From Candidatus Altimarinota bacterium (GTDB lineage: Bacteria; Patescibacteriota; Gracilibacteria; UBA4473), in the NCBI GenBank assembly GCA_023143095.1, contig JAGLIF010000006.1, positions 62,001 to 126,000 on the forward strand: 64,000 nt of DNA, written 5' to 3'. Position numbers and translations under genes: made by a program. Positions 1 to 64,000 of this stretch are shown piece by piece. The stretch's first letter is position 1; every line of letters begins with the position of its first letter. The notes under the pieces were generated by a model, which was not told the DNA's origin, ran no database searches, and saw nothing but the letters and a program-made list of their open reading frames with translations.

Positions 1-1497
1 AAATGGCATTCAAAACGATCTCTTATTCGAAATTTTTTGTTCCGATCTTTTCGCAGATCTTGGCATCCTCAAAACAAAATAGTACTTTCTACGGAAGAAT
101 TGTGTTCTCTTTTTCATTTTCCACATATAAAATATAACAACATTCCTTCTATTAAGTGGCAAAATTATAAAATCGTAAAATCACCTCAAAATATTCCCAA
201 AGAAGGTCTTCTTTTGGGACACAATGTTTATCGTGGAGTTGCTTCTCCAATCTACATGAAGCGAGAAGATCGTTTTCGTCACTTTTATGTTATTGGACAA
301 ACAGGAACAGGTAAATCTTCAATCTTTCAATCCATGATTCGTCAAGATTTGGAAAATGGTGATGGATTGTGTGTAGTTGATCCTCATGGAAGTCTTATTG
401 AGGATCTTTTACCTTTTGTTCCAAAAAACCGTGTAGATGATATCATTATTTTCGATCCATCTGATCTAGAACGACCAATGGGTCTCAATCTTCTTGAAGC
501 CGAAACTGAAGAAGAGAAAGATATGGTCGCACTTGATGCCATGAACATCATGATTAAAATGTTTGATGAAGAAGTTTTTGGACCACGAATCCAGGACTAT
601 TTTCGAAACGGAGTATTAACCCTTATGTCTGATCCAGAAGGAGGAAGTCTTACCGATATTGTGCGACTGTTTACTGACGATGCCTTTCAACGATCAAAAG
701 TTAAACATATTAAAAATCCAGTAGTAAAAGCCTTTTGGACGAAACAAATGGCTAAAACTGGAGCCCGAGAAAAACAAGAAATGATTCCTTATTTCTCCTC
801 AAAATTTGGAGCTTTTGTGACCAACTCCATGATGCGAAATATTATTGGACAAACCAAGTCCTCCTTCGATTTTTCCACGGTGATGCAAAATCAAAAAATT
901 CTGTTTATGAATCTTTCCAAAGGATCAACAGGAGAAATTAATTCTAAACTTTTAGGTCTTATTATCGTTTCCAAAATTCAAATGGCGGCACTGTCTCGAC
1001 AAAAACTTTCTAAAGAAAATCGAAAAGACTTTTTCCTCTATATCGACGAGTTCCAAAACTATGTAACCGACTCAATTGAATCTATTTTGTCTGAAGCCAG
1101 AAAATACCGACTCAGTCTCAATATTGCACACCAATATCTTTCACAAATTGATACTTCAAATCAAAAAAAAGGAGTAAACCTCAAAGATGCCATCTTCGGA
1201 AATGTTGGAACCATGATGTGTTACAAAATAGGTGCTCAAGATGCCGAACACATGGCGAAAGAAATGTCTCCCGAATTTACTGAACAAGATCTTATTAATA
1301 TCGATAAATATAAAGCAGTTATGAAGCTTTCAATTGATACACAACCTTCAAAGCCATTTTCTATAGTTCCAACAAATCCTTATCTAGAAACTGGTGATCC
1401 AGCCCTTGCTAAAGCACTCAAACAAATTTCCAGACTTACTTATGGACGCAGCAAAAAGTTCGTTGAAAAAGAAATTTTTACCAGACTAGATGTGTAA
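1..1497 (+). CDS. TraG/VirD4-like DNA-pumping ATPase, 5'-truncated by window edge
   Basis: The frame is open back to base 1, so the gene starts upstream; a TTG at 37 is only the first start-like codon in view. Counting from that TTG, the Walker A motif GQTGTGKS lies at about residues 87-94. A VDPHG strand follows, then the acidic LYIDEFQN strand (Walker B-like) and an AHQYLSQ sensor region. This is the architecture of the AAA+ family that couples DNA or pilus substrates to type IV secretion machines, a family common in Patescibacteria genomes. The visible part is essentially the cytoplasmic motor domain; any membrane anchor would be upstream. It ends 4 bp from the convergent rhodanese gene. 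Whether it serves conjugation, pili or DNA uptake cannot be told from here. Confidence 0.8.
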   Translation, partial: KWHSKRSLIRNFLFRSFRRSWHPQNKIVLSTEELCSLFHFPHIKYNNIPSIKWQNYKIVKSPQNIPKEGLLLGHNVYRGVASPIYMKREDRFRHFYVIGQTGTGKSSIFQSMIRQDLENGDGLCVVDPHGSLIEDLLPFVPKNRVDDIIIFDPSDLERPMGLNLLEAETEEEKDMVALDAMNIMIKMFDEEVFGPRIQDYFRNGVLTLMSDPEGGSLTDIVRLFTDDAFQRSKVKHIKNPVVKAFWTKQMAKTGAREKQEMIPYFSSKFGAFVTNSMMRNIIGQTKSSFDFSTVMQNQKILFMNLSKGSTGEINSKLLGLIIVSKIQMAALSRQKLSKENRKDFFLYIDEFQNYVTDSIESILSEARKYRLSLNIAHQYLSQIDTSNQKKGVNLKDAIFGNVGTMMCYKIGAQDAEHMAKEMSPEFTEQDLINIDKYKAVMKLSIDTQPSKPFSIVPTNPYLETGDPALAKALKQISRLTYGRSKKFVEKEIFTRLDV

Positions 1498-1501
1498 TGT
1501 T

Positions 1502-2050
1502 CTACTTTTTATCTTTATTCCAAGGAAGCTTTTTAAAAAGATCTTCCAAAATATTTTTTCCAGAAAATCCTGTAAAAAGAAAAGCTAACCCAATGATTAA
1601 TATTAATAGTCTCCCTATATCTCGAAAAAGCAGACTAAAAATACAAAGAAAACCTAAAGTTACTAAAAGTTGTCTTTCTGCCGAAAGTTTTATAAAAGTA
1701 TTTTTAACTTTTGTTACCTCCTCTGTAACAACTTTTTGAAATTGTACTGTTTTTCCAAGTTCTTTCCATTCTGAAAGACAACCTCCACAAACAAAAACAT
1801 CCTTAGTATCACCTTTTTCTATAAGTTTTTCCGCTACTTGCTTCGCTCTTCTCCCACTAACACAAGAAAGATAAACATTTTTTCCTTTCATTTTATCTTG
1901 CCACTTTTTAAGATCTTCTAAATCTCTGCTTTCAAATCCTGGAATATGTTCTTTCTCAAATTCTTCAGCAGTTCGTACATCAATAAAGAGATCGTCTTTT
2001 TCTATGTTTTTAAGTTTTGCTGCCAAATCCTGGATGGAAATCGTTTTCAT
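1502..2050 (-). CDS. Rhodanese-domain protein with C-terminal membrane segment(s) (YgaP-like)
   Basis: The 182-residue protein starts at MKTISIQDL; an upstream in-frame Met at 2095 would add 15 residues that match no rhodanese and would overlap the divergent promoter region. Residues 1-95 form a single rhodanese domain with FIDVRTAEEF and an active-site loop CVSGRR, so the sulfur-accepting Cys is present. Residues 130-170 contain hydrophobic segments (LLVTLGFLCIFSLLF and LLILIIGLAFLFTGF). The rhodanese-plus-DUF2892 membrane arrangement is that of E. coli YgaP. A sulfurtransferase role at the inner face of the membrane is the likely function. The gene ends TAG. Confidence 0.75.
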   Translation of the reverse strand: MKTISIQDLAAKLKNIEKDDLFIDVRTAEEFEKEHIPGFESRDLEDLKKWQDKMKGKNVYLSCVSGRRAKQVAEKLIEKGDTKDVFVCGGCLSEWKELGKTVQFQKVVTEEVTKVKNTFIKLSAERQLLVTLGFLCIFSLLFRDIGRLLILIIGLAFLFTGFSGKNILEDLFKKLPWNKDKK

Positions 2051-2108
2051 GTGAAACAAGATTAGTGATTTATAATTTTTGTATTTATTATACAATCAGA
2101 ATTATAAC

Positions 2109-3080
2109 ATGGAAATGAATTTTTGGAAAAAATTAAAACACCCAATTCTTGTTTTAGCTCCAATGGCTGGATACACAGAAAGTCCTTTTCGTCGATTAAT
2201 AAAAGAACTTGAGCCATCTGTAATCCTTGTTTCGGAACTCATAAGCGCAGAAGCATTACGACGAAAAAATGAAAAAACTCTTCGTATGATTGAATTTACG
2301 CCACAAGAAAAACACTATTATGGCATTCAACTTTTTGGAAATGAGGAATCTTGCTTTTTAGATGCAGCTAAAGAGGTAGAAAAAATAGGTGCTGATTTTA
2401 TCGACCTCAATCTTGGATGTCCTAGTCCAAAAATCATCAATTCTGGTCACGGTTCAGCACTTCTCAAGAATCCTCTTTCTACTGTAAAAATGATTGAAGC
2501 TTTAGTAAAAAACACTTCTCTTCCTGTTTCTGTAAAAATGCGTTTGGGATTTTATGATGACAATGACCTTTTGGAAACAACAAAAAATCTTGAAAATGCT
2601 GGAATTTCTGCCATCGCTATTCATGGACGAACAACTAAACAACGATTTTCTGGAACAGCTGACTGGGAAAAAATTTATGCCGTAAAAAATATTTTAAATA
2701 TTCCTGTCATTGGTAATGGCGATATCACTTCAGCTCAAATCGCCAAAGAACGACTTCAAAACTTAGATGGAATCATGATTGGTCGAGCTAGTATCCGAAA
2801 CCCTTGGATATTCAAGCAATGTCGAGAAATATTTGAAGGCAAACCCCTCACTCCAAAACCCAATTTGGAACAACAACTCGCATTTTTCAAACGACATGCA
2901 ACATTTGCCTCCGAGTTTAAAAACGAAAAATGGGCGATGTTGGAATTACGAAAACATTTTGCCCATTTCCTCCGCGGATTTCCCAACGCCGCACAGTTTC
3001 GAGACCGTCTTATGCGCGTAGAAACCCAATCTGAAATGAATAAGATTTTTGAGGAAATTTCCACTCATTCAAATTCTTAG
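2109..3080 (+). CDS. dus: tRNA-dihydrouridine synthase
   Basis: This FMN-dependent enzyme reduces uridine to dihydrouridine in tRNA D-loops. The TIM-barrel start LAPMAGYTESPFRR is followed by LNLGCPSPK with the catalytic Cys, a VKMRLG strand, IAIHGRTTKQRFSG, IGNGDI, and the phosphate-binding DGIMIGRAS near the C-terminal helical domain. The length of about 324 residues is normal for the family. I chose ATG 2109 rather than the upstream start-like codon at 2079, because the extra residues are unlike Dus N-termini and TATA-like boxes (2087-2108) lie just before this ATG. The Dus subfamily (A/B/C) cannot be assigned by eye. Confidence 0.9.
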   Translation: MEMNFWKKLKHPILVLAPMAGYTESPFRRLIKELEPSVILVSELISAEALRRKNEKTLRMIEFTPQEKHYYGIQLFGNEESCFLDAAKEVEKIGADFIDLNLGCPSPKIINSGHGSALLKNPLSTVKMIEALVKNTSLPVSVKMRLGFYDDNDLLETTKNLENAGISAIAIHGRTTKQRFSGTADWEKIYAVKNILNIPVIGNGDITSAQIAKERLQNLDGIMIGRASIRNPWIFKQCREIFEGKPLTPKPNLEQQLAFFKRHATFASEFKNEKWAMLELRKHFAHFLRGFPNAAQFRDRLMRVETQSEMNKIFEEISTHSNS

Positions 3081-3125
3081 ACACTGATTTAATAAAACAA
3101 TGTCTTTCCGAATAAATTATTGTCT

Positions 3126-3144
3126 TCCCGGACTTGATCCGGGA
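3126..3144. repeat. GC-rich hairpin, REP-like
   Basis: The arms TCCCGGA and TCCGGGA form a 7-bp stem around CTTGA. The sequence TCCCGGACTTGATCCGGGA closely resembles a REP-like palindrome known to me from many proteobacterial genomes. It is sharply GC-richer than its surroundings. Confidence 0.6.
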
Positions 3145-3157
3145 TCTACGATATTTC

Positions 3158-3185
3158 AAGTCCGGACTCTGTAGAGTCCGGACTT
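3158..3185. repeat. 12-bp perfect inverted repeat
   Basis: AAGTCCGGACTC and GAGTCCGGACTT are exact inverse complements around the loop TGTA. The element follows the previous hairpin by 13 bp and shares the TCCGGACT core with it. No T-run follows on either strand, so it does not look like an intrinsic terminator. Confidence 0.7.
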
Positions 3186-3211
3186 AGTTTCGAAACCAAT
3201 TTTGTTTTTAA

Positions 3212-3251
3212 TTATGTACTTATTATAATCATGATTATAATAAGTACATAA
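3212..3251. repeat. 40-bp perfect AT-rich palindrome
   Basis: The palindrome is centred between 3231 and 3232 on TCATGA, with 20-base arms that match exactly and no loop (TTATGTACTTATTATAATCA and its complement). As DNA it could extrude a cruciform; as RNA it would need an imperfect loop. It stands between dus and the repeat array and has no adjacent gene. Confidence 0.75.
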
Positions 3252-3480
3252 ATTAAACTTTTACCACTAAAAATATTTAGAAAAAACGCTCCTGTTAACA
3301 ATATAAACTACTCAGTACCCATGTGGTTTTAATACATACGAAAATTAAAATTATGAAAAAAAATGGATTTCTGCCTACACAGAAATGAGGAAGTGTAATA
3401 GTAATGAGAAAATTTATTCTCTTCTTTTCCAAATACAAATTGCTTTTTTTCCTCAAAATGATTAAATCCTTTTAGTCTAA

Positions 3481-3930
3481 AAAAACCTAAGCGAAGCAAG
3501 AGTTTTGAAGGAAAGAGGAGGTGAGACGAAGTCGTGCAGTTTCAAGCTTGCTTGAAACGAAACATGCGTAGTCCATGCCTTTAAAACAGGGTTCCCACAA
3601 AATCCGAAGCGAAGCGAGGGTTTTGAAGGGAAGAGGAGGTGATGCGAAACAACGAAGCTTTTCTGCAAAGCAGAAAACGAAGTAAGTGAAGCATTTGTCT
3701 TAAAAACAGGGTTCCCACGAAATCCGAAGCGAAGCGAGGATTTTGAAGGGAAGAGGAGGTGAGACGAAGTCGTGCAGTTTCAAGCTTGCTTGAAACGAAA
3801 CATGCGTAGTCCATGTCTTAAAACAGGGTTCCCACAAAATTCGAAGCGAAGCGAGAGTTTTGAAGGGAAGAGGAGGTGATGCGAAACAACGAAGCTTTTC
3901 TGCAAAGCAGAAAACGAAGTAAGTGAAGCA
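3481..3930. repeat. Four-unit tandem array, alternating A-B-A-B, about 118 bp per unit
   Basis: Units begin with a GCGAAGCRAG core at 3491, 3609, 3729 and 3846, giving spacings of 118, 120 and 117. Every unit continues TTTTGAAGGRAAGAGGAGGTGA. Units 1 and 3 then carry an inverted repeat GTTTCAAGC-TT-GCTTGAAAC. Units 2 and 4 instead carry TTTTCTGC-AAA-GCAGAAAA. Three junctions share TTAAAACAGGGTTCCCAC. The last unit runs to within 15 bp of tRNA-Thr. No frame is kept open consistently, so this is not coding. Confidence 0.85.
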
Positions 3931-3944
3931 ATCACCGACGACTT

Positions 3945-4020
3945 GCCGCCTTGGCTCAGTGGCTAGAGCACGCCCTTGGTAAGGGTGAGATCTCGAGTTC
4001 GATTCTCGAAGGCGGCTCCA
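3945..4020 (+). tRNA. tRNA-Thr (GGT anticodon)
   Basis: A full cloverleaf can be drawn. The 7-bp acceptor stem pairs GCCGCCT with AGGCGGC. The D-stem is GCTC/GAGC. The anticodon stem is CGCCC/GGGTG with one G-T pair and loop TTGGTAA, reading GGT. The T-stem is TCGAG/CTCGA with loop TTCGATT. The discriminator is T and CCA is encoded. It sits directly after the repeat array. Confidence 0.95.
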
Positions 4021-4277
4021 GGCTACGCCTATTCGAGGCTACGCCTGGCAAGCCAATTTACTTCAATTAGTGTTTTTGAAATACAAGAAAGTGTATGCGT
4101 AGACTGTCCGCCATAGCTTTAGCGAAGGCTGGGCTATTTTGATATAGTTAAATGAATAATAGATTAAGACCTGTTCTTTAGTTTTAATATATGCTTTTTT
4201 ATAAAAAAATAATATAAAGACAAAAAAAATCTATTATTCTTTAAAAATGGATTCCTTTCAGCTAAAATCTATTTTGT

Positions 4278-4377
4278 AGACTTTCCTTAAGGAAAGTCTG
4301 ATAAACTCAGAAAATAATAAAAAACAAAAAAACAATTCGCCAAAAATTCGTCTTTTAAGATCTTTTTCCTTAAAAAT
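4278..4377 (+). repeat. Dispersed intergenic palindromic repeat, copy 1
   Basis: The copy begins with a perfect 22-bp palindrome (AGACTTTCCTTAAGGAAAGTCT, 4278-4299). It continues through TGATAAACTCAGAAAATAAT, CAATTCGCCAAAAATTCGTC and a CTTTTTCCTTAAAAAT end. A second copy lies at 16623-16711. The two palindromes differ at paired positions (C-G in this copy, G-C in the other), which suggests that the folded form matters. Confidence 0.7.
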
Positions 4378-4485
4378 TGTTTCTATTAGCCTGCTAAAAA
4401 GAAAAATTTGTTAAGAAAAATTTTCTCAAAAATACTAGAATTTTTTGTGGCAAAGACTTTATCAGTATTTCCTTAACTTAAGTCG

Positions 4486-5475
4486 ATGAAAAAATTATTA
4501 ATTACTGGCGGAGCAGGGTTTATTGGATCAAATTTTGTACGACATCTTTTGGATACTCGTGATTATAAAATCGTAAATGTCGATAAACTCACCTATGCTG
4601 GAAACCTAGAAAACTTAAGAGATATAGAAAACAATCCTCGCTATCACTTTGTACAAGCTGATATTGCAGACAAAAAGGCGATGAATACACTGTTTGAAAA
4701 AGAAAAATTTGACGGAGTTATAAACTTTGCCGCTGAAACACATGTAGATCGATCAATTGAAGATTCTTCTCCTTTTATTCAAACAAATATACTAGGAACT
4801 CATGTTCTTTTGGAACTTTCTCGTAAATTTGAAATTAAAAAATATCACCAAGTTTCCACTGACGAAGTTTATGGAGATTTAGGCAATCCTATCTCAAATG
4901 AGTTAAAAAAATATTTCACAGAAAACACACCCCTCGCACCAAACTGTCCGTACGCTGCAGCCAAAACTTCGGCAGACTTGCTAGTACAATCTTGGTATGA
5001 GACCTACGATATGCACACTATCATTACTCGATGTTCGAACAACTACGGTCCTTACCAGTTTCCAGAAAAACTCATTCCGTTCTTTATGTTTCATGCTATG
5101 AAAAACGAAGATTTACCACTTTATGGAGATGGGCAAAATATTAGAGACTGGCTTTTTGTACTTGATCATTGCGAAGCAATTCTCCTTGCCTTTGAAAAAT
5201 CCCCTGCTGGGGAAATCTGGAATATCGGCGGACACAATGAAAAAACAAATCTTAAAATTGCTGAACTCATTCTCAAAGAAACCAACTCGAAATCAAAAAT
5301 TGTTTTCATAAAAGACAGAAAAGCACACGATCGGCGTTACGCTATAGACGCATCAAAGATAGAAAAACAGCTAGGTTGGACTCCCTCACATACTTTTGAA
5401 GATGCTCTCCCAAAAACCATTCAATGGTACCTAGATAATAAATCCTGGGTAGAATCTTGCCGAACACTGGTCTAA
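4486..5475 (+). CDS. rmlB: dTDP-glucose 4,6-dehydratase
   Basis: This enzyme converts dTDP-glucose to dTDP-4-keto-6-deoxyglucose, the second step of dTDP-L-rhamnose synthesis. The extended SDR fold shows the NAD site GGAGFIGSNF at residues 7-16, VSTDEVYGDL with the Thr-Asp-Glu catalytic set, YAAAK (the Y-x3-K pair), and SNNYGPYQFPEKLIPFF typical of RmlB. The length of 329 residues is normal. It stands alone here; the rmlA fusion (20329) and rmlD (25441) are 15-20 kb away and no rmlC is in the window. No Shine-Dalgarno precedes the ATG. Confidence 0.93.
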   Translation: MKKLLITGGAGFIGSNFVRHLLDTRDYKIVNVDKLTYAGNLENLRDIENNPRYHFVQADIADKKAMNTLFEKEKFDGVINFAAETHVDRSIEDSSPFIQTNILGTHVLLELSRKFEIKKYHQVSTDEVYGDLGNPISNELKKYFTENTPLAPNCPYAAAKTSADLLVQSWYETYDMHTIITRCSNNYGPYQFPEKLIPFFMFHAMKNEDLPLYGDGQNIRDWLFVLDHCEAILLAFEKSPAGEIWNIGGHNEKTNLKIAELILKETNSKSKIVFIKDRKAHDRRYAIDASKIEKQLGWTPSHTFEDALPKTIQWYLDNKSWVESCRTLV

Positions 5476-5546
5476 AAAAATAAGAAAGTGAAGATATATT
5501 ATTTATCAAGGTTTCCTTAAAAATTTTATTTTTTTCCTAAGTTTCC

Positions 5547-5552
5547 TATAAT
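5547..5552 (+). promoter_or_regulatory. -10 box TATAAT of the Kazal/SLH gene
   Basis: A perfect TATAAT ends 8 nt before ATG 5561, so transcription would begin at or next to the start codon. There is no clear -35 match in the poly-T upstream sequence. Confidence 0.5.
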
Positions 5553-5560
5553 AAAAATTG

Positions 5561-7681
5561 ATGAAAAACTTCTTTTTCCTATTCGGACTTTTGGCTTTGA
5601 GCTTCAATACTTGTCTTGCGGAAAGCACTCCACAAGACTCTCCTGTTTTGAAAATACAATTAAGCCCTGGAAACCTTCCCACACAACGAATTTCTCCAGG
5701 CACAGAAAATGTAGAAATCCTACGAATTTGGCTTTCTTCCTCTTTTTCAGAAGATTCTTCTTTAAGTTCTGACGATGGAATTTTTCTCAAAAAATTAAAA
5801 TTCAAACGAACCGCAGAAGGTGATCGAGATCAACTTATCCGTTACAAATTACAATATAAAAACCAAACTCTTGGCAAAATCTCTCTTCCCGATTCAGATG
5901 TTTTAGAATTCAAAAATCTAAACATTCTCGTTCCATACGAAAAAACTATTGAACTTCGAATCCTAACCGACACCCTTAGTGGAAACACTTCAGGAGTTCA
6001 TCAATTTGAACTCTCTAATACAAATTCTTTAGACCTAGAACTCTTAAATACTTCAGGAGATGAAATTAAAGTTATTGGAAAATTCCCTCTTCAAGCAAAT
6101 AAAATTCTCATTGGAAATGATTTTTTTTCTCCTGGAAAAGATTGCAATCTTCGAGTTGATCCTGTTTGTGGAGTTGATGGAAAAACCTATTATAACCTCT
6201 GTATTCCTTTTCAAAAAAACATTGATATCGATTACGAAGGATCTTGTCATATCATTCTTACAAAACCATTAATTCCTTGCCCCGAAAATGCCAATCCCGT
6301 TTGTGGCGACAATGGAAAAACTTATCTAAATCAATGTTTTTTAGATCGAACTACTGTTTTATGGGATTATAATGGAACCTGTTTTCCAGCAAATTTTGAG
6401 CGTCCTAAAACATTTAAAACAGCTACTGAACTTTATAATTTAAAAATCAATGAATTAATTCAGTCACGACCAAGGATTTCTAATGAATCTACAAAAAAAC
6501 TTCAAGATATTGGCAATATCCTCTCTCAATATCCGTTTACTCTTAATTCAAAATCAAGTTTACCTAATTCCATAGCAAATTTCATAACCTTTTCCATTAA
6601 TCCATCTGATCGAATTCGTTTGGAACAAGAAATCGAACTTTTACGAATTGCCCTTATTAAATCAAAACAAAATTCTTCTCGAGAAAAGTTTGAAAAACAT
6701 AAAATTCCATTTCTAGATGTAGACGAAAATGAATGGTTTTTTCCATATGTAAAATTTTTGAAAGAAAAAAATTGGATTTCTGGATACGAAAATTTTGAAG
6801 GAGAAGAAACGGGGGAATTCGAACCTGCAAATCCTGTAACAAAAGCAGAAATAACCAAAATGGCATTCAATGCAGCTAATATTTCTTGGAACCCTGAAAA
6901 TAAAACCCTTCCTCAAAATACATCTTCAAAAGGACACTGGGCAGAGTCTCTCATTCACATTGCGGAAGAAAAAGGATTGACACTCTGGAGTGATTTTCCA
7001 AACCCCAATAAAAAAGCAGATAGGGGGGAGGTAATCCAACTTCTTTTTGAGGTTTTTCAAGTCAATCCGCCACAAACCTTTATACAAAATTATTTTCCTG
7101 ATGTACCAGAAACCGATCCAAAATATCCTTTTATTCAATACGCTAAGGTCTTGGAAATCATCGAAGGATACAGCGATGGAACATTCCTTCCAAATCACTC
7201 TATTTCTCGTGCAGAAGTAGCTAAAGTAATAAAAATGGTCTACGAAAAACTTCCAAAATCTGTAAGTTTTGAAGCTACACAAAAAGAAGACCCTTCACAG
7301 AACCAAAACCAAAAAACTCTTAATATGAAAATGTTTGCAGTTCCCTATATCAGTCCAAATTTCCATTTTTATATGAAGATTCCAGGACTTTTCCGTTTTC
7401 AAAGTTTTGATTCAACAGAAAATGAAATTATGCGTTTTGGTTTTGCCAATAAAAATATGTATGATGAACAGGATGTTGATTTTTGGCTTAAAATAATTGG
7501 AACAGAATCTTCTCTCCCAAAAACCATTTATAAAAAACAGGGAAACAAGCTGATTATTGATTTCCCTAGAATAAATTCTGAAAAAACTTTCTTCCGATTA
7601 GAAGGACTATCCAAATTTTCAGACGCCATGAACTTTTTACAAAAAAACATTAAATATACGGAATTAACAAATCTTGAATAA
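5561..7681 (+). CDS. Secreted protein with two Kazal-like domains and SLH repeats
   Basis: The 706-residue protein begins with a signal peptide (MKNFFFLFGLLALSFNTCLA). An extracytoplasmic region follows. Next come two cysteine-rich modules at about residues 210-275: CNLRVDPVCGVDGKTYYNLC...YEGSC and CPENANPVCGDNGKTYLNQC...YNGTC. The PVCG(V)DGKTYxNxC pattern is that of Kazal-type protease inhibitors. Residues about 380-570 hold three SLH-type repeats (FLDVDENEWFFPYVKFL, GHWAESLIHIAEEKGL, FPDVPETDPKYPFIQYAK plus YSDGTFLPNHSISRAEVAK), which usually bind secondary cell-wall polymer. A C-terminal region of about 120 residues is unassigned. Inference: a wall-bound protease inhibitor or adhesin. Confidence 0.85.
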   Translation: MKNFFFLFGLLALSFNTCLAESTPQDSPVLKIQLSPGNLPTQRISPGTENVEILRIWLSSSFSEDSSLSSDDGIFLKKLKFKRTAEGDRDQLIRYKLQYKNQTLGKISLPDSDVLEFKNLNILVPYEKTIELRILTDTLSGNTSGVHQFELSNTNSLDLELLNTSGDEIKVIGKFPLQANKILIGNDFFSPGKDCNLRVDPVCGVDGKTYYNLCIPFQKNIDIDYEGSCHIILTKPLIPCPENANPVCGDNGKTYLNQCFLDRTTVLWDYNGTCFPANFERPKTFKTATELYNLKINELIQSRPRISNESTKKLQDIGNILSQYPFTLNSKSSLPNSIANFITFSINPSDRIRLEQEIELLRIALIKSKQNSSREKFEKHKIPFLDVDENEWFFPYVKFLKEKNWISGYENFEGEETGEFEPANPVTKAEITKMAFNAANISWNPENKTLPQNTSSKGHWAESLIHIAEEKGLTLWSDFPNPNKKADRGEVIQLLFEVFQVNPPQTFIQNYFPDVPETDPKYPFIQYAKVLEIIEGYSDGTFLPNHSISRAEVAKVIKMVYEKLPKSVSFEATQKEDPSQNQNQKTLNMKMFAVPYISPNFHFYMKIPGLFRFQSFDSTENEIMRFGFANKNMYDEQDVDFWLKIIGTESSLPKTIYKKQGNKLIIDFPRINSEKTFFRLEGLSKFSDAMNFLQKNIKYTELTNLE

Positions 7682-7700
7682 ATTCTTTTATATAATTTTT

Positions 7701-9074
7701 ATGGCAAAAAAATCAGAAAACTTTTTATGCACCGACTGTGGTGATACTTTCTCGAAATGGTTAGGAAAATGTCCTAGCTGTAATTCTTTCAACACTATTA
7801 AAGAATTTAGATCTCCTAAGATTTCAACAGAAAAATCTTTCTCAGGAAAAGATTTAAGACAAGAACCATCTTCTCATTCAAACATTATTTCTCCTCTTCA
7901 AGAAAGACTTTCAACACAAATATCAGAAGTTGATCGTGTTCTTGGAGGAGGTTTTTTTCCGGGAAGTTTTGTGCTTTTTGGAGGAAATCCCGGTATTGGA
8001 AAATCCACTCTGGCCCTACAAATTTTCTTAAATTTTCTGAAACAATCCGAGCTTCTTTCTTTTTATTTTTCCGGCGAAGAAAGCTTCGACCAAATCTTTT
8101 CTCGTGCTTCGCGTCTTTCACCAGGAATTAAAACCAGTGAAACTCGAAACCAAGTTTTTGCGACCAATTCTCTCGAAAACATTGTCGAAACAATCGAGAA
8201 AAATAATCCAACTTTTGTCGTCATTGATTCTATTCAGATGATTGGACTAGAATCTTCTAGTTTTGGTTCAATTACCCAAACAAAAGAAAATGCGGAAGTA
8301 TTGCAAAAACTCGCAAAAGCCTCTAATACAATCATTCTTATAATAGGACATGTTACAAAAAACGATGAATTAGCTGGTCCTCGTATTTTGGAACACTTGG
8401 TTGATGCCGTGCTCTATTTAGAAGGCGAAAACAATTCTGAAATCCGATTGTTGCGTTCTCCAAAAAACCGATTTGGTTCTACATTGGAAGTCGGCGTTTT
8501 TGATATGCAAGATCAAGGTCTTCAAGAATTAAAAAATCCTTCTGAATTTTTTCTATCTGAACGAAGCCAAGATTCATTTGGAAATGCCATTTGCCCAATC
8601 CGAGAAGGTGCCAGAAATTTTTTGCTTGAGATTCAAGCATTGACCGTCAAAACAAATTTTACCGCCCCAAGACGAACCTCTGCAGGATTACCTCTTTCTA
8701 AATTTCATTTACTACTCGCTGTTATTTCAAAATTCACACCCTTTAAATGTGAGACATTTGATGCTTATCTCAATGTTGTTGGTGGATTCAAGATAATCGA
8801 TCCTGCTGCAGATGCCGCAATTTGCGCTGCAATCTTGAGTTCTCGTGCTGAAAAAGAAATTTCTCCTGAAATTGTTGTTTTTGGTGAAGTTGGATTATCT
8901 GGCGAAATTCGCCGAGTCGCACACATGGAAAACCGAATAAAAGAATCTCAACGATTAGGATTTAAAAAAATACTTTGTCCTCGGCTTTCTCCTAAAACAA
9001 AACGCCCAAAGGATATTAAAATCGTCGAAATAAAAAATGTTTTAGAACTCATGAAGATGCTTCTTGAAGATTAA
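7701..9074 (+). CDS. radA: DNA repair protein RadA
   Basis: The 457-residue protein is a RecA-like branch-migration ATPase. An N-terminal zinc motif (CTDCG...CPSC) is followed by Walker A GGNPGIGKST, Walker B FVVIDSIQMI, the RadA signature KNRFGS, and a C-terminal Lon-like domain (DAAICAAILSSR). I start it at MAKKSENF; the frame is open 9 codons upstream, overlapping the previous gene, but that extension is hydrophobic and atypical. TATAAT at 7691-7696 sits just before the ATG. It works in recombination with RecA and probably with incoming DNA (comEC and dprA are in the window). Confidence 0.93.
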   Translation: MAKKSENFLCTDCGDTFSKWLGKCPSCNSFNTIKEFRSPKISTEKSFSGKDLRQEPSSHSNIISPLQERLSTQISEVDRVLGGGFFPGSFVLFGGNPGIGKSTLALQIFLNFLKQSELLSFYFSGEESFDQIFSRASRLSPGIKTSETRNQVFATNSLENIVETIEKNNPTFVVIDSIQMIGLESSSFGSITQTKENAEVLQKLAKASNTIILIIGHVTKNDELAGPRILEHLVDAVLYLEGENNSEIRLLRSPKNRFGSTLEVGVFDMQDQGLQELKNPSEFFLSERSQDSFGNAICPIREGARNFLLEIQALTVKTNFTAPRRTSAGLPLSKFHLLLAVISKFTPFKCETFDAYLNVVGGFKIIDPAADAAICAAILSSRAEKEISPEIVVFGEVGLSGEIRRVAHMENRIKESQRLGFKKILCPRLSPKTKRPKDIKIVEIKNVLELMKMLLED

Positions 9075-9105
9075 AAAAAACTGATAAATAAACTAATATA
9101 CTCCT

Positions 9106-10323
9106 GTGAACTTTTTTGCTAAAAATCTATCAAAAATTAATTTCAATATTCTTAAAAAAGAAGTTATTTTTTGGAGCGGAACGGGTATTTTTTTATTTAG
9201 TGTCGGAAAATATCTTGACCTCTATATGTTTCCACTTATTGAAACATACCTACGAAACCACCTTTTGGATAAAATCGCTGTTTTCACTACCGAAATTCTT
9301 ATTTATATCGTTCTCTTTTTTTTTGCTGTTGCAACAATTTATCGCGTTTGGAGAAATCCAAGCCATAAATCAAAACTTGTTCCAGCTTTTTTTGCTTTCC
9401 TGACCACTGGTATTTTTACCTATATTCTAAAGGGCTTTTTTCATATTGAACGCCCTTTTCACACCGAACATTTAGAAATAATCGGAAAATTAAATCCATT
9501 ATTAGAAATTTCTTCCTACAGTTTTCCCTCTGCTCATACCGCCATTTCTTTTTCTCTTTTAATCCCTTTTTGGAGGTTTTCTAAACTTCTCGGAGCTTTT
9601 TGGGCAATCTTTGCACTCTTTATCGGATTCGCTCGAATTTATGAAAATGTACACTTTCCATCTGATGTGGGTGGAGGTATTTTTCTAGGTGGCGTTATCG
9701 GTTCTTTTTTCTCACACCCAGAAATCCGCAAACTAATAAAACTTTTATGGAAAGATCTAGAATTTCGACGACAATCTTTTCATTTTTGCACAGGATTTCT
9801 TTGTGTCTTCGCTCATTGGGCTGGATTTTTTCGTTTGCGAGAACTCGCCGTACTTTTAATCTTAGGTCTCATTATTTCCTTTTTTTCTCAAAAAAGAATA
9901 ATTCCTGTTGTTTCAAATATTTTAAAAAAATTCGATCGACCTCGAGATAAAGATTTTCCTGGTCGCGGAGCTTTTTACTTTTTCTTATCTGTATTTATCT
10001 GTCTTCTTATTTTTCCTATAAAAATAGCTTACTCAGCTATTCTCATATTATCAGTTGGAGACTCCTTAAATCATCTCTTTACAAACGGATTTCAACGAAT
10101 TCATGTTCCTTGGAATCGACGAAAAAACCTTTGGGGTGTCTTACTTGGTATTGCCTTTGGGACATTTGCTTCTCAGTTTTTTGTTCCCCTCATTCCAGCT
10201 TTTGTTGCCAGTACTATTTCAATATTTGCCGAAACTTTTCGCCTCCGAATCGGATCATTTTACATCGATGACAACCTTTTTGTACCAATTCTTGCTGGAA
10301 TTATTTTAATCGTTTTAGTCTAA
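9106..10323 (+). CDS. PAP2 phosphatase - polyprenol/phytol kinase-like fusion membrane protein
   Basis: The start is GTG, just after TAATATACT. Residues about 20-205 form a PAP2 lipid phosphatase with all three motifs: KGFFHIERP (K-x6-RP), PSAHT (PSGH-type) and ARIYENVHFPSD (R-x5-H-x3-D). Residues about 206-405 match the dolichol/phytol/diacylglycerol CTP-kinase family (SEC59/VTE5/DGK1): FRRQSFHFCTG, RPRDKDFPGRGAFYF, SVGDSLNHLFTNGF and the closing AETF...IDDNLFVPI. Both halves are polytopic. The opposed activities, dephosphorylation and phosphorylation of a lipid alcohol, suggest a polyprenyl-phosphate salvage enzyme. That role is inference; the domain calls rest on visible motifs. Confidence 0.8.
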   Translation: MNFFAKNLSKINFNILKKEVIFWSGTGIFLFSVGKYLDLYMFPLIETYLRNHLLDKIAVFTTEILIYIVLFFFAVATIYRVWRNPSHKSKLVPAFFAFLTTGIFTYILKGFFHIERPFHTEHLEIIGKLNPLLEISSYSFPSAHTAISFSLLIPFWRFSKLLGAFWAIFALFIGFARIYENVHFPSDVGGGIFLGGVIGSFFSHPEIRKLIKLLWKDLEFRRQSFHFCTGFLCVFAHWAGFFRLRELAVLLILGLIISFFSQKRIIPVVSNILKKFDRPRDKDFPGRGAFYFFLSVFICLLIFPIKIAYSAILILSVGDSLNHLFTNGFQRIHVPWNRRKNLWGVLLGIAFGTFASQFFVPLIPAFVASTISIFAETFRLRIGSFYIDDNLFVPILAGIILIVLV

Positions 10324-10325
10324 TT

Positions 10326-13199
10326 TTAGTCCTGAAACAATAACTTCAAAAAGTATCCTGTATATGATTTTTCCACTTCACAAAGTGCTTCTGGTGTCCC
10401 TGTTCCCACTATTTCTCCCCCAAAGTTTCCTCCATCTGGACCGATATCTATCAAATAATCACAACTTTTAATTACATCTAGATTATGTTCTATAACAATA
10501 ACTGAATTCCCTTTATCCACCAATGTTTGCAAAACCCCCAACAATTTTTTCACATCTGAAAAATGAAGTCCTGTTGTAGGCTCATCCAAAATATAAATTG
10601 TTTTTCCAGTTGATTTTTTCATAAGCTCCGTAGCCAATTTCACTCTTTGCGCTTCCCCACCAGAAAGAGTTACCGCACTTTGTCCAAGCTGAATATATCC
10701 AAGTCCCACTTCCACAATGGCGTCTAATTTATGCTTAATATTAGGAAAGTTTTCAAAAAAATTCGCTGCTTCTTCAATCGTCATCGCCAATACTTCTGCA
10801 ATGGACTTCCCCCTATAAGTTACCTCAAGAGTCTCCTCATTATATCGTTTTCCCTTACACTCTTCACATGGCACAAAAACATCCGGCAAAAAGTGCATTT
10901 CTATTTTTTTGATTCCATCACCAGAACAAGCTTCACATCGTCCTCCTTTTACATTAAAAGAAAATTTTCCTGCATTATAACCTCGAAGTCGTGCTTCAGG
11001 AGTACTTGCAAAAACATCTCGAATGTCTGTAAAAACACCAGTATAAGTTGCCGGATTAGAACGAGGTGTTCGTCCAATTGCAGATTGATCAATAGAAATA
11101 AGTTTATCTAATTTATCTATCCCTGAGATGCTCTCATGTTCCCCTGACGGCTTTTTAGCATGATTAAGCTCTCGAGCTAGCGTTGGTACTAAAATACGGT
11201 TAATAAGTGATGATTTACCACTTCCTGAAACCCCCGTAACCCCAACCAAACACCCCAATGGAATCTTCGCATCCATGTTTTTCAAATTGTTTTCTCGCGC
11301 CCCCTTTATTTCTAAAAACCCTACCGATTTCCGACGAATTTTAGGAATACGAATCGTTTTCCTTCCATATAAAAAATCAGCCGTCTCTGAGTCACATTTC
11401 TCCATAGCTGCAAAATCACCAGAAAAAATTAATTCTCCTCCATGTTTACCTGCCTTCGGTCCAATCTCTATAAGATGATCCGCTGAACGCATAGTATCTT
11501 CATCGTGTTCCACAACAAGCACTGTATTCCCTATGTCTCGCAATCTCTTAAGCGTCTTGATCAATCGATCATTATCTTTTTGATGTAAACCAATCGATGG
11601 CTCGTCCAAAACATAAAGCACCCCTTGTAATTGCGAACCAATTTGCGTTGCTAGTCTAATTCTCTGTGCTTCTCCTCCTGAAAGAGTGTTCGCTGTTCGA
11701 GAAAGAGTTAAATAAGAAAGTCCCACATTTTCCAAAAAATTTAATCGATCAGCCACTTCTTTTTGAATAGGCTTAATAATTTCCTTATTTTCACTAGTCA
11801 TCTCTATACTCAATACCCAATTTCGAATCTCGGGAATTGACATCTGACAAATATCAAAAATAGATTCTTTCCCTACAAAAACATTGCGTCCATAAATATT
11901 TAGCCTCGCCCCTCCACATTCTTTGCAGGTTGATTCTGTCATAAATTCTTCTAATTTTTTTCGTACCCAATCAGAATCCGACTCGTTATATCTTTTTTCC
12001 GTTTGTTTTACGACACCCTCAAATTTTGTTACCGTAGATTTCCCAGCAAAGGCTCCTTTCAAAAAAACTTCAAAAGTCTCCTCTCCAAAACCATAAAAAA
12101 CTTTATCTAAAATTTCTGGCTTTATTTTTCCAATAGGTTGATCAATGGAAAATCTATGTACATTTCCAACTGCCTCTAAAACCGAAAAATACCAATTTTG
12201 AGAATTTGTTCCCATTGTCGCCCAAGACAAAATACCTCCTTCTCGAATCGATAATTTTTTATTGAGTGCAATTTTTTGATTAAGTTCCAATCGATATCCC
12301 AATCCATGACATTTCTTGCAAGCACCATGAGGCGAATTGAATGAAAAAAGCCTCGGCTCAATCGGAGGAAAAGAAAAACCCGACTCTGGATCAGCCAAAT
12401 TCTCAGAAAAAAGATGATCACTTTGATCACTTATACGATACACAATCATAATTCCTTCACCAAAACGCAATGCTGTATCGATTGAATCTAATACCCTAAG
12501 TCGATCATCATTTTTTTCTTCTATTTCACTCCCATCAGAGAGTTTTTTTACCTTTTTAGAATAATCAACCTTACTCAAACGATCTACAATAATCTCAATA
12601 TTATGTTTTTTATTTGGATCTAACTCAATATCTTCGTTAATCGTTTTAACGATACCATCCACTCTCATTCTAACAAAACCTGCTTTTTGTATTTTTTCAA
12701 AAACATCCAAATGTTCCCCTTTTTTTCCTCGAATAACTGGAGAAAGAATCATATACTTTTCATCCTCCTTCCATTTATTTAAAAGATCTATCATCTGTGC
12801 TGTGGTCTGTTTTTGAAGAGGTCTTCCTGTTTTTGGATTTTTAGGAATTCCTGTTTTTGCAAAAAGAAGTCGTAAATAATCATAAATTTCCGTTACTGTT
12901 CCCACAGTTGATCGTGGATTTCTTGGCGCAGTCTTTTGATCAATAGAAATCGCAGGAGAAAGACCTTCAATAGAATCTATCTCTGGTTTTTCCTGTAACT
13001 GTAAAAATTGCCGTGCATATGTCGAAAGACTTTCAACATATCGTCGTTGTCCTTCAGCATAAATCGTATCAAAAGCCAAGCTAGATTTTCCAGAACCTGA
13101 AACACCTGTTACCACTATCAGTTTTTCGCGAGGGATTTCTACATCAATATTTTTAAGGTTATGCATCCTAGCCCCACGAACAATAATCTTTTTAGTCAT
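10326..13199 (-). CDS. uvrA: Excinuclease ABC subunit A
   Basis: The damage-recognition ATPase of nucleotide excision repair, 957 residues. Two ABC modules are visible, each with Walker [11 protein letters not shown], signatures [12 protein letters not shown] and [12 protein letters not shown], and Walker [11 protein letters not shown] and [10 protein letters not shown]. Zinc-finger cysteines appear as [19 protein letters not shown] and CEACSGDG...CEECKGKRY. It is convergent with the preceding gene (2-bp gap) and divergent from the small gene at 13278. No uvrB or uvrC is in the window. Confidence 0.97.
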
Positions 13200-13242
13200 G
13201 TTTAGTTTTTTTCATCAGAACCTATATTGTGTAATGGTTCCC

Positions 13243-13271
13243 TTGCCTTTTGTCAATAATTTTGATACAAT
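13243..13271 (+). promoter_or_regulatory. Promoter TTGCCT-17-TACAAT
   Basis: The -35 is at 13243-13248 and the -10 at 13266-13271, separated by 17 bp. The ATG of the next gene is 6 nt past the -10 box, so a leaderless transcript is expected. Confidence 0.55.
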
Positions 13272-13277
13272 GGGGGG

Positions 13278-13727
13278 ATGAACATGAAAAAAACAAAAGT
13301 AAGTACAACAATCAAACAACAGCCAACTGCCTCTGAACATACACTTCATCACGCTGAGAAAATACCTGTACTTAATGAGATAAAAAAAAGCACTGCAAAA
13401 GAACTTCGCTCTCTTTATAAAAATATAAAAAAGCGTCCCAATCACTCAACCTCTAAAAAAGAAATGGTTACGCCTTCTTTCGATAAAATTCTTCCAATTA
13501 CTAAAAAATCAAACTTCGAAAAAAATAACATAACGAATACATTCGTTGAAACAACCAATTCTATCAAACCATCTTCTCCACCAAAAAAAAGAATCCCAAA
13601 TTATTCCGAATATCAAATAGCACTCACAAAAATAGCAAAATCACAACCACCTTCTCTAGAACAACTAGAAAAAGAGACAAAAATACGAGGTTTTGGTCCT
13701 GAATATTCACCCATACTATTTGCTTAA
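13278..13727 (+). CDS. Small lysine-rich hypothetical protein
   Basis: 149 residues, rich in Lys, Ser, Thr and Pro, with no membrane segment and no recognised domain. The N-terminal 90 residues look disordered and basic; the last 45 (from [14 protein letters not shown] to [12 protein letters not shown]) look more ordered. It has its own promoter and ends 1 bp from the convergent glycosyltransferase. The function is unknown; nucleic-acid binding would fit the charge but nothing proves it. Confidence 0.65.
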
Positions 13728-13728
13728 T

Positions 13729-14913
13729 TTACTCCGACAAAATCGCTAAAAGTCGCTTTTTTGTTTCAGATAACGGATAATTTTTTTCAACAAATTCTCG
13801 ACCGTAACTACAAACTTGATGAACACTTTCCGGATTTTTAACAAAAAATTCTAATTTTTCTGCTAATTCAATAGCATTGCAACTTTTTACTAAAAATGGA
13901 TTTTGCTCTAAATAAATATCTTTTTGTCCTAAAAATTGATAAAAGTTTTTTAAAATTTCTCGAGGTCCTGTCTCATCAAAACTCAAAACCAATTTACCCA
14001 AAGCCAGTGCCTCAATAACGATTCGCCCAAAGGTTTCAGGCTCTGTCGGCAACACCAAAAGCACATCGTATTTTTGTATTTCTATAAAAGGATTTTTCAC
14101 TTCCGACATAAAATTAACATTTTCTAGCCGATGCTCTTGAGTAAAATTCTTCAACTGTTGTTCATATTCAACTGTCCTTTTATCCTTTAGTACGGAGCTT
14201 CCCACAACCGAAAATTTTACTTGTGAATTTTTGTTTAAAAATATTCGTGCTACTCTCAGTGCAAACATCTGCCCTTTTTGTGGATCTAGTCTCCCCAAAA
14301 TCAATACTTTCTTTATTTTTTCTGGAACACATGCCGCTAAAACAGTTTCAAAATTTATCCCATTTTCAACAATCCGAATTTTACGAAAATTTTTTTTTGA
14401 TATGTTTTCTCGTAAAAAATTCCTCGTCGGAAGCGCATTCGCAACAAGAACATCAGCCCTATTACAAACCCATTGTAATAGAAATTTTGGTCGCAAAGTA
14501 AAATCATGAAAAAAACAAATCCATCGCCCTTTTGTTCGAAAAACCATCTTTGATAAAAACATCACCAAATGCGTTCTTGGCGTATTGGAAAAAAATTGAA
14601 TCACTTGTTCTTGCTTTACTAATACATTTAATCTTTTTGCTGCCGCAAACAATTCAAATATTTTTAAGAACTTAATAAAAATATTCCCTCGCACTTGCGG
14701 AAACTTAAAATCCAAAATTTTCACTAACGACTCATTTGTTTCTTCATCCAATAAAAACTTTTTGTAAATCGGACTTTTCGCTCCTACCAAAATTGGAAAA
14801 ATCTTTCTTATTTCAGAATCGTTTAAGCTTTGTAAAAAATCAATTAAAAACCGTTCTCCTCCACCCAAAAATTCCCCTTGATCAAGAAAAAATGTTTTCC
14901 GTTTTAGTTTCAT
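13729..14913 (-). CDS. GT4-type glycosyltransferase
   Basis: 394 residues with a GT-B fold. The N-terminal acceptor half begins FFLDQGEFLGGGERFLIDFL. The donor half carries LGRLDPQKGQ, VVGSSVLKD and the GT4 C-terminal motif PTEPETFGRIVIEALALG...GPREIL (E-x7-E type). The nucleotide sugar and acceptor are unknown. Polysaccharide or glycolipid assembly at the cytoplasmic membrane face is likely. It is not an EarP arginine rhamnosyltransferase, which has a different N-terminus and motif set. Confidence 0.85.
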   Translation of the reverse strand: MKLKRKTFFLDQGEFLGGGERFLIDFLQSLNDSEIRKIFPILVGAKSPIYKKFLLDEETNESLVKILDFKFPQVRGNIFIKFLKIFELFAAAKRLNVLVKQEQVIQFFSNTPRTHLVMFLSKMVFRTKGRWICFFHDFTLRPKFLLQWVCNRADVLVANALPTRNFLRENISKKNFRKIRIVENGINFETVLAACVPEKIKKVLILGRLDPQKGQMFALRVARIFLNKNSQVKFSVVGSSVLKDKRTVEYEQQLKNFTQEHRLENVNFMSEVKNPFIEIQKYDVLLVLPTEPETFGRIVIEALALGKLVLSFDETGPREILKNFYQFLGQKDIYLEQNPFLVKSCNAIELAEKLEFFVKNPESVHQVCSYGREFVEKNYPLSETKKRLLAILSE

Positions 14914-14974
14914 TAAGTGATTAAAATTAGAAACGCTTAAAACAAAAGTATTCTCAAGTTTTTATGTAAAAAAA

Positions 14975-16471
14975 TCAACTATCCTCTTCGTTTTTTTCCA
15001 AAAATTTTTCCTGAAATTTCCGAGAAAAACTTCCCCATAAAAAGAAAAAACAAATAATCGTTCCTGAAAACAACACCATATTCTTTGGTATGACCAATAC
15101 CCTAAATTGACCAAAGTATTGTGCAACTAAAAGTAATATCTCCAAACTAACATAAGCTGGAATGGCAAATAATTGAGCAACCACTTCAGACAAAAACACA
15201 CTCACTCCGGCTAAAAAAGAAAAAAGCATGACCAAAGGAATAAGCGGTTCTGTTAATATATTCGCCATAAATCCCACCACTGGAAATTGCCCAAAATAAA
15301 ATCCTAAAATCGGAAAAACCGAAACTTGTGCAGAAATAATAACTGAAAGAATTGTTCTAATTTCCATTCTTTGAGGAAGAAATATTAAAAGCTTTTGTAA
15401 CATAGGAACTCCTAAAATAATTCCCATCGTTGCCGCAAAGCTAAGAAAAAAACCAATATCAGATTGAATCATGATAGGTGAAAAAAGAGCCAAAATCGCA
15501 GCTGTTAAAAAAATAAAATTTCGACTATCTGAAAATCGTCCCATTAAAATAGCTACACTCAAAATACTCCCAAAAAGTGCAGCTCTCAAAATAGAAGGTT
15601 CAAACCCCACCATAAAAACAAAAAATAAAAGCAAAAAAATTGATCCAAAAAAAACAAAAAATCTTCCTGCATTTCGTAATAAGATAGAGACAAAAATCAA
15701 TAGAATCGTCACATTAAACCCTGAAACCACCAGCAAGTGTTGTAACCCTGAGTTTTTAAAATCTTGTTCTATCTTTTTTGGAAGTTTCTTTTTTTCTCCC
15801 AAAAGAACCCCTTCCGATATCTGTGAATGAGGAAGTGGTAAAACTTTTTGTAAGTTTTGAGAAAAAATGTCTCTTAGTTTTTTAGCTTGAAGAACAAAAA
15901 AATTACCTCCTGTTCCTTTTTCTAAAATTTGCAAATTTTGTGGTTGCCGAACCAAGAAAAAAATACCAAATTTCAATAAAAATGCTTGATAATCAAAAGA
16001 GCTAAAACTTCTTGGCAATTCCAACTTACCAATTAAAAAAATTTTATCTCCATAGTTAATCGTCTCTTTCTTAGAAACGATTAACAATATTTTCCCTAAT
16101 GATGCCCCTTCTATTTTTTGTGTTTTCCCTTTTATTTTTCGTACTTGTAATCGCACCGTCATATCTTTCCTCCTAATCTCTGGAAAATTCACCACCTCTC
16201 CCTCTATCTCTACTATTTCATTAGAAAAAACTATCAAAAAATCCGACTGTTTTAGTCTTAATGTATAAAATTGTCCCCAAAAAATTCCGAGCAACACAAA
16301 GGATAAGATTAAAAACCAAAATTGCTTAAAAAAAATGGCAAACCAAAAAAATAGTCCGCCAAAAAACAAAAAAACACCCATAAAAAAAGGCGCCCTTCCA
16401 CAAAAAATACCTAAAAAGATAGCAAGCAGTGCAAACCGTAATTTTTCTGACTTTCGAAGATTTTTAAACAT
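14975..16471 (-). CDS. comEC: ComEC/Rec2 competence channel, without metallo-beta-lactamase domain
   Basis: About 498 residues starting at MFKNLRKSEKL (the Met 7 codons upstream is less likely). An N-terminal membrane hairpin and DUF4131-like beta region (VEIEGEVVNFPEIRRKDM) are followed by the competence domain with the signature GLQHLLVVSGFNVT and about eight further hydrophobic helices. The family moves single-stranded DNA across the inner membrane during transformation. The C-terminal nuclease-like lactamase domain of longer ComECs is absent; the protein ends after the last helix with a charged tail. Confidence 0.9.
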   Translation of the reverse strand: MFKNLRKSEKLRFALLAIFLGIFCGRAPFFMGVFLFFGGLFFWFAIFFKQFWFLILSFVLLGIFWGQFYTLRLKQSDFLIVFSNEIVEIEGEVVNFPEIRRKDMTVRLQVRKIKGKTQKIEGASLGKILLIVSKKETINYGDKIFLIGKLELPRSFSSFDYQAFLLKFGIFFLVRQPQNLQILEKGTGGNFFVLQAKKLRDIFSQNLQKVLPLPHSQISEGVLLGEKKKLPKKIEQDFKNSGLQHLLVVSGFNVTILLIFVSILLRNAGRFFVFFGSIFLLLFFVFMVGFEPSILRAALFGSILSVAILMGRFSDSRNFIFLTAAILALFSPIMIQSDIGFFLSFAATMGIILGVPMLQKLLIFLPQRMEIRTILSVIISAQVSVFPILGFYFGQFPVVGFMANILTEPLIPLVMLFSFLAGVSVFLSEVVAQLFAIPAYVSLEILLLVAQYFGQFRVLVIPKNMVLFSGTIICFFFLWGSFSRKFQEKFLEKNEEDS

Positions 16472-16622
16472 AAAATTCAATGAGAAACACAATAAATAAA
16501 CTTATATAAAAAAATTTAGATTATTTCACTATTTATTTTTTTATCAGAGTTTTATATCTTTTCCCTGTATAGATTCTCTTTTAAAAAACACAGCAAGGCT
16601 TCTTCATCAACCCTTCATAAAA

Positions 16623-16711
16623 GTTTCCTTAAGGAAACACTGAAAAACTCAGAAAATAATAAAAAAACAATTCGCCAAAAATTCGTCTTTTAGAATCTTT
16701 TTCCTTAAAAA
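16623..16711 (+). repeat. Dispersed intergenic palindromic repeat, copy 2
   Basis: This is the second copy of the element at 4278-4377. It opens with the palindrome GTTTCCTTAAGGAAAC (16623-16638), followed by ACTGAAAAACTCAGAAAATAAT, CAATTCGCCAAAAATTCGTC and TTTTTCCTTAAAAAT. Its end overlaps the stop codon of the M23 peptidase gene (16705-16707), so it forms that gene's 3' region. The remaining sequence 16493-16622 shows nothing I recognise. Confidence 0.7.
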
Positions 16712-17730
16712 TAATTTCCAGGATTAACCTTTCTTCCTCGAATACGAACTTCAAAATGCAGATGTATTCCCGTAATTCCTCGAACATTTCCTGTGTTTCC
16801 CATGAGTGCCACCAGCTGACCCTTCCGAACTTTTTCACCAACCGTTACTTTAATTCTATTATTATGTGCATACAGCGTTTCTACTCCATTTCCATGATCA
16901 ATAATGATATATTTTCCATAACCCCAGTTCCAACCCAACGAAGCCTTTTTAACTTCTCCATCTGCCGAAGCATAAATTGGTGTATTAAGTCTGTTCGCAA
17001 TATCAATTGCATAATGCTGCCGATGATATCCTTGTGTTAAAATTCCTTGTGTTGGCCGTCTTAATCGAAATCCAATAGACTCAATACTCGTTCGTTCTTT
17101 CCCAAGACTGTCCATTGTTGCTGTCTGTTTTTTCACAAAAATTCGCTTTGCCTCTGGCAAAAAAATTATTTGATCTACCTTGATGATATTATTTTTTATT
17201 CGATTGTAAGCGTTAATTTTAAGAAGCTCTATATCATGAATTTTTGCAATTTCCCCCAAAGTTTCTCCCTTCTTTACAGTATAATAAACCCCATCGGTTG
17301 GTGGAATTTTCAACTTTTGTCCTACTTGTAATGTTTGTTTGATCGTTAAATTGTTTGCCCATAATATCGTCGAAACCTTAAGTCCAAATTTATGCGCAAT
17401 CTTTGAAGCATTGTCTCCCGATTTAATGATGTATGAAATTACTGTATCTCGTTTTTTAGGAATTATTTTTTTAACCAAATTTCCATCTTTATCCTCTATC
17501 AGAACTTCTCGAAGCCCAGCCGTCTTTACACCTACAGCATTTTCCAAAAATCCTGGTACCCGTATTTCAAAATAAGTAGTCTTTTCTTCCAAAAAAACTT
17601 CTCCAAAAGTTTCTCCACGCAAAAAATAAGGCGGACGAAATCCCATAACAAAAAATACCATAAAAGCTAAGCTTATGGACTGAAGCCCAAAAGGAGAGTG
17701 TAAAATCCGGCGCATTAATACTTTCGGCAT
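16705..17730 (-). CDS. LysM-M23 peptidoglycan endopeptidase
   Basis: 341 residues. A hydrophobic N-terminal signal or anchor (LAFMVFFVMGF, about residues 22-32) leads to two LysM modules at about 103-195 (YIIKSGDNASKIAHKFGL and YTVKKGETLGEIAKIHDI). A C-terminal M23 lysostaphin-type domain carries zinc ligands in QHYAIDIA (H-x3-D) and IHLHFEVRI (HxH). It should cleave peptidoglycan cross-bridges during growth or division. The ftsE-like gene (51921) is far away, so a functional link cannot be claimed. Confidence 0.93.
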   Translation of the reverse strand: MPKVLMRRILHSPFGLQSISLAFMVFFVMGFRPPYFLRGETFGEVFLEEKTTYFEIRVPGFLENAVGVKTAGLREVLIEDKDGNLVKKIIPKKRDTVISYIIKSGDNASKIAHKFGLKVSTILWANNLTIKQTLQVGQKLKIPPTDGVYYTVKKGETLGEIAKIHDIELLKINAYNRIKNNIIKVDQIIFLPEAKRIFVKKQTATMDSLGKERTSIESIGFRLRRPTQGILTQGYHRQHYAIDIANRLNTPIYASADGEVKKASLGWNWGYGKYIIIDHGNGVETLYAHNNRIKVTVGEKVRKGQLVALMGNTGNVRGITGIHLHFEVRIRGRKVNPGNYF

Positions 17731-17823
17731 ATTGCTTTAAAATATATTAGAAAGAACAAAATCGTCAATCTTAGATTCACAACTTTAACATCTATACAAA
17801 TAAATAATTTATTGTGCTATGGT

Positions 17824-20148
17824 TTACTCCTCACTATTTTTTTCTTTAAAAACCTCAATCATCCTTGCCTCAATTCGTTCTCCAAACCCATTTAGAATAA
17901 AATCTTCATCAAGTTCAAATTGGTTTCTTCCGTTTTCAACCACCACATCACTAATTCTATTTGTAGTTCGAAAATAAGTAAAACTCAATTTCAAAGTATC
18001 TTTATAATGAATATCCGTTAATTCGAAATTAACAAGATTTATATCTAGAATCTTAATATTATCTCTCGAAAGCGTAAAACCTTCTTTTTTAAAAAGTTCT
18101 CGAACAAGTGTTCTTTCTAAAATCGCCCGTTTTGTTTCTTGTATAAAATCTATCTTTGTTTGTTCTACTGGCTGCTGATTGTCTATCGATACTTGTTCTT
18201 CTACTCGAGATAAAAAACCTTTTATATAATATCGCCCAAGCATTCTTCCTTTAAGCATTCCAATCGTAATTATTTTAAATGTTTGCGTTGATAACTGAAA
18301 AGTTCCTGAAACCGATTCTGAAGAATATCTTCCTTTTTCAAATCGCAATAAATCACCCTCCCCTATTACAAAAATCTTCATACTAGAAATATTAACACCA
18401 AGAGATTCCAAAAAGAACAAAAGTTGTGCTTCATCTTGTATTAAATGTGAAATGGTTTCTTGTTTCTCTGGTTCCGTTTTTTCTTCAATTGCCTTTAGTC
18501 GATTAGCATATTCCTCATTTCTTCTCATTTGTTCCCCGATTGCTTTAATCTCGTCTTTTGTCAGCCCAGAATTTCCTACAAAAGAAACTAAGGCTACTGT
18601 TTCCAATTCTTCTTCACTAAAAATCTGTCTTCCTTTACTTTTAGCAATCGTATCTATTTTTAAATATCGATACATCTCCACTAAAAGCCTTGAATTTTCT
18701 GGTTTTGCAAAATCAGGATCCAAGAATTTTTTTAAGAAAAACAACATATCTTGCGCTATTTCCAATGTTAATTCTTCCACTAATTCTTTGTCTTCATAAG
18801 ATTTTAATTCTTTTTCCGCCAACAAAATATAAACTTCAAAAGCCTCTTTTTCCTGAAAAAAAGACTGATTTCTCAATAATTCCGTCAAAAGCCTTCTTGT
18901 TTTTGTAATTCTAACTTGATATAGCGGATCTGCTTTAAATGCTCTTACCACTGAAATCATCTCTTCTACTTTCTCCCTTGCTCCTTCAAGACCACGATTT
19001 CCTACCAATGTCTCTATTGTATTAAAATAGTTTTCCACAAGCGAAAATGCGTCTGTCTTTTTACAATTAAACCAAAAATCCACAAAAACTTGTTCAATTT
19101 CTCCAAGAAAAATTGTTCTAAGCCAAGCTTTTTGTGCTCGTTCAAAATCATTCCAAGCCTCTCCGTATTCAGAAGATGAATACATAAGCCCATACCACTC
19201 GTTTGTTTTAAAAATAGTTGAAAACTTTTCCAAATAATTTTCCGCATTCTCTTTTTCATTCTGGCTTACCGCATAGCTTGCATTAACTAAATCAGCAATA
19301 TATTCTTGAAAAATCAGTTTTTGTACTCTCTCCTTTTGATATCCTACAGAATATGTTTTTTGCAATTCTTTCAATGTTTTTATAAATTTCCCAGAAAAGC
19401 TTGCTGGCTTAAACCAACTCCAAGTTTGTAAAATCTTTTTAGAATAATCTTCTACCAATTGACTTATTCCTCTCAACTTTTTCAACGAAATACTGATTTT
19501 ATCTTCTATTTCCTCGCTATTTTTATCCGCTAAAGATTTCAACGAAAAAGACCTTAGATTTAGTTCTTTTTTCAGCTTTGTGTAATAAAGTTTGGCTGTT
19601 TTTTCGCTAATCAAGTCCTCTTTTATTGTGACAAACATCCCTGGAGGAAGAATAAATGGATGCTCTGAACCAGGAAAAAAGATATCGATAGAATGGTCAT
19701 AGGCATAAATTTTGCTTATTTGTTTCACCTTGTCTCGAGCGACAAAAATCACTACTCCTGGTGCATTAAGCAAAATTGGACCAACTCGATACTGAGAAAC
19801 TTTTGGTTTAAAGTCTTCTCTTAAAAAGTTTCCTGTTCCTATTGCCAAACGAAAATCAGCATCCCGAATAAATTGTGTGCTAATAAAAACCTCTCCTGAA
19901 ATAATTTCTCTTTTACCTTCTGAAAAATCTACTTCACTTCCTGGATAAAGTCTTAAAAATTCACCTTTTTTGGTAAAAATGCTTTTTGTTTCCATCCCTA
20001 TCGTTTCCTTTTGATTAAATACCTCTGCACTCTCAAAAGGATTTTTAATTTTAGAAAAAAAAGAAAACCTCGCACTTTCACTAACTAAAATTCCAATAAA
20101 AATCAGAAATCCTAGGATAAAAGCAAGAAGTATTTGACCAATTTTCAT
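17824..20148 (-). CDS. Large membrane-anchored protein with FecR-like beta region, function unknown
   Basis: 774 residues. One N-terminal helix (ILLAFILGFLIFIGILV, residues 6-22) would place the rest outside the cytoplasm. Residues about 55-185 are beta-rich (GEFLRLYPGSEVDFSEG, GEVFISTQFIRDADFRLAIG) and resemble FecR-type anti-sigma or surface modules. Residues about 190-520 are strongly helical and charged, and the C-terminus has another beta region. No catalytic motif is visible. Its plan (single helix, FecR-like, long helices) resembles that of the protein at 50572. Confidence 0.75.
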   Translation of the reverse strand: MKIGQILLAFILGFLIFIGILVSESARFSFFSKIKNPFESAEVFNQKETIGMETKSIFTKKGEFLRLYPGSEVDFSEGKREIISGEVFISTQFIRDADFRLAIGTGNFLREDFKPKVSQYRVGPILLNAPGVVIFVARDKVKQISKIYAYDHSIDIFFPGSEHPFILPPGMFVTIKEDLISEKTAKLYYTKLKKELNLRSFSLKSLADKNSEEIEDKISISLKKLRGISQLVEDYSKKILQTWSWFKPASFSGKFIKTLKELQKTYSVGYQKERVQKLIFQEYIADLVNASYAVSQNEKENAENYLEKFSTIFKTNEWYGLMYSSSEYGEAWNDFERAQKAWLRTIFLGEIEQVFVDFWFNCKKTDAFSLVENYFNTIETLVGNRGLEGAREKVEEMISVVRAFKADPLYQVRITKTRRLLTELLRNQSFFQEKEAFEVYILLAEKELKSYEDKELVEELTLEIAQDMLFFLKKFLDPDFAKPENSRLLVEMYRYLKIDTIAKSKGRQIFSEEELETVALVSFVGNSGLTKDEIKAIGEQMRRNEEYANRLKAIEEKTEPEKQETISHLIQDEAQLLFFLESLGVNISSMKIFVIGEGDLLRFEKGRYSSESVSGTFQLSTQTFKIITIGMLKGRMLGRYYIKGFLSRVEEQVSIDNQQPVEQTKIDFIQETKRAILERTLVRELFKKEGFTLSRDNIKILDINLVNFELTDIHYKDTLKLSFTYFRTTNRISDVVVENGRNQFELDEDFILNGFGERIEARMIEVFKEKNSEE

Positions 20149-20328
20149 TTAACCCTTTATAAATTCCAATCATTATACCATTTTTATGTCTTTTTTTCAA
20201 TGCTTTTGTCTAAAAAACTTCTTAAGAAAATACATATAAATAAACACACACCAAAAACAACAAAATTTAGTTGCTTTTTAGTTTAAAATATCACACAATC
20301 CAAAACGAAAATTGATTTTTGTCAAAAC

Positions 20329-22137
20329 ATGAAGGGTGTAATTTTAGCAGGTGGCACTGGAAGCCGCCTTTTCCCGTCCACGAAAGTAACAAATAAACAT
20401 TTATTACCGGTATTTAATAAACCGATGATTTATTATCCCATTGAAACTTTAAGAAGCTCTGGGATCAATGATATTTTAATTATTTCAAGTCCTGAACATG
20501 CTGGAGATTTTATGCAACTTTTAGGCTCTGGGATTGATTTCAATGTAAATTTTACCTACAAAATACAAGATGGCGCTGGAGGAATTGCTCAAGCGCTAAG
20601 TCTAGCTGAAAATTTTGCTTCTGAGGAAAATGTCGCTGTAATTCTCTCTGATAATATTTTTGAAAATGACTTTGCAGATGAAGTTTTTTACTTCCAAAAA
20701 GGAGCCAAGGTTTTCGTAAAAAGCGTTGAAGATTCATCCCGTTTTGGCGTGGTAGAACTTCGAAAAGATGGCACTGTACGATCCGTTGAAGAAAAGCCCG
20801 CTTTCCCAAAGTCAAGTTTCGCTCAAACTGGATTTTACTTATATGACAACCAAGTTTTTGATTTTATTCGACAGATACAGCCGTCAAAGAGAGGTGAGCT
20901 TGAAATAACTGATGTAAATCGAATTTACCTAGAAAAAAACAAACTAAAAGCTTCTGAATTTTCCGGCATATGGATTGATGCAGGAACTCATGAAAGCTTG
21001 CTCGAAGCCTCTATATTGGCACAAGAAGCCTTCGATCCTACAAGAATCAATCTCCATCGTTCTCAGCAGTCTATTAAAACAAAACATCAAAAAACTATTT
21101 CTCCAAAAATAGTCATTGGAATACTTACTTATAATTCTGAAAAATATATTGATGATTGTTTAAATTCTCTTTTGGCACAAGACTATGAAAATGCTGAAAT
21201 TATAATTCTTGATAATAGCTCATTAGACGGAACAAAACAAAAAATTAAACAAAACTTTCCACAAATAAAACTTATTGAATCTGCGGAGAACCTTGGCTTT
21301 GGCGCTGGTCACAACAAACTCATACAACAAGCTGACTCCACTTTTTATGCCTGTCTTAATATTGATATGATTTTTGAACCCAATTTTATTTCTGAACTAG
21401 TAAAAACCATTTCAAAAAAACCTCTTTATGGCTCCGCTGGAGGAAAACTTAAACGATGGGATTTTGAAGACGCTCAAAAAAACATGGGTACCGTGAAAGA
21501 AATGGGAAAAACCAACTTTATTGATTCCATCGGAATCAAAGTTTTTAAATCCCACCGATTTGAAGATATTGGACAAGGAGAGGTTGACTATGGTCAATTT
21601 GACCATGAACGTGATATCTTTGGTGTCTCTGGAGCAGCTATTCTTTTTAGAAAAAAAGCACTCGAAGATGTTGCTTTTAAAAATAGTGAAACAGGAAAAA
21701 AAGAATACTTTGATGAATCTATGTTTATGTATAAAGAAGATGTTGATTTGGCTTATCGTCTTCAATGGGCTGGGTGGCATGCCCGATTTACACCAAATGC
21801 CGTAGCTTTCCATGACCGAACAATTGGCTCTTTGGGAAGAACACCTGTTGATATTCTAAAAAATAGGATACAAAAATCCAAAAATATCAATAAAATGTCC
21901 TACCTGAACCATAAAATAATGTTAGAAAAAAACTTCTCTGGAGATTTTTCTGGAAAAATTCAAAGTGCAACTCTTTGGTATAATTTAAAAGTTTTTATCT
22001 ATTTATTTCTCTTCGAAACGGAAACATTGTGGCAATGGCGAAAATTTTTAAAACTCCGAAAAAAAATTCGTGCACAAAAAATTGCAATGCCACGACGCGT
22101 TTCACAAGCTGAAATCGAAAAGTTTATGGAAAGCTAA
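20329..22137 (+). CDS. Glucose-1-phosphate thymidylyltransferase fused to a GT2 (rhamnosyl-type) glycosyltransferase
   Basis: The N-terminal ~240 residues are RmlA-like: MKGVILAGGTGSRLFPST, KPMIYYPIETL, VILSDNIFEND and VEEKPAFPKS. This activity makes dTDP-glucose. After a short linker (~245-265) a GT2 domain begins: IVIGILTYNSEKYIDDCLNS, ENLGFGAGHN, CLNIDMIF (N-x-D in place of DxD) and FMYKEDVDLAYRLQWAGW. These motifs resemble the WbbL-type rhamnosyltransferase family. A C-terminal membrane-proximal helix (FIYLFLFETE) follows. First and last steps of rhamnose incorporation would thus be on one chain. No frameshift or internal stop separates the halves. Confidence 0.88.
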   Translation: MKGVILAGGTGSRLFPSTKVTNKHLLPVFNKPMIYYPIETLRSSGINDILIISSPEHAGDFMQLLGSGIDFNVNFTYKIQDGAGGIAQALSLAENFASEENVAVILSDNIFENDFADEVFYFQKGAKVFVKSVEDSSRFGVVELRKDGTVRSVEEKPAFPKSSFAQTGFYLYDNQVFDFIRQIQPSKRGELEITDVNRIYLEKNKLKASEFSGIWIDAGTHESLLEASILAQEAFDPTRINLHRSQQSIKTKHQKTISPKIVIGILTYNSEKYIDDCLNSLLAQDYENAEIIILDNSSLDGTKQKIKQNFPQIKLIESAENLGFGAGHNKLIQQADSTFYACLNIDMIFEPNFISELVKTISKKPLYGSAGGKLKRWDFEDAQKNMGTVKEMGKTNFIDSIGIKVFKSHRFEDIGQGEVDYGQFDHERDIFGVSGAAILFRKKALEDVAFKNSETGKKEYFDESMFMYKEDVDLAYRLQWAGWHARFTPNAVAFHDRTIGSLGRTPVDILKNRIQKSKNINKMSYLNHKIMLEKNFSGDFSGKIQSATLWYNLKVFIYLFLFETETLWQWRKFLKLRKKIRAQKIAMPRRVSQAEIEKFMES

Positions 22138-22161
22138 ATCAATCTCGATTCTTTTGTCTAA

Positions 22162-22599
22162 TTAAATTTTTTCTAGTTCTTTTTTAAAAGTTTCCACATC
22201 TTTAAATTGCCTATAAACCGAAGCAAATCGAATAAAAGCAATTTCATCCAAATCCCTTAACAAATCAACCACTCCTTCTCCTATTTCTCGCGAATCAACC
22301 TCTTTCCCCTTTCCCCATTTCTCTTCCAATTCTAATAATTTTTCTCGAACTTTTTCGAGAGAAATTGGTCGTTTTCCACACGCAATTAAAATCGCCCGTT
22401 CTAATTTTTCCCGATTGTAATGTTCAACCGTCCCATCCTTTTTTCGTACCATCAAATTATGCAACTGCGCCCGCTCAAAAGTAGTAAAACGAAATTCACA
22501 CTTTTCACACTCTCTCCGTCGACGAATAGATGTTCCCACATCTGAAATTCGAGAATCAACTACTTTTGTATTTTCAAATGAACAACTCGGACATTTCAT
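22162..22599 (-). CDS. nrdR: Ribonucleotide reductase repressor NrdR
   Basis: 145 residues. The zinc ribbon CPSCSFENTKVVDSR...CEKCEFRFTTFER is followed by an ATP-cone (VRKKDGTVEHYNREKLERAI). NrdR senses dATP/ATP and represses ribonucleotide reductase genes by binding paired NrdR boxes. No nrd gene lies in the window, so its targets are elsewhere. The next upstream gene on this strand is smpB at 87 bp. Confidence 0.97.
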   Translation of the reverse strand: MKCPSCSFENTKVVDSRISDVGTSIRRRRECEKCEFRFTTFERAQLHNLMVRKKDGTVEHYNREKLERAILIACGKRPISLEKVREKLLELEEKWGKGKEVDSREIGEGVVDLLRDLDEIAFIRFASVYRQFKDVETFKKELEKI

Positions 22600-22686
22600 A
22601 ATAATTTACAATTAATGCTTCTTTTTTCGTTTTTCGTTCGTTAATATACTATTTTTTCGAAAAAAACCCAACTGACTAACCTTTAT

Positions 22687-23133
22687 TTATCCTCGAGAAA
22701 GTTTTTTTATTGCTTTTTGAGCCTCCTTTACTGCTACTCTATCTTTCAATACTTGTCTTTTTTCATGCTTTTTTCGTCCTCTAACTAAACAAATTTCACA
22801 CTTAAACTTACCATTCTTAAGATAAATTTTATAAGGAACAAGTGTTAAGTTTTTCGTCGCCATTTTCGATTCTATACGAACTATTTCCTTTTTATGTAAA
22901 AGAAGTTTTTTTTCTCGAAACATATCCTGTTCACCTTGTGAAAACTTCCAAGGAGAAATTTTAAAATTCATCAAAAACACTTCTCCATTTCGAATCTTTA
23001 CCCAAGATGAAGCAAAATTTATACTCTTAGCGCGAATCGATTTCACCTCCCACCCCAAGAGAGAAAGACCAGCGTCAAGGCTTTCCAGAATCTCGTAATC
23101 AAAACGAACTTTTCGATTTTCAAGTAAAGTCAT
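22687..23133 (-). CDS. smpB: SsrA-binding protein SmpB
   Basis: 148 residues, the usual length. Family signatures are LESLDAGLSLLGWEVKSIRA, SINFASSWVKIRNGEVFLMN and a basic C-terminal tail (KDRVAVKEAQKAIKKLSRG) that enters the decoding centre in place of an mRNA. It delivers tmRNA to stalled ribosomes. I did not find ssrA in this window. Confidence 0.97.
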   Translation of the reverse strand: MTLLENRKVRFDYEILESLDAGLSLLGWEVKSIRAKSINFASSWVKIRNGEVFLMNFKISPWKFSQGEQDMFREKKLLLHKKEIVRIESKMATKNLTLVPYKIYLKNGKFKCEICLVRGRKKHEKRQVLKDRVAVKEAQKAIKKLSRG

Positions 23134-23184
23134 ATTCTTCTATAGGATAATTAAAAATATAAAATGAGGAAATCTTCACATTCA

Positions 23185-24900
23185 CTAATCCTTTCCTCTC
23201 TGTTCTCTCTTCTCTTTATACTTCTTTATAAATTCTCTTTCTGCATCTGTTACACCCTCCTCTCTTTTCCCTTTATCCTCTTGCAACAGTGTTGCAAAAA
23301 GTCCGAATTCTCGCTTTAACAAGTCAGAATGGTCATCTTCATATAAATTCTCACAAAACATTTCCCATGCCAAAATCATTTTTTCTTCTTCTTGAGTAAA
23401 CGCTTTTTCTTCAATTTTTTTTTGCAAAAGAGTTTTTGGCAAACTATCCACAAATAAATTCAATATTTTTTCTTTTTGTTTCTGAAGTGTTTTCTGAAAA
23501 AATGACCAATTCGTAAACAAAAATCCGACAAAATTTTCTTCACGAGAAAATTGTATTGTTTTTTCTTCTTGAAACTTCGGTTTTAAATAATCTTTTTTTT
23601 GCGAAGAAAACTTTTTAAATTCTTCCTCTATAACTGACTTTGGTCGACTAAGTTTTTGCGCCAATTTTTGTAAAAAATAATCTACTTCAATCGGTCGAGG
23701 AACTAATTTTAAAAAATAAAAAAAGCTATCTAAGAACCTCTTTTCTCCCTCGATAGATCCATCTATATTTTTTTGAGAAAATTTCTCAAAAAAGAAATCA
23801 AGCGCTTTGGGAGCGACTTTAATCTTTTTTTGCAATACTATTGCATTTGCTGGATTCTCCAAAAACTCCCCAAAATCATTAGCTTCTGTTATTTCTACAA
23901 TAAAAGGATTTTGTTCTGTTCTCAAACACATTTCTGTTGCCCTAAGAGTAGCTTTTTTTCCCGCCAAATCAGAATCAAATGCTAAATAAATATTCTTAGT
24001 TAAGCGCTTTAAAATTCGCAAATGATCTTCCGTCAAACTCGTTCCACAAGTCGCTACAGTATTTCGAAGTTCATTTTCATGTGCAAAAATTACATCAAAA
24101 TTTCCCTCCACTAAAATCACAAAATCTTTTTCTTTGATTTCTTTCCGTGCTTTATGCAATCCAAAAAGAATAGAGCTTTTATGATACACTGGATTTTCTG
24201 GTGAATTTACATATTTAGCTATTTTTTCCCGCCCTAAAATTTCCCGACCAGAAAATGCCACAATATCTCCTTGTTTTGCCTCATGAATAGGAATCATAAG
24301 TCTTCCACAAAAACGATCTTGCATTTTTTTATCACCAAAAGATCTCTCAAAAGACACCCCCGAATCAGCAATTAAAGCTTCCGAAAAACCCGATTTAAGC
24401 AAAAATTGTGTTAGTCCATTTTTCATATCTCCTCCATATCCCAATTCCCAACTCTTAACCATCTTTTTCGTAATACCTCTATTTTCAACATAACACATCG
24501 CTTCTTTTGACTGTTGCAATGCTATTGCAAAAAACTCCGTAACCTTTTTATGTAAAGAAAAAATGTCTTGTTTCTTTTCTTTTGATACTGAAGAATTCCC
24601 ACCAAAATCTTGTGGCATCTCCAGTCCTGCCATGTCTGCTAAAATTTCAAGAGCCTCTCCAAAATTACAATTCTCGGCCTTTTCCACAAAAGAAATAATA
24701 TCACCCCCTTCGGCATTTCCAAAATCGTACCACATCTGTTTTTCTGGAGAAATTGAAAAACTTGGTGTTTTTTCATTTCGAAAAGGACTGGTAGTCATAT
24801 AATTTTTTCCAGACTTTTTAATGGGATGATTGTGGTAACGTCTTACAATGTCCAATAGCTCAACTCGAGCCTTTACATCTTCTAGAAAACGATTGTTCAT
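23185..24900 (-). CDS. dnaG: DNA primase DnaG with altered zinc-binding domain
   Basis: 571 residues, primer synthesis at the replication fork. The TOPRIM core is intact: VILVEGNFDVIFAHE, then LAFDSDLAGKKATLRA. The catalytic N-terminal region and a helical C-terminal DnaB-interaction region are of normal size. The CHC2 domain keeps its frame (SPFRNEKTPSFSISPEKQ...WYDFGNAEGGD), but the four expected ligands Cys-His-Cys-Cys are Ser-Arg-Asp-Asn. The gene also carries three copies of the TTGCAA-N5-TTGCAA/T palindrome. The start is preceded by TATA-rich sequence and no Shine-Dalgarno. Confidence 0.93.
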   Translation of the reverse strand: MNNRFLEDVKARVELLDIVRRYHNHPIKKSGKNYMTTSPFRNEKTPSFSISPEKQMWYDFGNAEGGDIISFVEKAENCNFGEALEILADMAGLEMPQDFGGNSSVSKEKKQDIFSLHKKVTEFFAIALQQSKEAMCYVENRGITKKMVKSWELGYGGDMKNGLTQFLLKSGFSEALIADSGVSFERSFGDKKMQDRFCGRLMIPIHEAKQGDIVAFSGREILGREKIAKYVNSPENPVYHKSSILFGLHKARKEIKEKDFVILVEGNFDVIFAHENELRNTVATCGTSLTEDHLRILKRLTKNIYLAFDSDLAGKKATLRATEMCLRTEQNPFIVEITEANDFGEFLENPANAIVLQKKIKVAPKALDFFFEKFSQKNIDGSIEGEKRFLDSFFYFLKLVPRPIEVDYFLQKLAQKLSRPKSVIEEEFKKFSSQKKDYLKPKFQEEKTIQFSREENFVGFLFTNWSFFQKTLQKQKEKILNLFVDSLPKTLLQKKIEEKAFTQEEEKMILAWEMFCENLYEDDHSDLLKREFGLFATLLQEDKGKREEGVTDAEREFIKKYKEKREQRGKD

Positions 24901-24953
24901 AAATATATAATAATAATGTGGACTTTACTTTTAAATCTTTTTCAACTATTTTT

Positions 24954-25341
24954 CAAGTGCTCTTTTTGATGTGTCGTTCCGATTTATCGGAAAGGAAAGT
25001 CCGAGCCACATGAACGAAGCTTTTACGGCTAACAGCCGATCCCTTGTTTCGAAAAAGACAAGGAGAGCAGATGTGAAACAGAAAAAATATATCCCTTTCG
25101 AGGGCTCTAGTGAAATTTCGTTAAAGTGATTTTTGACGATTTCTGAAGCACAAGCTTCAGAAAATTTAAACCTAAGGGGTGGAGAGACCGGTGGCCAAAA
25201 GTTTGAAAGTGATATCGTTCTCACATTGACCAAACTTTTGTCCGGTTGATAGAAACTCTGCAGCAATGCAGGGGATAAGACAAATGACACAAGGGCTTCT
25301 TTGGAAGCCACACAAAACTCGGCTTATGATAAAAGAGCTTG
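24954..25341 (+). ncRNA. rnpB: RNase P RNA
   Basis: The 5' conserved core GGAAAGTCCGAGCC lies at about 24994-25007. Internally GTGAAACAGAAAAAATATA and GATAAGACAAATGACACAAG resemble the universal CR blocks. The 3' end has ACAAAACTCGGCTTATGAT. P1 can be formed between CAAGTGCTCTTTT (from 24954) and AAAAGAGCTTG (to 25341). A strong terminator follows at once. The protein subunit rnpA is at 40499. I could not find the usual L15 GGU motif that pairs with tRNA CCA. The minus-strand ORF across it is an artefact. Confidence 0.9.
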
Positions 25342-25346
25342 TTTTC

Positions 25347-25385
25347 GAGTTCGAACTTTAAGCTCCATAAGTTTGAACTCTTTTT
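25347..25385 (+). terminator. Intrinsic terminator of rnpB
   Basis: GAGTTCGAACTT pairs with AAGTTTGAACTC over 12 positions (one G-T) around a 10-nt loop, followed by TTTTT. It begins 6 nt past the predicted RNase P RNA 3' end. Confidence 0.85.
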
Positions 25386-25427
25386 CTCCTTTCGTTTTTA
25401 TCAGTGTTTCCTTTAGTAAAATTCGTC

Positions 25428-25433
25428 TATACT
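25428..25433 (+). promoter_or_regulatory. -10 box TATACT of rmlD
   Basis: TATACT ends 7 nt before ATG 25441, so the transcript would start at or beside the start codon. A TATCAGTGTTTCC element lies 20 bp upstream. Confidence 0.45.
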
Positions 25434-25440
25434 AATTATA

Positions 25441-26307
25441 ATGAAACTTTGTCTTCTTGGAAAAACTGGCTTACTAGGTACAGAATTTTTTAAACTTTTT
25501 AAGAAAAAGGGATTCGATTTTATTTCCCCAAGCTCAAAAGAGCTAAATCTTCTAGATACAAAAAAGGTAAAAGAGTATATGGAAAAGGAAACTCCTGACC
25601 AAATTATCTTATGTGTTGCTTACACTAATATTGACCTAGCTGAAAAAGAAAAAGAACTCTGTGAAGCTCTCAATGTAAAACTGGTAAAAACACTCCTTCG
25701 GTTCAACATTCCAATTGTTCATTTTTCTTCAGATTATGTTTTTTCTGCTCCCGAAAACATGAAAATTCCCGAAGATTTTGAATTAAATCCACTAAATTTT
25801 TATGGAAAAACAAAACAAAATGCTGAAATGCTTATCGAAAAAAGCATTCTCGCAGGAAATACTCACTGGAACATCCGTACAAGTTGGTTGTTTGGAACAA
25901 GTAGCAAAAATTTCGTTTCTACTATACTAAAACTAAGCAAATCCAATACAACTTTAAAAATTATTGATGATCAAATAGGACGCCCTACTTTTGCAAAAGA
26001 TTTAGCAAAAGCCGTTATAAAACATTTTATTGAAACACCTTTCCCTGCTGGAAACTATCATCTACAAAACACTGGCAATCCAATTTCTTGGGCTGGTTTC
26101 GCTACATACTTTTTAAAACAAGAATTAGGAAACTCTGCCCCTCAAATAGAAAAAGTTTCTTCTTCTCAGTGGAAAAATCTTAATTTTCCAAAAGTGATTG
26201 CAAATCGACCAAAAAACTCTGTCCTGAAAAACACAAAATTACCTGAATCCATGCGAAACTGGAAAATTGCCGTAGATGAATATTTAGCATCTATTCAGAA
26301 TAAATAA
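25441..26307 (+). CDS. rmlD: dTDP-4-dehydrorhamnose reductase
   Basis: 288 residues; the final NAD(P)H-dependent step of dTDP-L-rhamnose synthesis. The Rossmann start is CLLGKTGLLGTEF, followed by CVAYTNIDLAEKE, HFSSDYVF, the catalytic Y-x3-K as YGKTK, and RTSWLFG with IDDQIGRPTFAKDLA typical of RmlD. It heads a tight run rmlD-pepP-dprA-small protein (gaps of 5, 36 and 3 bp), so the four are probably co-transcribed. Confidence 0.92.
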   Translation: MKLCLLGKTGLLGTEFFKLFKKKGFDFISPSSKELNLLDTKKVKEYMEKETPDQIILCVAYTNIDLAEKEKELCEALNVKLVKTLLRFNIPIVHFSSDYVFSAPENMKIPEDFELNPLNFYGKTKQNAEMLIEKSILAGNTHWNIRTSWLFGTSSKNFVSTILKLSKSNTTLKIIDDQIGRPTFAKDLAKAVIKHFIETPFPAGNYHLQNTGNPISWAGFATYFLKQELGNSAPQIEKVSSSQWKNLNFPKVIANRPKNSVLKNTKLPESMRNWKIAVDEYLASIQNK

Positions 26308-26312
26308 ACCGA

Positions 26313-27416
26313 ATGCGAAATTCTCAAGCTCATTTTCATCAATACCTTCAAAAGGAAAAAAAACTAAATGGTTTTTTTGTGCTCAAGACTGAAAATATTT
26401 TTTGGCTTACTGGCTTTCACGGTTCTTTTGGAATTTTTGTACAAATGACTTCTGGCAAAAAATTTTTGATTTCCGATGGACGATACTTTGAAAAAATAAA
26501 ATCATTGGCTCCAAAAAATGATTTTATACCAATTCTGTTTGACCCCAAAGAATCAAAAAAACTAGGAAAATCACTTGATATAAAAACTAAAAACAATTGC
26601 TTTGGAATCGAAAAATCTCTTTCCCTTGAGAAACTAGCATGGCTCAAAAAGACCTTTCCTAACAATATCTTTGTCTCGAAAAGTCATACTATTGAACAAC
26701 TCCGTAGAAATAAAACAGCGGACGAAATACAAAAAGCCAAAAAGGCTCAAGCCCAAGTCGACAATATTCTCGTTCCTTTTCTCAGTAAAAATTTAAAAGC
26801 AGATATTTCTGAAAAAGAACTCGCTTTTAAACTCGAAATTTCTTTACGAGAAAATGGAAAATTTGAGCTGAGTTTCCCAATTATCATCGCCTTTGGAAAA
26901 AATTCTGCCATTCCTCATCATCATTCAGAGAATAAAAAATTAAAATCAGGAGAAAATATCTTGATTGATTGCGGAGTAAAATATGAAGGGCTGTGCAGTG
27001 ACATGACTCGAAACTTCTGCTTTGAGAGTGTGAATAAAGAGTTTTTGCAAAGGTATTGCATTTTGCTTAATGCTCAAAAAAAATGTCTCAAGAAATTTTT
27101 ACCAAAAACAAAAGTTGCTGATTTAGATATTTTTTGTCGAACAGAACTTGGAACAGAATCAAAAAACTTTACGCATTCATTAGGACATGGAGTTGGACTT
27201 GAAATTCACGAATCCCCACAAATTTCTGCACAATCAGCAGAAACTCTCAGAGAAGGGGAAATTGTTACCTGTGAACCCGGACTCTACTATCCAGGGAAAT
27301 TTGGAATTCGCATTGAAGACTGTCTCGTAGTTCGAAAAGAAAAACCAGAGATTCTCACGCAAACTACAAAAGATTTATTAATTTTTAATGAAGAAGGAAC
27401 CTTGAAAAAGGTTTAA
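26313..27416 (+). CDS. M24 metallopeptidase (Xaa-Pro aminopeptidase-like)
   Basis: 367 residues. An N-terminal creatinase-like domain (FFVLKTENIFWLTGFHGSFG) precedes the pita-bread catalytic domain. The metal ligands are in place: DCGVKYEGLCSDMTR (D and D), HSLGHGVGLEIHE (H), CEPGLY (E) and GIRIEDCLVV (E). It removes an N-terminal residue preceding proline and recycles peptides in the cytoplasm. One near-match of the 17-bp TTGCAA palindrome lies at 27045. Confidence 0.92.
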   Translation: MRNSQAHFHQYLQKEKKLNGFFVLKTENIFWLTGFHGSFGIFVQMTSGKKFLISDGRYFEKIKSLAPKNDFIPILFDPKESKKLGKSLDIKTKNNCFGIEKSLSLEKLAWLKKTFPNNIFVSKSHTIEQLRRNKTADEIQKAKKAQAQVDNILVPFLSKNLKADISEKELAFKLEISLRENGKFELSFPIIIAFGKNSAIPHHHSENKKLKSGENILIDCGVKYEGLCSDMTRNFCFESVNKEFLQRYCILLNAQKKCLKKFLPKTKVADLDIFCRTELGTESKNFTHSLGHGVGLEIHESPQISAQSAETLREGEIVTCEPGLYYPGKFGIRIEDCLVVRKEKPEILTQTTKDLLIFNEEGTLKKV

Positions 27417-27424
27417 CATCTTTT

Positions 27425-27450
27425 AGTTTTAAAACCCTGTTTTAAAAACT
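27425..27450. repeat. AT-rich hairpin between pepP-like gene and dprA
   Basis: AGTTTTAAAAC and GTTTTAAAAACT pair over 11 bp with one bulge around CCT. It lies directly before the dprA ATG (27453) and might modulate dprA translation or attenuate the operon. Its TTTTAAAACAGGG complement echoes the junction sequence of the array at 3481-3930. Confidence 0.5.
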
Positions 27451-27452
27451 AA

Positions 27453-28556
27453 ATGATCACTTCTTCCACTAAATATCTTCTCGCTCTACATCGCGGACTC
27501 TCCCTTACTTTCAATCGTTTTCAAAAACTAAATCAATTTTTTGACGGTCATTTTGAAAAAGCCTTTAAGGCAAACATTTCCGATTTTCAAAATGCCGAAA
27601 TTGATATAAAAGGCATTGAAAAATTTTTTTCTTCTCGGAATAAAATTGATCCAAATAAAGAATTGGAACTTTTAGAAAAATGCAATGCCAATGTACTTGT
27701 TTTTGGTCAAAACGACTACCCACTCCCACTTCAAAACATCTCCAACCCTCCATCTCTTTTATTTGTTAGAGGCGAAATACAAGAAACCGATTTTCCATCA
27801 CTTTCAGTGGTTGGTTCACGAAAAATTTCTTCGTATGGCAAACGAGTACTAGCACATTTAGTCGGAGAATTGGCTTCCCAAAATATTACAATTGTCTCTG
27901 GACTCGCTTTTGGAGCAGACGCACTCGCCCACCGCACCGCCTTAGCACACAACTGTCGCACTTTAGCTGTACTCGGTAATGGAATTGATGAAATTTATCC
28001 TCAACAAAACAAACTTTTGGGAGAAGAAATTTTGCAAAAAAACTTAGGCGCCATCATTTCTGAATATTTACCAAAAACAGAACTGCGTCCAGAAAATTTC
28101 CCAATCCGAAATCGAATAGTCGCAGGTCTTTCGAAAGGAACTCTTATTATTGAAGCTGCAAAAAAATCTGGAACTCTCATTACAGCCAGTCTTGCTAATG
28201 ACATGGGACGACTAGTTTTCGCTGTTCCAGGAGAAATCTTTTCCAAAAACTCTATAGGAACCAATCAACTTCTTTATGACGGAGTAGCCCATCCTGCTCT
28301 CTCTGGAAATCAACTGCGAGAAGACTTAGGATTTACTAGCTTGGCTCAAAAAAAGTCTGCTATTCATAACCTCCCAAAAACAGGAATCGAAGCAGAAATT
28401 TTGAAAGTATTTGAGTCCGAAGAAAAACTGCACATTGATGAGATTTTTCGCATTTGTCCATTCCAAAATACTGTTATTTCTTCCAACCTCATGCTTTTGG
28501 AAATCAAAGGTCTAGTCAAAAACATCGGCAACCAAGTTTATGTCAAAGATTTTTAA
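27453..28556 (+). CDS. dprA: DNA processing protein DprA
   Basis: 367 residues. DprA binds incoming single-stranded DNA and loads RecA during transformation. The central Rossmann-like domain shows SVVGSRKISSYGKRV, IVSGLAFGADALAHRTAL, AVLGNGIDEIYPQQN, FPIRNRIVAGLSKGTLIIEA and GTLITASLANDMGR. The C-terminal ~65 residues form a winged-helix-like domain. Together with comEC it argues for natural competence. Confidence 0.96.
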   Translation: MITSSTKYLLALHRGLSLTFNRFQKLNQFFDGHFEKAFKANISDFQNAEIDIKGIEKFFSSRNKIDPNKELELLEKCNANVLVFGQNDYPLPLQNISNPPSLLFVRGEIQETDFPSLSVVGSRKISSYGKRVLAHLVGELASQNITIVSGLAFGADALAHRTALAHNCRTLAVLGNGIDEIYPQQNKLLGEEILQKNLGAIISEYLPKTELRPENFPIRNRIVAGLSKGTLIIEAAKKSGTLITASLANDMGRLVFAVPGEIFSKNSIGTNQLLYDGVAHPALSGNQLREDLGFTSLAQKKSAIHNLPKTGIEAEILKVFESEEKLHIDEIFRICPFQNTVISSNLMLLEIKGLVKNIGNQVYVKDF

Positions 28557-28559
28557 ACC

Positions 28560-28997
28560 ATGAAAGAAAAAATTAAAATTACTTTTGGAATTCTTTTTGC
28601 CGCCGCCTTTGGATTTTTGTGTGGACACCTCAATTTTTCTCCCGAACCGCCAGCTTTGATACAAAAAAAACTACAACCAGAAATCTCCATAATTATTCTC
28701 GAAAAGATCCTCGGGGACGAACTCTTTCTCAAAATTTCTGGTCCTGTCCGAATCCTGTGGGCAAAAGAAAATTTCATCGAAAACGATGGTCATTTCCAAA
28801 TCCCCCTCGGACAAGTCCCCAACAAAAATGATTTGGAATATGAAAAGTTTCCCTATCTAGGTAATGCCAAAACCAAGAAATTCTACAATACCAGCTCTTA
28901 TCACGCCAGAGGAACAGAATCACGCTACCGCCGATTTTTCGAAACAAAAGATGCCGCCATCTCCGCCGGATTCATCGCAAGTAAGTTAGTAAAATAA
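28560..28997 (+). CDS. Small anchored protein with Ada-like C-terminal motif
   Basis: 145 residues. A hydrophobic N-terminus (ITFGILFAAAFGFLCGHL) suggests a signal or anchor. The C-terminal 45 residues (YLGNAKTKKFYNTSSYHARG...FFETKDAAISAGFIASK) follow the spacing of Ada-type metal-binding modules (FhxxxCxxxxxI..N...F.S.eeA...Gy.pC), but the cysteines are replaced by serines. It is 3 bp downstream of dprA, so probably the same mRNA. The function is unknown; a role in surface DNA handling is speculative. Confidence 0.65.
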   Translation: MKEKIKITFGILFAAAFGFLCGHLNFSPEPPALIQKKLQPEISIIILEKILGDELFLKISGPVRILWAKENFIENDGHFQIPLGQVPNKNDLEYEKFPYLGNAKTKKFYNTSSYHARGTESRYRRFFETKDAAISAGFIASKLVK

Positions 28998-29072
28998 AAT
29001 AATGCTAAAAATTTGAACTCAATTAGTCACAAGCAAGGACTTTTTCCAATGTTTTACAAGATAAATAATACC

Positions 29073-29101
29073 TTGTTTTTTACCAAAAAATCTGGTATAA
29101 T
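29073..29101 (+). promoter_or_regulatory. Promoter TTGTTT-17-TATAAT
   Basis: The -35 is at 29073-29078 and a perfect -10 at 29096-29101, with a TGG just upstream of the -10. The predicted start near 29108 leaves a leader of about 15 nt before ATG 29123, without a Shine-Dalgarno. It drives the three-gene unknown unit. Confidence 0.65.
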
Positions 29102-29122
29102 AATCTGATTTATTCGTAAAAA

Positions 29123-31405
29123 ATGAAGTTTATCACCTCCAACAGTTTTCATGAACATTCTTCTTCCGAAAAATTTGTCTATGTTCAACTCTCGGAAATC
29201 AATTCCGACATCATTGAAAAACTCCGCCAAGACAAAACAGACAAAGATGAAAAACTACGCATTCGTGAAGCACAAAAAACCGCAGTTGACTCTCTTAGTA
29301 ACTTCAACACAGATACCTTGAATGATTTTGATAAAAATAACCTTTTCAAAAACAAAGAAAAAGTTGTAGAAAGCACTAAAAAACTTTTTAAAAACAGAAT
29401 ACTAAAGGTTTTGAATACTACACCACCAAATCTTGAGTATAAAGATTTAATTAAAGATCTCGACAACAAATCGGCAGAGGCCATTTTAACAGTTGAAAAT
29501 GTAGATCGAGCACTTACAACACTTCGGACACTCAAAACTGGCTACGAAGAAAAGACCTTTGCTGTAAAAAGTACAAAAAATACTGACGACCAGCTAACCT
29601 CCCGTTGGAATTGGGCAAGACTACAAAAAAGATCACAAAAAGAAAACACCTCAGAGCGTTATGTTTTTGAAGTTCGAAATGAAGTCGTATTAAACATTTT
29701 TGCAGAACTCGACAAACAATTGGCAGAAAAAGAGACTTCAATCAAAGATCAGCTCCAAAAAAACGCTCAAACCATTCGTGAAAGATTTGATGAAATGGAG
29801 CCTAGCAACAAAAAAGCCTTTTTAAAAAAAGTAAAAAATGTTTTCAACGGAGCAACTATGATTCATCTCTCTGATGAAGAAAAATATGTACTAGGAAGTC
29901 TCTCTTTCCTCCAACAAAAAGAAGCTTTTAAAGTACTTGGATGGGATCAGTCTGATATTAAACAAGTATTAAAAGATAGTAAAAAAGAAATGAATTTTAT
30001 TCAGGATGCTGAAAACTCTAGACGAAAAGCACTAGAATCATTTAAAGATAAGAACAAAATAGAATCTTTACAAAAATCTTTACTAACTGGAAATGTCGAA
30101 CCAGGAACTCCTTCTGATGATCTTGACGGACTATTAGATGATTTAAGACCATTTGTAGAAAATTATGGAAATAAAAATCGAAAAACAATTTTCAAAAACT
30201 ATCCACAAACCCTTAAATTAAATCCTCATGAAGAATTTATAGCTTATTGCCAGTTTCTTAGTGCCCCCACTCAAAAAAATCTTGTTGAGACAATAATGAA
30301 AAAAGAATTAAAACAAAGATTTTTGGATTATCTCACTTGGGTTCACAAACAAGAAAAACCTGAAAAAGAGACTGGATTTTCTCAAGAATTTATTGATACA
30401 GAAAAAGAATTAGAAACTATTTTTGAAACTTCAAAAACTACAATTGATGAATTTCGAAGCTATTCCAAAATTGAGGACATAAAACCAACCACTTCAACAA
30501 CTATTGGTAACCTGCGAGCTGAAATCACCCAAAAACGATCTGCTTTTTCACTTTTAACAGAACTTTCTAAAGAAGAAAAAAACATTTTAGAACAACTCCT
30601 TAATACACTAGAAAGAGTAGCAGAAGAGCTAAAAAAACTAGACCAAATATGGAAAAAAGAAAAACAAGAAACAGAAGACTATACTAAAAAAAACAAGTTC
30701 TTATCTACTCTAAAGACTCTACGAAAGAAGGAATATGGCAAAATTCAAAAGCTTCGTGATGGTTCATTTGCATCAACAAGTGAGCAAATTATCGTTGAAG
30801 AAAAAATACAGGCAAGTATAGAGAATCTAGAAAAAACAGAAAAGGATCTTGCAGACTTAAAAGCACCAACATTTACACTTGTAGCTGGAAACTTTTCTGA
30901 AAATTACAAAGATATTGAACTAAAATTAAAAGAAATAACCACTCGAGGTGCAAAAACAAAAAACGACTTTAAAAGTGATAGATTTTTTGAATATTTTCGT
31001 GAAGAGTCTGCCAAAACAAACAATTCTGAGCTAGAAAAAACACTTCAAAAACAACAAATAAAATATATTGATTATTTACTCGCCATGGAACTTGGATCGT
31101 CTGTGAAAGTAACATATCAAACATATGAACACGGAAATCCACCAACTTCAAATGCATTTTTAGATAAATCAAATGACAAAAACTTAGATGATTTAACTCT
31201 TTTAGAAAAAACCGAAAATGGGTCTGTTTTGATTGATAATGCAGGAAAGAACTTAATTTTTATACAAAAATCTAAAAATGGTCGAGCAGAAATCATCTCT
31301 CTTCCAGCTCCAACAAATGTATTAACTGAAGGTATTTCCCAAGAATTTAATCCAGGACATAATTATAACTTTGTCGCTTCCCCTTCTTCTATTTTAGCAA
31401 TCTAA
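29123..31405 (+). CDS. Large helical protein of unknown function (module gene 1)
   Basis: 760 residues, not recognised. There is no signal peptide, membrane helix, Walker motif or obvious catalytic triad. Residues ~35-640 are dominated by charged helices rich in Lys, Glu, Leu and Thr, with coiled-coil character. The last ~110 residues turn beta-rich (SVLIDNAGKNLIFIQKSKNG). The N-terminus (HEHSSSEKFVYVQ) resembles that of the 931-residue protein two genes on (KTNTSSQKLVFLN). It ends 1 bp before the next ORF, so the two are surely co-transcribed. Confidence 0.8.
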   Translation: MKFITSNSFHEHSSSEKFVYVQLSEINSDIIEKLRQDKTDKDEKLRIREAQKTAVDSLSNFNTDTLNDFDKNNLFKNKEKVVESTKKLFKNRILKVLNTTPPNLEYKDLIKDLDNKSAEAILTVENVDRALTTLRTLKTGYEEKTFAVKSTKNTDDQLTSRWNWARLQKRSQKENTSERYVFEVRNEVVLNIFAELDKQLAEKETSIKDQLQKNAQTIRERFDEMEPSNKKAFLKKVKNVFNGATMIHLSDEEKYVLGSLSFLQQKEAFKVLGWDQSDIKQVLKDSKKEMNFIQDAENSRRKALESFKDKNKIESLQKSLLTGNVEPGTPSDDLDGLLDDLRPFVENYGNKNRKTIFKNYPQTLKLNPHEEFIAYCQFLSAPTQKNLVETIMKKELKQRFLDYLTWVHKQEKPEKETGFSQEFIDTEKELETIFETSKTTIDEFRSYSKIEDIKPTTSTTIGNLRAEITQKRSAFSLLTELSKEEKNILEQLLNTLERVAEELKKLDQIWKKEKQETEDYTKKNKFLSTLKTLRKKEYGKIQKLRDGSFASTSEQIIVEEKIQASIENLEKTEKDLADLKAPTFTLVAGNFSENYKDIELKLKEITTRGAKTKNDFKSDRFFEYFREESAKTNNSELEKTLQKQQIKYIDYLLAMELGSSVKVTYQTYEHGNPPTSNAFLDKSNDKNLDDLTLLEKTENGSVLIDNAGKNLIFIQKSKNGRAEIISLPAPTNVLTEGISQEFNPGHNYNFVASPSSILAI

Positions 31406-31406
31406 A

Positions 31407-31829
31407 ATGAATTATTCTCAAACCGAACTCGAACAATTCCTCAAGTGGTTTTCCCAACAAGAATCTATTCCACTTCAGACAAGACGAGATTTTTTCAAAC
31501 ATATCAGCGAAATCGGCGGACTCGATGAGAAAGCCATCGCTTTTATAGACAAAACTATTGAATCTATCAAGTCCAAATCCCAAAAAACAGCCAACACACT
31601 TCAACAAAAAATAGATCTGATTTCAGCTGCGTTAAAAATCCAAGAAGAACCAAGACTTTCTCTCAAAGAAAACATCGTGACTGAAATTTCTGATTGGATG
31701 ATAGAAAAAGCTCAAAACTTTAAAAATGTCTTCCAAGAAAAAGAAAATGTCGAACTCAAAAAAGAAGAATCATCTGAAGAAATTCAAAACCAAACTGAAA
31801 TTGATACCCTTAAAGCAGCTATTACCTAA
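31407..31829 (+). CDS. Small helical hypothetical protein (module gene 2)
   Basis: 140 residues, mainly alpha-helical and acidic towards the C-terminus (ELKKEESSEEIQNQ). No membrane segment and no recognised family. It starts 1 bp after gene 1 of the module (stop then ATG) and precedes gene 3 by 40 bp. It could be an adaptor or chaperone for its two very large neighbours; that is a guess from size and context. Confidence 0.7.
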   Translation: MNYSQTELEQFLKWFSQQESIPLQTRRDFFKHISEIGGLDEKAIAFIDKTIESIKSKSQKTANTLQQKIDLISAALKIQEEPRLSLKENIVTEISDWMIEKAQNFKNVFQEKENVELKKEESSEEIQNQTEIDTLKAAIT

Positions 31830-31869
31830 TGCAAATTGACAAAAACTGTAAATAAATTAAAAAGATACT

Positions 31870-34665
31870 ATGAAGAACCTTTTTTTCACACAGTTTAAAA
31901 CAAACACCTCTTCTCAAAAATTGGTGTTTTTGAACACTGGAGATCCTCTAGATGCAGACATAAATCCTGATATTTTAACTGCTCCTGGACGAATTAATCC
32001 TGAATCTAAAGAACAATTTGAGACTGACCAACAAGAAATTCAAGAACTTCATGTTGGTGGCGCCTTGCACTATTTTCGAGAAAATGCTTCACGAGGAGGT
32101 GCAGGATACAGAATAGATGACCCAATGGGAGCATTCCCTGATGCAGAAAAGGCTTTCTGGAATCCTCGTCTTTGGTGGCGCATTCTTCTTAATTCTAAGG
32201 CTCCTGTTTTAGATGTTTTACAACATTCAATGCAAATCCCACAGTTTAATTATCAAAATTCACAGTACAACTATTCTCGAATAGATGGTGCGATTCTTAA
32301 TCAAACATTACAACCAACTCTTAAATCCATCAAAAAAAGTGGTGTCAATCCAAAAACTTGTTCTCTTTCCGCTATAAATCATTGGTCAATTACTAGTAAA
32401 AAAATCTTTGCTGAAATTTTAAAGGAAGGCGAATCTGCCAAAGAAGAATTACTTCCAAAGCTTGATACACAAGAAAACTGGAAAAAGATTTTGAAATTTA
32501 TTTTCCCATTTCAAAAAAAACGTCTCAAGTTTTTATTTGAAAAACAGCTTAATTCTATTAAACAAGGACAAAAGGAAACTCAACAAATTTTAGACTCTTT
32601 GCAACTTCAACGAGAACGACATCTCGAAAATATCCATAATGCCGGAATTAAAAACTTTCTTAAACAGACTCAACTAGCAGGAGACGATGCACAACAAGAA
32701 AATTTTTGGAAATTGATAAGTGAAATCACACAAAACCCAGAAAAATTTATTCAAAATCCCCAAACACAATATGCTGGTATTGATTGGCAATCCGTTTTTA
32801 AAACAAAAAGCCCAACAGATTTTCTAGAAACATTGAAACACTACGGCTACACCGACAAAGTTATTTCCATGCAAAATCTTGATCGATTAGACAGAGATGC
32901 TTCACTGGAAGTTAACCGATTCAATGAACGAACTGAAACCGTAAAAACACAAATTCAAGATACAGATTTTCAAGAAATCTTAAATGCACTTTATACACAA
33001 AGCATTGAATTAGCTCCCTCTGATACAAATTTAGACGCAAAAAAAGTTGTTTCCCATCTCCAAGAAGCACTTGTCCAAATCCAACCAGGTATCAATCTCG
33101 AACAAGATATTTATCAAAACAGCTCTATAAATCGATTAACCCCTGAAGAAAAATTTATTTACTTCATTCGTTATTTTCAAACCCACCTTGATATACTGGA
33201 AAATCTAAACGACAAAACAAAGCAATTTTTGTTACGCTATTTATTTGATCGCAACAATGAAACAAAAAGCTTGTTTGCTACAGGAGGACTTAGCGAAAAT
33301 GCAACTCTTGATAATCAAAAACTTTCTCTTCGAATCGCTCGGCTCGTTGTTGAATCGGCTGATCGTGTCTTTCAGTCACTTCCTAATTTGGGAACTATTC
33401 TCAAAGGACAAGACGGAGAAGCCACTCAAAACGCACTTCGTTCTTTAGAACAACCTGTCATTTATTACGATCAACTGTTGGCTTTTCTCGGAATCACAAG
33501 TCTCTCCTCAGAAGAGACAAGAGCATCTGGTCTATTTTCAAAACTCCCCGAACCACAACAAAAAGCCATACTTAATCTTTCCAAGTACAAAGCATTTATT
33601 GAAAATATTAAAAATAAAATAGAACCACTAAAACAGGAACGAATAGATTTTGAAACCAATGTTTTAGATAAATTACCGCCAAGAGAGTCTGCCTATCAAG
33701 AAAATAGAGATCAATTTAACCGCCTTCAAGAACAAATTTCTCAATCATTAAATATTGACGATGAAAGCTCTCGCGAAGAATCATTAAGAACTGTTCAACA
33801 AAATGCAGCCAATTTACTTCGAACACAGGGAGGACAATTTTCCGTATTGGGAGGACAATTTGAAACACGAGCAAGTAATCTTCAACAACTCGCAACCCAA
33901 ATTCGAGATATTCTTGCCGAGTGGGATCGCGCCCGTGCAGCTCTCGCTGGACAATCTTTCACAAATCTGCCTTCCAATGTTTCTGAACTCGGGGAATTTC
34001 TTACCAGAAGAATAAGTTCAATCATAAAAAATGAACAACAAGACATCGGCGATATCTACGAAGACAACATTATCCCTCCTGAACTTTCTCAACCACAAAT
34101 TTCTTCTATGAATGAACGATTAGGACGATTTTTCAACGAAGCAATTTCAAACAGAATGGAAAACTCTTTTTTATCTTCTCATACGAAAAATATCCAACAA
34201 CAATGGACAGATTTAAAACAAAAACCAATTGGATATATGTTGGATCATTTCGAATTTTCCAATGTCACACACCAAGATGGAAAATTTAATCTTTCTGGGG
34301 CACTTTCCCATATTTCAAATCTTCAAGCTGGAAATAGAACCCTTCCACTTCGTCTTATAAAAAATGAAGAAAACTGTCTAATCTGGGAAACTTCTCACCA
34401 TATTATCGAACTCAAAGCTCCAAGTGGTTCAAGTGGGAAAACTGAAAATATATCCAACATAAGAATTTGGAACAAAACTCCAGAAGAAATTGGTCCACTT
34501 GATCAAAATAAACCATTTCGTGTTCCAAATACAAATGCTGATATATCTGGCATATGGATTACTGCTGGACCAAAAAATCCTCATGTTTCAACACAAGTGC
34601 AAGAAAAAACAAATCTAAATCAAGAAATTCGTCCTCATCCAAGACAACAGCAATTCTCTATATAA
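31870..34665 (+). CDS. Very large protein of unknown function (module gene 3)
   Basis: 931 residues, soluble by appearance and unrecognised. An N-terminal ~150-residue segment contains a Gly-rich stretch (HYFRENASRGGAGYRIDD) and a Trp-rich stretch (AFWNPRLWWRILLNS). Helical regions rich in Gln, Glu and Lys occupy ~190-780. The C-terminus is beta-rich (LPLRLIKNEENCLIWETSHH). The N-terminal TSSQKLVFLN echoes module gene 1. It ends 11 bp from the convergent guaB. Its scale next to the compact neighbours implies a structural or substrate-handling role. Confidence 0.8.
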   Translation: MKNLFFTQFKTNTSSQKLVFLNTGDPLDADINPDILTAPGRINPESKEQFETDQQEIQELHVGGALHYFRENASRGGAGYRIDDPMGAFPDAEKAFWNPRLWWRILLNSKAPVLDVLQHSMQIPQFNYQNSQYNYSRIDGAILNQTLQPTLKSIKKSGVNPKTCSLSAINHWSITSKKIFAEILKEGESAKEELLPKLDTQENWKKILKFIFPFQKKRLKFLFEKQLNSIKQGQKETQQILDSLQLQRERHLENIHNAGIKNFLKQTQLAGDDAQQENFWKLISEITQNPEKFIQNPQTQYAGIDWQSVFKTKSPTDFLETLKHYGYTDKVISMQNLDRLDRDASLEVNRFNERTETVKTQIQDTDFQEILNALYTQSIELAPSDTNLDAKKVVSHLQEALVQIQPGINLEQDIYQNSSINRLTPEEKFIYFIRYFQTHLDILENLNDKTKQFLLRYLFDRNNETKSLFATGGLSENATLDNQKLSLRIARLVVESADRVFQSLPNLGTILKGQDGEATQNALRSLEQPVIYYDQLLAFLGITSLSSEETRASGLFSKLPEPQQKAILNLSKYKAFIENIKNKIEPLKQERIDFETNVLDKLPPRESAYQENRDQFNRLQEQISQSLNIDDESSREESLRTVQQNAANLLRTQGGQFSVLGGQFETRASNLQQLATQIRDILAEWDRARAALAGQSFTNLPSNVSELGEFLTRRISSIIKNEQQDIGDIYEDNIIPPELSQPQISSMNERLGRFFNEAISNRMENSFLSSHTKNIQQQWTDLKQKPIGYMLDHFEFSNVTHQDGKFNLSGALSHISNLQAGNRTLPLRLIKNEENCLIWETSHHIIELKAPSGSSGKTENISNIRIWNKTPEEIGPLDQNKPFRVPNTNADISGIWITAGPKNPHVSTQVQEKTNLNQEIRPHPRQQQFSI

Positions 34666-34676
34666 ATCACAATTTT

Positions 34677-36146
34677 TTACCCTCGATAATTCGGAGAATC
34701 TTTTAAAATCCCAACATCGTGAGGATGTGATTCCCTCAATCCAGCTGCTGTAATTTGTACAAACTCTGCATTTTTTTGAAAGGTTGGAATATCTTTCGCA
34801 CCAGAATACCCCATAGAACTTCGAATTCCTCCGCAAAGTTGAAAAATTTCTCCCGTTGCTTTTCCTTTAAGCAAAATTTTACCTTCAATTCCTTCTGGAA
34901 CGAGTTTTTCTTCCGCCACATTGAATTGAGCATATCGTTCTTTACCACCTTTTTTCATTGCTGCAAGAGATCCCATTCCTCGATAATATTTAAAGGTTTT
35001 TCCATCTGCATAAATAATTTCACCTGGAGATTCTTCCGTTCCTGCAAAAAGTGAACCAACCATCACTGTGCTCGCTCCTCCAGCCAAAGCTTTTGCAATA
35101 TCTCCAGAATATTTAATTCCTCCATCTGCAATAACAGGAATATTATGAGCCTTTGCTACTTCCACAACATTAATAATAGCCGAAAACTGCGGCACCCCTA
35201 CTCCAGCAATAATCCGTGTCGTACAAATTGATCCAGGACCAATTCCAACTTTAATACCATCAACCCCTGCTTTTATTAACGCTTTAGCTGCTTGTGGAGT
35301 AGCAATATTACCACCTACTACCTCTATTTGTGGATAATGCTTCTTGATATATTTAACAGTATCTAAAACCCCTTTTGAATGTCCGTGTGCCGTATCTACC
35401 ACTAAGACATCTACCTCCGCTCCTACAAGCTTCTTAACTCGTTCTTTCATGTTTTTTGCCGGTCCACACGCAGCTGCAACCAAAAGTCGTTTTTCATGAT
35501 CTTTTGCTGCTTGCGGGTATTGTTCGTTTTTTTCAATATCTCTTCGAGTTACCATTGCCCACAGAGTATCATCTTTATTGAGAATTAAGAGCTTTGAATG
35601 TTTTGATTCTTCCAGTTGATCATTCGCTTCCGACAATGTCATTGGCACTCGTGCCACCAATAAATCCTTCAAAGGTGTCATTCTTTCTTCTATTGAACAA
35701 GTAATGTGCTTATTTTTGAGATAATCATTTCGTGTAATAATCCCCACTACTTTTGAAGTCAATGTTCCATCTTCTGTTATAGGTATTGCTTTAAACCCAT
35801 ATTTTTCTTTTACTTGAATCACCGCTGAAATCCGATTTTTAGGTGAAAGCACAATCGGCTCACGAATAAATCCATTTTCAAACCGTTTTACCTTTCGAAC
35901 CATTTCAGCCTGTTCATCTGGATTACAATTTTTATGAATTACACCAATCCCTCCATGCAAAGCCATGGTTATTGCCATCAATTCCTCTGTTACAGTATCC
36001 ATTGCTGCTGAAACAAGTGGAATATTGAGTCTCGTGTTTTTTGTAAATTGTGCTTGCAAACTCACATCCTTCGGCAAAATCTCTGAATATTGAGGAATAA
36101 GCAACACATCATCAAATGTCAATGCTAGTGAAAAATTTTTCATCAT
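34677..36146 (-). CDS. guaB: Inosine-5'-monophosphate dehydrogenase
   Basis: 489 residues; NAD-dependent oxidation of IMP to XMP, committing purines to GTP. The catalytic loop [15 protein letters not shown] contains the active Cys. The TIM barrel is interrupted by a pair of CBS domains (about residues 95-205: [20 protein letters not shown] and [19 protein letters not shown]). The flap region [11 protein letters not shown] is present. The gene could start at either of two adjacent Mets. It is divergent from the sigma-like gene at 36372. purB (56355) supplies the AMP branch. Confidence 0.96.
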
Positions 36147-36310
36147 TCAAAAATAAAAATATTTTAGGAAAAATATAAAATTTAAAGAAAAAGTCAAGAA
36201 ATTGTACATTTCCTCTTTTTTTCAAAATACTTGCTTTTTTTTTGAAAAATACTGATTTGTTGTTTTTTTTATATCAACTTTTTTTGTTATTAAAAACTCG
36301 AGAGAAAAGT

Positions 36311-36339
36311 TTGACAAGGCAGCTTAAATTCACTAAATT
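36311..36339 (+). promoter_or_regulatory. Promoter TTGACA-17-TAAATT
   Basis: A perfect -35 at 36311-36316 and a -10 at 36334-36339 with a 17-bp spacer, followed by a leader of about 25 nt to ATG 36372. The same pair of hexamers with the same spacer precedes rpmH on the other strand. The rest of the 225-bp guaB divergent gap is poly-A/T with no other signal. Confidence 0.65.
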
Positions 36340-36371
36340 CTACTGTGGTTCTATATTAAACTCACACAAAC

Positions 36372-37436
36372 ATGGATCTAAATACTAAAGTTGAGATCGA
36401 TTTTTCGAAACTAATGACTCGAGTTTTGAGTCTTTTAAGCGATAAAGAACGCGATGTTATCCAACGACGATTTTCTCTTGACGGAAGAAAAAAGGAAACT
36501 CTCGATGGAATCGGAAAAGGCTATCAAATAACAAGAGAACGAGTTCGTCAAATTGAGGCAGTTGCTCTAAAAAAATTGGCTCGAATTTCTATGGATCCTT
36601 CTATGCGAAAGATTCATGATCTTGCTTTTGGTATTCTTTCAAGTCATGGCTGTGTTATGTCTGAAGATCATCTCATTTCAGAGATGCTCAAAAATATGCT
36701 TGAAACAAAAAATATAGATGTAAACGCAATGAAACTCGCAATGAGAGTTTCTAACCAAATGATAAAACAAGAAAAAAATCAATTTTTTCGGGCTTTTTGG
36801 AGAACTTCTGAAATGAAACTTTTGGAAGTAAAAAATTGTATCAAAGCAGTTCAAAAATCTATGCAAAAAAAGAAAGTAGTTATGGATGTCAATACTCTTG
36901 CCTCAGTTCTTGCTGAAAACTTTTCTGCTGAAATAATCGCCTCAGTTCTCCATATCGATTGGGGATTCAAAGAAACCGAAGATGGATGGGGTCTCACTAG
37001 CTGGAGACACATAAATCCACGATCAATCAAAGATAAGGTTATGATTATTTTCAAAGACACAGGAAAACCTATGCACTTTACAGACATAGTAAACCATGTA
37101 CTTAAGGGATTCTCTGCAAAAAAAATGGTAACACATCAAGCTATTCATAACGAACTCATTAGACATGATGATTTTGTTTTGGTAGGTCGTGGAATTTATG
37201 CACTGAATGAATGGGGGCTTCCTTCTGGAACTGTTTGTGATTTGATTAAATCTGTACTAGAAGAAAACGGTGGTCCAATGAAAAGACAAGAGATCATCAC
37301 AGCTGTCCTTAAAAAACGAGATATTCGAATCGGAACAATCTCCCTCAATCTTCAAAAATATCCTTTCTTTAAACGAGTAGGACGAGCCGTTTATGGATAT
37401 GAAACCACCCTTGATAATCGAAAAAGAAATAAATAA
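36372..37436 (+). CDS. Sigma-70 region 4 protein fused to a HARE-type HTH domain
   Basis: 354 residues. Residues ~10-75 are a sigma-70 region 4: LLSDKERDVIQRRFSL, then YQITRERVRQIEAVALKKL, the helix-turn-helix that reads -35 boxes. There is no region 2, so it cannot melt a promoter as a normal sigma factor. A helical middle follows. Residues ~218-285 (IKDKVMIIFKDTGKPMHFTDIVNHV...VLVGRGIYALNEWG) fit the HARE-HTH family, which includes the RNA polymerase delta subunit N-domain. A further winged-helix-like repeat (GPMKRQEIITAVLKKRD) ends the protein. Inference: an RNA-polymerase-associated regulator. Confidence 0.8.
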   Translation: MDLNTKVEIDFSKLMTRVLSLLSDKERDVIQRRFSLDGRKKETLDGIGKGYQITRERVRQIEAVALKKLARISMDPSMRKIHDLAFGILSSHGCVMSEDHLISEMLKNMLETKNIDVNAMKLAMRVSNQMIKQEKNQFFRAFWRTSEMKLLEVKNCIKAVQKSMQKKKVVMDVNTLASVLAENFSAEIIASVLHIDWGFKETEDGWGLTSWRHINPRSIKDKVMIIFKDTGKPMHFTDIVNHVLKGFSAKKMVTHQAIHNELIRHDDFVLVGRGIYALNEWGLPSGTVCDLIKSVLEENGGPMKRQEIITAVLKKRDIRIGTISLNLQKYPFFKRVGRAVYGYETTLDNRKRNK

Positions 37437-37441
37437 ACTTC

Positions 37442-38125
37442 TTAAATCTCAAGTTTTAATTGCATTTCTGGAATTTGATCAATAGTCCATTCTATTTGAT
37501 CTACAATACCTCCAGTTCCAACAAGATAATCATCCAAAAAAGCCGAAACCGTTGTGTTTTTAACTGTTTTTAATAATTTTTGTACCAACTCTTCTGGATC
37601 TTCCGAAAAAACCATTCTATCTGTTACCTTTCGATGACAATATCCTAAGATTTTGTCAATATGTTCGGCAACACCTCCACAACCAGTCAAAATTCCTATC
37701 GGTTTCCCTTCATCATAAGCAACTGTAAATTCATTAAGCGTTCCTGTTCCCCCTGGCAAAATAATAATACCATTACAAGATCGAATATTGAGAATATCCC
37801 GTTCCATGAGCCCAAGCCCCGTAAACATAAACTGATCATAATGCTGAACAGGCGACTTATATTTTTCTATATGTGAACGAATAGAAATAGCAGGTGATAC
37901 ACCAAAAGTTCGTCCTCCAGCTTTTTTGGCTCCCATAGCGGCCTCATCAGGAAGTCCTGGACATGCCCCGTTTACAAGGGTACATCCACCAAGAGCAATG
38001 TATTTTCCTACATCTCTAGCTCTTTGTACTGCTTTTTTGTTCCTCATGATCTCTCCAGAGGCGGATCCCATAACTCCGATTCTAGTGACAATATTTGGAC
38101 GAACATCAAAAATATTTTTTATCAT
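37442..38125 (-). CDS. LOG-family (TIGR00730-like) nucleotide phosphoribohydrolase
   Basis: 227 residues with a Rossmann-like fold. The LOG signature PGGTGTLNEFTVAYDEGKP is present, preceded by GVMGSASGE, TLVNGACPGLPDEAAMGAKK and MERDILN (the M-x-R-K-like position). LOG enzymes release a base from nucleoside monophosphates; bacterial members act on varied nucleotides or as SLOG-type ligand sensors. Its ATG overlaps the stop of the upstream prsW gene (TAATG), indicating translational coupling. Confidence 0.85.
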   Translation of the reverse strand: MIKNIFDVRPNIVTRIGVMGSASGEIMRNKKAVQRARDVGKYIALGGCTLVNGACPGLPDEAAMGAKKAGGRTFGVSPAISIRSHIEKYKSPVQHYDQFMFTGLGLMERDILNIRSCNGIIILPGGTGTLNEFTVAYDEGKPIGILTGCGGVAEHIDKILGYCHRKVTDRMVFSEDPEELVQKLLKTVKNTTVSAFLDDYLVGTGGIVDQIEWTIDQIPEMQLKLEI

Positions 38126-39180
38126 TATTTAAAATTAAAATTAGTAATTGGAAAAAATCGTTGCTCTTTAATATGAAAAAGGTGCAAAACCACAAAAAAT
38201 AACCCTAAAATAAATGTAAAAGCAAATCCTATTTGCCCAAATTCCAAGAAAATATTGAAAATTGCATGTAACCCCATTGCAATAAGCATACCAAGCATCA
38301 TTTGTTCTTCATGAAAAAGAGTAGCCCCTTTTAAATGTAAAACTTGATGAAGTCTGTTTATAATTGGATGTTGTCTTTCTTTTTGTTCTTGTTGATAAAT
38401 ACGAGACGAAAATTTCGCTACTCCATAAAAATAACCAAAGATTGCAGAAAAACAAATATGAGCGGCAACAGAAATAGTTGATCTCAATAAAATTAGAATC
38501 GAGAATGTTTGTATTGATCTACTGATCTCCGCAAAGTTTTTACCAAAGTATAAAATATTTTCAACAAAAGCAAACCCTAGCGCAACAATAATCGAAAACT
38601 CAAGTGCATCTTTAACAGACCTTATCTTTTCTTCATCTGAAAACCTCAATACAAGATGTTTAATAAATTCTTCAAGCATCCCAACAACGACAAAAAACCA
38701 TATTTTTTCATTCACTGAAAAAGAAGAAAAAAATGCTATAATACCACAAAGCCCTCCAATAGAAATAAAAAATAAGGGAGACTCAATGGCCTTTCCTATT
38801 TTTCGTTCAAAAACACGAAGAGTATTGTCACCAGAACAAACTTCCAAAAAAAACATCACAACGACCATGAATATAAACAGTCCTGCTACAACAAGAATAT
38901 TCATTGTAAAATAAGCAAGAAACTTCGAAAGCGTTGGCATCTGTGCCAAGTCTGATAAATAGTGTATCAAATTAAAATGTTCAAATTTCCAAACCATTAT
39001 ATTCCAATACCTTTCATACAGTTTTATAGGAAGAACAGAAAACATTCCTGCCACAAAAGAAAGTATGACATACCCTCTCTTTGTAGGATGTTTTTTATTA
39101 AAAAAGTAAACCCATCCCAATATCGGTAAAAGTGCTAAAAAAGAAATTAAAGCAAGCTTAAGAAATGGAATGCCTAACAT
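38125..39180 (-). CDS. PrsW-family intramembrane protease
   Basis: 351 residues, about eight membrane helices. The PrsW motifs are all visible: MLEEFIKHLVL (EExxK), ALGFAFVENILYF (GFxxxEN), AAHICFSAIFGYFYG and MGLHAIFNIFLE (H-x3-N). In Bacillus, PrsW makes the first cut in an anti-sigma factor; here the substrate is unknown. FecR-like anchored proteins at 17824 and 50572 would be conceivable targets, but only by analogy. It is translationally coupled to the LOG gene. Confidence 0.85.
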   Translation of the reverse strand: MLGIPFLKLALISFLALLPILGWVYFFNKKHPTKRGYVILSFVAGMFSVLPIKLYERYWNIMVWKFEHFNLIHYLSDLAQMPTLSKFLAYFTMNILVVAGLFIFMVVVMFFLEVCSGDNTLRVFERKIGKAIESPLFFISIGGLCGIIAFFSSFSVNEKIWFFVVVGMLEEFIKHLVLRFSDEEKIRSVKDALEFSIIVALGFAFVENILYFGKNFAEISRSIQTFSILILLRSTISVAAHICFSAIFGYFYGVAKFSSRIYQQEQKERQHPIINRLHQVLHLKGATLFHEEQMMLGMLIAMGLHAIFNIFLEFGQIGFAFTFILGLFFVVLHLFHIKEQRFFPITNFNFK

Positions 39181-39249
39181 CTTTTAGATTTTTTAAAAAA
39201 CACCATCCAATCACTATAGCATATTTTTAAAAAAAATCAAAGAAAAGTC

Positions 39250-40491
39250 TTAATTTTTTCTTCTTACTTCAGGCATTCTCTCTAGCTGCCAATTCACAAG
39301 TTTTTGCTGAAAAATTCCAAAAAGTGTAGAAGTCAACCAATAAATTCCCACAGCTGCTGGAAAAGTTGCCGTAAAAACCCCAAGCATAACAGGTAAAACA
39401 TAAAGCATTATCTTTTGCATTTGTTCCATTTGCCCAGCCATTCCCTCTGCTGGTGCTTTTTTAATCGTTGTTTTCTTCGCTGCCACCATACTCAATTTTA
39501 CCGCTAAAAATTGAGATCCTCCTACTAACAAAGGAAGAATCATTATATCAGGAACTTCTAAGTTTAACCACAAAAAATCAGAATTTACCATCGCTAAGTC
39601 TACATTTTGATTAAAAGGATAAAGCAAAAACCGAAGATGCTCAGAAAGCCCATCTTTTACCACAAAATAAATCCCCAATAAAAACGGCATTTGAAAAAGC
39701 ATTGGCAAACAAGAACTCATAGGATTTATTTTTTCTGTTTTATATAGCTCCATTGTTTTAAGCGCCAAAGCCTGTTGATTCTTGCCATATTTTGCCCGCA
39801 ACGCCTCAATTTTTGGTTGCAATTGCTGCAATCGTCGCTGTGATTTCATCGCTTTTTGGTTGGGAAAGAAAAGAGCAAGTCTTACCAAAATCGTTAAAAT
39901 AATAATCGATAAACCCAAAGAATGATTTGGACTTTTTTCGATAAAAAACACCAGAAGATTAAAAAGAGGTTTAGAAACGATGGCTCTAAAAAGTCGCCTA
40001 AATGCACCTGGATTTTCATATTCAATACTCTCTGATTCAATTATTTTCACCCCAGAAGCAGCTTCAAACTTCATCGATAGTGAGTAACTCCCCGATTCTG
40101 TAAATATTTGTGCACTAAAGTCTTTCAAACTAAAAAATCTACTTGTTCCTGGCGATAACTCAACGCTTTCCACCTTTTTTTGTTCACAATTTTCAAAACT
40201 AGAACCAGAAACCACTACTTTTTGATTGTTAACCAAACGAGAAATGACAAGACTTCCTGGTTTTTCACAAGGACTAATAAATCGGATCAATTCCTGTGAA
40301 TCGTTTACTATTTTGAACCGTGCTAAATTCCCTAATGTTAAAGAACCTCTTTCTGGTGCAATAGTTATCATTTCCTGTGAAGCAACAACCTCTTTCTTCC
40401 CAAAAAACGAGCTATATGCCCACATTCCAAGATAAAAAATCGCAAACCAAACAAGAAAACTTTTTAAAAATTCTGAAATCTTTTTATTCAT
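39250..40491 (-). CDS. yidC: Membrane protein insertase YidC
   Basis: About 413 residues starting at MNKKISEFLKSF; a Met 13 codons upstream would overlap rnpA. An N-terminal helix, a short periplasmic beta domain, then the 60KD_IMP core: helix 2, a basic cytoplasmic hairpin (AMKSQRRLQQLQPKIEALRA), KINPMSSCLPMLFQMPFLLG and two C-terminal helices. It inserts membrane proteins with or without SecYEG. Gene order rpmH-rnpA-yidC is the classical bacterial arrangement. Confidence 0.94.
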   Translation of the reverse strand: MNKKISEFLKSFLVWFAIFYLGMWAYSSFFGKKEVVASQEMITIAPERGSLTLGNLARFKIVNDSQELIRFISPCEKPGSLVISRLVNNQKVVVSGSSFENCEQKKVESVELSPGTSRFFSLKDFSAQIFTESGSYSLSMKFEAASGVKIIESESIEYENPGAFRRLFRAIVSKPLFNLLVFFIEKSPNHSLGLSIIILTILVRLALFFPNQKAMKSQRRLQQLQPKIEALRAKYGKNQQALALKTMELYKTEKINPMSSCLPMLFQMPFLLGIYFVVKDGLSEHLRFLLYPFNQNVDLAMVNSDFLWLNLEVPDIMILPLLVGGSQFLAVKLSMVAAKKTTIKKAPAEGMAGQMEQMQKIMLYVLPVMLGVFTATFPAAVGIYWLTSTLFGIFQQKLVNWQLERMPEVRRKN

Positions 40492-40498
40492 TCTAAAT

Positions 40499-40849
40499 TT
40501 ATTTTTTATTGTATTGACTCTTCCTAACAAAAAATCGTATAAATGCTTTTATGTGTGGAAAAATTTCATCAACATTCTGTGGGATTTTCTCCCCTTTGTA
40601 AAGACAAATTATATTACACGCACGAGTCTTTCCTAATAAATACTCTCGAAAAATTTCGTAAACCTGTCTTCTGAATCTATTTCTTTTAGTCGCCAATTTC
40701 TCTATTTTTTTAGAAATAACTACCGCACAACAAGTCTCTTTATTTGATGGCGCAAACAAAAACAAAAAATCTCCGGAACGAAATCCTTTCATTCTTTTTC
40801 TCCAAAACTCAAAACTATTTTGAGTAAATCTATTCTTTTTAGCTAACAT
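40499..40849 (-). CDS. rnpA: Ribonuclease P protein component
   Basis: About 116 residues from MLAKKNRFTQNSFEFW; the 12 residues upstream are not typical. The central RNP motif TKRNRFRRQVYEIFRE binds the catalytic RNA, whose gene is at 24954. The family hallmark LAKKNRF near the N-terminus is present. It lies between rpmH and yidC, with a hairpin separating it from rpmH. Confidence 0.93.
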   Translation of the reverse strand: MLAKKNRFTQNSFEFWRKRMKGFRSGDFLFLFAPSNKETCCAVVISKKIEKLATKRNRFRRQVYEIFREYLLGKTRACNIICLYKGEKIPQNVDEIFPHIKAFIRFFVRKSQYNKK

Positions 40850-40886
40850 CTTCACCAAATTATTATAAAAAATAGTTTCTCGCAAT

Positions 40887-40918
40887 AAAAAAAACGAAAG
40901 GGATTCACTCCATTCGTT
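40887..40918 (-). terminator. Hairpin with T-run between rpmH and rnpA
   Basis: Read on the minus strand, AACGAA (40918-40913) pairs with TTCGTT (40898-40893), extended by GGA/TCC, then runs into T residues. It could terminate part of the rpmH transcript, giving more L34 than RnpA, or act as a processing site. Confidence 0.5.
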
Positions 40919-40941
40919 CTTTTATAAAAATAATTTATTTC

Positions 40942-41094
40942 CTATGTCCAAAGATTCTTCTTGGGAGTTACCGAAAGTAATTCTCTTCCTTTTGCTCTCC
41001 GTCGAGAAAGAATTCTTCTTCCTGATTTTGTTTCCATTCGAGCACGAAACCCATGTGTACGCATTCGTTTCCGCCATCTTCGTTTTGCAAGCAT
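40942..41094 (-). CDS. rpmH: 50S ribosomal protein L34
   Basis: 50 residues, very basic. The L34 core [19 protein letters not shown] is followed by [15 protein letters not shown], matching the universal L34 pattern. The N-terminus is MLAKRRWRK and a short tail (TPKKNLWT) follows the usual end. It is first in the rpmH-rnpA-yidC cluster and has its own promoter upstream. Confidence 0.95.
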
Positions 41095-41121
41095 CGCTAA
41101 TAAATTTAAATAAGCCTGCGG

Positions 41122-41150
41122 AATTTAGGTAAGAATAGCTCCTTTGTCAA
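41122..41150 (-). promoter_or_regulatory. rpmH promoter TTGACA-17-TAAATT
   Basis: On the minus strand the -35 TTGACA lies at 41150-41145 and the -10 TAAATT at 41127-41122, 17 bp apart. The predicted start is close to 41115, about 20 nt before the rpmH ATG. Poly-A/T inverted repeats (TTTCATTTTTT/AAAAAAATGAAA, around 41180-41203) lie between it and gdhA. Confidence 0.65.
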
Positions 41151-41240
41151 ATTTTTATCCAATTCCTTTTAAAAAAAGGTTTCATTTTTTAAAAAAATGA
41201 AAATAATAATTCTGGTATATTTTTTAAACTCCACCTACAA

Positions 41241-42539
41241 ATGTCCTCAAAAAAACCATTTGAAAACTTTCTCATGACTCTGAAAGACGCTTCAAAAGAA
41301 ATCAATCTTTGTGACAAAACTCTCAAAAAATTAAAAGTTCCAGAGAATATTTTTCAAACAGAAGTTTCTTTTAAGCTAGATAATGGTGATATCCAACAAG
41401 CACCTGCCTATCGAGTACAACATAATTCCGCTCGAGGTCCCTACAAAGGAGGTATTCGTTTTCATCCTGACGCAGATTTGGATGAAGTCAAAAGTCTCGC
41501 CAGCCTGATGAGTCTTAAGTGTGCTGTTGTAAACATTCCTTTTGGTGGTGGAAAAGGAGGTGTACAAATTAATCCAAAACAACTAAGTAAAACCGAACTT
41601 GAACGACTTAGTCGTGCTTATTTTCGAACTGGAACAGAAGCTGGAATCTTTGGAGTAAATAAAGATATTCCTGCCCCAGATGTCTATACAAACCCACAAA
41701 TCATGGCTTGGATGTTAGATGAGCATGAGAAAATTTTAGGTGAAAAATCTCCCGGTGTTCTCACAGGAAAACCACTTGAACTCGGAGGAAGTCTTGGTCG
41801 TGGATATGCAACAAGCCAAGGGGGGCTTTTTGTCCTTCTTGAATATTTAAAACAATTAGGCCTCTCCCCTAAAAAAACAACTATTGCCATACAAGGATTT
41901 GGAAATGCTGGATCATTTTTTGCAAAACTTGCCAACAAAGCTGGCTTTAAAATTGTAGCCGTTTCCGATTCCAAAGGCGCAATTATACATGATCAAGGTG
42001 AATTTGAAATCGACAAGCTTTATCAATACAAACAAGCAGGAGGTTCTCTTCGAGGAAATTTTTGCCAAGAAGACACTTGCGATATAGAAAAAATGTCCAA
42101 AGAAAAAGTAAAAACTATTTCCAATGAAGCACTCTTGAAATTGGATATTGATGTTCTCGTTTTGGCTGCCATGGATGGAGTTGTCCATGAAGGAAATGTC
42201 AAAAATATAAAAGCCAAAATAATTTTGGAACTTGCCAATGGTCCAGTAACACCTGAAGCAGACAAAATTCTTGAGAAAAAAGATGTCGTGGTGATTCCTG
42301 ATATTTTAGCAAATGCTGGTGGAGTTACTGTTTCTTACTTTGAATGGGTTCAAAATCGATCTGGTGATGTTTGGGAAGAGGATTTTGTAAATGAAAAACT
42401 AAAAAAAATTATGACAAAAGCCTTTACCGATCTTCAAAAAATCCAAACAAAACATGCCAGTGTTTCTATGCGAAAAGCCGCTTTTATTCTTGGTATTGAG
42501 CGAATTCAAACCGCTATGAAATTACGAGGGCAAATTTAA
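41241..42539 (+). CDS. gdhA: Glutamate dehydrogenase (Glu/Leu/Phe/Val family)
   Basis: 432 residues. The substrate domain shows YRVQHNSARGPYKGGIRFHP, SLMSLKCAVVNIPFGGGKGG (catalytic Lys) and the PAPDVYTN Asp loop. The Rossmann domain has IAIQGFGNAGSFFAK. It interconverts glutamate and 2-oxoglutarate plus ammonia; coenzyme preference cannot be read with certainty. It is monocistronic, convergent with mnmA, and preceded by TATATT about 20 nt upstream of the ATG. Confidence 0.94.
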   Translation: MSSKKPFENFLMTLKDASKEINLCDKTLKKLKVPENIFQTEVSFKLDNGDIQQAPAYRVQHNSARGPYKGGIRFHPDADLDEVKSLASLMSLKCAVVNIPFGGGKGGVQINPKQLSKTELERLSRAYFRTGTEAGIFGVNKDIPAPDVYTNPQIMAWMLDEHEKILGEKSPGVLTGKPLELGGSLGRGYATSQGGLFVLLEYLKQLGLSPKKTTIAIQGFGNAGSFFAKLANKAGFKIVAVSDSKGAIIHDQGEFEIDKLYQYKQAGGSLRGNFCQEDTCDIEKMSKEKVKTISNEALLKLDIDVLVLAAMDGVVHEGNVKNIKAKIILELANGPVTPEADKILEKKDVVVIPDILANAGGVTVSYFEWVQNRSGDVWEEDFVNEKLKKIMTKAFTDLQKIQTKHASVSMRKAAFILGIERIQTAMKLRGQI

Positions 42540-42565
42540 AATAAATTTGTATCAAAAAAATTTCT

Positions 42566-43651
42566 TTACGAAATTTCTCCACCCCCAAAGCAAATCTTGT
42601 TTTTCTCGTCATAGAAAACAATTGATTGCCCTGGTGTAATAGCGCGTTGTGGAACCTTAAACTTTACTCTCACTTTATCAGAAGAGATTTTCCTAATACT
42701 ACAAACTTGTGAAGTTTGTCGATATCGAACTTTTGCTCGACAATTAAAACTTTCTGCAGGAATCTTTCCTGCCACCCAATGCAACTTTTCTGCTTCAAGT
42801 TCTAATTGAAAAAGTTTTGGATTATCTGCATCCTGACACGCTACTAACTCATTTTTTTCAATGTTTTTTTCTAACACAAACCAAGGATTTTCCTCAAACC
42901 CCTTCACTCCACCAATGTTCAATTTTTTCCTCTGTCCTATCGTATAAAAACTTAGTCCAATATGTGTCCCAAGAATCTCCCCCAATTCAGTTACAATGTT
43001 TCCAGGCATTTGACAAAGATACTTTTTCAGAAATTGCATATAATCTCGTTCTCCTACAAAACAAATCCCCGTTGAGTCTTTTTTTTCTGCATTTTCAAAT
43101 CCAAAACTTTTCGCCATCTTTCTAATCTCTGGTTTTGTGTAACCAGCCAAAGGAAAAAGAATATGCTTTAATTGTTCTTGCCCGAGCGTATACAAAAAAT
43201 AAGTTTGATCTTTGTTTTGATCTTTCGCACACCGTAAGTCAAAAAGCTTTGTTTTTTCATTATATATATTTTTTGCATAATGACCCGTTGCTAGATAGTC
43301 CGCTTCGAATTTCTTCGCATAATCTAAAAAAACTTTAAACTTTATAAACTTATTACACAAAATATCTGGATTTGGAGTCCTGAATTTACGATGCTGTTCC
43401 AAAAAATATTCAAAAACATCATCCCAATATTCTTTTGAAAAGTTAACTGTATAAAACGGAATTCCCACTTTTGCGGCTACATTACGAGCATCTATCGCAT
43501 CAATTGCCGCCGGACAATACTCATCAGATGAATCATCCCAATTTTTCATAAAAACACCGATAACTTCATGCCCCTCCTCGACCAAAAGCTTCACCACAAC
43601 TGCAGAATCAACCCCTCCCGACAATCCAACTACAATCCGTTTTTTCATCAT
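42566..43651 (-). CDS. mnmA: tRNA-specific 2-thiouridylase MnmA
   Basis: 361 residues; ATP-dependent 2-thiolation of U34 in Lys, Glu and Gln tRNAs. The PP-loop GLSGGVDSAVVV is at residues ~9-20. The catalytic cysteines are in NPDILCNKFIKF and STGICFVGERD. FYTIGQRKKLNIGG and the C-terminal beta domain (KVRYRQTSQVCSIRKI) are typical. The start is one of two adjacent Mets. The sulfur donor relay is not in this window, although a rhodanese lies at 1502. Confidence 0.95.
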   Translation of the reverse strand: MMKKRIVVGLSGGVDSAVVVKLLVEEGHEVIGVFMKNWDDSSDEYCPAAIDAIDARNVAAKVGIPFYTVNFSKEYWDDVFEYFLEQHRKFRTPNPDILCNKFIKFKVFLDYAKKFEADYLATGHYAKNIYNEKTKLFDLRCAKDQNKDQTYFLYTLGQEQLKHILFPLAGYTKPEIRKMAKSFGFENAEKKDSTGICFVGERDYMQFLKKYLCQMPGNIVTELGEILGTHIGLSFYTIGQRKKLNIGGVKGFEENPWFVLEKNIEKNELVACQDADNPKLFQLELEAEKLHWVAGKIPAESFNCRAKVRYRQTSQVCSIRKISSDKVRVKFKVPQRAITPGQSIVFYDEKNKICFGGGEIS

Positions 43652-43759
43652 TAATCTTTAATAAACACTGACTTAATAAACTCGTAACAAAAAATTATTT
43701 TTTTATACGAAATTAGTCTCTTCTTTTGTCATTTTTGTTTTTACTCAGCAACTCCTTTC

Positions 43760-43849
43760 TTAAACCAAAAAAGGCAGAAAGGACATCGCAACAAATGTAG
43801 CCAAAATAAAACCTACCATTACTTTAAATGCCAATGTCTTTTTTTTCAT
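43760..43849 (-). CDS. Possible 29-residue membrane peptide
   Basis: The ORF encodes MKKKTLAFKVMVGFILATF followed by VAMSFLPFLV. It has three lysines then one hydrophobic helix, the layout of a single-pass membrane peptide. It sits between grpE and mnmA, 20 bp after grpE, on the same strand. No family is recognised, and the length is near the limit of chance. Confidence 0.4.
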   Translation of the reverse strand: MKKKTLAFKVMVGFILATFVAMSFLPFLV

Positions 43850-43869
43850 TTTATATATTTAAAATTTAA

Positions 43870-44361
43870 CTACGCAGCAGAAACTTTTGCCGGAGCAATA
43901 ATAGTCTTTCCAAAACTCCATCCAGGCTCTAAAACTTTTACAACTTCTCCACTCTTTCCTTCTCCTACCATAACCACTTCATGGATTTCTGGATCAACTT
44001 TTTCACCAGCTTTTGGCATAATTTTCTCAAATCCTTGCACAGACAGTTTCTCAAAGAACTTTTCCACTACTTTTTGAAAATCTTCATTTTCTGAATGTTC
44101 AACTCCGAGCTGTAATTCTAAAAAATTTGGCAAAACCCCTTTTAAAAACTCACAAACAGCTTGCCCAGACCAGTTCTTTTTATTTTTTGTCTCCCGTCGC
44201 TGATAGTTTTGTAAATCCGCCAATGCCCTGAGTCGAGCCACCTCTCCTTGAGACAACTTTGATTTCAACTCCAATATTATCGTTTCCATTTCTTCAATTT
44301 TTTGAACCAACACACTAGTTGCCTTCAATTCTTTTTTCTTTTGTGATTCTTTTCTTTTCAT
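43870..44361 (-). CDS. grpE: GrpE nucleotide exchange factor
   Basis: 163 residues. An N-terminal coiled coil (LVQKIEEMETIILELKSKLS) leads to LRALADLQNYQRR. The compact beta domain shows GFEKIMPKAGEKVDPEIHEV and GWSFGKTIIAPAKVSAA, the standard GrpE end. It exchanges ADP on DnaK. No dnaK or dnaJ is adjacent. The -10 box TATACT (44375-44370) is 8 nt from the ATG, so the mRNA is probably leaderless. Confidence 0.94.
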   Translation of the reverse strand: MKRKESQKKKELKATSVLVQKIEEMETIILELKSKLSQGEVARLRALADLQNYQRRETKNKKNWSGQAVCEFLKGVLPNFLELQLGVEHSENEDFQKVVEKFFEKLSVQGFEKIMPKAGEKVDPEIHEVVMVGEGKSGEVVKVLEPGWSFGKTIIAPAKVSAA

Positions 44362-44369
44362 CGAAACCG

Positions 44370-44375
44370 AGTATA
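44370..44375 (-). promoter_or_regulatory. -10 box TATACT of grpE
   Basis: On the minus strand TATACT is followed by 8 nt and then the grpE ATG. No heat-shock operator of the CIRCE type is visible in the divergent gap to efp. Confidence 0.5.
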
Positions 44376-44446
44376 AAAACTTTTTTGCAAAAATTCAAAT
44401 GCAGTGTAAGAATACTTATAAAAAATAATTTGTTAAACCCTTAAAA

Positions 44447-45007
44447 ATGCTCGGCATTACAGATCTCAAGGTTGGTCAATATCTCGTTTTAGACAATACT
44501 CCATATCTCATCACCTTCAACCAATTTTCTAAGTCGGGGAGACAGGGAGGTGTTATGAAAACTAAGATGAAAAATCTTTTAACAGGCAGTGTTATGGAAA
44601 GAACCTTTCAAGGCTCAGACAAAATAGAACCCGCTGAAATTACTTATAAAAAAGCACAATTTTTATATAGCAATGGTGACAATTTTGAATTTATGGATAA
44701 TGACACCTTTGAACAAATGATATTTTCTCGTACACAACTTGGAGAAACAATTCATTTTTTAAGTGACGGAATGGACTGCGACATCCAATATTTCAATGGC
44801 AATCCTATCAATATACAACTTCAACCAAAACTCACATTTAAAATAATTGAAACTGAACCAGGAATTAAAGGCAATACAGCAGGAACCGTAACCAAAAATG
44901 CAACAATTGAAACAGGATATGAATTAAAAGTACCCCCATTTATTGAAAAGGGAGAAAAAATTGTAGTAAATACACTTAATGGTGAATATATAGAACGAGC
45001 GAAATAA
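44447..45007 (+). CDS. efp: Translation elongation factor P, Arg32 type
   Basis: 186 residues with three beta domains, relieving ribosome stalling at polyproline. The tip loop of domain I reads FSKSGRQGGVMKTKMKNLLTG, placing Arg at position 32 instead of the Lys of E. coli-type PGKG loops. The KSGR loop and following KNLLTG match EF-Ps of the EarP pathway, in which Arg32 is rhamnosylated from dTDP-L-rhamnose. The C-terminal signature GNTAGTVTKNATIETGYELKV is normal. No EarP gene is recognisable nearby. Confidence 0.95.
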   Translation: MLGITDLKVGQYLVLDNTPYLITFNQFSKSGRQGGVMKTKMKNLLTGSVMERTFQGSDKIEPAEITYKKAQFLYSNGDNFEFMDNDTFEQMIFSRTQLGETIHFLSDGMDCDIQYFNGNPINIQLQPKLTFKIIETEPGIKGNTAGTVTKNATIETGYELKVPPFIEKGEKIVVNTLNGEYIERAK

Positions 45008-45028
45008 AGAAAACACTGATAAAAATAA

Positions 45029-45034
45029 TATAAT
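45029..45034 (+). promoter_or_regulatory. -10 box TATAAT before membrane protein gene
   Basis: A perfect TATAAT ends 8 nt before ATG 45043. It follows the recurrent AACACTGATAAA motif just after the efp stop. Confidence 0.5.
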
Positions 45035-45042
45035 TCTTTCTG

Positions 45043-45603
45043 ATGGAAGTAGCCCTTACATGGAATTTAGTTTTACTCTCAACTTTTATTTTGCTTTTTG
45101 CTTACAATTTTTTATTAGGACAAAATGCCACAATAAAACTCATTCTTTCAATTTATATTGCTATTTTAACAGCCGATGGTCTTGCTGGAATCTTGAAACA
45201 ATTTGTTTTTGATGTTTCTCCTGGATTTCAAATACTTTTAGGAGAAAACGAAAATGTGATTTTTTCTTGGATTCGCATTTTATTGTTTCTGATTGCTATT
45301 ATTATTTTTGTTGTAAAATCAGGCTTTCATGTCTTACTTGATAAACATGATCATTGGGCAATGCGACTCGGTATCCACAGTGTATTTTCTATCTTATCAG
45401 CAATCCTTTTTATCTCCACAATTCTCATTTATATGTCTGGAAATTCATTTGTTGAGGGAATGGTTCATGCACAAGAAATTACTATCTACAAAGAATCCCT
45501 TCTCGCCAAGATTCTAATCGACTACTATCAATTTTGGTTCTCACTTCCAGCTATCGCTTTTTTGACTACAAGCTTTTTATTCGAACCAGAAAACAAAACC
45601 TAA
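45043..45603 (+). CDS. Polytopic membrane protein, function unknown
   Basis: 186 residues with about five membrane helices (LVLLSTFILLFAYNFLL, IKLILSIYIAILTADGLAGI, ILLFLIAIIIFVV, SVFSILSAILFISTILIYM, FWFSLPAIAFLTTSF). A short loop between helices 3 and 4 has H-x-L-x2-K-H-D-H. The pattern is reminiscent of CvpA-like small membrane proteins, but I cannot assign it. It overlaps the stop codon of the convergent Mrs2-like gene by 4 bp. Confidence 0.75.
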   Translation: MEVALTWNLVLLSTFILLFAYNFLLGQNATIKLILSIYIAILTADGLAGILKQFVFDVSPGFQILLGENENVIFSWIRILLFLIAIIIFVVKSGFHVLLDKHDHWAMRLGIHSVFSILSAILFISTILIYMSGNSFVEGMVHAQEITIYKESLLAKILIDYYQFWFSLPAIAFLTTSFLFEPENKT

Positions 45604-46508
45604 ATTACTTTTTTTCTTTTAAAATACCAAACAAAAACAATCACAAAGAGAAGAAAGAAAAACCCCATCCCCAAGCTTAAATAAACAAAAGCTGAAAAAT
45701 CTTTCTCTAGATTATTTTTGATATTCATTCCATAAATCCCTGTTAACACCGTTAAAAAAGCAAGTCCACCCATTATCATGGTTGCCAAAAGATCAAAGCG
45801 AATAATAACATTTCGACGCGCGTGTAACTTTAAACTCTCAATCTCTTGAGTGTCATCAATATTCTCTTTGAGCTCCGAAATCTTATAAATCATCTCCTCT
45901 AACTGCTCCAAAAAAGACTCCAAAATTGATTCTACCTCATCAACATTCTTCACCTGTTTTTGTCCCAAATCCAAATCCCCTAAAGCCTCTTCATCTTCTA
46001 GAATTTCTAAAATCGCCGACTCGTTTTCCTTTGATTGAATTTCAAATGTGGAAATCCTTTTTTTCAACAATAATAACTTTTCCAATACAGTTTCCCCAAA
46101 ATCTTTTTCAATCTTTTCCAATACAATTTGAGCAGATACTTCCAATTTTCTAAGTCGCCGAATCATTTTTTGTTGCCGGTAAATTAATGCCACTTCCAAA
46201 ACAAAAAAGTAAAGCTTATTTTCCCCAAGATCATCTTTTATTCGTCTTGTTATTTCAGGAATAAACTTACTTTCCACTTCTGAATCTCCAAGATTAAAAA
46301 TATATATCTTCTCAACCCCTATAACCATCTTCATCATCCCAATATTGAAGATAAAACATTTCCCTCTAGGTAAAATCGTCGCTACTTGCTTTAAAGCAAA
46401 CACTGGTCGCAAATCTCGCGAATGAACACAAAATTCCTGTGCAATATCTTTTCGCAAAAAATTTTTTTTCGTAATCTTTCCGTTCTGCTGAATTTCTAAT
46501 CCTTCCAT
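45600..46508 (-). CDS. Mrs2-like CorA magnesium channel
   Basis: 302 residues. Two C-terminal membrane helices flank the selectivity motif GMN (TGIYGMNIKNN). The N-terminal domain begins SRDLRPVF...ATILPRGKCFIFNIGMMKMVIG and LYFFVLEVAL, which follows the Mrs2/Alr1 pattern of mitochondrial and fungal Mg2+ channels more than enterobacterial CorA. A long stalk coiled coil (~115-245) carries a short acidic loop (ILEDEEALGDLDLG). Mg2+ uptake is the expected role. It lies 10 bp downstream of the DUF2797 gene. Confidence 0.85.
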   Translation of the reverse strand: MEGLEIQQNGKITKKNFLRKDIAQEFCVHSRDLRPVFALKQVATILPRGKCFIFNIGMMKMVIGVEKIYIFNLGDSEVESKFIPEITRRIKDDLGENKLYFFVLEVALIYRQQKMIRRLRKLEVSAQIVLEKIEKDFGETVLEKLLLLKKRISTFEIQSKENESAILEILEDEEALGDLDLGQKQVKNVDEVESILESFLEQLEEMIYKISELKENIDDTQEIESLKLHARRNVIIRFDLLATMIMGGLAFLTVLTGIYGMNIKNNLEKDFSAFVYLSLGMGFFFLLFVIVFVWYFKRKKVI

Positions 46509-46518
46509 TTTTTAATAA

Positions 46519-47418
46519 TTAAAATAAGGCACTCTGAAATGCACTATTTAAATATAGCCCTTCTGGCTGTTCGTCAAACTCTATTTGATGTCCAACTAAA
46601 TCTTTAAGTCCAATTGAAACAAGTTCCTCTGGTAACTCTAAAGCCAAAAATGCCCCTTTTTTTGCTATCACTTTTCCAGAAATCCCCTCATTTTTTTCAA
46701 GTTTTACAGTGTGAAAACTTTTTGGATTTTGACTCACTTGCTCCGTTCCATATATATTCTCCCAAAAAGAAAATTCTGGACTTGGAAGTAAAAAATTTTG
46801 CAAATTTGTGTATTCATTCAAAACCCCTTTATGTTTTTCAAAAAGACTTTCCAAAATCTTCTGCCCCTCTTCTTTCGTAATATCTGGACAAAAAAAGTCC
46901 TTTTTCTTCGAAGCTCTTATTTTATCCGCAATTCCAGCCCTTCGAAAAAGAGTTTCAATTTGGCGAGCAAGCGTTCCATTAGAAGTTTTAGCTATAAAAA
47001 GAGTAAAATGTGAACCTTGTTCCAATTGTCGCAAAGTCTTTCTTTCTATTCGAGAGACTCCTATCTTTATAAGTTCTTTGTTAAAAAGAGAAAGATACAC
47101 TATGTGTTCTCCTTCTAGTTTCGCCAAATCCTGTACTGTAAAATTATCCGTATTAAATCCATCAAAAGAAGTATAAATAAATCGCCCTTCTCTGGCTCGA
47201 CACCGCTCACATTTCTTTCTCCCTATAACCGCATCCAAACAAGGCTTCCAAACCCCATCTCTAACAAACCCTGCACAAGAAATCTCTTCCTGAACTTGCA
47301 AAGAAAGATTGTCTCCAATTTTAATTCTTTTTTTCGCAAATCGTGTATTTTCAAAACTCGCTTGAAACTCGATAAAAGTTTCATCTATCCATCGAACATC
47401 ATACAAGTGTACTTTCAT
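46519..47418 (-). CDS. DUF2797 protein
   Basis: 299 residues. Matching features of the family are CAGFVRDGVWKPCLD, a CERCRAREGRF zinc-type knuckle, GEHIVYLSLFNKELIKIGVS and LRQLEQGSHFTLFIAKTSNG. The middle part resembles a GIY-YIG-like fold without a clear nuclease centre. The C-terminal ~70 residues are beta-rich. No activity is established to my knowledge. Probably co-transcribed with the Mrs2-like gene. Confidence 0.8.
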   Translation of the reverse strand: MKVHLYDVRWIDETFIEFQASFENTRFAKKRIKIGDNLSLQVQEEISCAGFVRDGVWKPCLDAVIGRKKCERCRAREGRFIYTSFDGFNTDNFTVQDLAKLEGEHIVYLSLFNKELIKIGVSRIERKTLRQLEQGSHFTLFIAKTSNGTLARQIETLFRRAGIADKIRASKKKDFFCPDITKEEGQKILESLFEKHKGVLNEYTNLQNFLLPSPEFSFWENIYGTEQVSQNPKSFHTVKLEKNEGISGKVIAKKGAFLALELPEELVSIGLKDLVGHQIEFDEQPEGLYLNSAFQSALF

Positions 47419-47542
47419 TTCTTTTAACTCTATTTAAAAGCATTTTCAACCACATTTATTTAATGTTTTTTAAAAAAAAATGCAAAGATTTCTTAAAACA
47501 CACTCTCGCCTTTTCCTAAAAATCACCTAAGCTCTTTTTCGT

Positions 47543-49225
47543 ATGAAATCTTTTTTAGGAAAACACTGGGAAAATGCTGAATCTATCTTTGATCAAGAAG
47601 CTCTTTTTGCAATACTATTGCAAAACCTTAATCTAACCTCTCACAAAGACATTTCTAATTTCTTTTCTCCCTCTCTTACTTCCTTGCACGATCCCTTTTT
47701 GATGCATTCGATGGACATCGCAGTTGATCACATTCTTTTGTCCATTGAAAAAGAAGAACGAATAGTTATTTTTGGTGATTTTGATACTGATGGTATCGCC
47801 TCAACCACTATTTTAGTAGATGCTCTTCGTCAGCTTGGCGCGCATGTTTCTTATCGCATCCCAGAAAGAAACAAGGATTCCCATGGACTAAAAAAGTATA
47901 TTTTGGATGAACTCGCACAAAAAAATGTGTCACTCCTTATTACTTGTGATTGTGGTATTAATGACAAAGAAGCGGTCTCCCATGCGAAAAAATTGGGTAT
48001 TGATATTATTATTTCAGATCATCATGAACCAATCACAGAAAGCCTCCCAACAGATGCTGTAGCAATTTTAAACCCAAAACTAACTCACTGCACATATCCT
48101 GAAAAAAACTTAGCAGGTGCTGGCGTTGCCTTCAAGTTAGTCTCAGCCTTAGGAGAACGATTTTTCGATGATCCTATAAATTTAGCAACTTTTCTTGAAA
48201 AATATTTAGAAATTTGTGCATTAGGCCTCGTAGCCGATTGTGTTCCTCTGACGGGAGAAAACCGAATTCTCGCTAAATTCGGAATTGAAAAAATGAAAAC
48301 CACGCAGTGGGATGGACTCCAAAAATTATTTAAAAAATTAGATATTGTCCCCGAAAGTCTTTCTGCTGAAACTATTGGATTCTCTATTGCCCCAAGACTC
48401 AATGCCGCATCACGAATTGGCGATGTCCTTCGAGCAAGTCAACTATTTCTTGGAGAACCCCATAAGAATTTTGAACGCCTTACCTACCTTGATACACTCA
48501 ATGAAAAACGAAAACGATTAACCGAACAATGCACTCAAGAAGCCTTTTCTCAAATTGATCATTCTCTCTCTTTTCAGTTTTTGATACACAAAAAGTGGTC
48601 TCCAGGCATCTTAGGACTTATCTGTTCTCAATTTGTTGAAAAACTAAACCAACCTATTATTGCAGCCACGCTTAACGAAAATGGTTTTATAAGTGCCTCT
48701 TGTCGTTCTCCTGAAAGATTTTGTCTTATTTCTGCTCTAAATACTTGCAATCCAAACCTTTTTAAAACCTTTGGAGGTCATGCAGGAGCTGCTGGATTTA
48801 TCGCTCCGCAAGAAAACCTTGAAACAATAAAAAATCAACTTGAAACATATTTTTCTAAAACCAAACAACAAGAATTCAAAACAACTGTTGCAGCCTTTTT
48901 AAACACCGAAATATTAAATGATTCGCTTACAGAATTTCTCAATGCCATTTCTCCTTTTGGAATAGGAAACAAAAACCCCCTTTTTGGTATTAAAAACCTA
49001 GAAATTTTAGAAACACACCTATTGGGAAAAAACAAAAACCACATTCGTGTTTTTGCTATCCACGAAAACAACCCAATCGAGCTAATGGGATTTTTCCTTG
49101 GTGATCTTTCCGAAAAATTGTCCCGTGGACAAAAAATAGACGCTCTTTTTTCTGTTGGTGAAAACTTCTTTCGTGGCAAAAGAAAATTGCAATTTCGTTT
49201 AGTTGATGCCCGAGCATCAAATTAA
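47543..49225 (+). CDS. recJ: Single-stranded-DNA exonuclease RecJ
   Basis: 560 residues, a 5'-3' exonuclease of repair and recombination. DHH-family motifs: IVIFGDFDTDGIASTTIL (motif I, with Phe-Asp-Thr for the usual Tyr-Asp-Ala), LLITCDCGIND, IIISDHHEP, and DHHA1 FGGHAGAAGF. A C-terminal OB-like domain closes it. One exact TTGCAATACTATTGCAA palindrome lies at 47607, near the start of the gene. The frame overlaps upstream sequence of the cyclophilin ORF but not its likely start. Confidence 0.94.
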   Translation: MKSFLGKHWENAESIFDQEALFAILLQNLNLTSHKDISNFFSPSLTSLHDPFLMHSMDIAVDHILLSIEKEERIVIFGDFDTDGIASTTILVDALRQLGAHVSYRIPERNKDSHGLKKYILDELAQKNVSLLITCDCGINDKEAVSHAKKLGIDIIISDHHEPITESLPTDAVAILNPKLTHCTYPEKNLAGAGVAFKLVSALGERFFDDPINLATFLEKYLEICALGLVADCVPLTGENRILAKFGIEKMKTTQWDGLQKLFKKLDIVPESLSAETIGFSIAPRLNAASRIGDVLRASQLFLGEPHKNFERLTYLDTLNEKRKRLTEQCTQEAFSQIDHSLSFQFLIHKKWSPGILGLICSQFVEKLNQPIIAATLNENGFISASCRSPERFCLISALNTCNPNLFKTFGGHAGAAGFIAPQENLETIKNQLETYFSKTKQQEFKTTVAAFLNTEILNDSLTEFLNAISPFGIGNKNPLFGIKNLEILETHLLGKNKNHIRVFAIHENNPIELMGFFLGDLSEKLSRGQKIDALFSVGENFFRGKRKLQFRLVDARASN

Positions 49226-49301
49226 AGGAAACACTAATTTAAAAAACTCAGAAGAAAAAAATGCTTTTCTTTTTTGTGAAAGATTAATAAACTACTCCTT
49301 G

Positions 49302-49877
49302 ATGAAACAAAAAATTTTATTGGCTTTGGTTGTCGCTATTTTGGGCTTGATAATGTATTTTACAGAAGGTTATCTTAATCTTTCCGCCTCGCTTATTCAA
49401 CCCAAGGGAGACCTTTTAACACTACAAACAACTCTGGGAGACATTACCATTAAGCTTTATCGAAAAAAAACACCAAAAACAACTGAAAATTTTTATCAAC
49501 TCGCAAAAGTCGGAAAATATGATGAAACTATTTTTCATCGAGTAATTGAAAACTTTATGATTCAGGGAGGAGACTTTGAAAACTTCAATGGAACTGGCGG
49601 CGAAAGCTTTGAGGGGGAATATTTTGAGGATGAATTTGCCGAGGGCGTTTCACATGTACGAGGAGCTATTTCTATGGCTAATCGAGGTCCAAATACAAAC
49701 GGTTCACAATTTTTCATTGTACATAAAGACGCTCCTTTTTTAGATGGTCGTCATACAGTTTTTGGTCACATTATAAAAGGAATGGACACTGTTGACAAAA
49801 TAGCAACACAAAAAACAAATATGTTAGATGCTCCCCTTGAAACAGTAAAAATTCTCAAAGTTATTCTTAATAATTAG
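49302..49877 (+). CDS. Membrane-anchored cyclophilin peptidyl-prolyl isomerase
   Basis: 191 residues starting at MKQKILLALVVAILG; the frame is open further upstream, but that part overlaps recJ and is not cyclophilin-like. A single N-terminal helix anchors the domain outside. Cyclophilin motifs: TIKLYRKKTPKTTENFYQLA, TIFHRVIENFMIQGGD (active-site F-H-R), GAISMANRGPNTNGSQFFI and LDGRHTVFGHI. It assists folding of exported proteins. Confidence 0.93.
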   Translation: MKQKILLALVVAILGLIMYFTEGYLNLSASLIQPKGDLLTLQTTLGDITIKLYRKKTPKTTENFYQLAKVGKYDETIFHRVIENFMIQGGDFENFNGTGGESFEGEYFEDEFAEGVSHVRGAISMANRGPNTNGSQFFIVHKDAPFLDGRHTVFGHIIKGMDTVDKIATQKTNMLDAPLETVKILKVILNN

Positions 49878-50053
49878 TTTTTCTTATTTGATTTAATCAA
49901 ACAAAACTCGTTTTAAACTCTTTATTTTTCACCTTTCTATTAACATTTTGATGATTTTTTTTGAATCTCTGCTCTTCAAGAATGTTTTTTTGCTATATCC
50001 ATACCCTTTCGATATACTTCTATTGTTTGATAATTTCTTTAATTCCTAAAAAA

Positions 50054-50503
50054 ATGAAACTGCCCTTCTTTCACAAAAAAAACGAAAGTATTGTTCGCAG
50101 ACTATTGACTGCCAAAGCCGTTGGGCTTTTCTTTGGCTTAATCTGTTTTTTTTCAATTCCCATATTCTGGCCAAATGAAACATTAATGTTTCGATTTGGA
50201 ATATTGATTTGGTACACTGTTCTGGGACTAATAATTGGTATTTCTGGCGTTCTTAGTCATCACCCTTATCTCAAATTCAAATTTCCAATCGGTTTTAGGG
50301 GTTTCTTTTTTGGAGCTTTACTAAGCTTCGTCTTCGTCCTTTTAGGATACGAAAAGCTTGAAGAGTTGATGTTTACTACACAAAATTTTTCTGACTGGGG
50401 ACTCTTTTCTCCTTTCTGGTTTGTACTAGAAGGTCTTCTTTTAGGAACAATTATAGATATCATCGCCACAAAGGTAGGGGGAGAGGGAAAACAAATTTTG
50501 TAA
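50054..50503 (+). CDS. Small polytopic membrane protein, unknown
   Basis: 149 residues from MKLPFFHKKNESIVRRLL; the upstream in-frame part is hydrophobic and cysteine-rich and probably untranslated. It has four helices (AVGLFFGLICFFSIPIFW, MFRFGILIWYTVLGLIIGIS, GFFFGALLSFVFVLLGY, FVLEGLLLGTIIDIIATKV). No family is recognised. It precedes the FecR-like gene by 68 bp. Confidence 0.65.
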   Translation: MKLPFFHKKNESIVRRLLTAKAVGLFFGLICFFSIPIFWPNETLMFRFGILIWYTVLGLIIGISGVLSHHPYLKFKFPIGFRGFFFGALLSFVFVLLGYEKLEELMFTTQNFSDWGLFSPFWFVLEGLLLGTIIDIIATKVGGEGKQIL

Positions 50504-50571
50504 CAAAACAGTCTTTTTCTCGTTTACAAGACATAAGCACTAATAAATATTTAAAGAATTTGATTTAGACC

Positions 50572-51915
50572 ATGAGTTTTGAAGATTTAGAAGCCAAACT
50601 TAAGAAGTTCTTTCTCTCTACGGAAAAAACTTCAAAAGACTCTATCAAACAAGATATTCGACAAAAAACACTGGAAGTTTTTCGCCGACAGAGGTCTTTT
50701 CGTATTCAAAAAACATGGAATGTTTGGCATAAAAAACTTTCTCTTTCTTTTTCTCTTCTTTTGATGGTAAGTGTTCTAGTATCTTTAAATTACCCTTTTT
50801 CAAATAATGAAATTATCGCTGGAAAAATCAAAACTCTGATAGGTCCTGTCGAAATTATAAGAGGAACAGAGAGTTTTTTAGTAAAAGATTCTTCTGAAAT
50901 TTTGGTAGGAGATTTTATAAAAATTGGAAATAATGGAGAAGCAAAACTCGTCCTTCCAAATCAATTTATTTCCGTGGCAAAAAACCAAACACACTTTCGT
51001 GTAACTGATAAAAATGCCATCTTTTTAGAAAGAGGTATATTGGAAAATAATGTTTTTCGTGGTGCCGAAATTGCCACCAATAGAGGATTTATACTAAGTC
51101 CCAACGGAGCAATTTTCAATGTTTCTGTTTCAGAAACAGGAGAAACAAAAGTTTCTCCTCAAAAAAACTTAGTAAATGTTTTTGATCTAATGGATGGACA
51201 AATCTCCCTCGAAGAAGGGGATGAAATAATCTTACGAAGTGATACTCGCCTAACCCAAAAAGAACTTCCTTCTGATTTGAGGCTTTCCAACTCACAACTT
51301 GCTTCTATTTACGCAAAACTTGTTATTGCTCGAACAAAACTTCTCACAGGAGTGGAGAGACTTCTTTTCTCTAACGAGGAGACCGCTCGAAAGGATTTTT
51401 CTTCTGCTGAAAAAACATTTCTCTCTATTGCTCAAGTTCTCAAAACCTCACGAGAACTAGAAATCTCTCGACGAAAAAATTTGAACAATCTCAATATCAA
51501 TGAAATTCTTCCAAAAATAGCCAAAAAAACAAACGATGAAAAATTGCTTACTGAAATAAAAGCACTTGAAACACTCTTTACTATTCTTAAGCAGAATCGA
51601 GGAAGTATCGCCTTCGCTCCTCAATCATCTGGCGTAGAAAGTTTTGATCGATATGTCACATTAAAAAATCTTTTCTCCATTGGAACAGAAGAACAACAAA
51701 TAATGAGAGATGTTTTACTTCAGAAATATGTAATTAATTTTTTAAGAAAAGTTCAAAACGAAGAACTAAGAATTGATCAAGTTTCAATACTCAATGCTGA
51801 AATAGAAAAAATGCCTAAAAACGAAGTCTCCCGAGAATTTTTAGAACAGGTGCGTAAACTTTTTGCTCCAGACCTAGCTGAATTCTTAACAGAAAAAATC
51901 GAATACGCTTTTTAA
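50572..51915 (+). CDS. Single-pass protein with FecR-like domain
   Basis: 447 residues. An N-terminal cytoplasmic segment of ~60 residues, one membrane helix (LSFSLLLMVSVLVSLN), then a FecR-type beta region at ~85-240 (IKTLIGPVEIIRGTESFLVK, GDFIKIGNNGEAKLVLP, GAIFNVSVSETGETKV). A long helical region follows. FecR proteins pair with ECF sigma factors; none is next door here. The arrangement parallels the 774-residue protein at 17824. Confidence 0.75.
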   Translation: MSFEDLEAKLKKFFLSTEKTSKDSIKQDIRQKTLEVFRRQRSFRIQKTWNVWHKKLSLSFSLLLMVSVLVSLNYPFSNNEIIAGKIKTLIGPVEIIRGTESFLVKDSSEILVGDFIKIGNNGEAKLVLPNQFISVAKNQTHFRVTDKNAIFLERGILENNVFRGAEIATNRGFILSPNGAIFNVSVSETGETKVSPQKNLVNVFDLMDGQISLEEGDEIILRSDTRLTQKELPSDLRLSNSQLASIYAKLVIARTKLLTGVERLLFSNEETARKDFSSAEKTFLSIAQVLKTSRELEISRRKNLNNLNINEILPKIAKKTNDEKLLTEIKALETLFTILKQNRGSIAFAPQSSGVESFDRYVTLKNLFSIGTEEQQIMRDVLLQKYVINFLRKVQNEELRIDQVSILNAEIEKMPKNEVSREFLEQVRKLFAPDLAEFLTEKIEYAF

Positions 51916-51920
51916 TTTTA

Positions 51921-52613
51921 TTACAAAAGCCCCTTAAAAGCTTCTTCAACAGTACAAGCCTTTTTATCTAGATCAATCACTCCATTTTTTAGACGAATCA
52001 CTCTTGGTGTAAGTTTTTCAATCAAAATTGGATCATGCGTAGCAAAAAGAATCGTAAGATTTTTTTCTTCATGTAATTGCTGAAAAATTGTCGCAATCTC
52101 TAATGAATTTTTAGGATCTAAGTTTCCTGTTGCCTCATCTGCAATAAGTATTTTAGGATCATGTACCAATGCACGAGCAATTGAAACTCTTTGTCGCTCT
52201 CCACCCGAAAGCTCACGAGGAAACGCCCCTTGCTTTTGAGTAAGACCTACTAATTTTAAAAGTTCTAAAACCTTTTCAGTTATTTTTTTCTCTCCGCAAA
52301 CCTCTAGAGCAAACGCAACATTCTCAAAAATTGTTTTTTGCGACAAAAGACGAAAATCCTGAAAAATAATACCAATTTGTCGACGATAATTTTGTATACT
52401 TGAAAAACTGAGATCTCCAATAGAAAACTGATCAAGCAAAATCGTCCCAAGAGTTGGTCGTTGTTCTGAAATAAGCAACTTAAAAATGGAGCTCTTTCCT
52501 GCCCCCGACGCACCAACAATAGCCACTAACTCACCAGAAACAATCTCGAAGTTTAAGTTTTTTAAAACTTCTTGCCCAGCCAAAGACAACGAAACATTTC
52601 TAAATTTCAACAT
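51921..52613 (-). CDS. ftsE: FtsE-like ABC ATPase
   Basis: 230 residues. Walker A GASGAGKSSIF, Q-loop IIFQDFRLL, signature LSGGERQRVSIARAL, Walker B ILIADEATGNLD and the His switch ATHDP. FQDFRLL with GNLDP is typical of FtsE, which with FtsX controls cell-wall hydrolases at division. No ftsX is adjacent; downstream on this strand the next feature is a convergent gene. An unrelated ABC exporter ATPase of the LolD/MacB type is the alternative. Confidence 0.8.
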   Translation of the reverse strand: MLKFRNVSLSLAGQEVLKNLNFEIVSGELVAIVGASGAGKSSIFKLLISEQRPTLGTILLDQFSIGDLSFSSIQNYRRQIGIIFQDFRLLSQKTIFENVAFALEVCGEKKITEKVLELLKLVGLTQKQGAFPRELSGGERQRVSIARALVHDPKILIADEATGNLDPKNSLEIATIFQQLHEEKNLTILFATHDPILIEKLTPRVIRLKNGVIDLDKKACTVEEAFKGLL

Positions 52614-52721
52614 TCATTTTTATTATAGGTAAATAATAAAAATCAGGAAATCAGAAAAGAGTTACAAAAACTGTTCTTTGTTTTTTTGAGTTTTTGTTTT
52701 GTTTGCTTAATAATGCCACCG

Positions 52722-53873
52722 ATGAAAAATCTTCTTTATGCTTTTGGTTTTTTTCTGTTTAGTGCACTTGCCCCTACTCAACATCTTAATGCACAACAAA
52801 TTCCTACAATAGACTTCTTTTATGGAGAAGAATGCACTCACTGTCATGATGAAATCGATTGGTTTCCTGAACTTAAAAAAATGTACCCAGACCTGAAAAT
52901 CAATAAATTTGAAATCTGGCACAATTCAGAAAATCTAAATTTAGTAAAAAACCAACTCAAAAAATTTAACCAGAAATTTTCTGGTGTTCCAACTAGTATT
53001 GTTGCTGGAGAAATTATAGTTGGATTCGACCCCGAAAAAATCCTAGAAATTTTTGAAATCAAGTACGGTGCGCCACATAAAGACAAAGAAGCAGAAACTG
53101 CCACGAAAAAAGCTATTCAGAAGGAGTCTGGATGGAAAAAATTTCTTAATCTTTCATGGCCTGCTATGAGTTTTGTTTTAGGAATTTTAGACGGATTCAA
53201 CCCTTGTGCCATGTGGTCACTTTTGATATTGATTGGTTTTCTCCTTTCCATCGACAAAAAACAAAAACGATGGCTCATTGGAATAGTCTTTATCTCTAGT
53301 TCTGGAATTCTTTATTTTGGAGCTTTACTTACATATCTCTTTGGTTTTTCCGAAATTTCACAAATTATTACAGGGGAATTAATGCTCTGGATTTTTCGAA
53401 TCGTTGGCATTTTTGCAATAATTACTGGAAGCCTCGCTCTAAAGAATTGTATAAAAAAAGAGGTCAAATGCGATATTCGTGATAAAGAAAGTAAAAAAGA
53501 ATTTTCTCAACGACTTACTGATATTTTAGATCAAGAAAAAACACACTTAATTCTTATTGGTATCATCGGACTTGCCTTTTCGGTAAATGCTATTGAGCTT
53601 TTGTGTAGTTTTGCTATTCCAACAGCATTTACTGCAACTCTTGTTTCTTCTGGTATTTCTTTTTGGAAACAACTCATTGCTATTTCTATTTACGATCTTG
53701 CTTACATGTTAGATGATATTATTGTCTTTCTTGTGGCTATGTGGACATTGAATCTAAATATCTTTTCGGCTCGTGCCGTTCAGATTTCACATTTTATCGG
53801 TGGCGGAATTTTACTTTTACTTGGTTTCATCTTAACAATAAATCCTGGCTTTCTTTCTATTCTTTCAAGTTAA
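52722..53873 (+). CDS. Thioredoxin-like domain fused to CcdA/DsbD-like membrane domain
   Basis: About 383 residues starting at MKNLLYAFGFF. A signal peptide ends near LNAQQ. A glutaredoxin/thioredoxin-like domain follows with the redox pair CTHC (FYGEECTHCHDE) and a cis-Pro site (SGVPTSIV). The second half has six or more helices with CcdA-type cysteines in DGFNPCAMWSLLILIGF and SVNAIELLCSFAIPTAFT. Electrons would pass across the membrane to an extracytoplasmic thiol. It ends 1 bp before aroD. Confidence 0.82.
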   Translation: MKNLLYAFGFFLFSALAPTQHLNAQQIPTIDFFYGEECTHCHDEIDWFPELKKMYPDLKINKFEIWHNSENLNLVKNQLKKFNQKFSGVPTSIVAGEIIVGFDPEKILEIFEIKYGAPHKDKEAETATKKAIQKESGWKKFLNLSWPAMSFVLGILDGFNPCAMWSLLILIGFLLSIDKKQKRWLIGIVFISSSGILYFGALLTYLFGFSEISQIITGELMLWIFRIVGIFAIITGSLALKNCIKKEVKCDIRDKESKKEFSQRLTDILDQEKTHLILIGIIGLAFSVNAIELLCSFAIPTAFTATLVSSGISFWKQLIAISIYDLAYMLDDIIVFLVAMWTLNLNIFSARAVQISHFIGGGILLLLGFILTINPGFLSILSS

Positions 53874-53874
53874 A

Positions 53875-54513
53875 ATGAAAATTATAGTACCCATTCAACC
53901 AAACAGTTTCAATAGTTTTGCAAGACTGTTGCAAAAAGTCGGAAACCGTGCTGATTTAGTGGAAATATGGCTCGATAAAATAAACAATCTTGATGATTTT
54001 TTAAAAAAATTTAAACAATTCAAACAACAAAAAAAATCCCAAATCTCCTTTTTAGCTGTTTGTAAAACCCCAGAAGAAAAAGGCTCTTTTTCTGGCTCAG
54101 AAGAAAAAAAAATCAAAATACTTCAATCTTTTTTGGCTTCAGGTGGAGACTTCGTTGATTTAGATATTCAACGAAACAAAAAGGGGAATATCCAACAAAT
54201 TGCCACTTCTTCACTACTACTCTCTTTTCATGATTTCGAAAAAAGTCCTAACAACCTGTCTCTTCTTTTTGATAAAATGAGCACCTTTTCTCCAGCAATC
54301 TATAAGATTGCCGTAACTCCCTCCTCTCAAGAAGATCTACATTCTTTTTTAAAAATAGCAAAAAAGCTTTCCACAAAAAACAAGATTATTTTTACAACAA
54401 TGGGCCCTTTGGGAGAAAAAGGTCGAACACTTCTAAGCGCATTTTCTTGGGGAGACTTTTTTGCCCTAGACGATTCTTCCAAAACCGCCAACGGACAAAA
54501 AATACTTAAGTAA
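53875..54513 (+). CDS. aroD: Type I 3-dehydroquinate dehydratase
   Basis: 212 residues, a TIM barrel of the shikimate pathway. LVEIWLDKINN occupies the E-x-R-x-D position. The catalytic His is in SFHDFEKSP and the Schiff-base Lys in AIYKIAVTPSS; TTMGPLGEKGRTL closes the site. No other aro gene is in the window, so the pathway (or a fragment of it) must be elsewhere. An exact TTGCAA-N5-TTGCAA palindrome is at 53918. Co-transcription with the preceding redox gene is likely. Confidence 0.85.
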   Translation: MKIIVPIQPNSFNSFARLLQKVGNRADLVEIWLDKINNLDDFLKKFKQFKQQKKSQISFLAVCKTPEEKGSFSGSEEKKIKILQSFLASGGDFVDLDIQRNKKGNIQQIATSSLLLSFHDFEKSPNNLSLLFDKMSTFSPAIYKIAVTPSSQEDLHSFLKIAKKLSTKNKIIFTTMGPLGEKGRTLLSAFSWGDFFALDDSSKTANGQKILK

Positions 54514-54654
54514 CAAAAAAACAAAGATTTTGATAAAAGTTTTGTCGAATAAATTTTTTTTAATAGTCTTATATCAAAAAAACTTTGAGATAAAAATTAA
54601 TCTATTGTTTTATCATTTTTGTTTTTTTAACAATCTATAGATTCATCTATTCCT

Positions 54655-55383
54655 ATGCTTCCTCAAAAAATTGAAAAATGGATCTCAAATGAATTTTTTC
54701 CACAAAGAGTTTTGCTCTCTGGAAAAAAAGGTCTTGTAGATACTGCAATTAAAATTGCCGCCCAGCTTCAAAAAACAACTGTGGAAAAAATTCACTCTGG
54801 CATTGCTACTGACACATTCCTTTTTAAAGATGATGGAACGAGTGTTAAAATCGGAAATAAGGATCACCCAGAAAAAAATTCTGTTCGAGGTATTATTAAA
54901 TGGATTTCTCAAAAGCCAGTTTCACTACATAGAATTATTATTCTTGAAAACTTTGAGAGAATGAGTCGAGATGCTCCTCATGCCATATTGAAAATTCTAG
55001 AAGAACCCCCCTCTCAAGCTATTTTTATTTTTACAACACAAAATCATCATCAAATGCTAGAAACGATTCTTTCCCGAATGACAGTCCTTCGAATTGGTCA
55101 TGATTTTGAAGATTTTGAGATTGCTGAAGATGTAAAAAGCTTTTTTCAAAGCAAAAATCTTATCTGGAAATTCAAAAAAATTAAACAATTAGACAAAGAA
55201 AGTAAAAAAGAAAAAGATAAATCTATTATTTTGAATTTTATGAATGATTTACTTATTCATGCCAGATTTTTTGAACAATATCAAAAACACCTAGAAATAT
55301 TGTTCGAAACCCAAAAAGCTCTCATGGGAAATGTAAACACCAAGTTAATTCTTGAATGTCTAGCTCTAAAATTAACCAAATAA
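54655..55383 (+). CDS. holB: DNA polymerase III delta'-like clamp-loader subunit
   Basis: 242 residues, shorter than E. coli HolB. HRIIILENFERMSRDAPHAI, then LKILEEPPSQAIFIFTT and ILSRMTVLRIG are the conserved Walker B-like, sensor and SRC-like positions. The P-loop is degenerate (LSGKKGLVDTAIKI), as expected for a non-hydrolysing delta' subunit. It is followed at 46 bp by ricT, the same neighbour as in Bacillus (holB-yaaT). The 141-bp gap upstream is AT-rich with the small palindrome AATCTATAGATT. Confidence 0.82.
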   Translation: MLPQKIEKWISNEFFPQRVLLSGKKGLVDTAIKIAAQLQKTTVEKIHSGIATDTFLFKDDGTSVKIGNKDHPEKNSVRGIIKWISQKPVSLHRIIILENFERMSRDAPHAILKILEEPPSQAIFIFTTQNHHQMLETILSRMTVLRIGHDFEDFEIAEDVKSFFQSKNLIWKFKKIKQLDKESKKEKDKSIILNFMNDLLIHARFFEQYQKHLEILFETQKALMGNVNTKLILECLALKLTK

Positions 55384-55403
55384 AGGGCTTTGTTTGTTAT
55401 TTT

Positions 55404-55432
55404 CATGTATTTTTATATATTAAAAATACATG
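55404..55432 (+). promoter_or_regulatory. Perfect hairpin covering the -10 and start codon of ricT
   Basis: CATGTATTTTTA and TAAAAATACATG are exact inverse complements around TATAT. The ATG of ricT is the last three bases of the 3' arm, and TATATT (55416-55421) inside could be its -10 box. Either a DNA operator or an RNA hairpin hiding the start codon is possible. Confidence 0.55.
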
Positions 55433-56311
55433 AAAATTTTAAAAGTAATCGATATTTTAAGAAATAAAGAAATTCGTCTAAAAGTCGAAGATGATGCTAC
55501 TTTTGCTTATCGAGAAAAAATTCTCATAAAATCCTCAAAAGAAAGCTGTGTTGCTGAAGTTTTTGATATGCCACGAAAAATCCCTGGTATTAAATATGAT
55601 GAAAATTTTTTCTTTGTACGAAAGCTAAAACCAGAGGAGCTCACTGAATTTGAGACCCTACAAGAAGGCACTTCTAAACGAATAAAAAAAGCACAAGAGT
55701 TAGCAGATAAACTAGAGCTTTCTATGAGATTTTTTTCCTCACAAGTTGGTTGGCACAATCGCATGACCTCTTTTTTCTTCGTTGCAAAAAATCCGGTTGA
55801 TTTTCGTGAACTTCTAAAACTTCTAGTAAAAACTTTTTCTGGAAGAATTCATCTCGAAAGAGTCTCTGAACGGGATCGAACCCGTATTATTGGAGGTGTT
55901 GGATCTTGTGGCAGAAGTGAAAGCTGTTGTCAATTTACACGATTCAACAATCAAAAAGTTTCTCTCAATGCTGTTCGAGACCAAGGAATCATGATCAATA
56001 ACAATGAAAAAATCTTTGGACTACACGGAAAAATAAAAACCTGCATGCTTTATGAAATAGACGGATACCGAGAAAATAGAAAATACCTTCCTCATATGAA
56101 ACAACTCGTCACAATTGGAAAACTTCCTGGTCGAGTCGTTGGACTTGATATGCTTAATAAAAAAGTAAAAGTTTTACTAGAAAACGAAACAATTGAAGTT
56201 TTTGATGTAAAAGATGTTCAATATGAAAACAAAAAAGACGCTCCAGAAGAACCATTGCTTAATTTTGAAAAATATGAAATCTCTCCAGACGGTATAGATA
56301 TCGATTCTTAA
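55430..56311 (+). CDS. ricT: PSP1-domain protein RicT (YaaT)
   Basis: 293 residues. The PSP1 region has the cysteine signature GGVGSCGRSESCCQF followed by the KVSLNAVRDQGIMIN segment and GLHGKIKTCMLYEIDGY. In Bacillus, RicT joins RicA and RicF in an Fe-S-containing complex that directs RNase Y maturation of mRNA. The other partners are not in the window; here RNase J (60254) is the visible RNA-decay enzyme. The holB-ricT order is conserved. Confidence 0.88.
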   Translation: MKILKVIDILRNKEIRLKVEDDATFAYREKILIKSSKESCVAEVFDMPRKIPGIKYDENFFFVRKLKPEELTEFETLQEGTSKRIKKAQELADKLELSMRFFSSQVGWHNRMTSFFFVAKNPVDFRELLKLLVKTFSGRIHLERVSERDRTRIIGGVGSCGRSESCCQFTRFNNQKVSLNAVRDQGIMINNNEKIFGLHGKIKTCMLYEIDGYRENRKYLPHMKQLVTIGKLPGRVVGLDMLNKKVKVLLENETIEVFDVKDVQYENKKDAPEEPLLNFEKYEISPDGIDIDS

Positions 56312-56338
56312 GAAAATACTGATAAAGACCTTTCTTTT

Positions 56339-56344
56339 TATACT
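56339..56344 (+). promoter_or_regulatory. -10 box TATACT of purB
   Basis: TATACT ends 10 nt before ATG 56355, giving a leader of only a few bases. The AATACTGATAAA motif lies about 18 bp upstream, just after the ricT stop. Confidence 0.45.
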
Positions 56345-56354
56345 AAATATCCCA

Positions 56355-57698
56355 ATGCAAAATTTCCCAATTTCTCCTTTAGATGGACGCTATAGCCAAA
56401 AAGTATCTGAAATATCTCCGCTTTTTTCAGAATTTGGTCTTATGTACGCCAGAACAAAAGTAGAAATACTATGGCTCTTGTTTCTTTCCGAAAAAGGCAT
56501 TGCCCCACAAATAGATGAAATGCTAAAAATTGGTCTTTTGACTGTTATAGAAAACTTTTCGGAAGAAGAATTTCAAAAAATTAAGAAGATTGAGACAACA
56601 ACCAACCATGATGTAAAAGCCGTCGAATATTTTATACGAGAACTTGTACCAGAAAATCTTTGGTCTTGGATTCATTTTGCTTGTACCTCTGAAGACATAA
56701 ACAATACCGCTTACGGATTAATTTTAAAAGATGGCATTAAAGTCGTTAAACAAATCTTTCAAAAAGAAGTACTAAATAATCTAAAAGAAAAATCAATAGA
56801 ATGGAAATCTGTTTCTATGCTTTGTCGAACACATGGACAAAATGCCACCCCATCCACTATGGGAAAAGAATTCTCTATTTTTTGGTACCGAGCAAAAGAA
56901 ATTACAATGGTATTGCAAAAACTTCAAATAACCGCAAAAATAAACGGTGCAACTGGAACTTTTTCCGCCCACGCTATAGCCTTTCCTAACGAAGACTGGA
57001 TTTCTCTAGGACAAGAATTTATCGAAAAAAAATTAGAACTTGATTGGATTCCTCTTACCTCACAAATTGAACCACACGACCAACAAGCTGCTATTCTCAA
57101 CGAGTTTTCTAGACTCTCCTCTGTACTCATTGATCTCTGCCGAGATGTTTGGGGATACATTTCTCTCGGTTATTTTGAACAAAAAACAGTAAAAGGAGAG
57201 ATTGGCTCCTCAACTATGCCCCACAAAGTAAATCCTATTGACTTTGAAAATGCAGAAGGCAATTTCAAATTAACAAGAGGAATTGCTCGAACTTTGAGTG
57301 ACGAACTACCTATTTCAAGATGGCAAAGAGACCTCACTGATTCAACTCTCCAGCGAAATCTGGGTCTTGTTTTTGGACATTTTTTATTAGGCATTCGCTC
57401 CCTAAACAAGGGACTTGGCAAGCTTAAACTGAACCAAAATGCTATTGCAACAGCGTTGCAAAACGCCCCAGAAGTCCTTACAGAAGCCATTCAGACTGTT
57501 TTAAGAGCACATGGACAAGCAGATGCTTACGAACAACTAAAAGATTTTTCTCGTGGACAACCAATGAGCACGGAAAAAATAAAAGCCTTTATTAAACAAA
57601 CAACACTTCCCAAGGAAGTAAAAAATCGATTATCTCATCTTTCGCCAGAAACCTATTGTGGACTTTCTGAAGCACTGGTAACAAAATTCGTAAAATAA
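56355..57698 (+). CDS. purB: Adenylosuccinate lyase
   Basis: 447 residues of the fumarase/aspartase superfamily. The start FPISPLDGRYSQKVSEISP is that of the E. coli-type PurB. The signature loop GEIGSSTMPHKVNPIDFENA, CRTHGQNATPSTMGKE and TSEDINNTAYG carry the catalytic residues. It makes AMP and AICAR. It heads the run purB-folK-folE (gap 3 bp, then overlap). It contains one exact (57445) and one near (56902) copy of the 17-bp palindrome. Confidence 0.96.
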   Translation: MQNFPISPLDGRYSQKVSEISPLFSEFGLMYARTKVEILWLLFLSEKGIAPQIDEMLKIGLLTVIENFSEEEFQKIKKIETTTNHDVKAVEYFIRELVPENLWSWIHFACTSEDINNTAYGLILKDGIKVVKQIFQKEVLNNLKEKSIEWKSVSMLCRTHGQNATPSTMGKEFSIFWYRAKEITMVLQKLQITAKINGATGTFSAHAIAFPNEDWISLGQEFIEKKLELDWIPLTSQIEPHDQQAAILNEFSRLSSVLIDLCRDVWGYISLGYFEQKTVKGEIGSSTMPHKVNPIDFENAEGNFKLTRGIARTLSDELPISRWQRDLTDSTLQRNLGLVFGHFLLGIRSLNKGLGKLKLNQNAIATALQNAPEVLTEAIQTVLRAHGQADAYEQLKDFSRGQPMSTEKIKAFIKQTTLPKEVKNRLSHLSPETYCGLSEALVTKFVK

Positions 57699-57701
57699 AA
57701 A

Positions 57702-58208
57702 ATGATTTTTATTGCACTGGGATCTTCAATTGGAAACTCCGAGAATATTTTTGCTTCTACAGAAAAACATTTAAAACAAGAGGGTATTACAATTTTACAA
57801 AAATCAAAAATTTTTAAAAACCCTCCACTAGGAAATATCGCTAAAAACGAATTTAGCAACGCCGTCTGGGAAATTAAAATCAACCAAGAAAAGGAAAAAA
57901 GAGTCTCTCTTCAGGCTGAAACTCTTCTCTCCATACTAAAGAACTGTGAAATAGCACATGGTCGTGATATAAAGAATAAAAAATGGAGTGATCGCCCCCT
58001 TGATCTCGACATATTAATGTTTAACGACCTAATCCTAAAAACAAAATCGCTAACAATCCCCCACAAAGAAATCCCCAATAGAATTTTTGTCCTAAAACCT
58101 TGGAGTGAATTGGTCGACCAAGACTTTAATATTCCAAAACAAGGAAGCTTGCAAAAATTGCTAAAAGGAATAAAAAGTAACCACAAAAATTTATCTTTAA
58201 AAAAATGA
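57702..58208 (+). CDS. folK: HPPK, 6-hydroxymethyl-dihydropterin pyrophosphokinase
   Basis: 168 residues. FIALGSSIGNSENI at the start and KKWSDRPLDLDILMF (the W-x-D-R-P-x-D-x-D metal and ATP motif) define the family. It activates the pterin for dihydropteroate synthesis. It ends in TGA, which overlaps the folE ATG as ATGA, so translation is coupled. Confidence 0.92.
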   Translation: MIFIALGSSIGNSENIFASTEKHLKQEGITILQKSKIFKNPPLGNIAKNEFSNAVWEIKINQEKEKRVSLQAETLLSILKNCEIAHGRDIKNKKWSDRPLDLDILMFNDLILKTKSLTIPHKEIPNRIFVLKPWSELVDQDFNIPKQGSLQKLLKGIKSNHKNLSLKK

Positions 58209-58753
58209 CCACAGAAGACGCTATTCGCGAAATCTTAAAAAATATTGGAGAGAATTTATCTAGAGAAGGATTAATCGAAACTCCTATGCGTATAGCAGCT
58301 GCACATAAAGAATTTTTTTCAGGATATGATCAAAATCCTACCACTATTCTTAAAACTTTTTCAAACGAAGGATATGACGAAATGTTACTTGTAAAAAACA
58401 TTGAATATTTTTCTCATTGTGAACATCACATGGTGCCTTTTTTTGGAAGTGTCCATATTGCCTATATCCCAGACAAGACCATAACTGGATTATCCAAACT
58501 TCCACGACTCGTGGAAATTTTTGCAAGACGATTACAAAATCAAGAACGCCTCACTGTCCAAATCGCCGAAACCCTTTTTCAAATACTCAAACCAAAGGGT
58601 GTGGCAATTCAAATCACTGGAAAGCATTTATGCATGTGTGCTCGGGGCATCAAAAAAACAGCCTCTGAAACAATCACGACAGCCTTTTTGGGAGAATTTA
58701 AAACCAACGGAGACTTACGAAATGATTTTTTTAATCAAATTAAAACTTCTTAA
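58205..58753 (+). CDS. folE: GTP cyclohydrolase I
   Basis: 182 residues. Zinc ligands in SHCEHHMVPFFGSVHIAYIP and HLCMCARGI; GLSKLPRLVEIFARRLQNQE and the TTAFLGEF end are family signatures. It converts GTP to dihydroneopterin triphosphate, the first step of folate (or queuosine-type deazapurine) synthesis. Coupled with folK. A near-copy of the 17-bp palindrome is at 58521. Confidence 0.95.
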   Translation: MTTEDAIREILKNIGENLSREGLIETPMRIAAAHKEFFSGYDQNPTTILKTFSNEGYDEMLLVKNIEYFSHCEHHMVPFFGSVHIAYIPDKTITGLSKLPRLVEIFARRLQNQERLTVQIAETLFQILKPKGVAIQITGKHLCMCARGIKKTASETITTAFLGEFKTNGDLRNDFFNQIKTS

Positions 58754-58779
58754 GAAAACGCTTATCAACTCTTTGATAC

Positions 58780-59841
58780 TCAGTTTGTATCACTTTTATT
58801 TTTTTTAGTGCTTCCTAAAAAACAAAGTCGTGAATCCGCTTCTACAAATTGAACCTTTGCGATTTGGGGATTTTTCTGTACCAAAAAATAAGCCGCACTC
58901 CCAATCATCGCAGCATTATCCGTTGAAAAGTTTATATTCTGAGGCGTAAAAAAGTTTTTGCAATAGTGTTGCAAAAACTCCCTAATCACTGATTTTAAGT
59001 ACTGATTCGCCGAAACCCCTCCAACAAAAAAAACACTTTTTATCTCTGGATATTTTTCCAATACTCGTTCAATTTTTTTCAAAAAAATCTTTCCCACCGT
59101 ATATTCAAAACTTGCACAAACATCTGTAATAAAAATTTCATCTACACTTTCAACTTGTTCAATAAGACGATACACTGATGCCTTGAGTCCTGAAAAAGAA
59201 AAATCCAAGGAATCTTTTTCAAGATAAATTTTCGGAAAATCATATTTTTTTTTATCTCCTTTTTCGGCTTTTTCGGACACAATGGGTCCTCCTGGATACC
59301 CAAGTCCTAACATTTTCGCAACTTTATCAAAAGCTTCTCCTGCCGCATCATCCAAAGTTGTTCCCAGCATTACACCATCTACTTCTGAGTAAAAAAGATG
59401 CATTTGTGTATGCCCACCAGAAACGGTTAAGACTAGTGCAGGAAAAGAAATTTCTTCTACTCGTTCCAAAAAAACAGAGCAAATGTGTCCATGGATATGA
59501 TGCACAGGAATGAGTGGTTTTTGATGTTGAAGCGACAAAAAACTTGCTGCCGTATTCCCAATCAAAAGTGAAGTTTGAAGCCCTGGTCCCTGAGTACACG
59601 CAAGAAAATCTATTTCCTCCATAGAAAGATTCGCTTTCTTTAGACATTCCTCCAACGCTCCTTTCCACTTTTCAGCATGTAACCGTGCCGCAATTTCTGG
59701 CACAACACCTCCCCAAGCATTGTGCTGAGCTTGTGAAACACGAACCTCACTCAATACTTTTTTTCCATTCTCAACAACCGCCACAGCTGTATCATCACAA
59801 GAAGTTTCAAAGGCCAGTATTTTTATCTTTTTATGTCTCAT
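58780..59841 (-). CDS. tsaD: tRNA N6-adenosine threonylcarbamoyltransferase TsaD
   Basis: 353 residues; forms t6A37 in ANN-decoding tRNAs. ASKHA fold with AFETSCDDTAVAVV, the metal-binding HHIHGHI, TVSGGHTQMHL, DDAAGEAFDKVAKMLGLGYP and NAAMIGSAAY. The stop is TGA, one of two in the window. Two further in-frame codons shortly after would also be stops, so recoding is not suggested. An exact palindrome copy lies at 58958, in a different codon phase from the other exact copies. Confidence 0.96.
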   Translation of the reverse strand: MRHKKIKILAFETSCDDTAVAVVENGKKVLSEVRVSQAQHNAWGGVVPEIAARLHAEKWKGALEECLKKANLSMEEIDFLACTQGPGLQTSLLIGNTAASFLSLQHQKPLIPVHHIHGHICSVFLERVEEISFPALVLTVSGGHTQMHLFYSEVDGVMLGTTLDDAAGEAFDKVAKMLGLGYPGGPIVSEKAEKGDKKKYDFPKIYLEKDSLDFSFSGLKASVYRLIEQVESVDEIFITDVCASFEYTVGKIFLKKIERVLEKYPEIKSVFFVGGVSANQYLKSVIREFLQHYCKNFFTPQNINFSTDNAAMIGSAAYFLVQKNPQIAKVQFVEADSRLCFLGSTKKNKSDTN

Positions 59842-59918
59842 AAAAGTTCATTTTTTCTATAAAATCCTCTACACTCTTTTTCGAAATTTATCATAATTAT
59901 TTAACACACACTTTACAA

Positions 59919-60194
59919 ATGATCAAGCACAACCTTTACTTTGAAGGAAATGTACAAAGCCTCGGGTTTGCCGAGAATGATACAATTAACCAAACACTAG
60001 GACTCGTTTCCCCTGGCGAATACGATTTTGGAGTAGCCTCAAAAAAAGAAACCATGCAAATCTTATTTGGAACACTAACTATCAACGGAACAATTTATTC
60101 TTCAAAAGAAGCTCCCTGCGTTATTCCACAAGGATCAACTATTCATATCAGTGCCACTTCTCCAGCTGGATACCGCTGTGTTTATGGCGATTAA
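59919..60194 (+). CDS. ppnP: Pyrimidine/purine nucleoside phosphorylase PpnP-like
   Basis: 91 residues, a small cupin. YFEGNVQSLGFAE, SPGEYDFGVASKKETMQIL, a GTLTINGT turn and the AGYRCVYGD end follow the PpnP (former DUF1255) pattern at the usual length. The enzyme splits nucleosides with phosphate and would serve base salvage. It is monocistronic. The 59-bp gap after it contains GAAGCA and TGCTTC arms that could pair. Confidence 0.85.
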   Translation: MIKHNLYFEGNVQSLGFAENDTINQTLGLVSPGEYDFGVASKKETMQILFGTLTINGTIYSSKEAPCVIPQGSTIHISATSPAGYRCVYGD

Positions 60195-60253
60195 GATCTC
60201 TTTAAAGAAGCATTGATAAATAAACTCTCAACAAAAAAAGTGCTTCTGTTTCC

Positions 60254-62284
60254 CTAAAGAATCACTACTTCTATTAATTGTTCTTGTTTATATTTTTGTA
60301 GGAACATTTGATGTAATTTATTCTTAATTGGCTGTTCCAAGACCTTTTCTGGTCGACTTGGATCATAGGTTCTAATCCAAAGCTCTCGAATCTCTTTTTC
60401 TATTAAGGCAAACAACTCTTTGTTTTGATTTCCGTACAAAAACCCATTCGCTCTAATATTTACTTTTTTTACGCTCCCTTTTTCCGATCGAATCGTCACC
60501 ATAATAATCCCATTTTCTTTCATAAAAGTTCTTTCTTCCAACACCTTATCGTGTACCTTTTCTCCTAACTGTACAAGAGTTTCTGCCCCTGCTACGCCCT
60601 CTTTTTCAGTCATTAGTCGCGCACCTTTTTCAGTTAAAATAACCCCTCTTCCGTTTTTAATCATAAAAGTATTTTCTTTCTTAAGTTGCAAACTTTCTAC
60701 AATCAAATCTCTATGACCATATCGCATGTAGAGTTCTCCATGAATTGGTGCAAAATATTTAGGATTAAGCAATGACGCCATAAGTTTGCATTCTTCAGCA
60801 TGTGCGTGTCCTGAAACATGTATATCCAAACTTTTTTTATCCACTTTCTTACATTCAATTTCTGCCAAATTATTAAGAACCGAAACAATCGCCATTTCGT
60901 TTCCTGGAATCGGAGAAGACGAAAACACGATAGTATCTTCTGTCGTTAATTTGATATCTCGATGTGTTTTTGCAGCCATTCTCGTCAAAGCAGCAAACTG
61001 TTCTCCTTGTGAGCCTGTGGACAAAATAAGCACCTTTTTTGGGTCCATTTGCCGTGCTTTTGGACTCATGCGTTGCAAAGTTTGTTCCTTGCACTTTAAA
61101 TAATTAAGTTTTCTAGCTATCGCAACATTTCGTTCCATTGATCTACCAGACAAAAAAACCGTTCGTCCATTTCTTTCTGCCGACTCTACAAGTTTTGAAA
61201 CCCTTCCAATATTAGAAGAAAAAGTTGCCACAATTACACGCCCAGTAGCTTCCGTAATCAACTTATCTAATGATTCTTCGATAACCGATTCTGAAATTGT
61301 TTGCCCTGGTTGCATAGCATTGGTTGAATCTGATAAAGCTAAAACAACACCCTCTTTCCCAATTTTTGAAATACGAGAAAGATCTATTGGTTGATCGTCT
61401 GATGGATTGTAATCAAATTTAAAATCCGAAGTATGTACAATCGAGCCATATACCGTTTTTGCTACAATTCCAACTCCATCTGGAATGGAATGATTTATAT
61501 GAAAAAATTCAAATTCAAATTTTCCTAATTTCAATTTCGATTTAGGATTAATTTCCTGAATATTCAATTTTTGTGAAACACCTTTGTGTTCTGCACATTG
61601 TGCCAAAATCAATTCTTTCGTAAGTCTTGTCGCATACATTTTTGGATATCCTAATTCTGGTAAAATATATGGGACGCCTCCAATATGATCAAGATGTCCA
61701 TGCGTATAAAGAACTCCACGAATCTTATGCTTGTTTTTAACCAAATAAGAAATATCCGGAATCAACACATCTATTCCTAGATGTTCTGGTCCTGGGAATA
61801 AAAATCCTGTATCAATAACTACAATATCATCTCCCCATTCAAGAAACATCATATTTTCTCCTACTTGTTCCATTCCTCCAAGAGGAACTACTCGAATCTC
61901 TCCTGTCTTTATTTTGGACATAAAATTTGTAGGATGAAATTTATCTCGTTTTTCAATCGTTGGACGAGCTATAAATGGATCATATTTAGAAAAATTTCCT
62001 CCCTGTTGAGATCTTTGTGCGTTCTTGTTTCTATTTGGCTTTCCTGTAGATTGTGTTTGACTACTCCTACCTACTTGTTTCTTGTTTGAAAAGTGACTAT
62101 TTGTTCTCGCTCCTTGTGTAGAAACCTTTGTTGTTTGTACTCCTCGTTTAGGCGTATTTTTTGTTGATTTTGTCAAAAAAGTTTGCTTTTCCGTTCCTTC
62201 TGCTTGTACTTTCTGCTTTTGTTCTCTTTTTTTCCCCAAGAGGCCTTTTTTTGAAAGCCATTTTGTTAGTTTGTCTTCTTCCAT
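60254..62284 (-). CDS. rnj: Ribonuclease J with long basic N-terminal extension
   Basis: 676 residues. The catalytic core starts near residue 130 (IRVVPLGGMEQVGENM). Metal ligands are in YTHGHLDHIGG, HSIPDG, TSDFKFD and VSGHAHAEE of the beta-lactamase/beta-CASP fold, with a C-terminal domain after it. The first ~120 residues are low-complexity and basic (Lys, Gln, Thr, Ser, Asn), probably RNA-binding or disordered. RNase J processes and degrades mRNA from 5' ends. Its upstream region (62285-62616) is unusually structured. Confidence 0.94.
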   Translation of the reverse strand: MEEDKLTKWLSKKGLLGKKREQKQKVQAEGTEKQTFLTKSTKNTPKRGVQTTKVSTQGARTNSHFSNKKQVGRSSQTQSTGKPNRNKNAQRSQQGGNFSKYDPFIARPTIEKRDKFHPTNFMSKIKTGEIRVVPLGGMEQVGENMMFLEWGDDIVVIDTGFLFPGPEHLGIDVLIPDISYLVKNKHKIRGVLYTHGHLDHIGGVPYILPELGYPKMYATRLTKELILAQCAEHKGVSQKLNIQEINPKSKLKLGKFEFEFFHINHSIPDGVGIVAKTVYGSIVHTSDFKFDYNPSDDQPIDLSRISKIGKEGVVLALSDSTNAMQPGQTISESVIEESLDKLITEATGRVIVATFSSNIGRVSKLVESAERNGRTVFLSGRSMERNVAIARKLNYLKCKEQTLQRMSPKARQMDPKKVLILSTGSQGEQFAALTRMAAKTHRDIKLTTEDTIVFSSSPIPGNEMAIVSVLNNLAEIECKKVDKKSLDIHVSGHAHAEECKLMASLLNPKYFAPIHGELYMRYGHRDLIVESLQLKKENTFMIKNGRGVILTEKGARLMTEKEGVAGAETLVQLGEKVHDKVLEERTFMKENGIIMVTIRSEKGSVKKVNIRANGFLYGNQNKELFALIEKEIRELWIRTYDPSRPEKVLEQPIKNKLHQMFLQKYKQEQLIEVVIL

Positions 62285-62616
62285 TTTTTTGTTTAATAAT
62301 TAAAAAGATTAAAATTTTTCCGATTTCTTGTTTAAAATTTTTTTTAAACAAGAAAGATAAACATCGATTTTTCACACTCACAATCGTTTCAAATTTACTT
62401 TTTTTGAAACTTTTTGTGTGCCAATAACAGTTTTTTTAATTCCACCTTTTTGGAATCTAAGCTGAGTGAGCATTTTGTATAAAGAGAAATTCCTCTTTCT
62501 GCTGAAACTCAACATTTTAATAAAAAATCAAAAACAGTATAGCGCAAAGAAAGACAATCGTCAATTAACATTACAAGAAATAACCATTCTTTCCTCCTTG
62601 TAACACAACAATCTAC
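62285..62616 (-). other. Structured 332-bp region between gap and rnj
   Basis: No gene is visible. Inverted repeats follow one another: a perfect 13-bp stem at 62324-62336/62343-62355 (TTTCTTGTTTAAA), GTTTCAAA/TTTGAAAC at 62386-62393/62403-62410, ATTCCA/TGGAAT at 62439-62456, and AAAGAG/CTCTTT at 62481-62498. On the minus strand this is the 3' end of gap plus the rnj leader. Any of the hairpins could end the gap transcript, though none has an ideal T-run on the minus strand. Confidence 0.5.
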
Positions 62617-63606
62617 TTATACTAATGCTGCTAACTCTACTAATCGACAAGAATATCCCCACTCGTTATCATACCAAGCTAAAACTTTCACCATATCTCC
62701 AATTACCATCGTTTCTGCGGCATCTACAATAGATGACCTCGAATCACACAAAAAGTCTGAAGATACTAACGGACGAGTTTCATATCCAAGCACTCGCGGA
62801 TTAGCTTTTGAAGCTGCCTGCAATACCTCATTTATCTCTTCTTTCGTGGATTCTTTGGAAATTTTTATTACCAAATCTACCAATGAAACGGTTGGTGTTG
62901 GCACTCGAACTGAAATCCCATTCAATTTCCCTGCCATTTCTGGTAAAACAAGTCCCACCGCTTTCGCTGCTCCTGTTGTCGTCGGAATAATATTTACTGC
63001 CGCTGCTCTCGCTCGTCTAAGATCACTATGTCCTACATCCAAAAGTCGTTGCCCATTAGTATAAGAATGAATTGTCGTCATCAGACCCGAAATAATTCCA
63101 AATTTTTCATGTAATACTTTTACCACTGGTGCCAAGCAATTTGTTGTACACGATGCATTCGAAAGAAGTGTTTCGTCCCCTGTAAGAGAGTCTTCATTTA
63201 CCCCCAAAACAACGGTAGTGAACCCTTCTCCTTTTCCTGGAGCAGAAAGTACTACTTTCTTGGCACCTTGTACCAAATGCTTCTCCGCTGTTTCTTTTGT
63301 TCGAAAAACTCCTGTACATTCCAAAACAACATCTATTTTTAAATCTCCCCATGGCAAATCTTCAATATTTCGCGTCGCAAAGTTTTTTACCTTATGTCCA
63401 TTAATATTAAGATTATCATCTTTTTCCAAAGAAATTTCTCCGTTAAACTTTCCAAAATTTGTATCAAACATAAAAAGATGCATCGTTTGCTCCGTTGGAG
63501 AAGGATCATTGATTGCTACTAGTTCCAAGTCTGAACTATTCAAAATAATTCGTGCAGCCGCTCTCCCAATTCGACCAAATCCATTAATGGCTATTCGTTT
63601 TTTCAT
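62617..63606 (-). CDS. gap: Glyceraldehyde-3-phosphate dehydrogenase
   Basis: 329 residues. NAD-binding GFGRIGRAAARI, the catalytic ASCTTNCLAPV with Cys, and GKLNGISVRVPTPTVSLVDL are diagnostic. It oxidises GAP to 1,3-bisphosphoglycerate in glycolysis. Asp in INDPSP at the end of beta-2 suggests NAD preference. A minus-strand TATAAT (63643-63638) lies about 32 nt upstream of the ATG. No other glycolytic gene is adjacent. Confidence 0.97.
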   Translation of the reverse strand: MKKRIAINGFGRIGRAAARIILNSSDLELVAINDPSPTEQTMHLFMFDTNFGKFNGEISLEKDDNLNINGHKVKNFATRNIEDLPWGDLKIDVVLECTGVFRTKETAEKHLVQGAKKVVLSAPGKGEGFTTVVLGVNEDSLTGDETLLSNASCTTNCLAPVVKVLHEKFGIISGLMTTIHSYTNGQRLLDVGHSDLRRARAAAVNIIPTTTGAAKAVGLVLPEMAGKLNGISVRVPTPTVSLVDLVIKISKESTKEEINEVLQAASKANPRVLGYETRPLVSSDFLCDSRSSIVDAAETMVIGDMVKVLAWYDNEWGYSCRLVELAALV

Positions 63607-63671
63607 TTTTCTTTTAAGGTAAAAAATTTTTAGCTAGATTATAGAAAAAAATCCTAATAAAAAAATACTTT

Positions 63672-63700
63672 TTGACTTTTTTTCTTAAGAAACATATTAT
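63672..63700 (+). promoter_or_regulatory. thrS promoter TTGACT-17-TATTAT
   Basis: The -35 is at 63672-63677, the -10 at 63695-63700, spacer 17 bp. Transcription would start near 63707, three bases before the leader-peptide ATG. Confidence 0.75.
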
Positions 63701-63709
63701 TTCTCTGTT

Positions 63710-63754
63710 ATGCGAACTATTACGACTATTCTTACTACAACGAAAACCGATTAA
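63710..63754 (+). CDS. Threonine-rich leader peptide of thrS
   Basis: A 14-codon ORF encodes MRTITTILTTTKTD and ends TAA. Seven of 14 residues are Thr, using ACT, ACG, ACA and ACC. It starts about 9 nt past a good promoter and ends 28 bp before a terminator hairpin in front of thrS. Composition and position are those of an attenuation leader like ThrL of E. coli, where the ribosome stalls at Thr codons when charged tRNA-Thr is scarce. Confidence 0.82.
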   Translation: MRTITTILTTTKTD

Positions 63755-63758
63755 TTTC

Positions 63759-63807
63759 GGCAGTTTTGGTTACGCATCAATCCTGCCAATTCGTTTTGGC
63801 AGTTTTT
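63759..63807 (+). terminator. thrS attenuator: antiterminator arm and terminator
   Basis: The terminator pairs CTGCCAA (63783-63789) with TTGGCAG (63796-63802), followed by TTTTT. An upstream GGCAG (63759-63763) can pair instead with the same CTGCC (63783-63787), forming an antiterminator. CCGA at the end of the leader ORF (63747-63750) can in turn pair with TCGG (63757-63760) and free CTGCC for the terminator. The three alternatives are mutually exclusive, as in classical attenuators. Confidence 0.8.
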
Positions 63808-63874
63808 AAGGAAAAAATTTTTATAAAAAAATTACCAATCTTTCCTTCTCCTTATTTTCTTTTCTCTTTTTCAA

Positions 63875-64000
63875 ATGAGTAAAAATGATCTCGAAATCCG
63901 AAGACGACACACTGCATCTCACCTTATGACAAAAGCCATAGAAATGTGTTTCCCTGATACCAAAATTCACTTAGGAGTAGGACCATGGACTGATGAAGGC
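63875..64000 (+). CDS. thrS: Threonyl-tRNA synthetase, 3'-truncated by window edge
   Basis: Only 42 codons are visible. They begin MSKNDLEIRRRHTASHLMTK and continue AIEMCFPDTKIHLGVGPWTDEG, the start of the ThrRS/AlaRS editing-type domain (the RH-x2-SHL and IGP-x-EDGFY region of other ThrRSs). The ORF therefore starts where E. coli ThrS has finished its ~60-residue TGS domain, so that domain is missing. No Shine-Dalgarno precedes the ATG. Confidence 0.88.
   Translation, partial: MSKNDLEIRRRHTASHLMTKAIEMCFPDTKIHLGVGPWTDEG

Follow-up and report, generated by a model that had tools for sequence, protein, structure and literature searches.

The thrABC operon of Escherichia coli is preceded by thrL, which combines a Thr-rich leader peptide, alternative RNA pairing and a terminator. 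Leader-peptide attenuation has also been reported for aminoacyl-tRNA synthetase genes, including pheST in gammaproteobacteria and trpS and leuS in Streptomyces (PMC1262725), and a His leader at hisS/hisZ in Bacilli provides a case of attenuation at synthetase-family genes outside the Proteobacteria and Actinobacteria (PMC2965389). Several attenuators are leaderless. The transcript of S. meliloti trpL begins directly with the leader start codon (PMC7298713), leuL and trpL of Streptomyces are leaderless attenuators, and in S. lividans thrS follows a leaderless thrL that is annotated as threonine-dependent, one of several leaderless leaders in that species (PMC8079986). For Patescibacteria and the Candidate Phyla Radiation (CPR), our search of the open-access literature gave no previous account of leader peptides or attenuators. 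Here we describe a candidate threonine attenuator upstream of thrS in a patescibacterial genome and compare it with these systems.

Organization of the thrS upstream region

The window, which is the whole stretch of 64,000 nt analysed here (contig C8 of the patescibacterial genome G000, about 1.2 Mb), terminates within thrS. The gene is complete in its contig, where it encodes 586 amino acids (L003:476-2236). Its upstream interval lies between a divergent gap gene (start at 63606, minus strand) and the thrS start at 63875, and the following features were recognized in it and at the beginning of thrS:

63672-63700, plus strand: sigma-70-type promoter, TTGACT-17-TATTAT, with a predicted transcription start at about 63707
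63710-63754, plus strand: leader ORF MRTITTILTTTKTD followed by a stop, 14 codons with 7 Thr, without Shine-Dalgarno (SD) sequence, probably leaderless
63710-63777, plus strand: alternative 1:2 pairing of ATGCGAACTA with GGTTACGCAT, present in the MFE fold (shuffle test 10/300)
63759-63787, plus strand: antiterminator hairpin, -11.9 kcal/mol (9 of 1,000 shuffles as good)
63783-63807, plus strand: intrinsic terminator CTGCCAA-TTCGTT-TTGGCAG followed by TTTTT, regions 3 and 4, -9.7 kcal/mol
63875-64000, plus strand: thrS, threonyl-tRNA synthetase, first 42 codons (TIGR00418, 638.6 bits, cut-off 383.65)

The promoter, the 14-codon ORF with seven Thr codons, the GGCAG/CTGCC antiterminator and the CTGCC/GGCAG terminator with its T-run, all of which had been named in the earlier note, are present in the sequence. 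The distance given there, with everything within 140 bp of thrS, is slightly short: the leader start lies 165 nt from thrS, and the end of the T-run 67 nt. The promoter scan returned one promoter-like site against 1.4 expected from shuffles, so that this count alone is no better than chance.

The leader reads ATG CGA ACT ATT ACG ACT ATT CTT ACT ACA ACG AAA ACC GAT TAA (63710-63754), with Thr as its commonest residue. Its Thr count (7 of 14) was reached by the short ORFs of none of 1,000 dinucleotide shuffles of the 300-nt upstream region, and the ThrS protein itself contains only 6% Thr. In the antiterminator, region 2 (GGCAG, 63759-63763) pairs with region 3 (CTGCC, 63783-63787) around an inner 5-bp stem formed by TTGGT (63766-63770) and ATCAA (63776-63780). 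The terminator stem occupies 63783-63802, with region 4 (GGCAG) at 63798-63802, and is followed by five Ts. The middle CTGCC can pair with the first GGCAG or, over 7 bp, with the last GGCAG, but not with both. The 1:2 pairing, which is less well supported than the other stems (unevenly across leaders, p 0.003 to 0.46), would in the folding model conceal region 2 and the start codon if no ribosome were present.

Conservation within the family

The family was sampled with 20 genomes, 18 of which were readable at this position after G007 (no thrS match) and G009 (5' end of thrS cut) had been left out. A leader ORF with five to nine Thr codons stands upstream of thrS in 15 of the 18, examples of the encoded peptides being MKNTTTTTTTITE, MKSTTTTTTTTTE, MRNITTTTTTTHP and MINVTATTTTT, as well as MKTIATTTTTYTD, MFVSCTCTTTRTTG and MFAFPAIFTTTTTG. 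Although the peptide sequences differ, Thr is the commonest residue of nearly all homologous leaders. Likeness in Thr richness and in little else is the pattern to be expected where the codons count and not the peptide. G019 retains a degenerate leader with two Thr codons at the homologous position (MKNCATLTLIKKIA), and no leader was found upstream of thrS in G014 and G004; the leader is thus dispensable.

One extra gene separates the attenuator from thrS in G001 and G005, with leader and terminator intact before the longer operon. The G005 gene encodes an NYN domain (PF01936; L014:3356-3895, minus strand), and the product of the G001 gene (L012:3344-4003, minus strand) is visibly similar to this NYN-type protein. 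Lying between the Thr attenuator and thrS, the NYN-type gene would fall under threonine control. G001 also harbors a palindromic AAGTCCGGACTT-type repeat within the terminator loop (L012, minus strand, between the leader and the NYN-type gene), with both terminator arms preserved.

Co-variation of the pairing arms and geometry of the leader

Seventeen leaders were folded, 16 from the family and that of G051 from another family. In all 17, an alternative partner for the terminator's 5' arm begins 1-6 nt past the leader stop (region 2 positions are counted from 1, so that +5 in G000 means 4 nt between the stop and region 2). The antiterminators were equalled by at most 16 of 1,000 shuffles in 14 of the 17 leaders, the exceptions being G019, G010 and G016. 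Terminator arms were picked by eye; automatic choice had shortened several stems.

Arms of the CGGAGG/CCTCCG-like type are present in most leaders, and the others include GGCAG/CTGCC/GGCAG in G000, CTCGAAA/TTTCGAG/CTCGGAAC in G005, GGGATTTT/AAAATCCC/GGGATTTT in G001 and GCAGAGGGTA/TACTCTCTGC/GCGGAG in G051. When partners were permuted between genomes, the summed energy of the cognate duplexes was matched by 0 of 20,000 permutations, for 2:3 and for 3:4 alike, a signal that comes mainly from the divergent arm types because many relatives share the CGGAGG types. The relatives thus keep both the Thr-rich ORF and the alternative stems, a comparison whose outcome strongly favors the proposal in the earlier note that thrS would be controlled by stalling on the leader peptide.

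A ribosome at a stop codon covers about 12-15 nt downstream, and region 2 would therefore be covered. Codon 11 of the G000 leader ends at 63742 and region 2 starts at 63759, so that a stall at Thr codons 3-11 leaves region 2 free. The short, fixed distance from the stop to region 2 in all leaders is a requirement of ribosome-mediated control. This geometry, like the anatomy, its conservation and the co-variation of the three arms, was read directly from the genomes.

Translation start of the leader

In 16 of the 17 leaders, 6-10 nt separate the end of the best -10 box from the leader start codon (shuffle frequency about 0.06 per distance, about 0.29 for 6-10 nt together), and 16 of the 17 lack an SD-like motif before the start codon. 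This promoter spacing, together with the missing SD motifs, suggests that the leader is probably leaderless. In G000, the predicted transcription start at about 63707 gives a 5' UTR of about 3 nt, in line with the leaderless start put forward in the earlier note. The accompanying idea that leaderless initiation is itself the sensor is an overstatement: the sensor would be elongation across the Thr codons, with leaderless initiation only loading the ribosome.

Initiation independent of SD seems general in the lineage, and the missing SD of the leader is no special adaptation. An SD-like motif was found at the usual place before 0 of 61 ORFs of at least 90 amino acids in the window and its extension, with about 4-5 expected by chance (such motifs occur in 7.6% of random 13-mers of the window). 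The 16S rRNA of G005 ends in GGAUUAUCGCCUCU compared with GGAUCACCUCCUUU in the Rfam consensus, a degenerate anti-Shine-Dalgarno (L174:6850-7127), and the lineage may have lost SD-based initiation. The 16S rRNA of G000 was not found in the approximately 0.49 Mb of its genome that was read, where contig C10 starts inside the 23S gene. Among the window genes with strong promoter matches, a -10 box lies 2-10 nt before the start in 10 of 26.

Proposed mechanism and alternatives

The locus combines a Thr-rich short ORF, a terminator ahead of the gene, an antiterminator that excludes it and a downstream gene for the same amino acid, thrS. Judged from sequence, it very probably works by classical ribosome-mediated transcription attenuation, with the level of thrS expression following from how far tRNA-Thr is charged. 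We infer where transcription starts, that ribosomes stall on the leader, that transcripts end at the terminator or run past it, and that the system responds to threonine, and propose the following course of events. RNA polymerase would begin at about 63707, and a ribosome would load at the extreme 5' end, leaderless and independently of SD, and then read the 14-codon leader. When Thr-tRNA is plentiful, the ribosome would arrive at the stop and mask region 2, 4 nt past it, whereupon regions 3 and 4 would pair and transcription would terminate before thrS. When Thr-tRNA is scarce, the ribosome would stall at a Thr codon among codons 3-11 and stay at least 16 nt short of region 2, which would then pair with region 3; no terminator would form, and thrS would be transcribed. 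Without translation, the leader could pair with the post-stop segment, favoring termination. The evidence leans slightly toward a broader reading, in which a CPR lineage without SD-driven initiation would use a family-wide leaderless threonine attenuator as a main control of thrS, with transcription and translation coupled from the first nucleotide.

A second, weak promoter may be present between the terminator and thrS. The leader might also respond to an antibiotic or to slow translation in general instead of threonine, since any stall in the leader would free region 2 and the G000 leader contains two Ile codons and one Leu codon besides Thr; however, with Thr foremost in nearly every homologous leader and thrS as the downstream gene, a general sensor is very improbable. 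We consider it slightly less probable still that the product of the Thr-rich ORF is a small peptide acting in its own right. The short ORF does have its own promoter and a terminator, which would belong to that small gene, but the Thr content alone is conserved while sequence and length vary (MRTITTILTTTKTD, MINVTATTTTT, MFAFPAIFTTTTTG), the ORF stands before thrS or an operon ending in thrS, and the antiterminator, to which a small peptide gives no role, is conserved. Binding of the leader by ThrRS or another protein that represses its own mRNA, modelled on E. coli, where thrS autoregulation works through a tRNA-like operator bound by ThrRS with its N-terminal domains, is just as improbable, as Pfam shows no TGS domain in this ThrRS and the conserved elements are the Thr ORF and the terminator/antiterminator pair.

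Spread outside the family and specificity

Candidate threonine attenuators are also present outside the family. The scan took the regions nearest this ThrRS first, and the counts are therefore not unbiased frequencies: of 119 readable regions upstream of thrS in the class outside the family, about 13 carry a Thr-dense short ORF, in most cases followed by a terminator, and among 63 regions from the phylum's other classes, two are convincing and three more doubtful. The former comprise G051, G079, G066, G036, G035, G185, G106, G117, G193, G151, G269 and G158, with a less clear Thr leader and an unclear terminator in G081. The latter are G331 and G503, from two other patescibacterial families, in which a -10 box lies 6-9 nt before the leader start.

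Four of the class leaders are from family f14, where in-frame TGA occurs within thrS. An SD-like AAGGA precedes the leader in some f14 genomes, and thus not all leaders are leaderless. The leaders of G193, G158, G151 and G269 (L193, L195, L198 and L199; in-frame TGA) share an MSLAQL-like start. The Thr leaders of genomes with in-frame TGA could be an independent variant of this device.

Within G000, only one Thr leader with a terminator, that of thrS, was found on both strands of the approximately 0.49 Mb read from the 1.2-Mb genome. An ORF-plus-terminator detector picked up no cognate leader ahead of the family's pheS and trpS/tyrS genes or of the class I synthetase genes identified in G000, and the matches for other residues resembled chance. 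Thr leaders were looked for, and not found, before threonine-synthase homologues. Three such homologues in G000 exceed the TIGR00260 cut-off (L170:3123-5110, L171:4074-5837 and L172:4465-6180); a small kinase-like gene follows the one on L170 and also adjoins homologues in G003, G005, G013 and G019.

Rfam searches of the leader with a lenient threshold, and of the window with the gathering threshold, returned nothing relevant. A T-box was considered and gave no match with E up to 5 (L003:200-600); the contrast with Firmicutes T-boxes drawn in the earlier note has no direct bearing here, the organism being a patescibacterium. Elsewhere in G000, a SAM riboswitch (RF00162) was detected on contig C5 (L339:1271-1361, minus strand; 51.8 bits, cut-off 44.4).

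Comparison with known systems

If the proposed mechanism is true, the Candidate Phyla Radiation would join the Proteobacteria, Actinobacteria and some Firmicutes as a group with leader-peptide attenuation. Its cells, which are reduced and mostly uncultured, would then link transcription with translation and monitor the supply of amino acids through tRNA. The family would also provide a natural experiment on leaderless attenuation, in organisms seemingly without SD initiation.

The locus resembles E. coli thrL (thrABC) in its Thr-rich leader peptide, alternative pairing and intrinsic terminator, whereas thrL controls biosynthesis, has an SD sequence and senses Ile too, and no Rfam family matches here. 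E. coli pheM-pheST likewise represents leader-peptide attenuation of an aminoacyl-tRNA synthetase gene (PMC1262725), but responds to Phe instead of Thr and belongs to the gammaproteobacteria. The His leader of Bacilli differs in its amino acid, His, and in its phylum, Firmicutes. S. meliloti trpL and Streptomyces leuL and trpL share the leaderless start, but concern Trp or Leu in other phyla. S. lividans thrL is a leaderless leader ORF before thrS, as proposed here, with 2 Thr in 18 residues, no U-rich terminator and unclear termination (PMC8079986); by contrast, the G000 leader has 7 Thr, the terminator is clear and the antiterminator covaries. Every part has a precedent elsewhere, and the mechanism is therefore not new; what is new are the phylum, the strong thrS case and the family-wide conservation.
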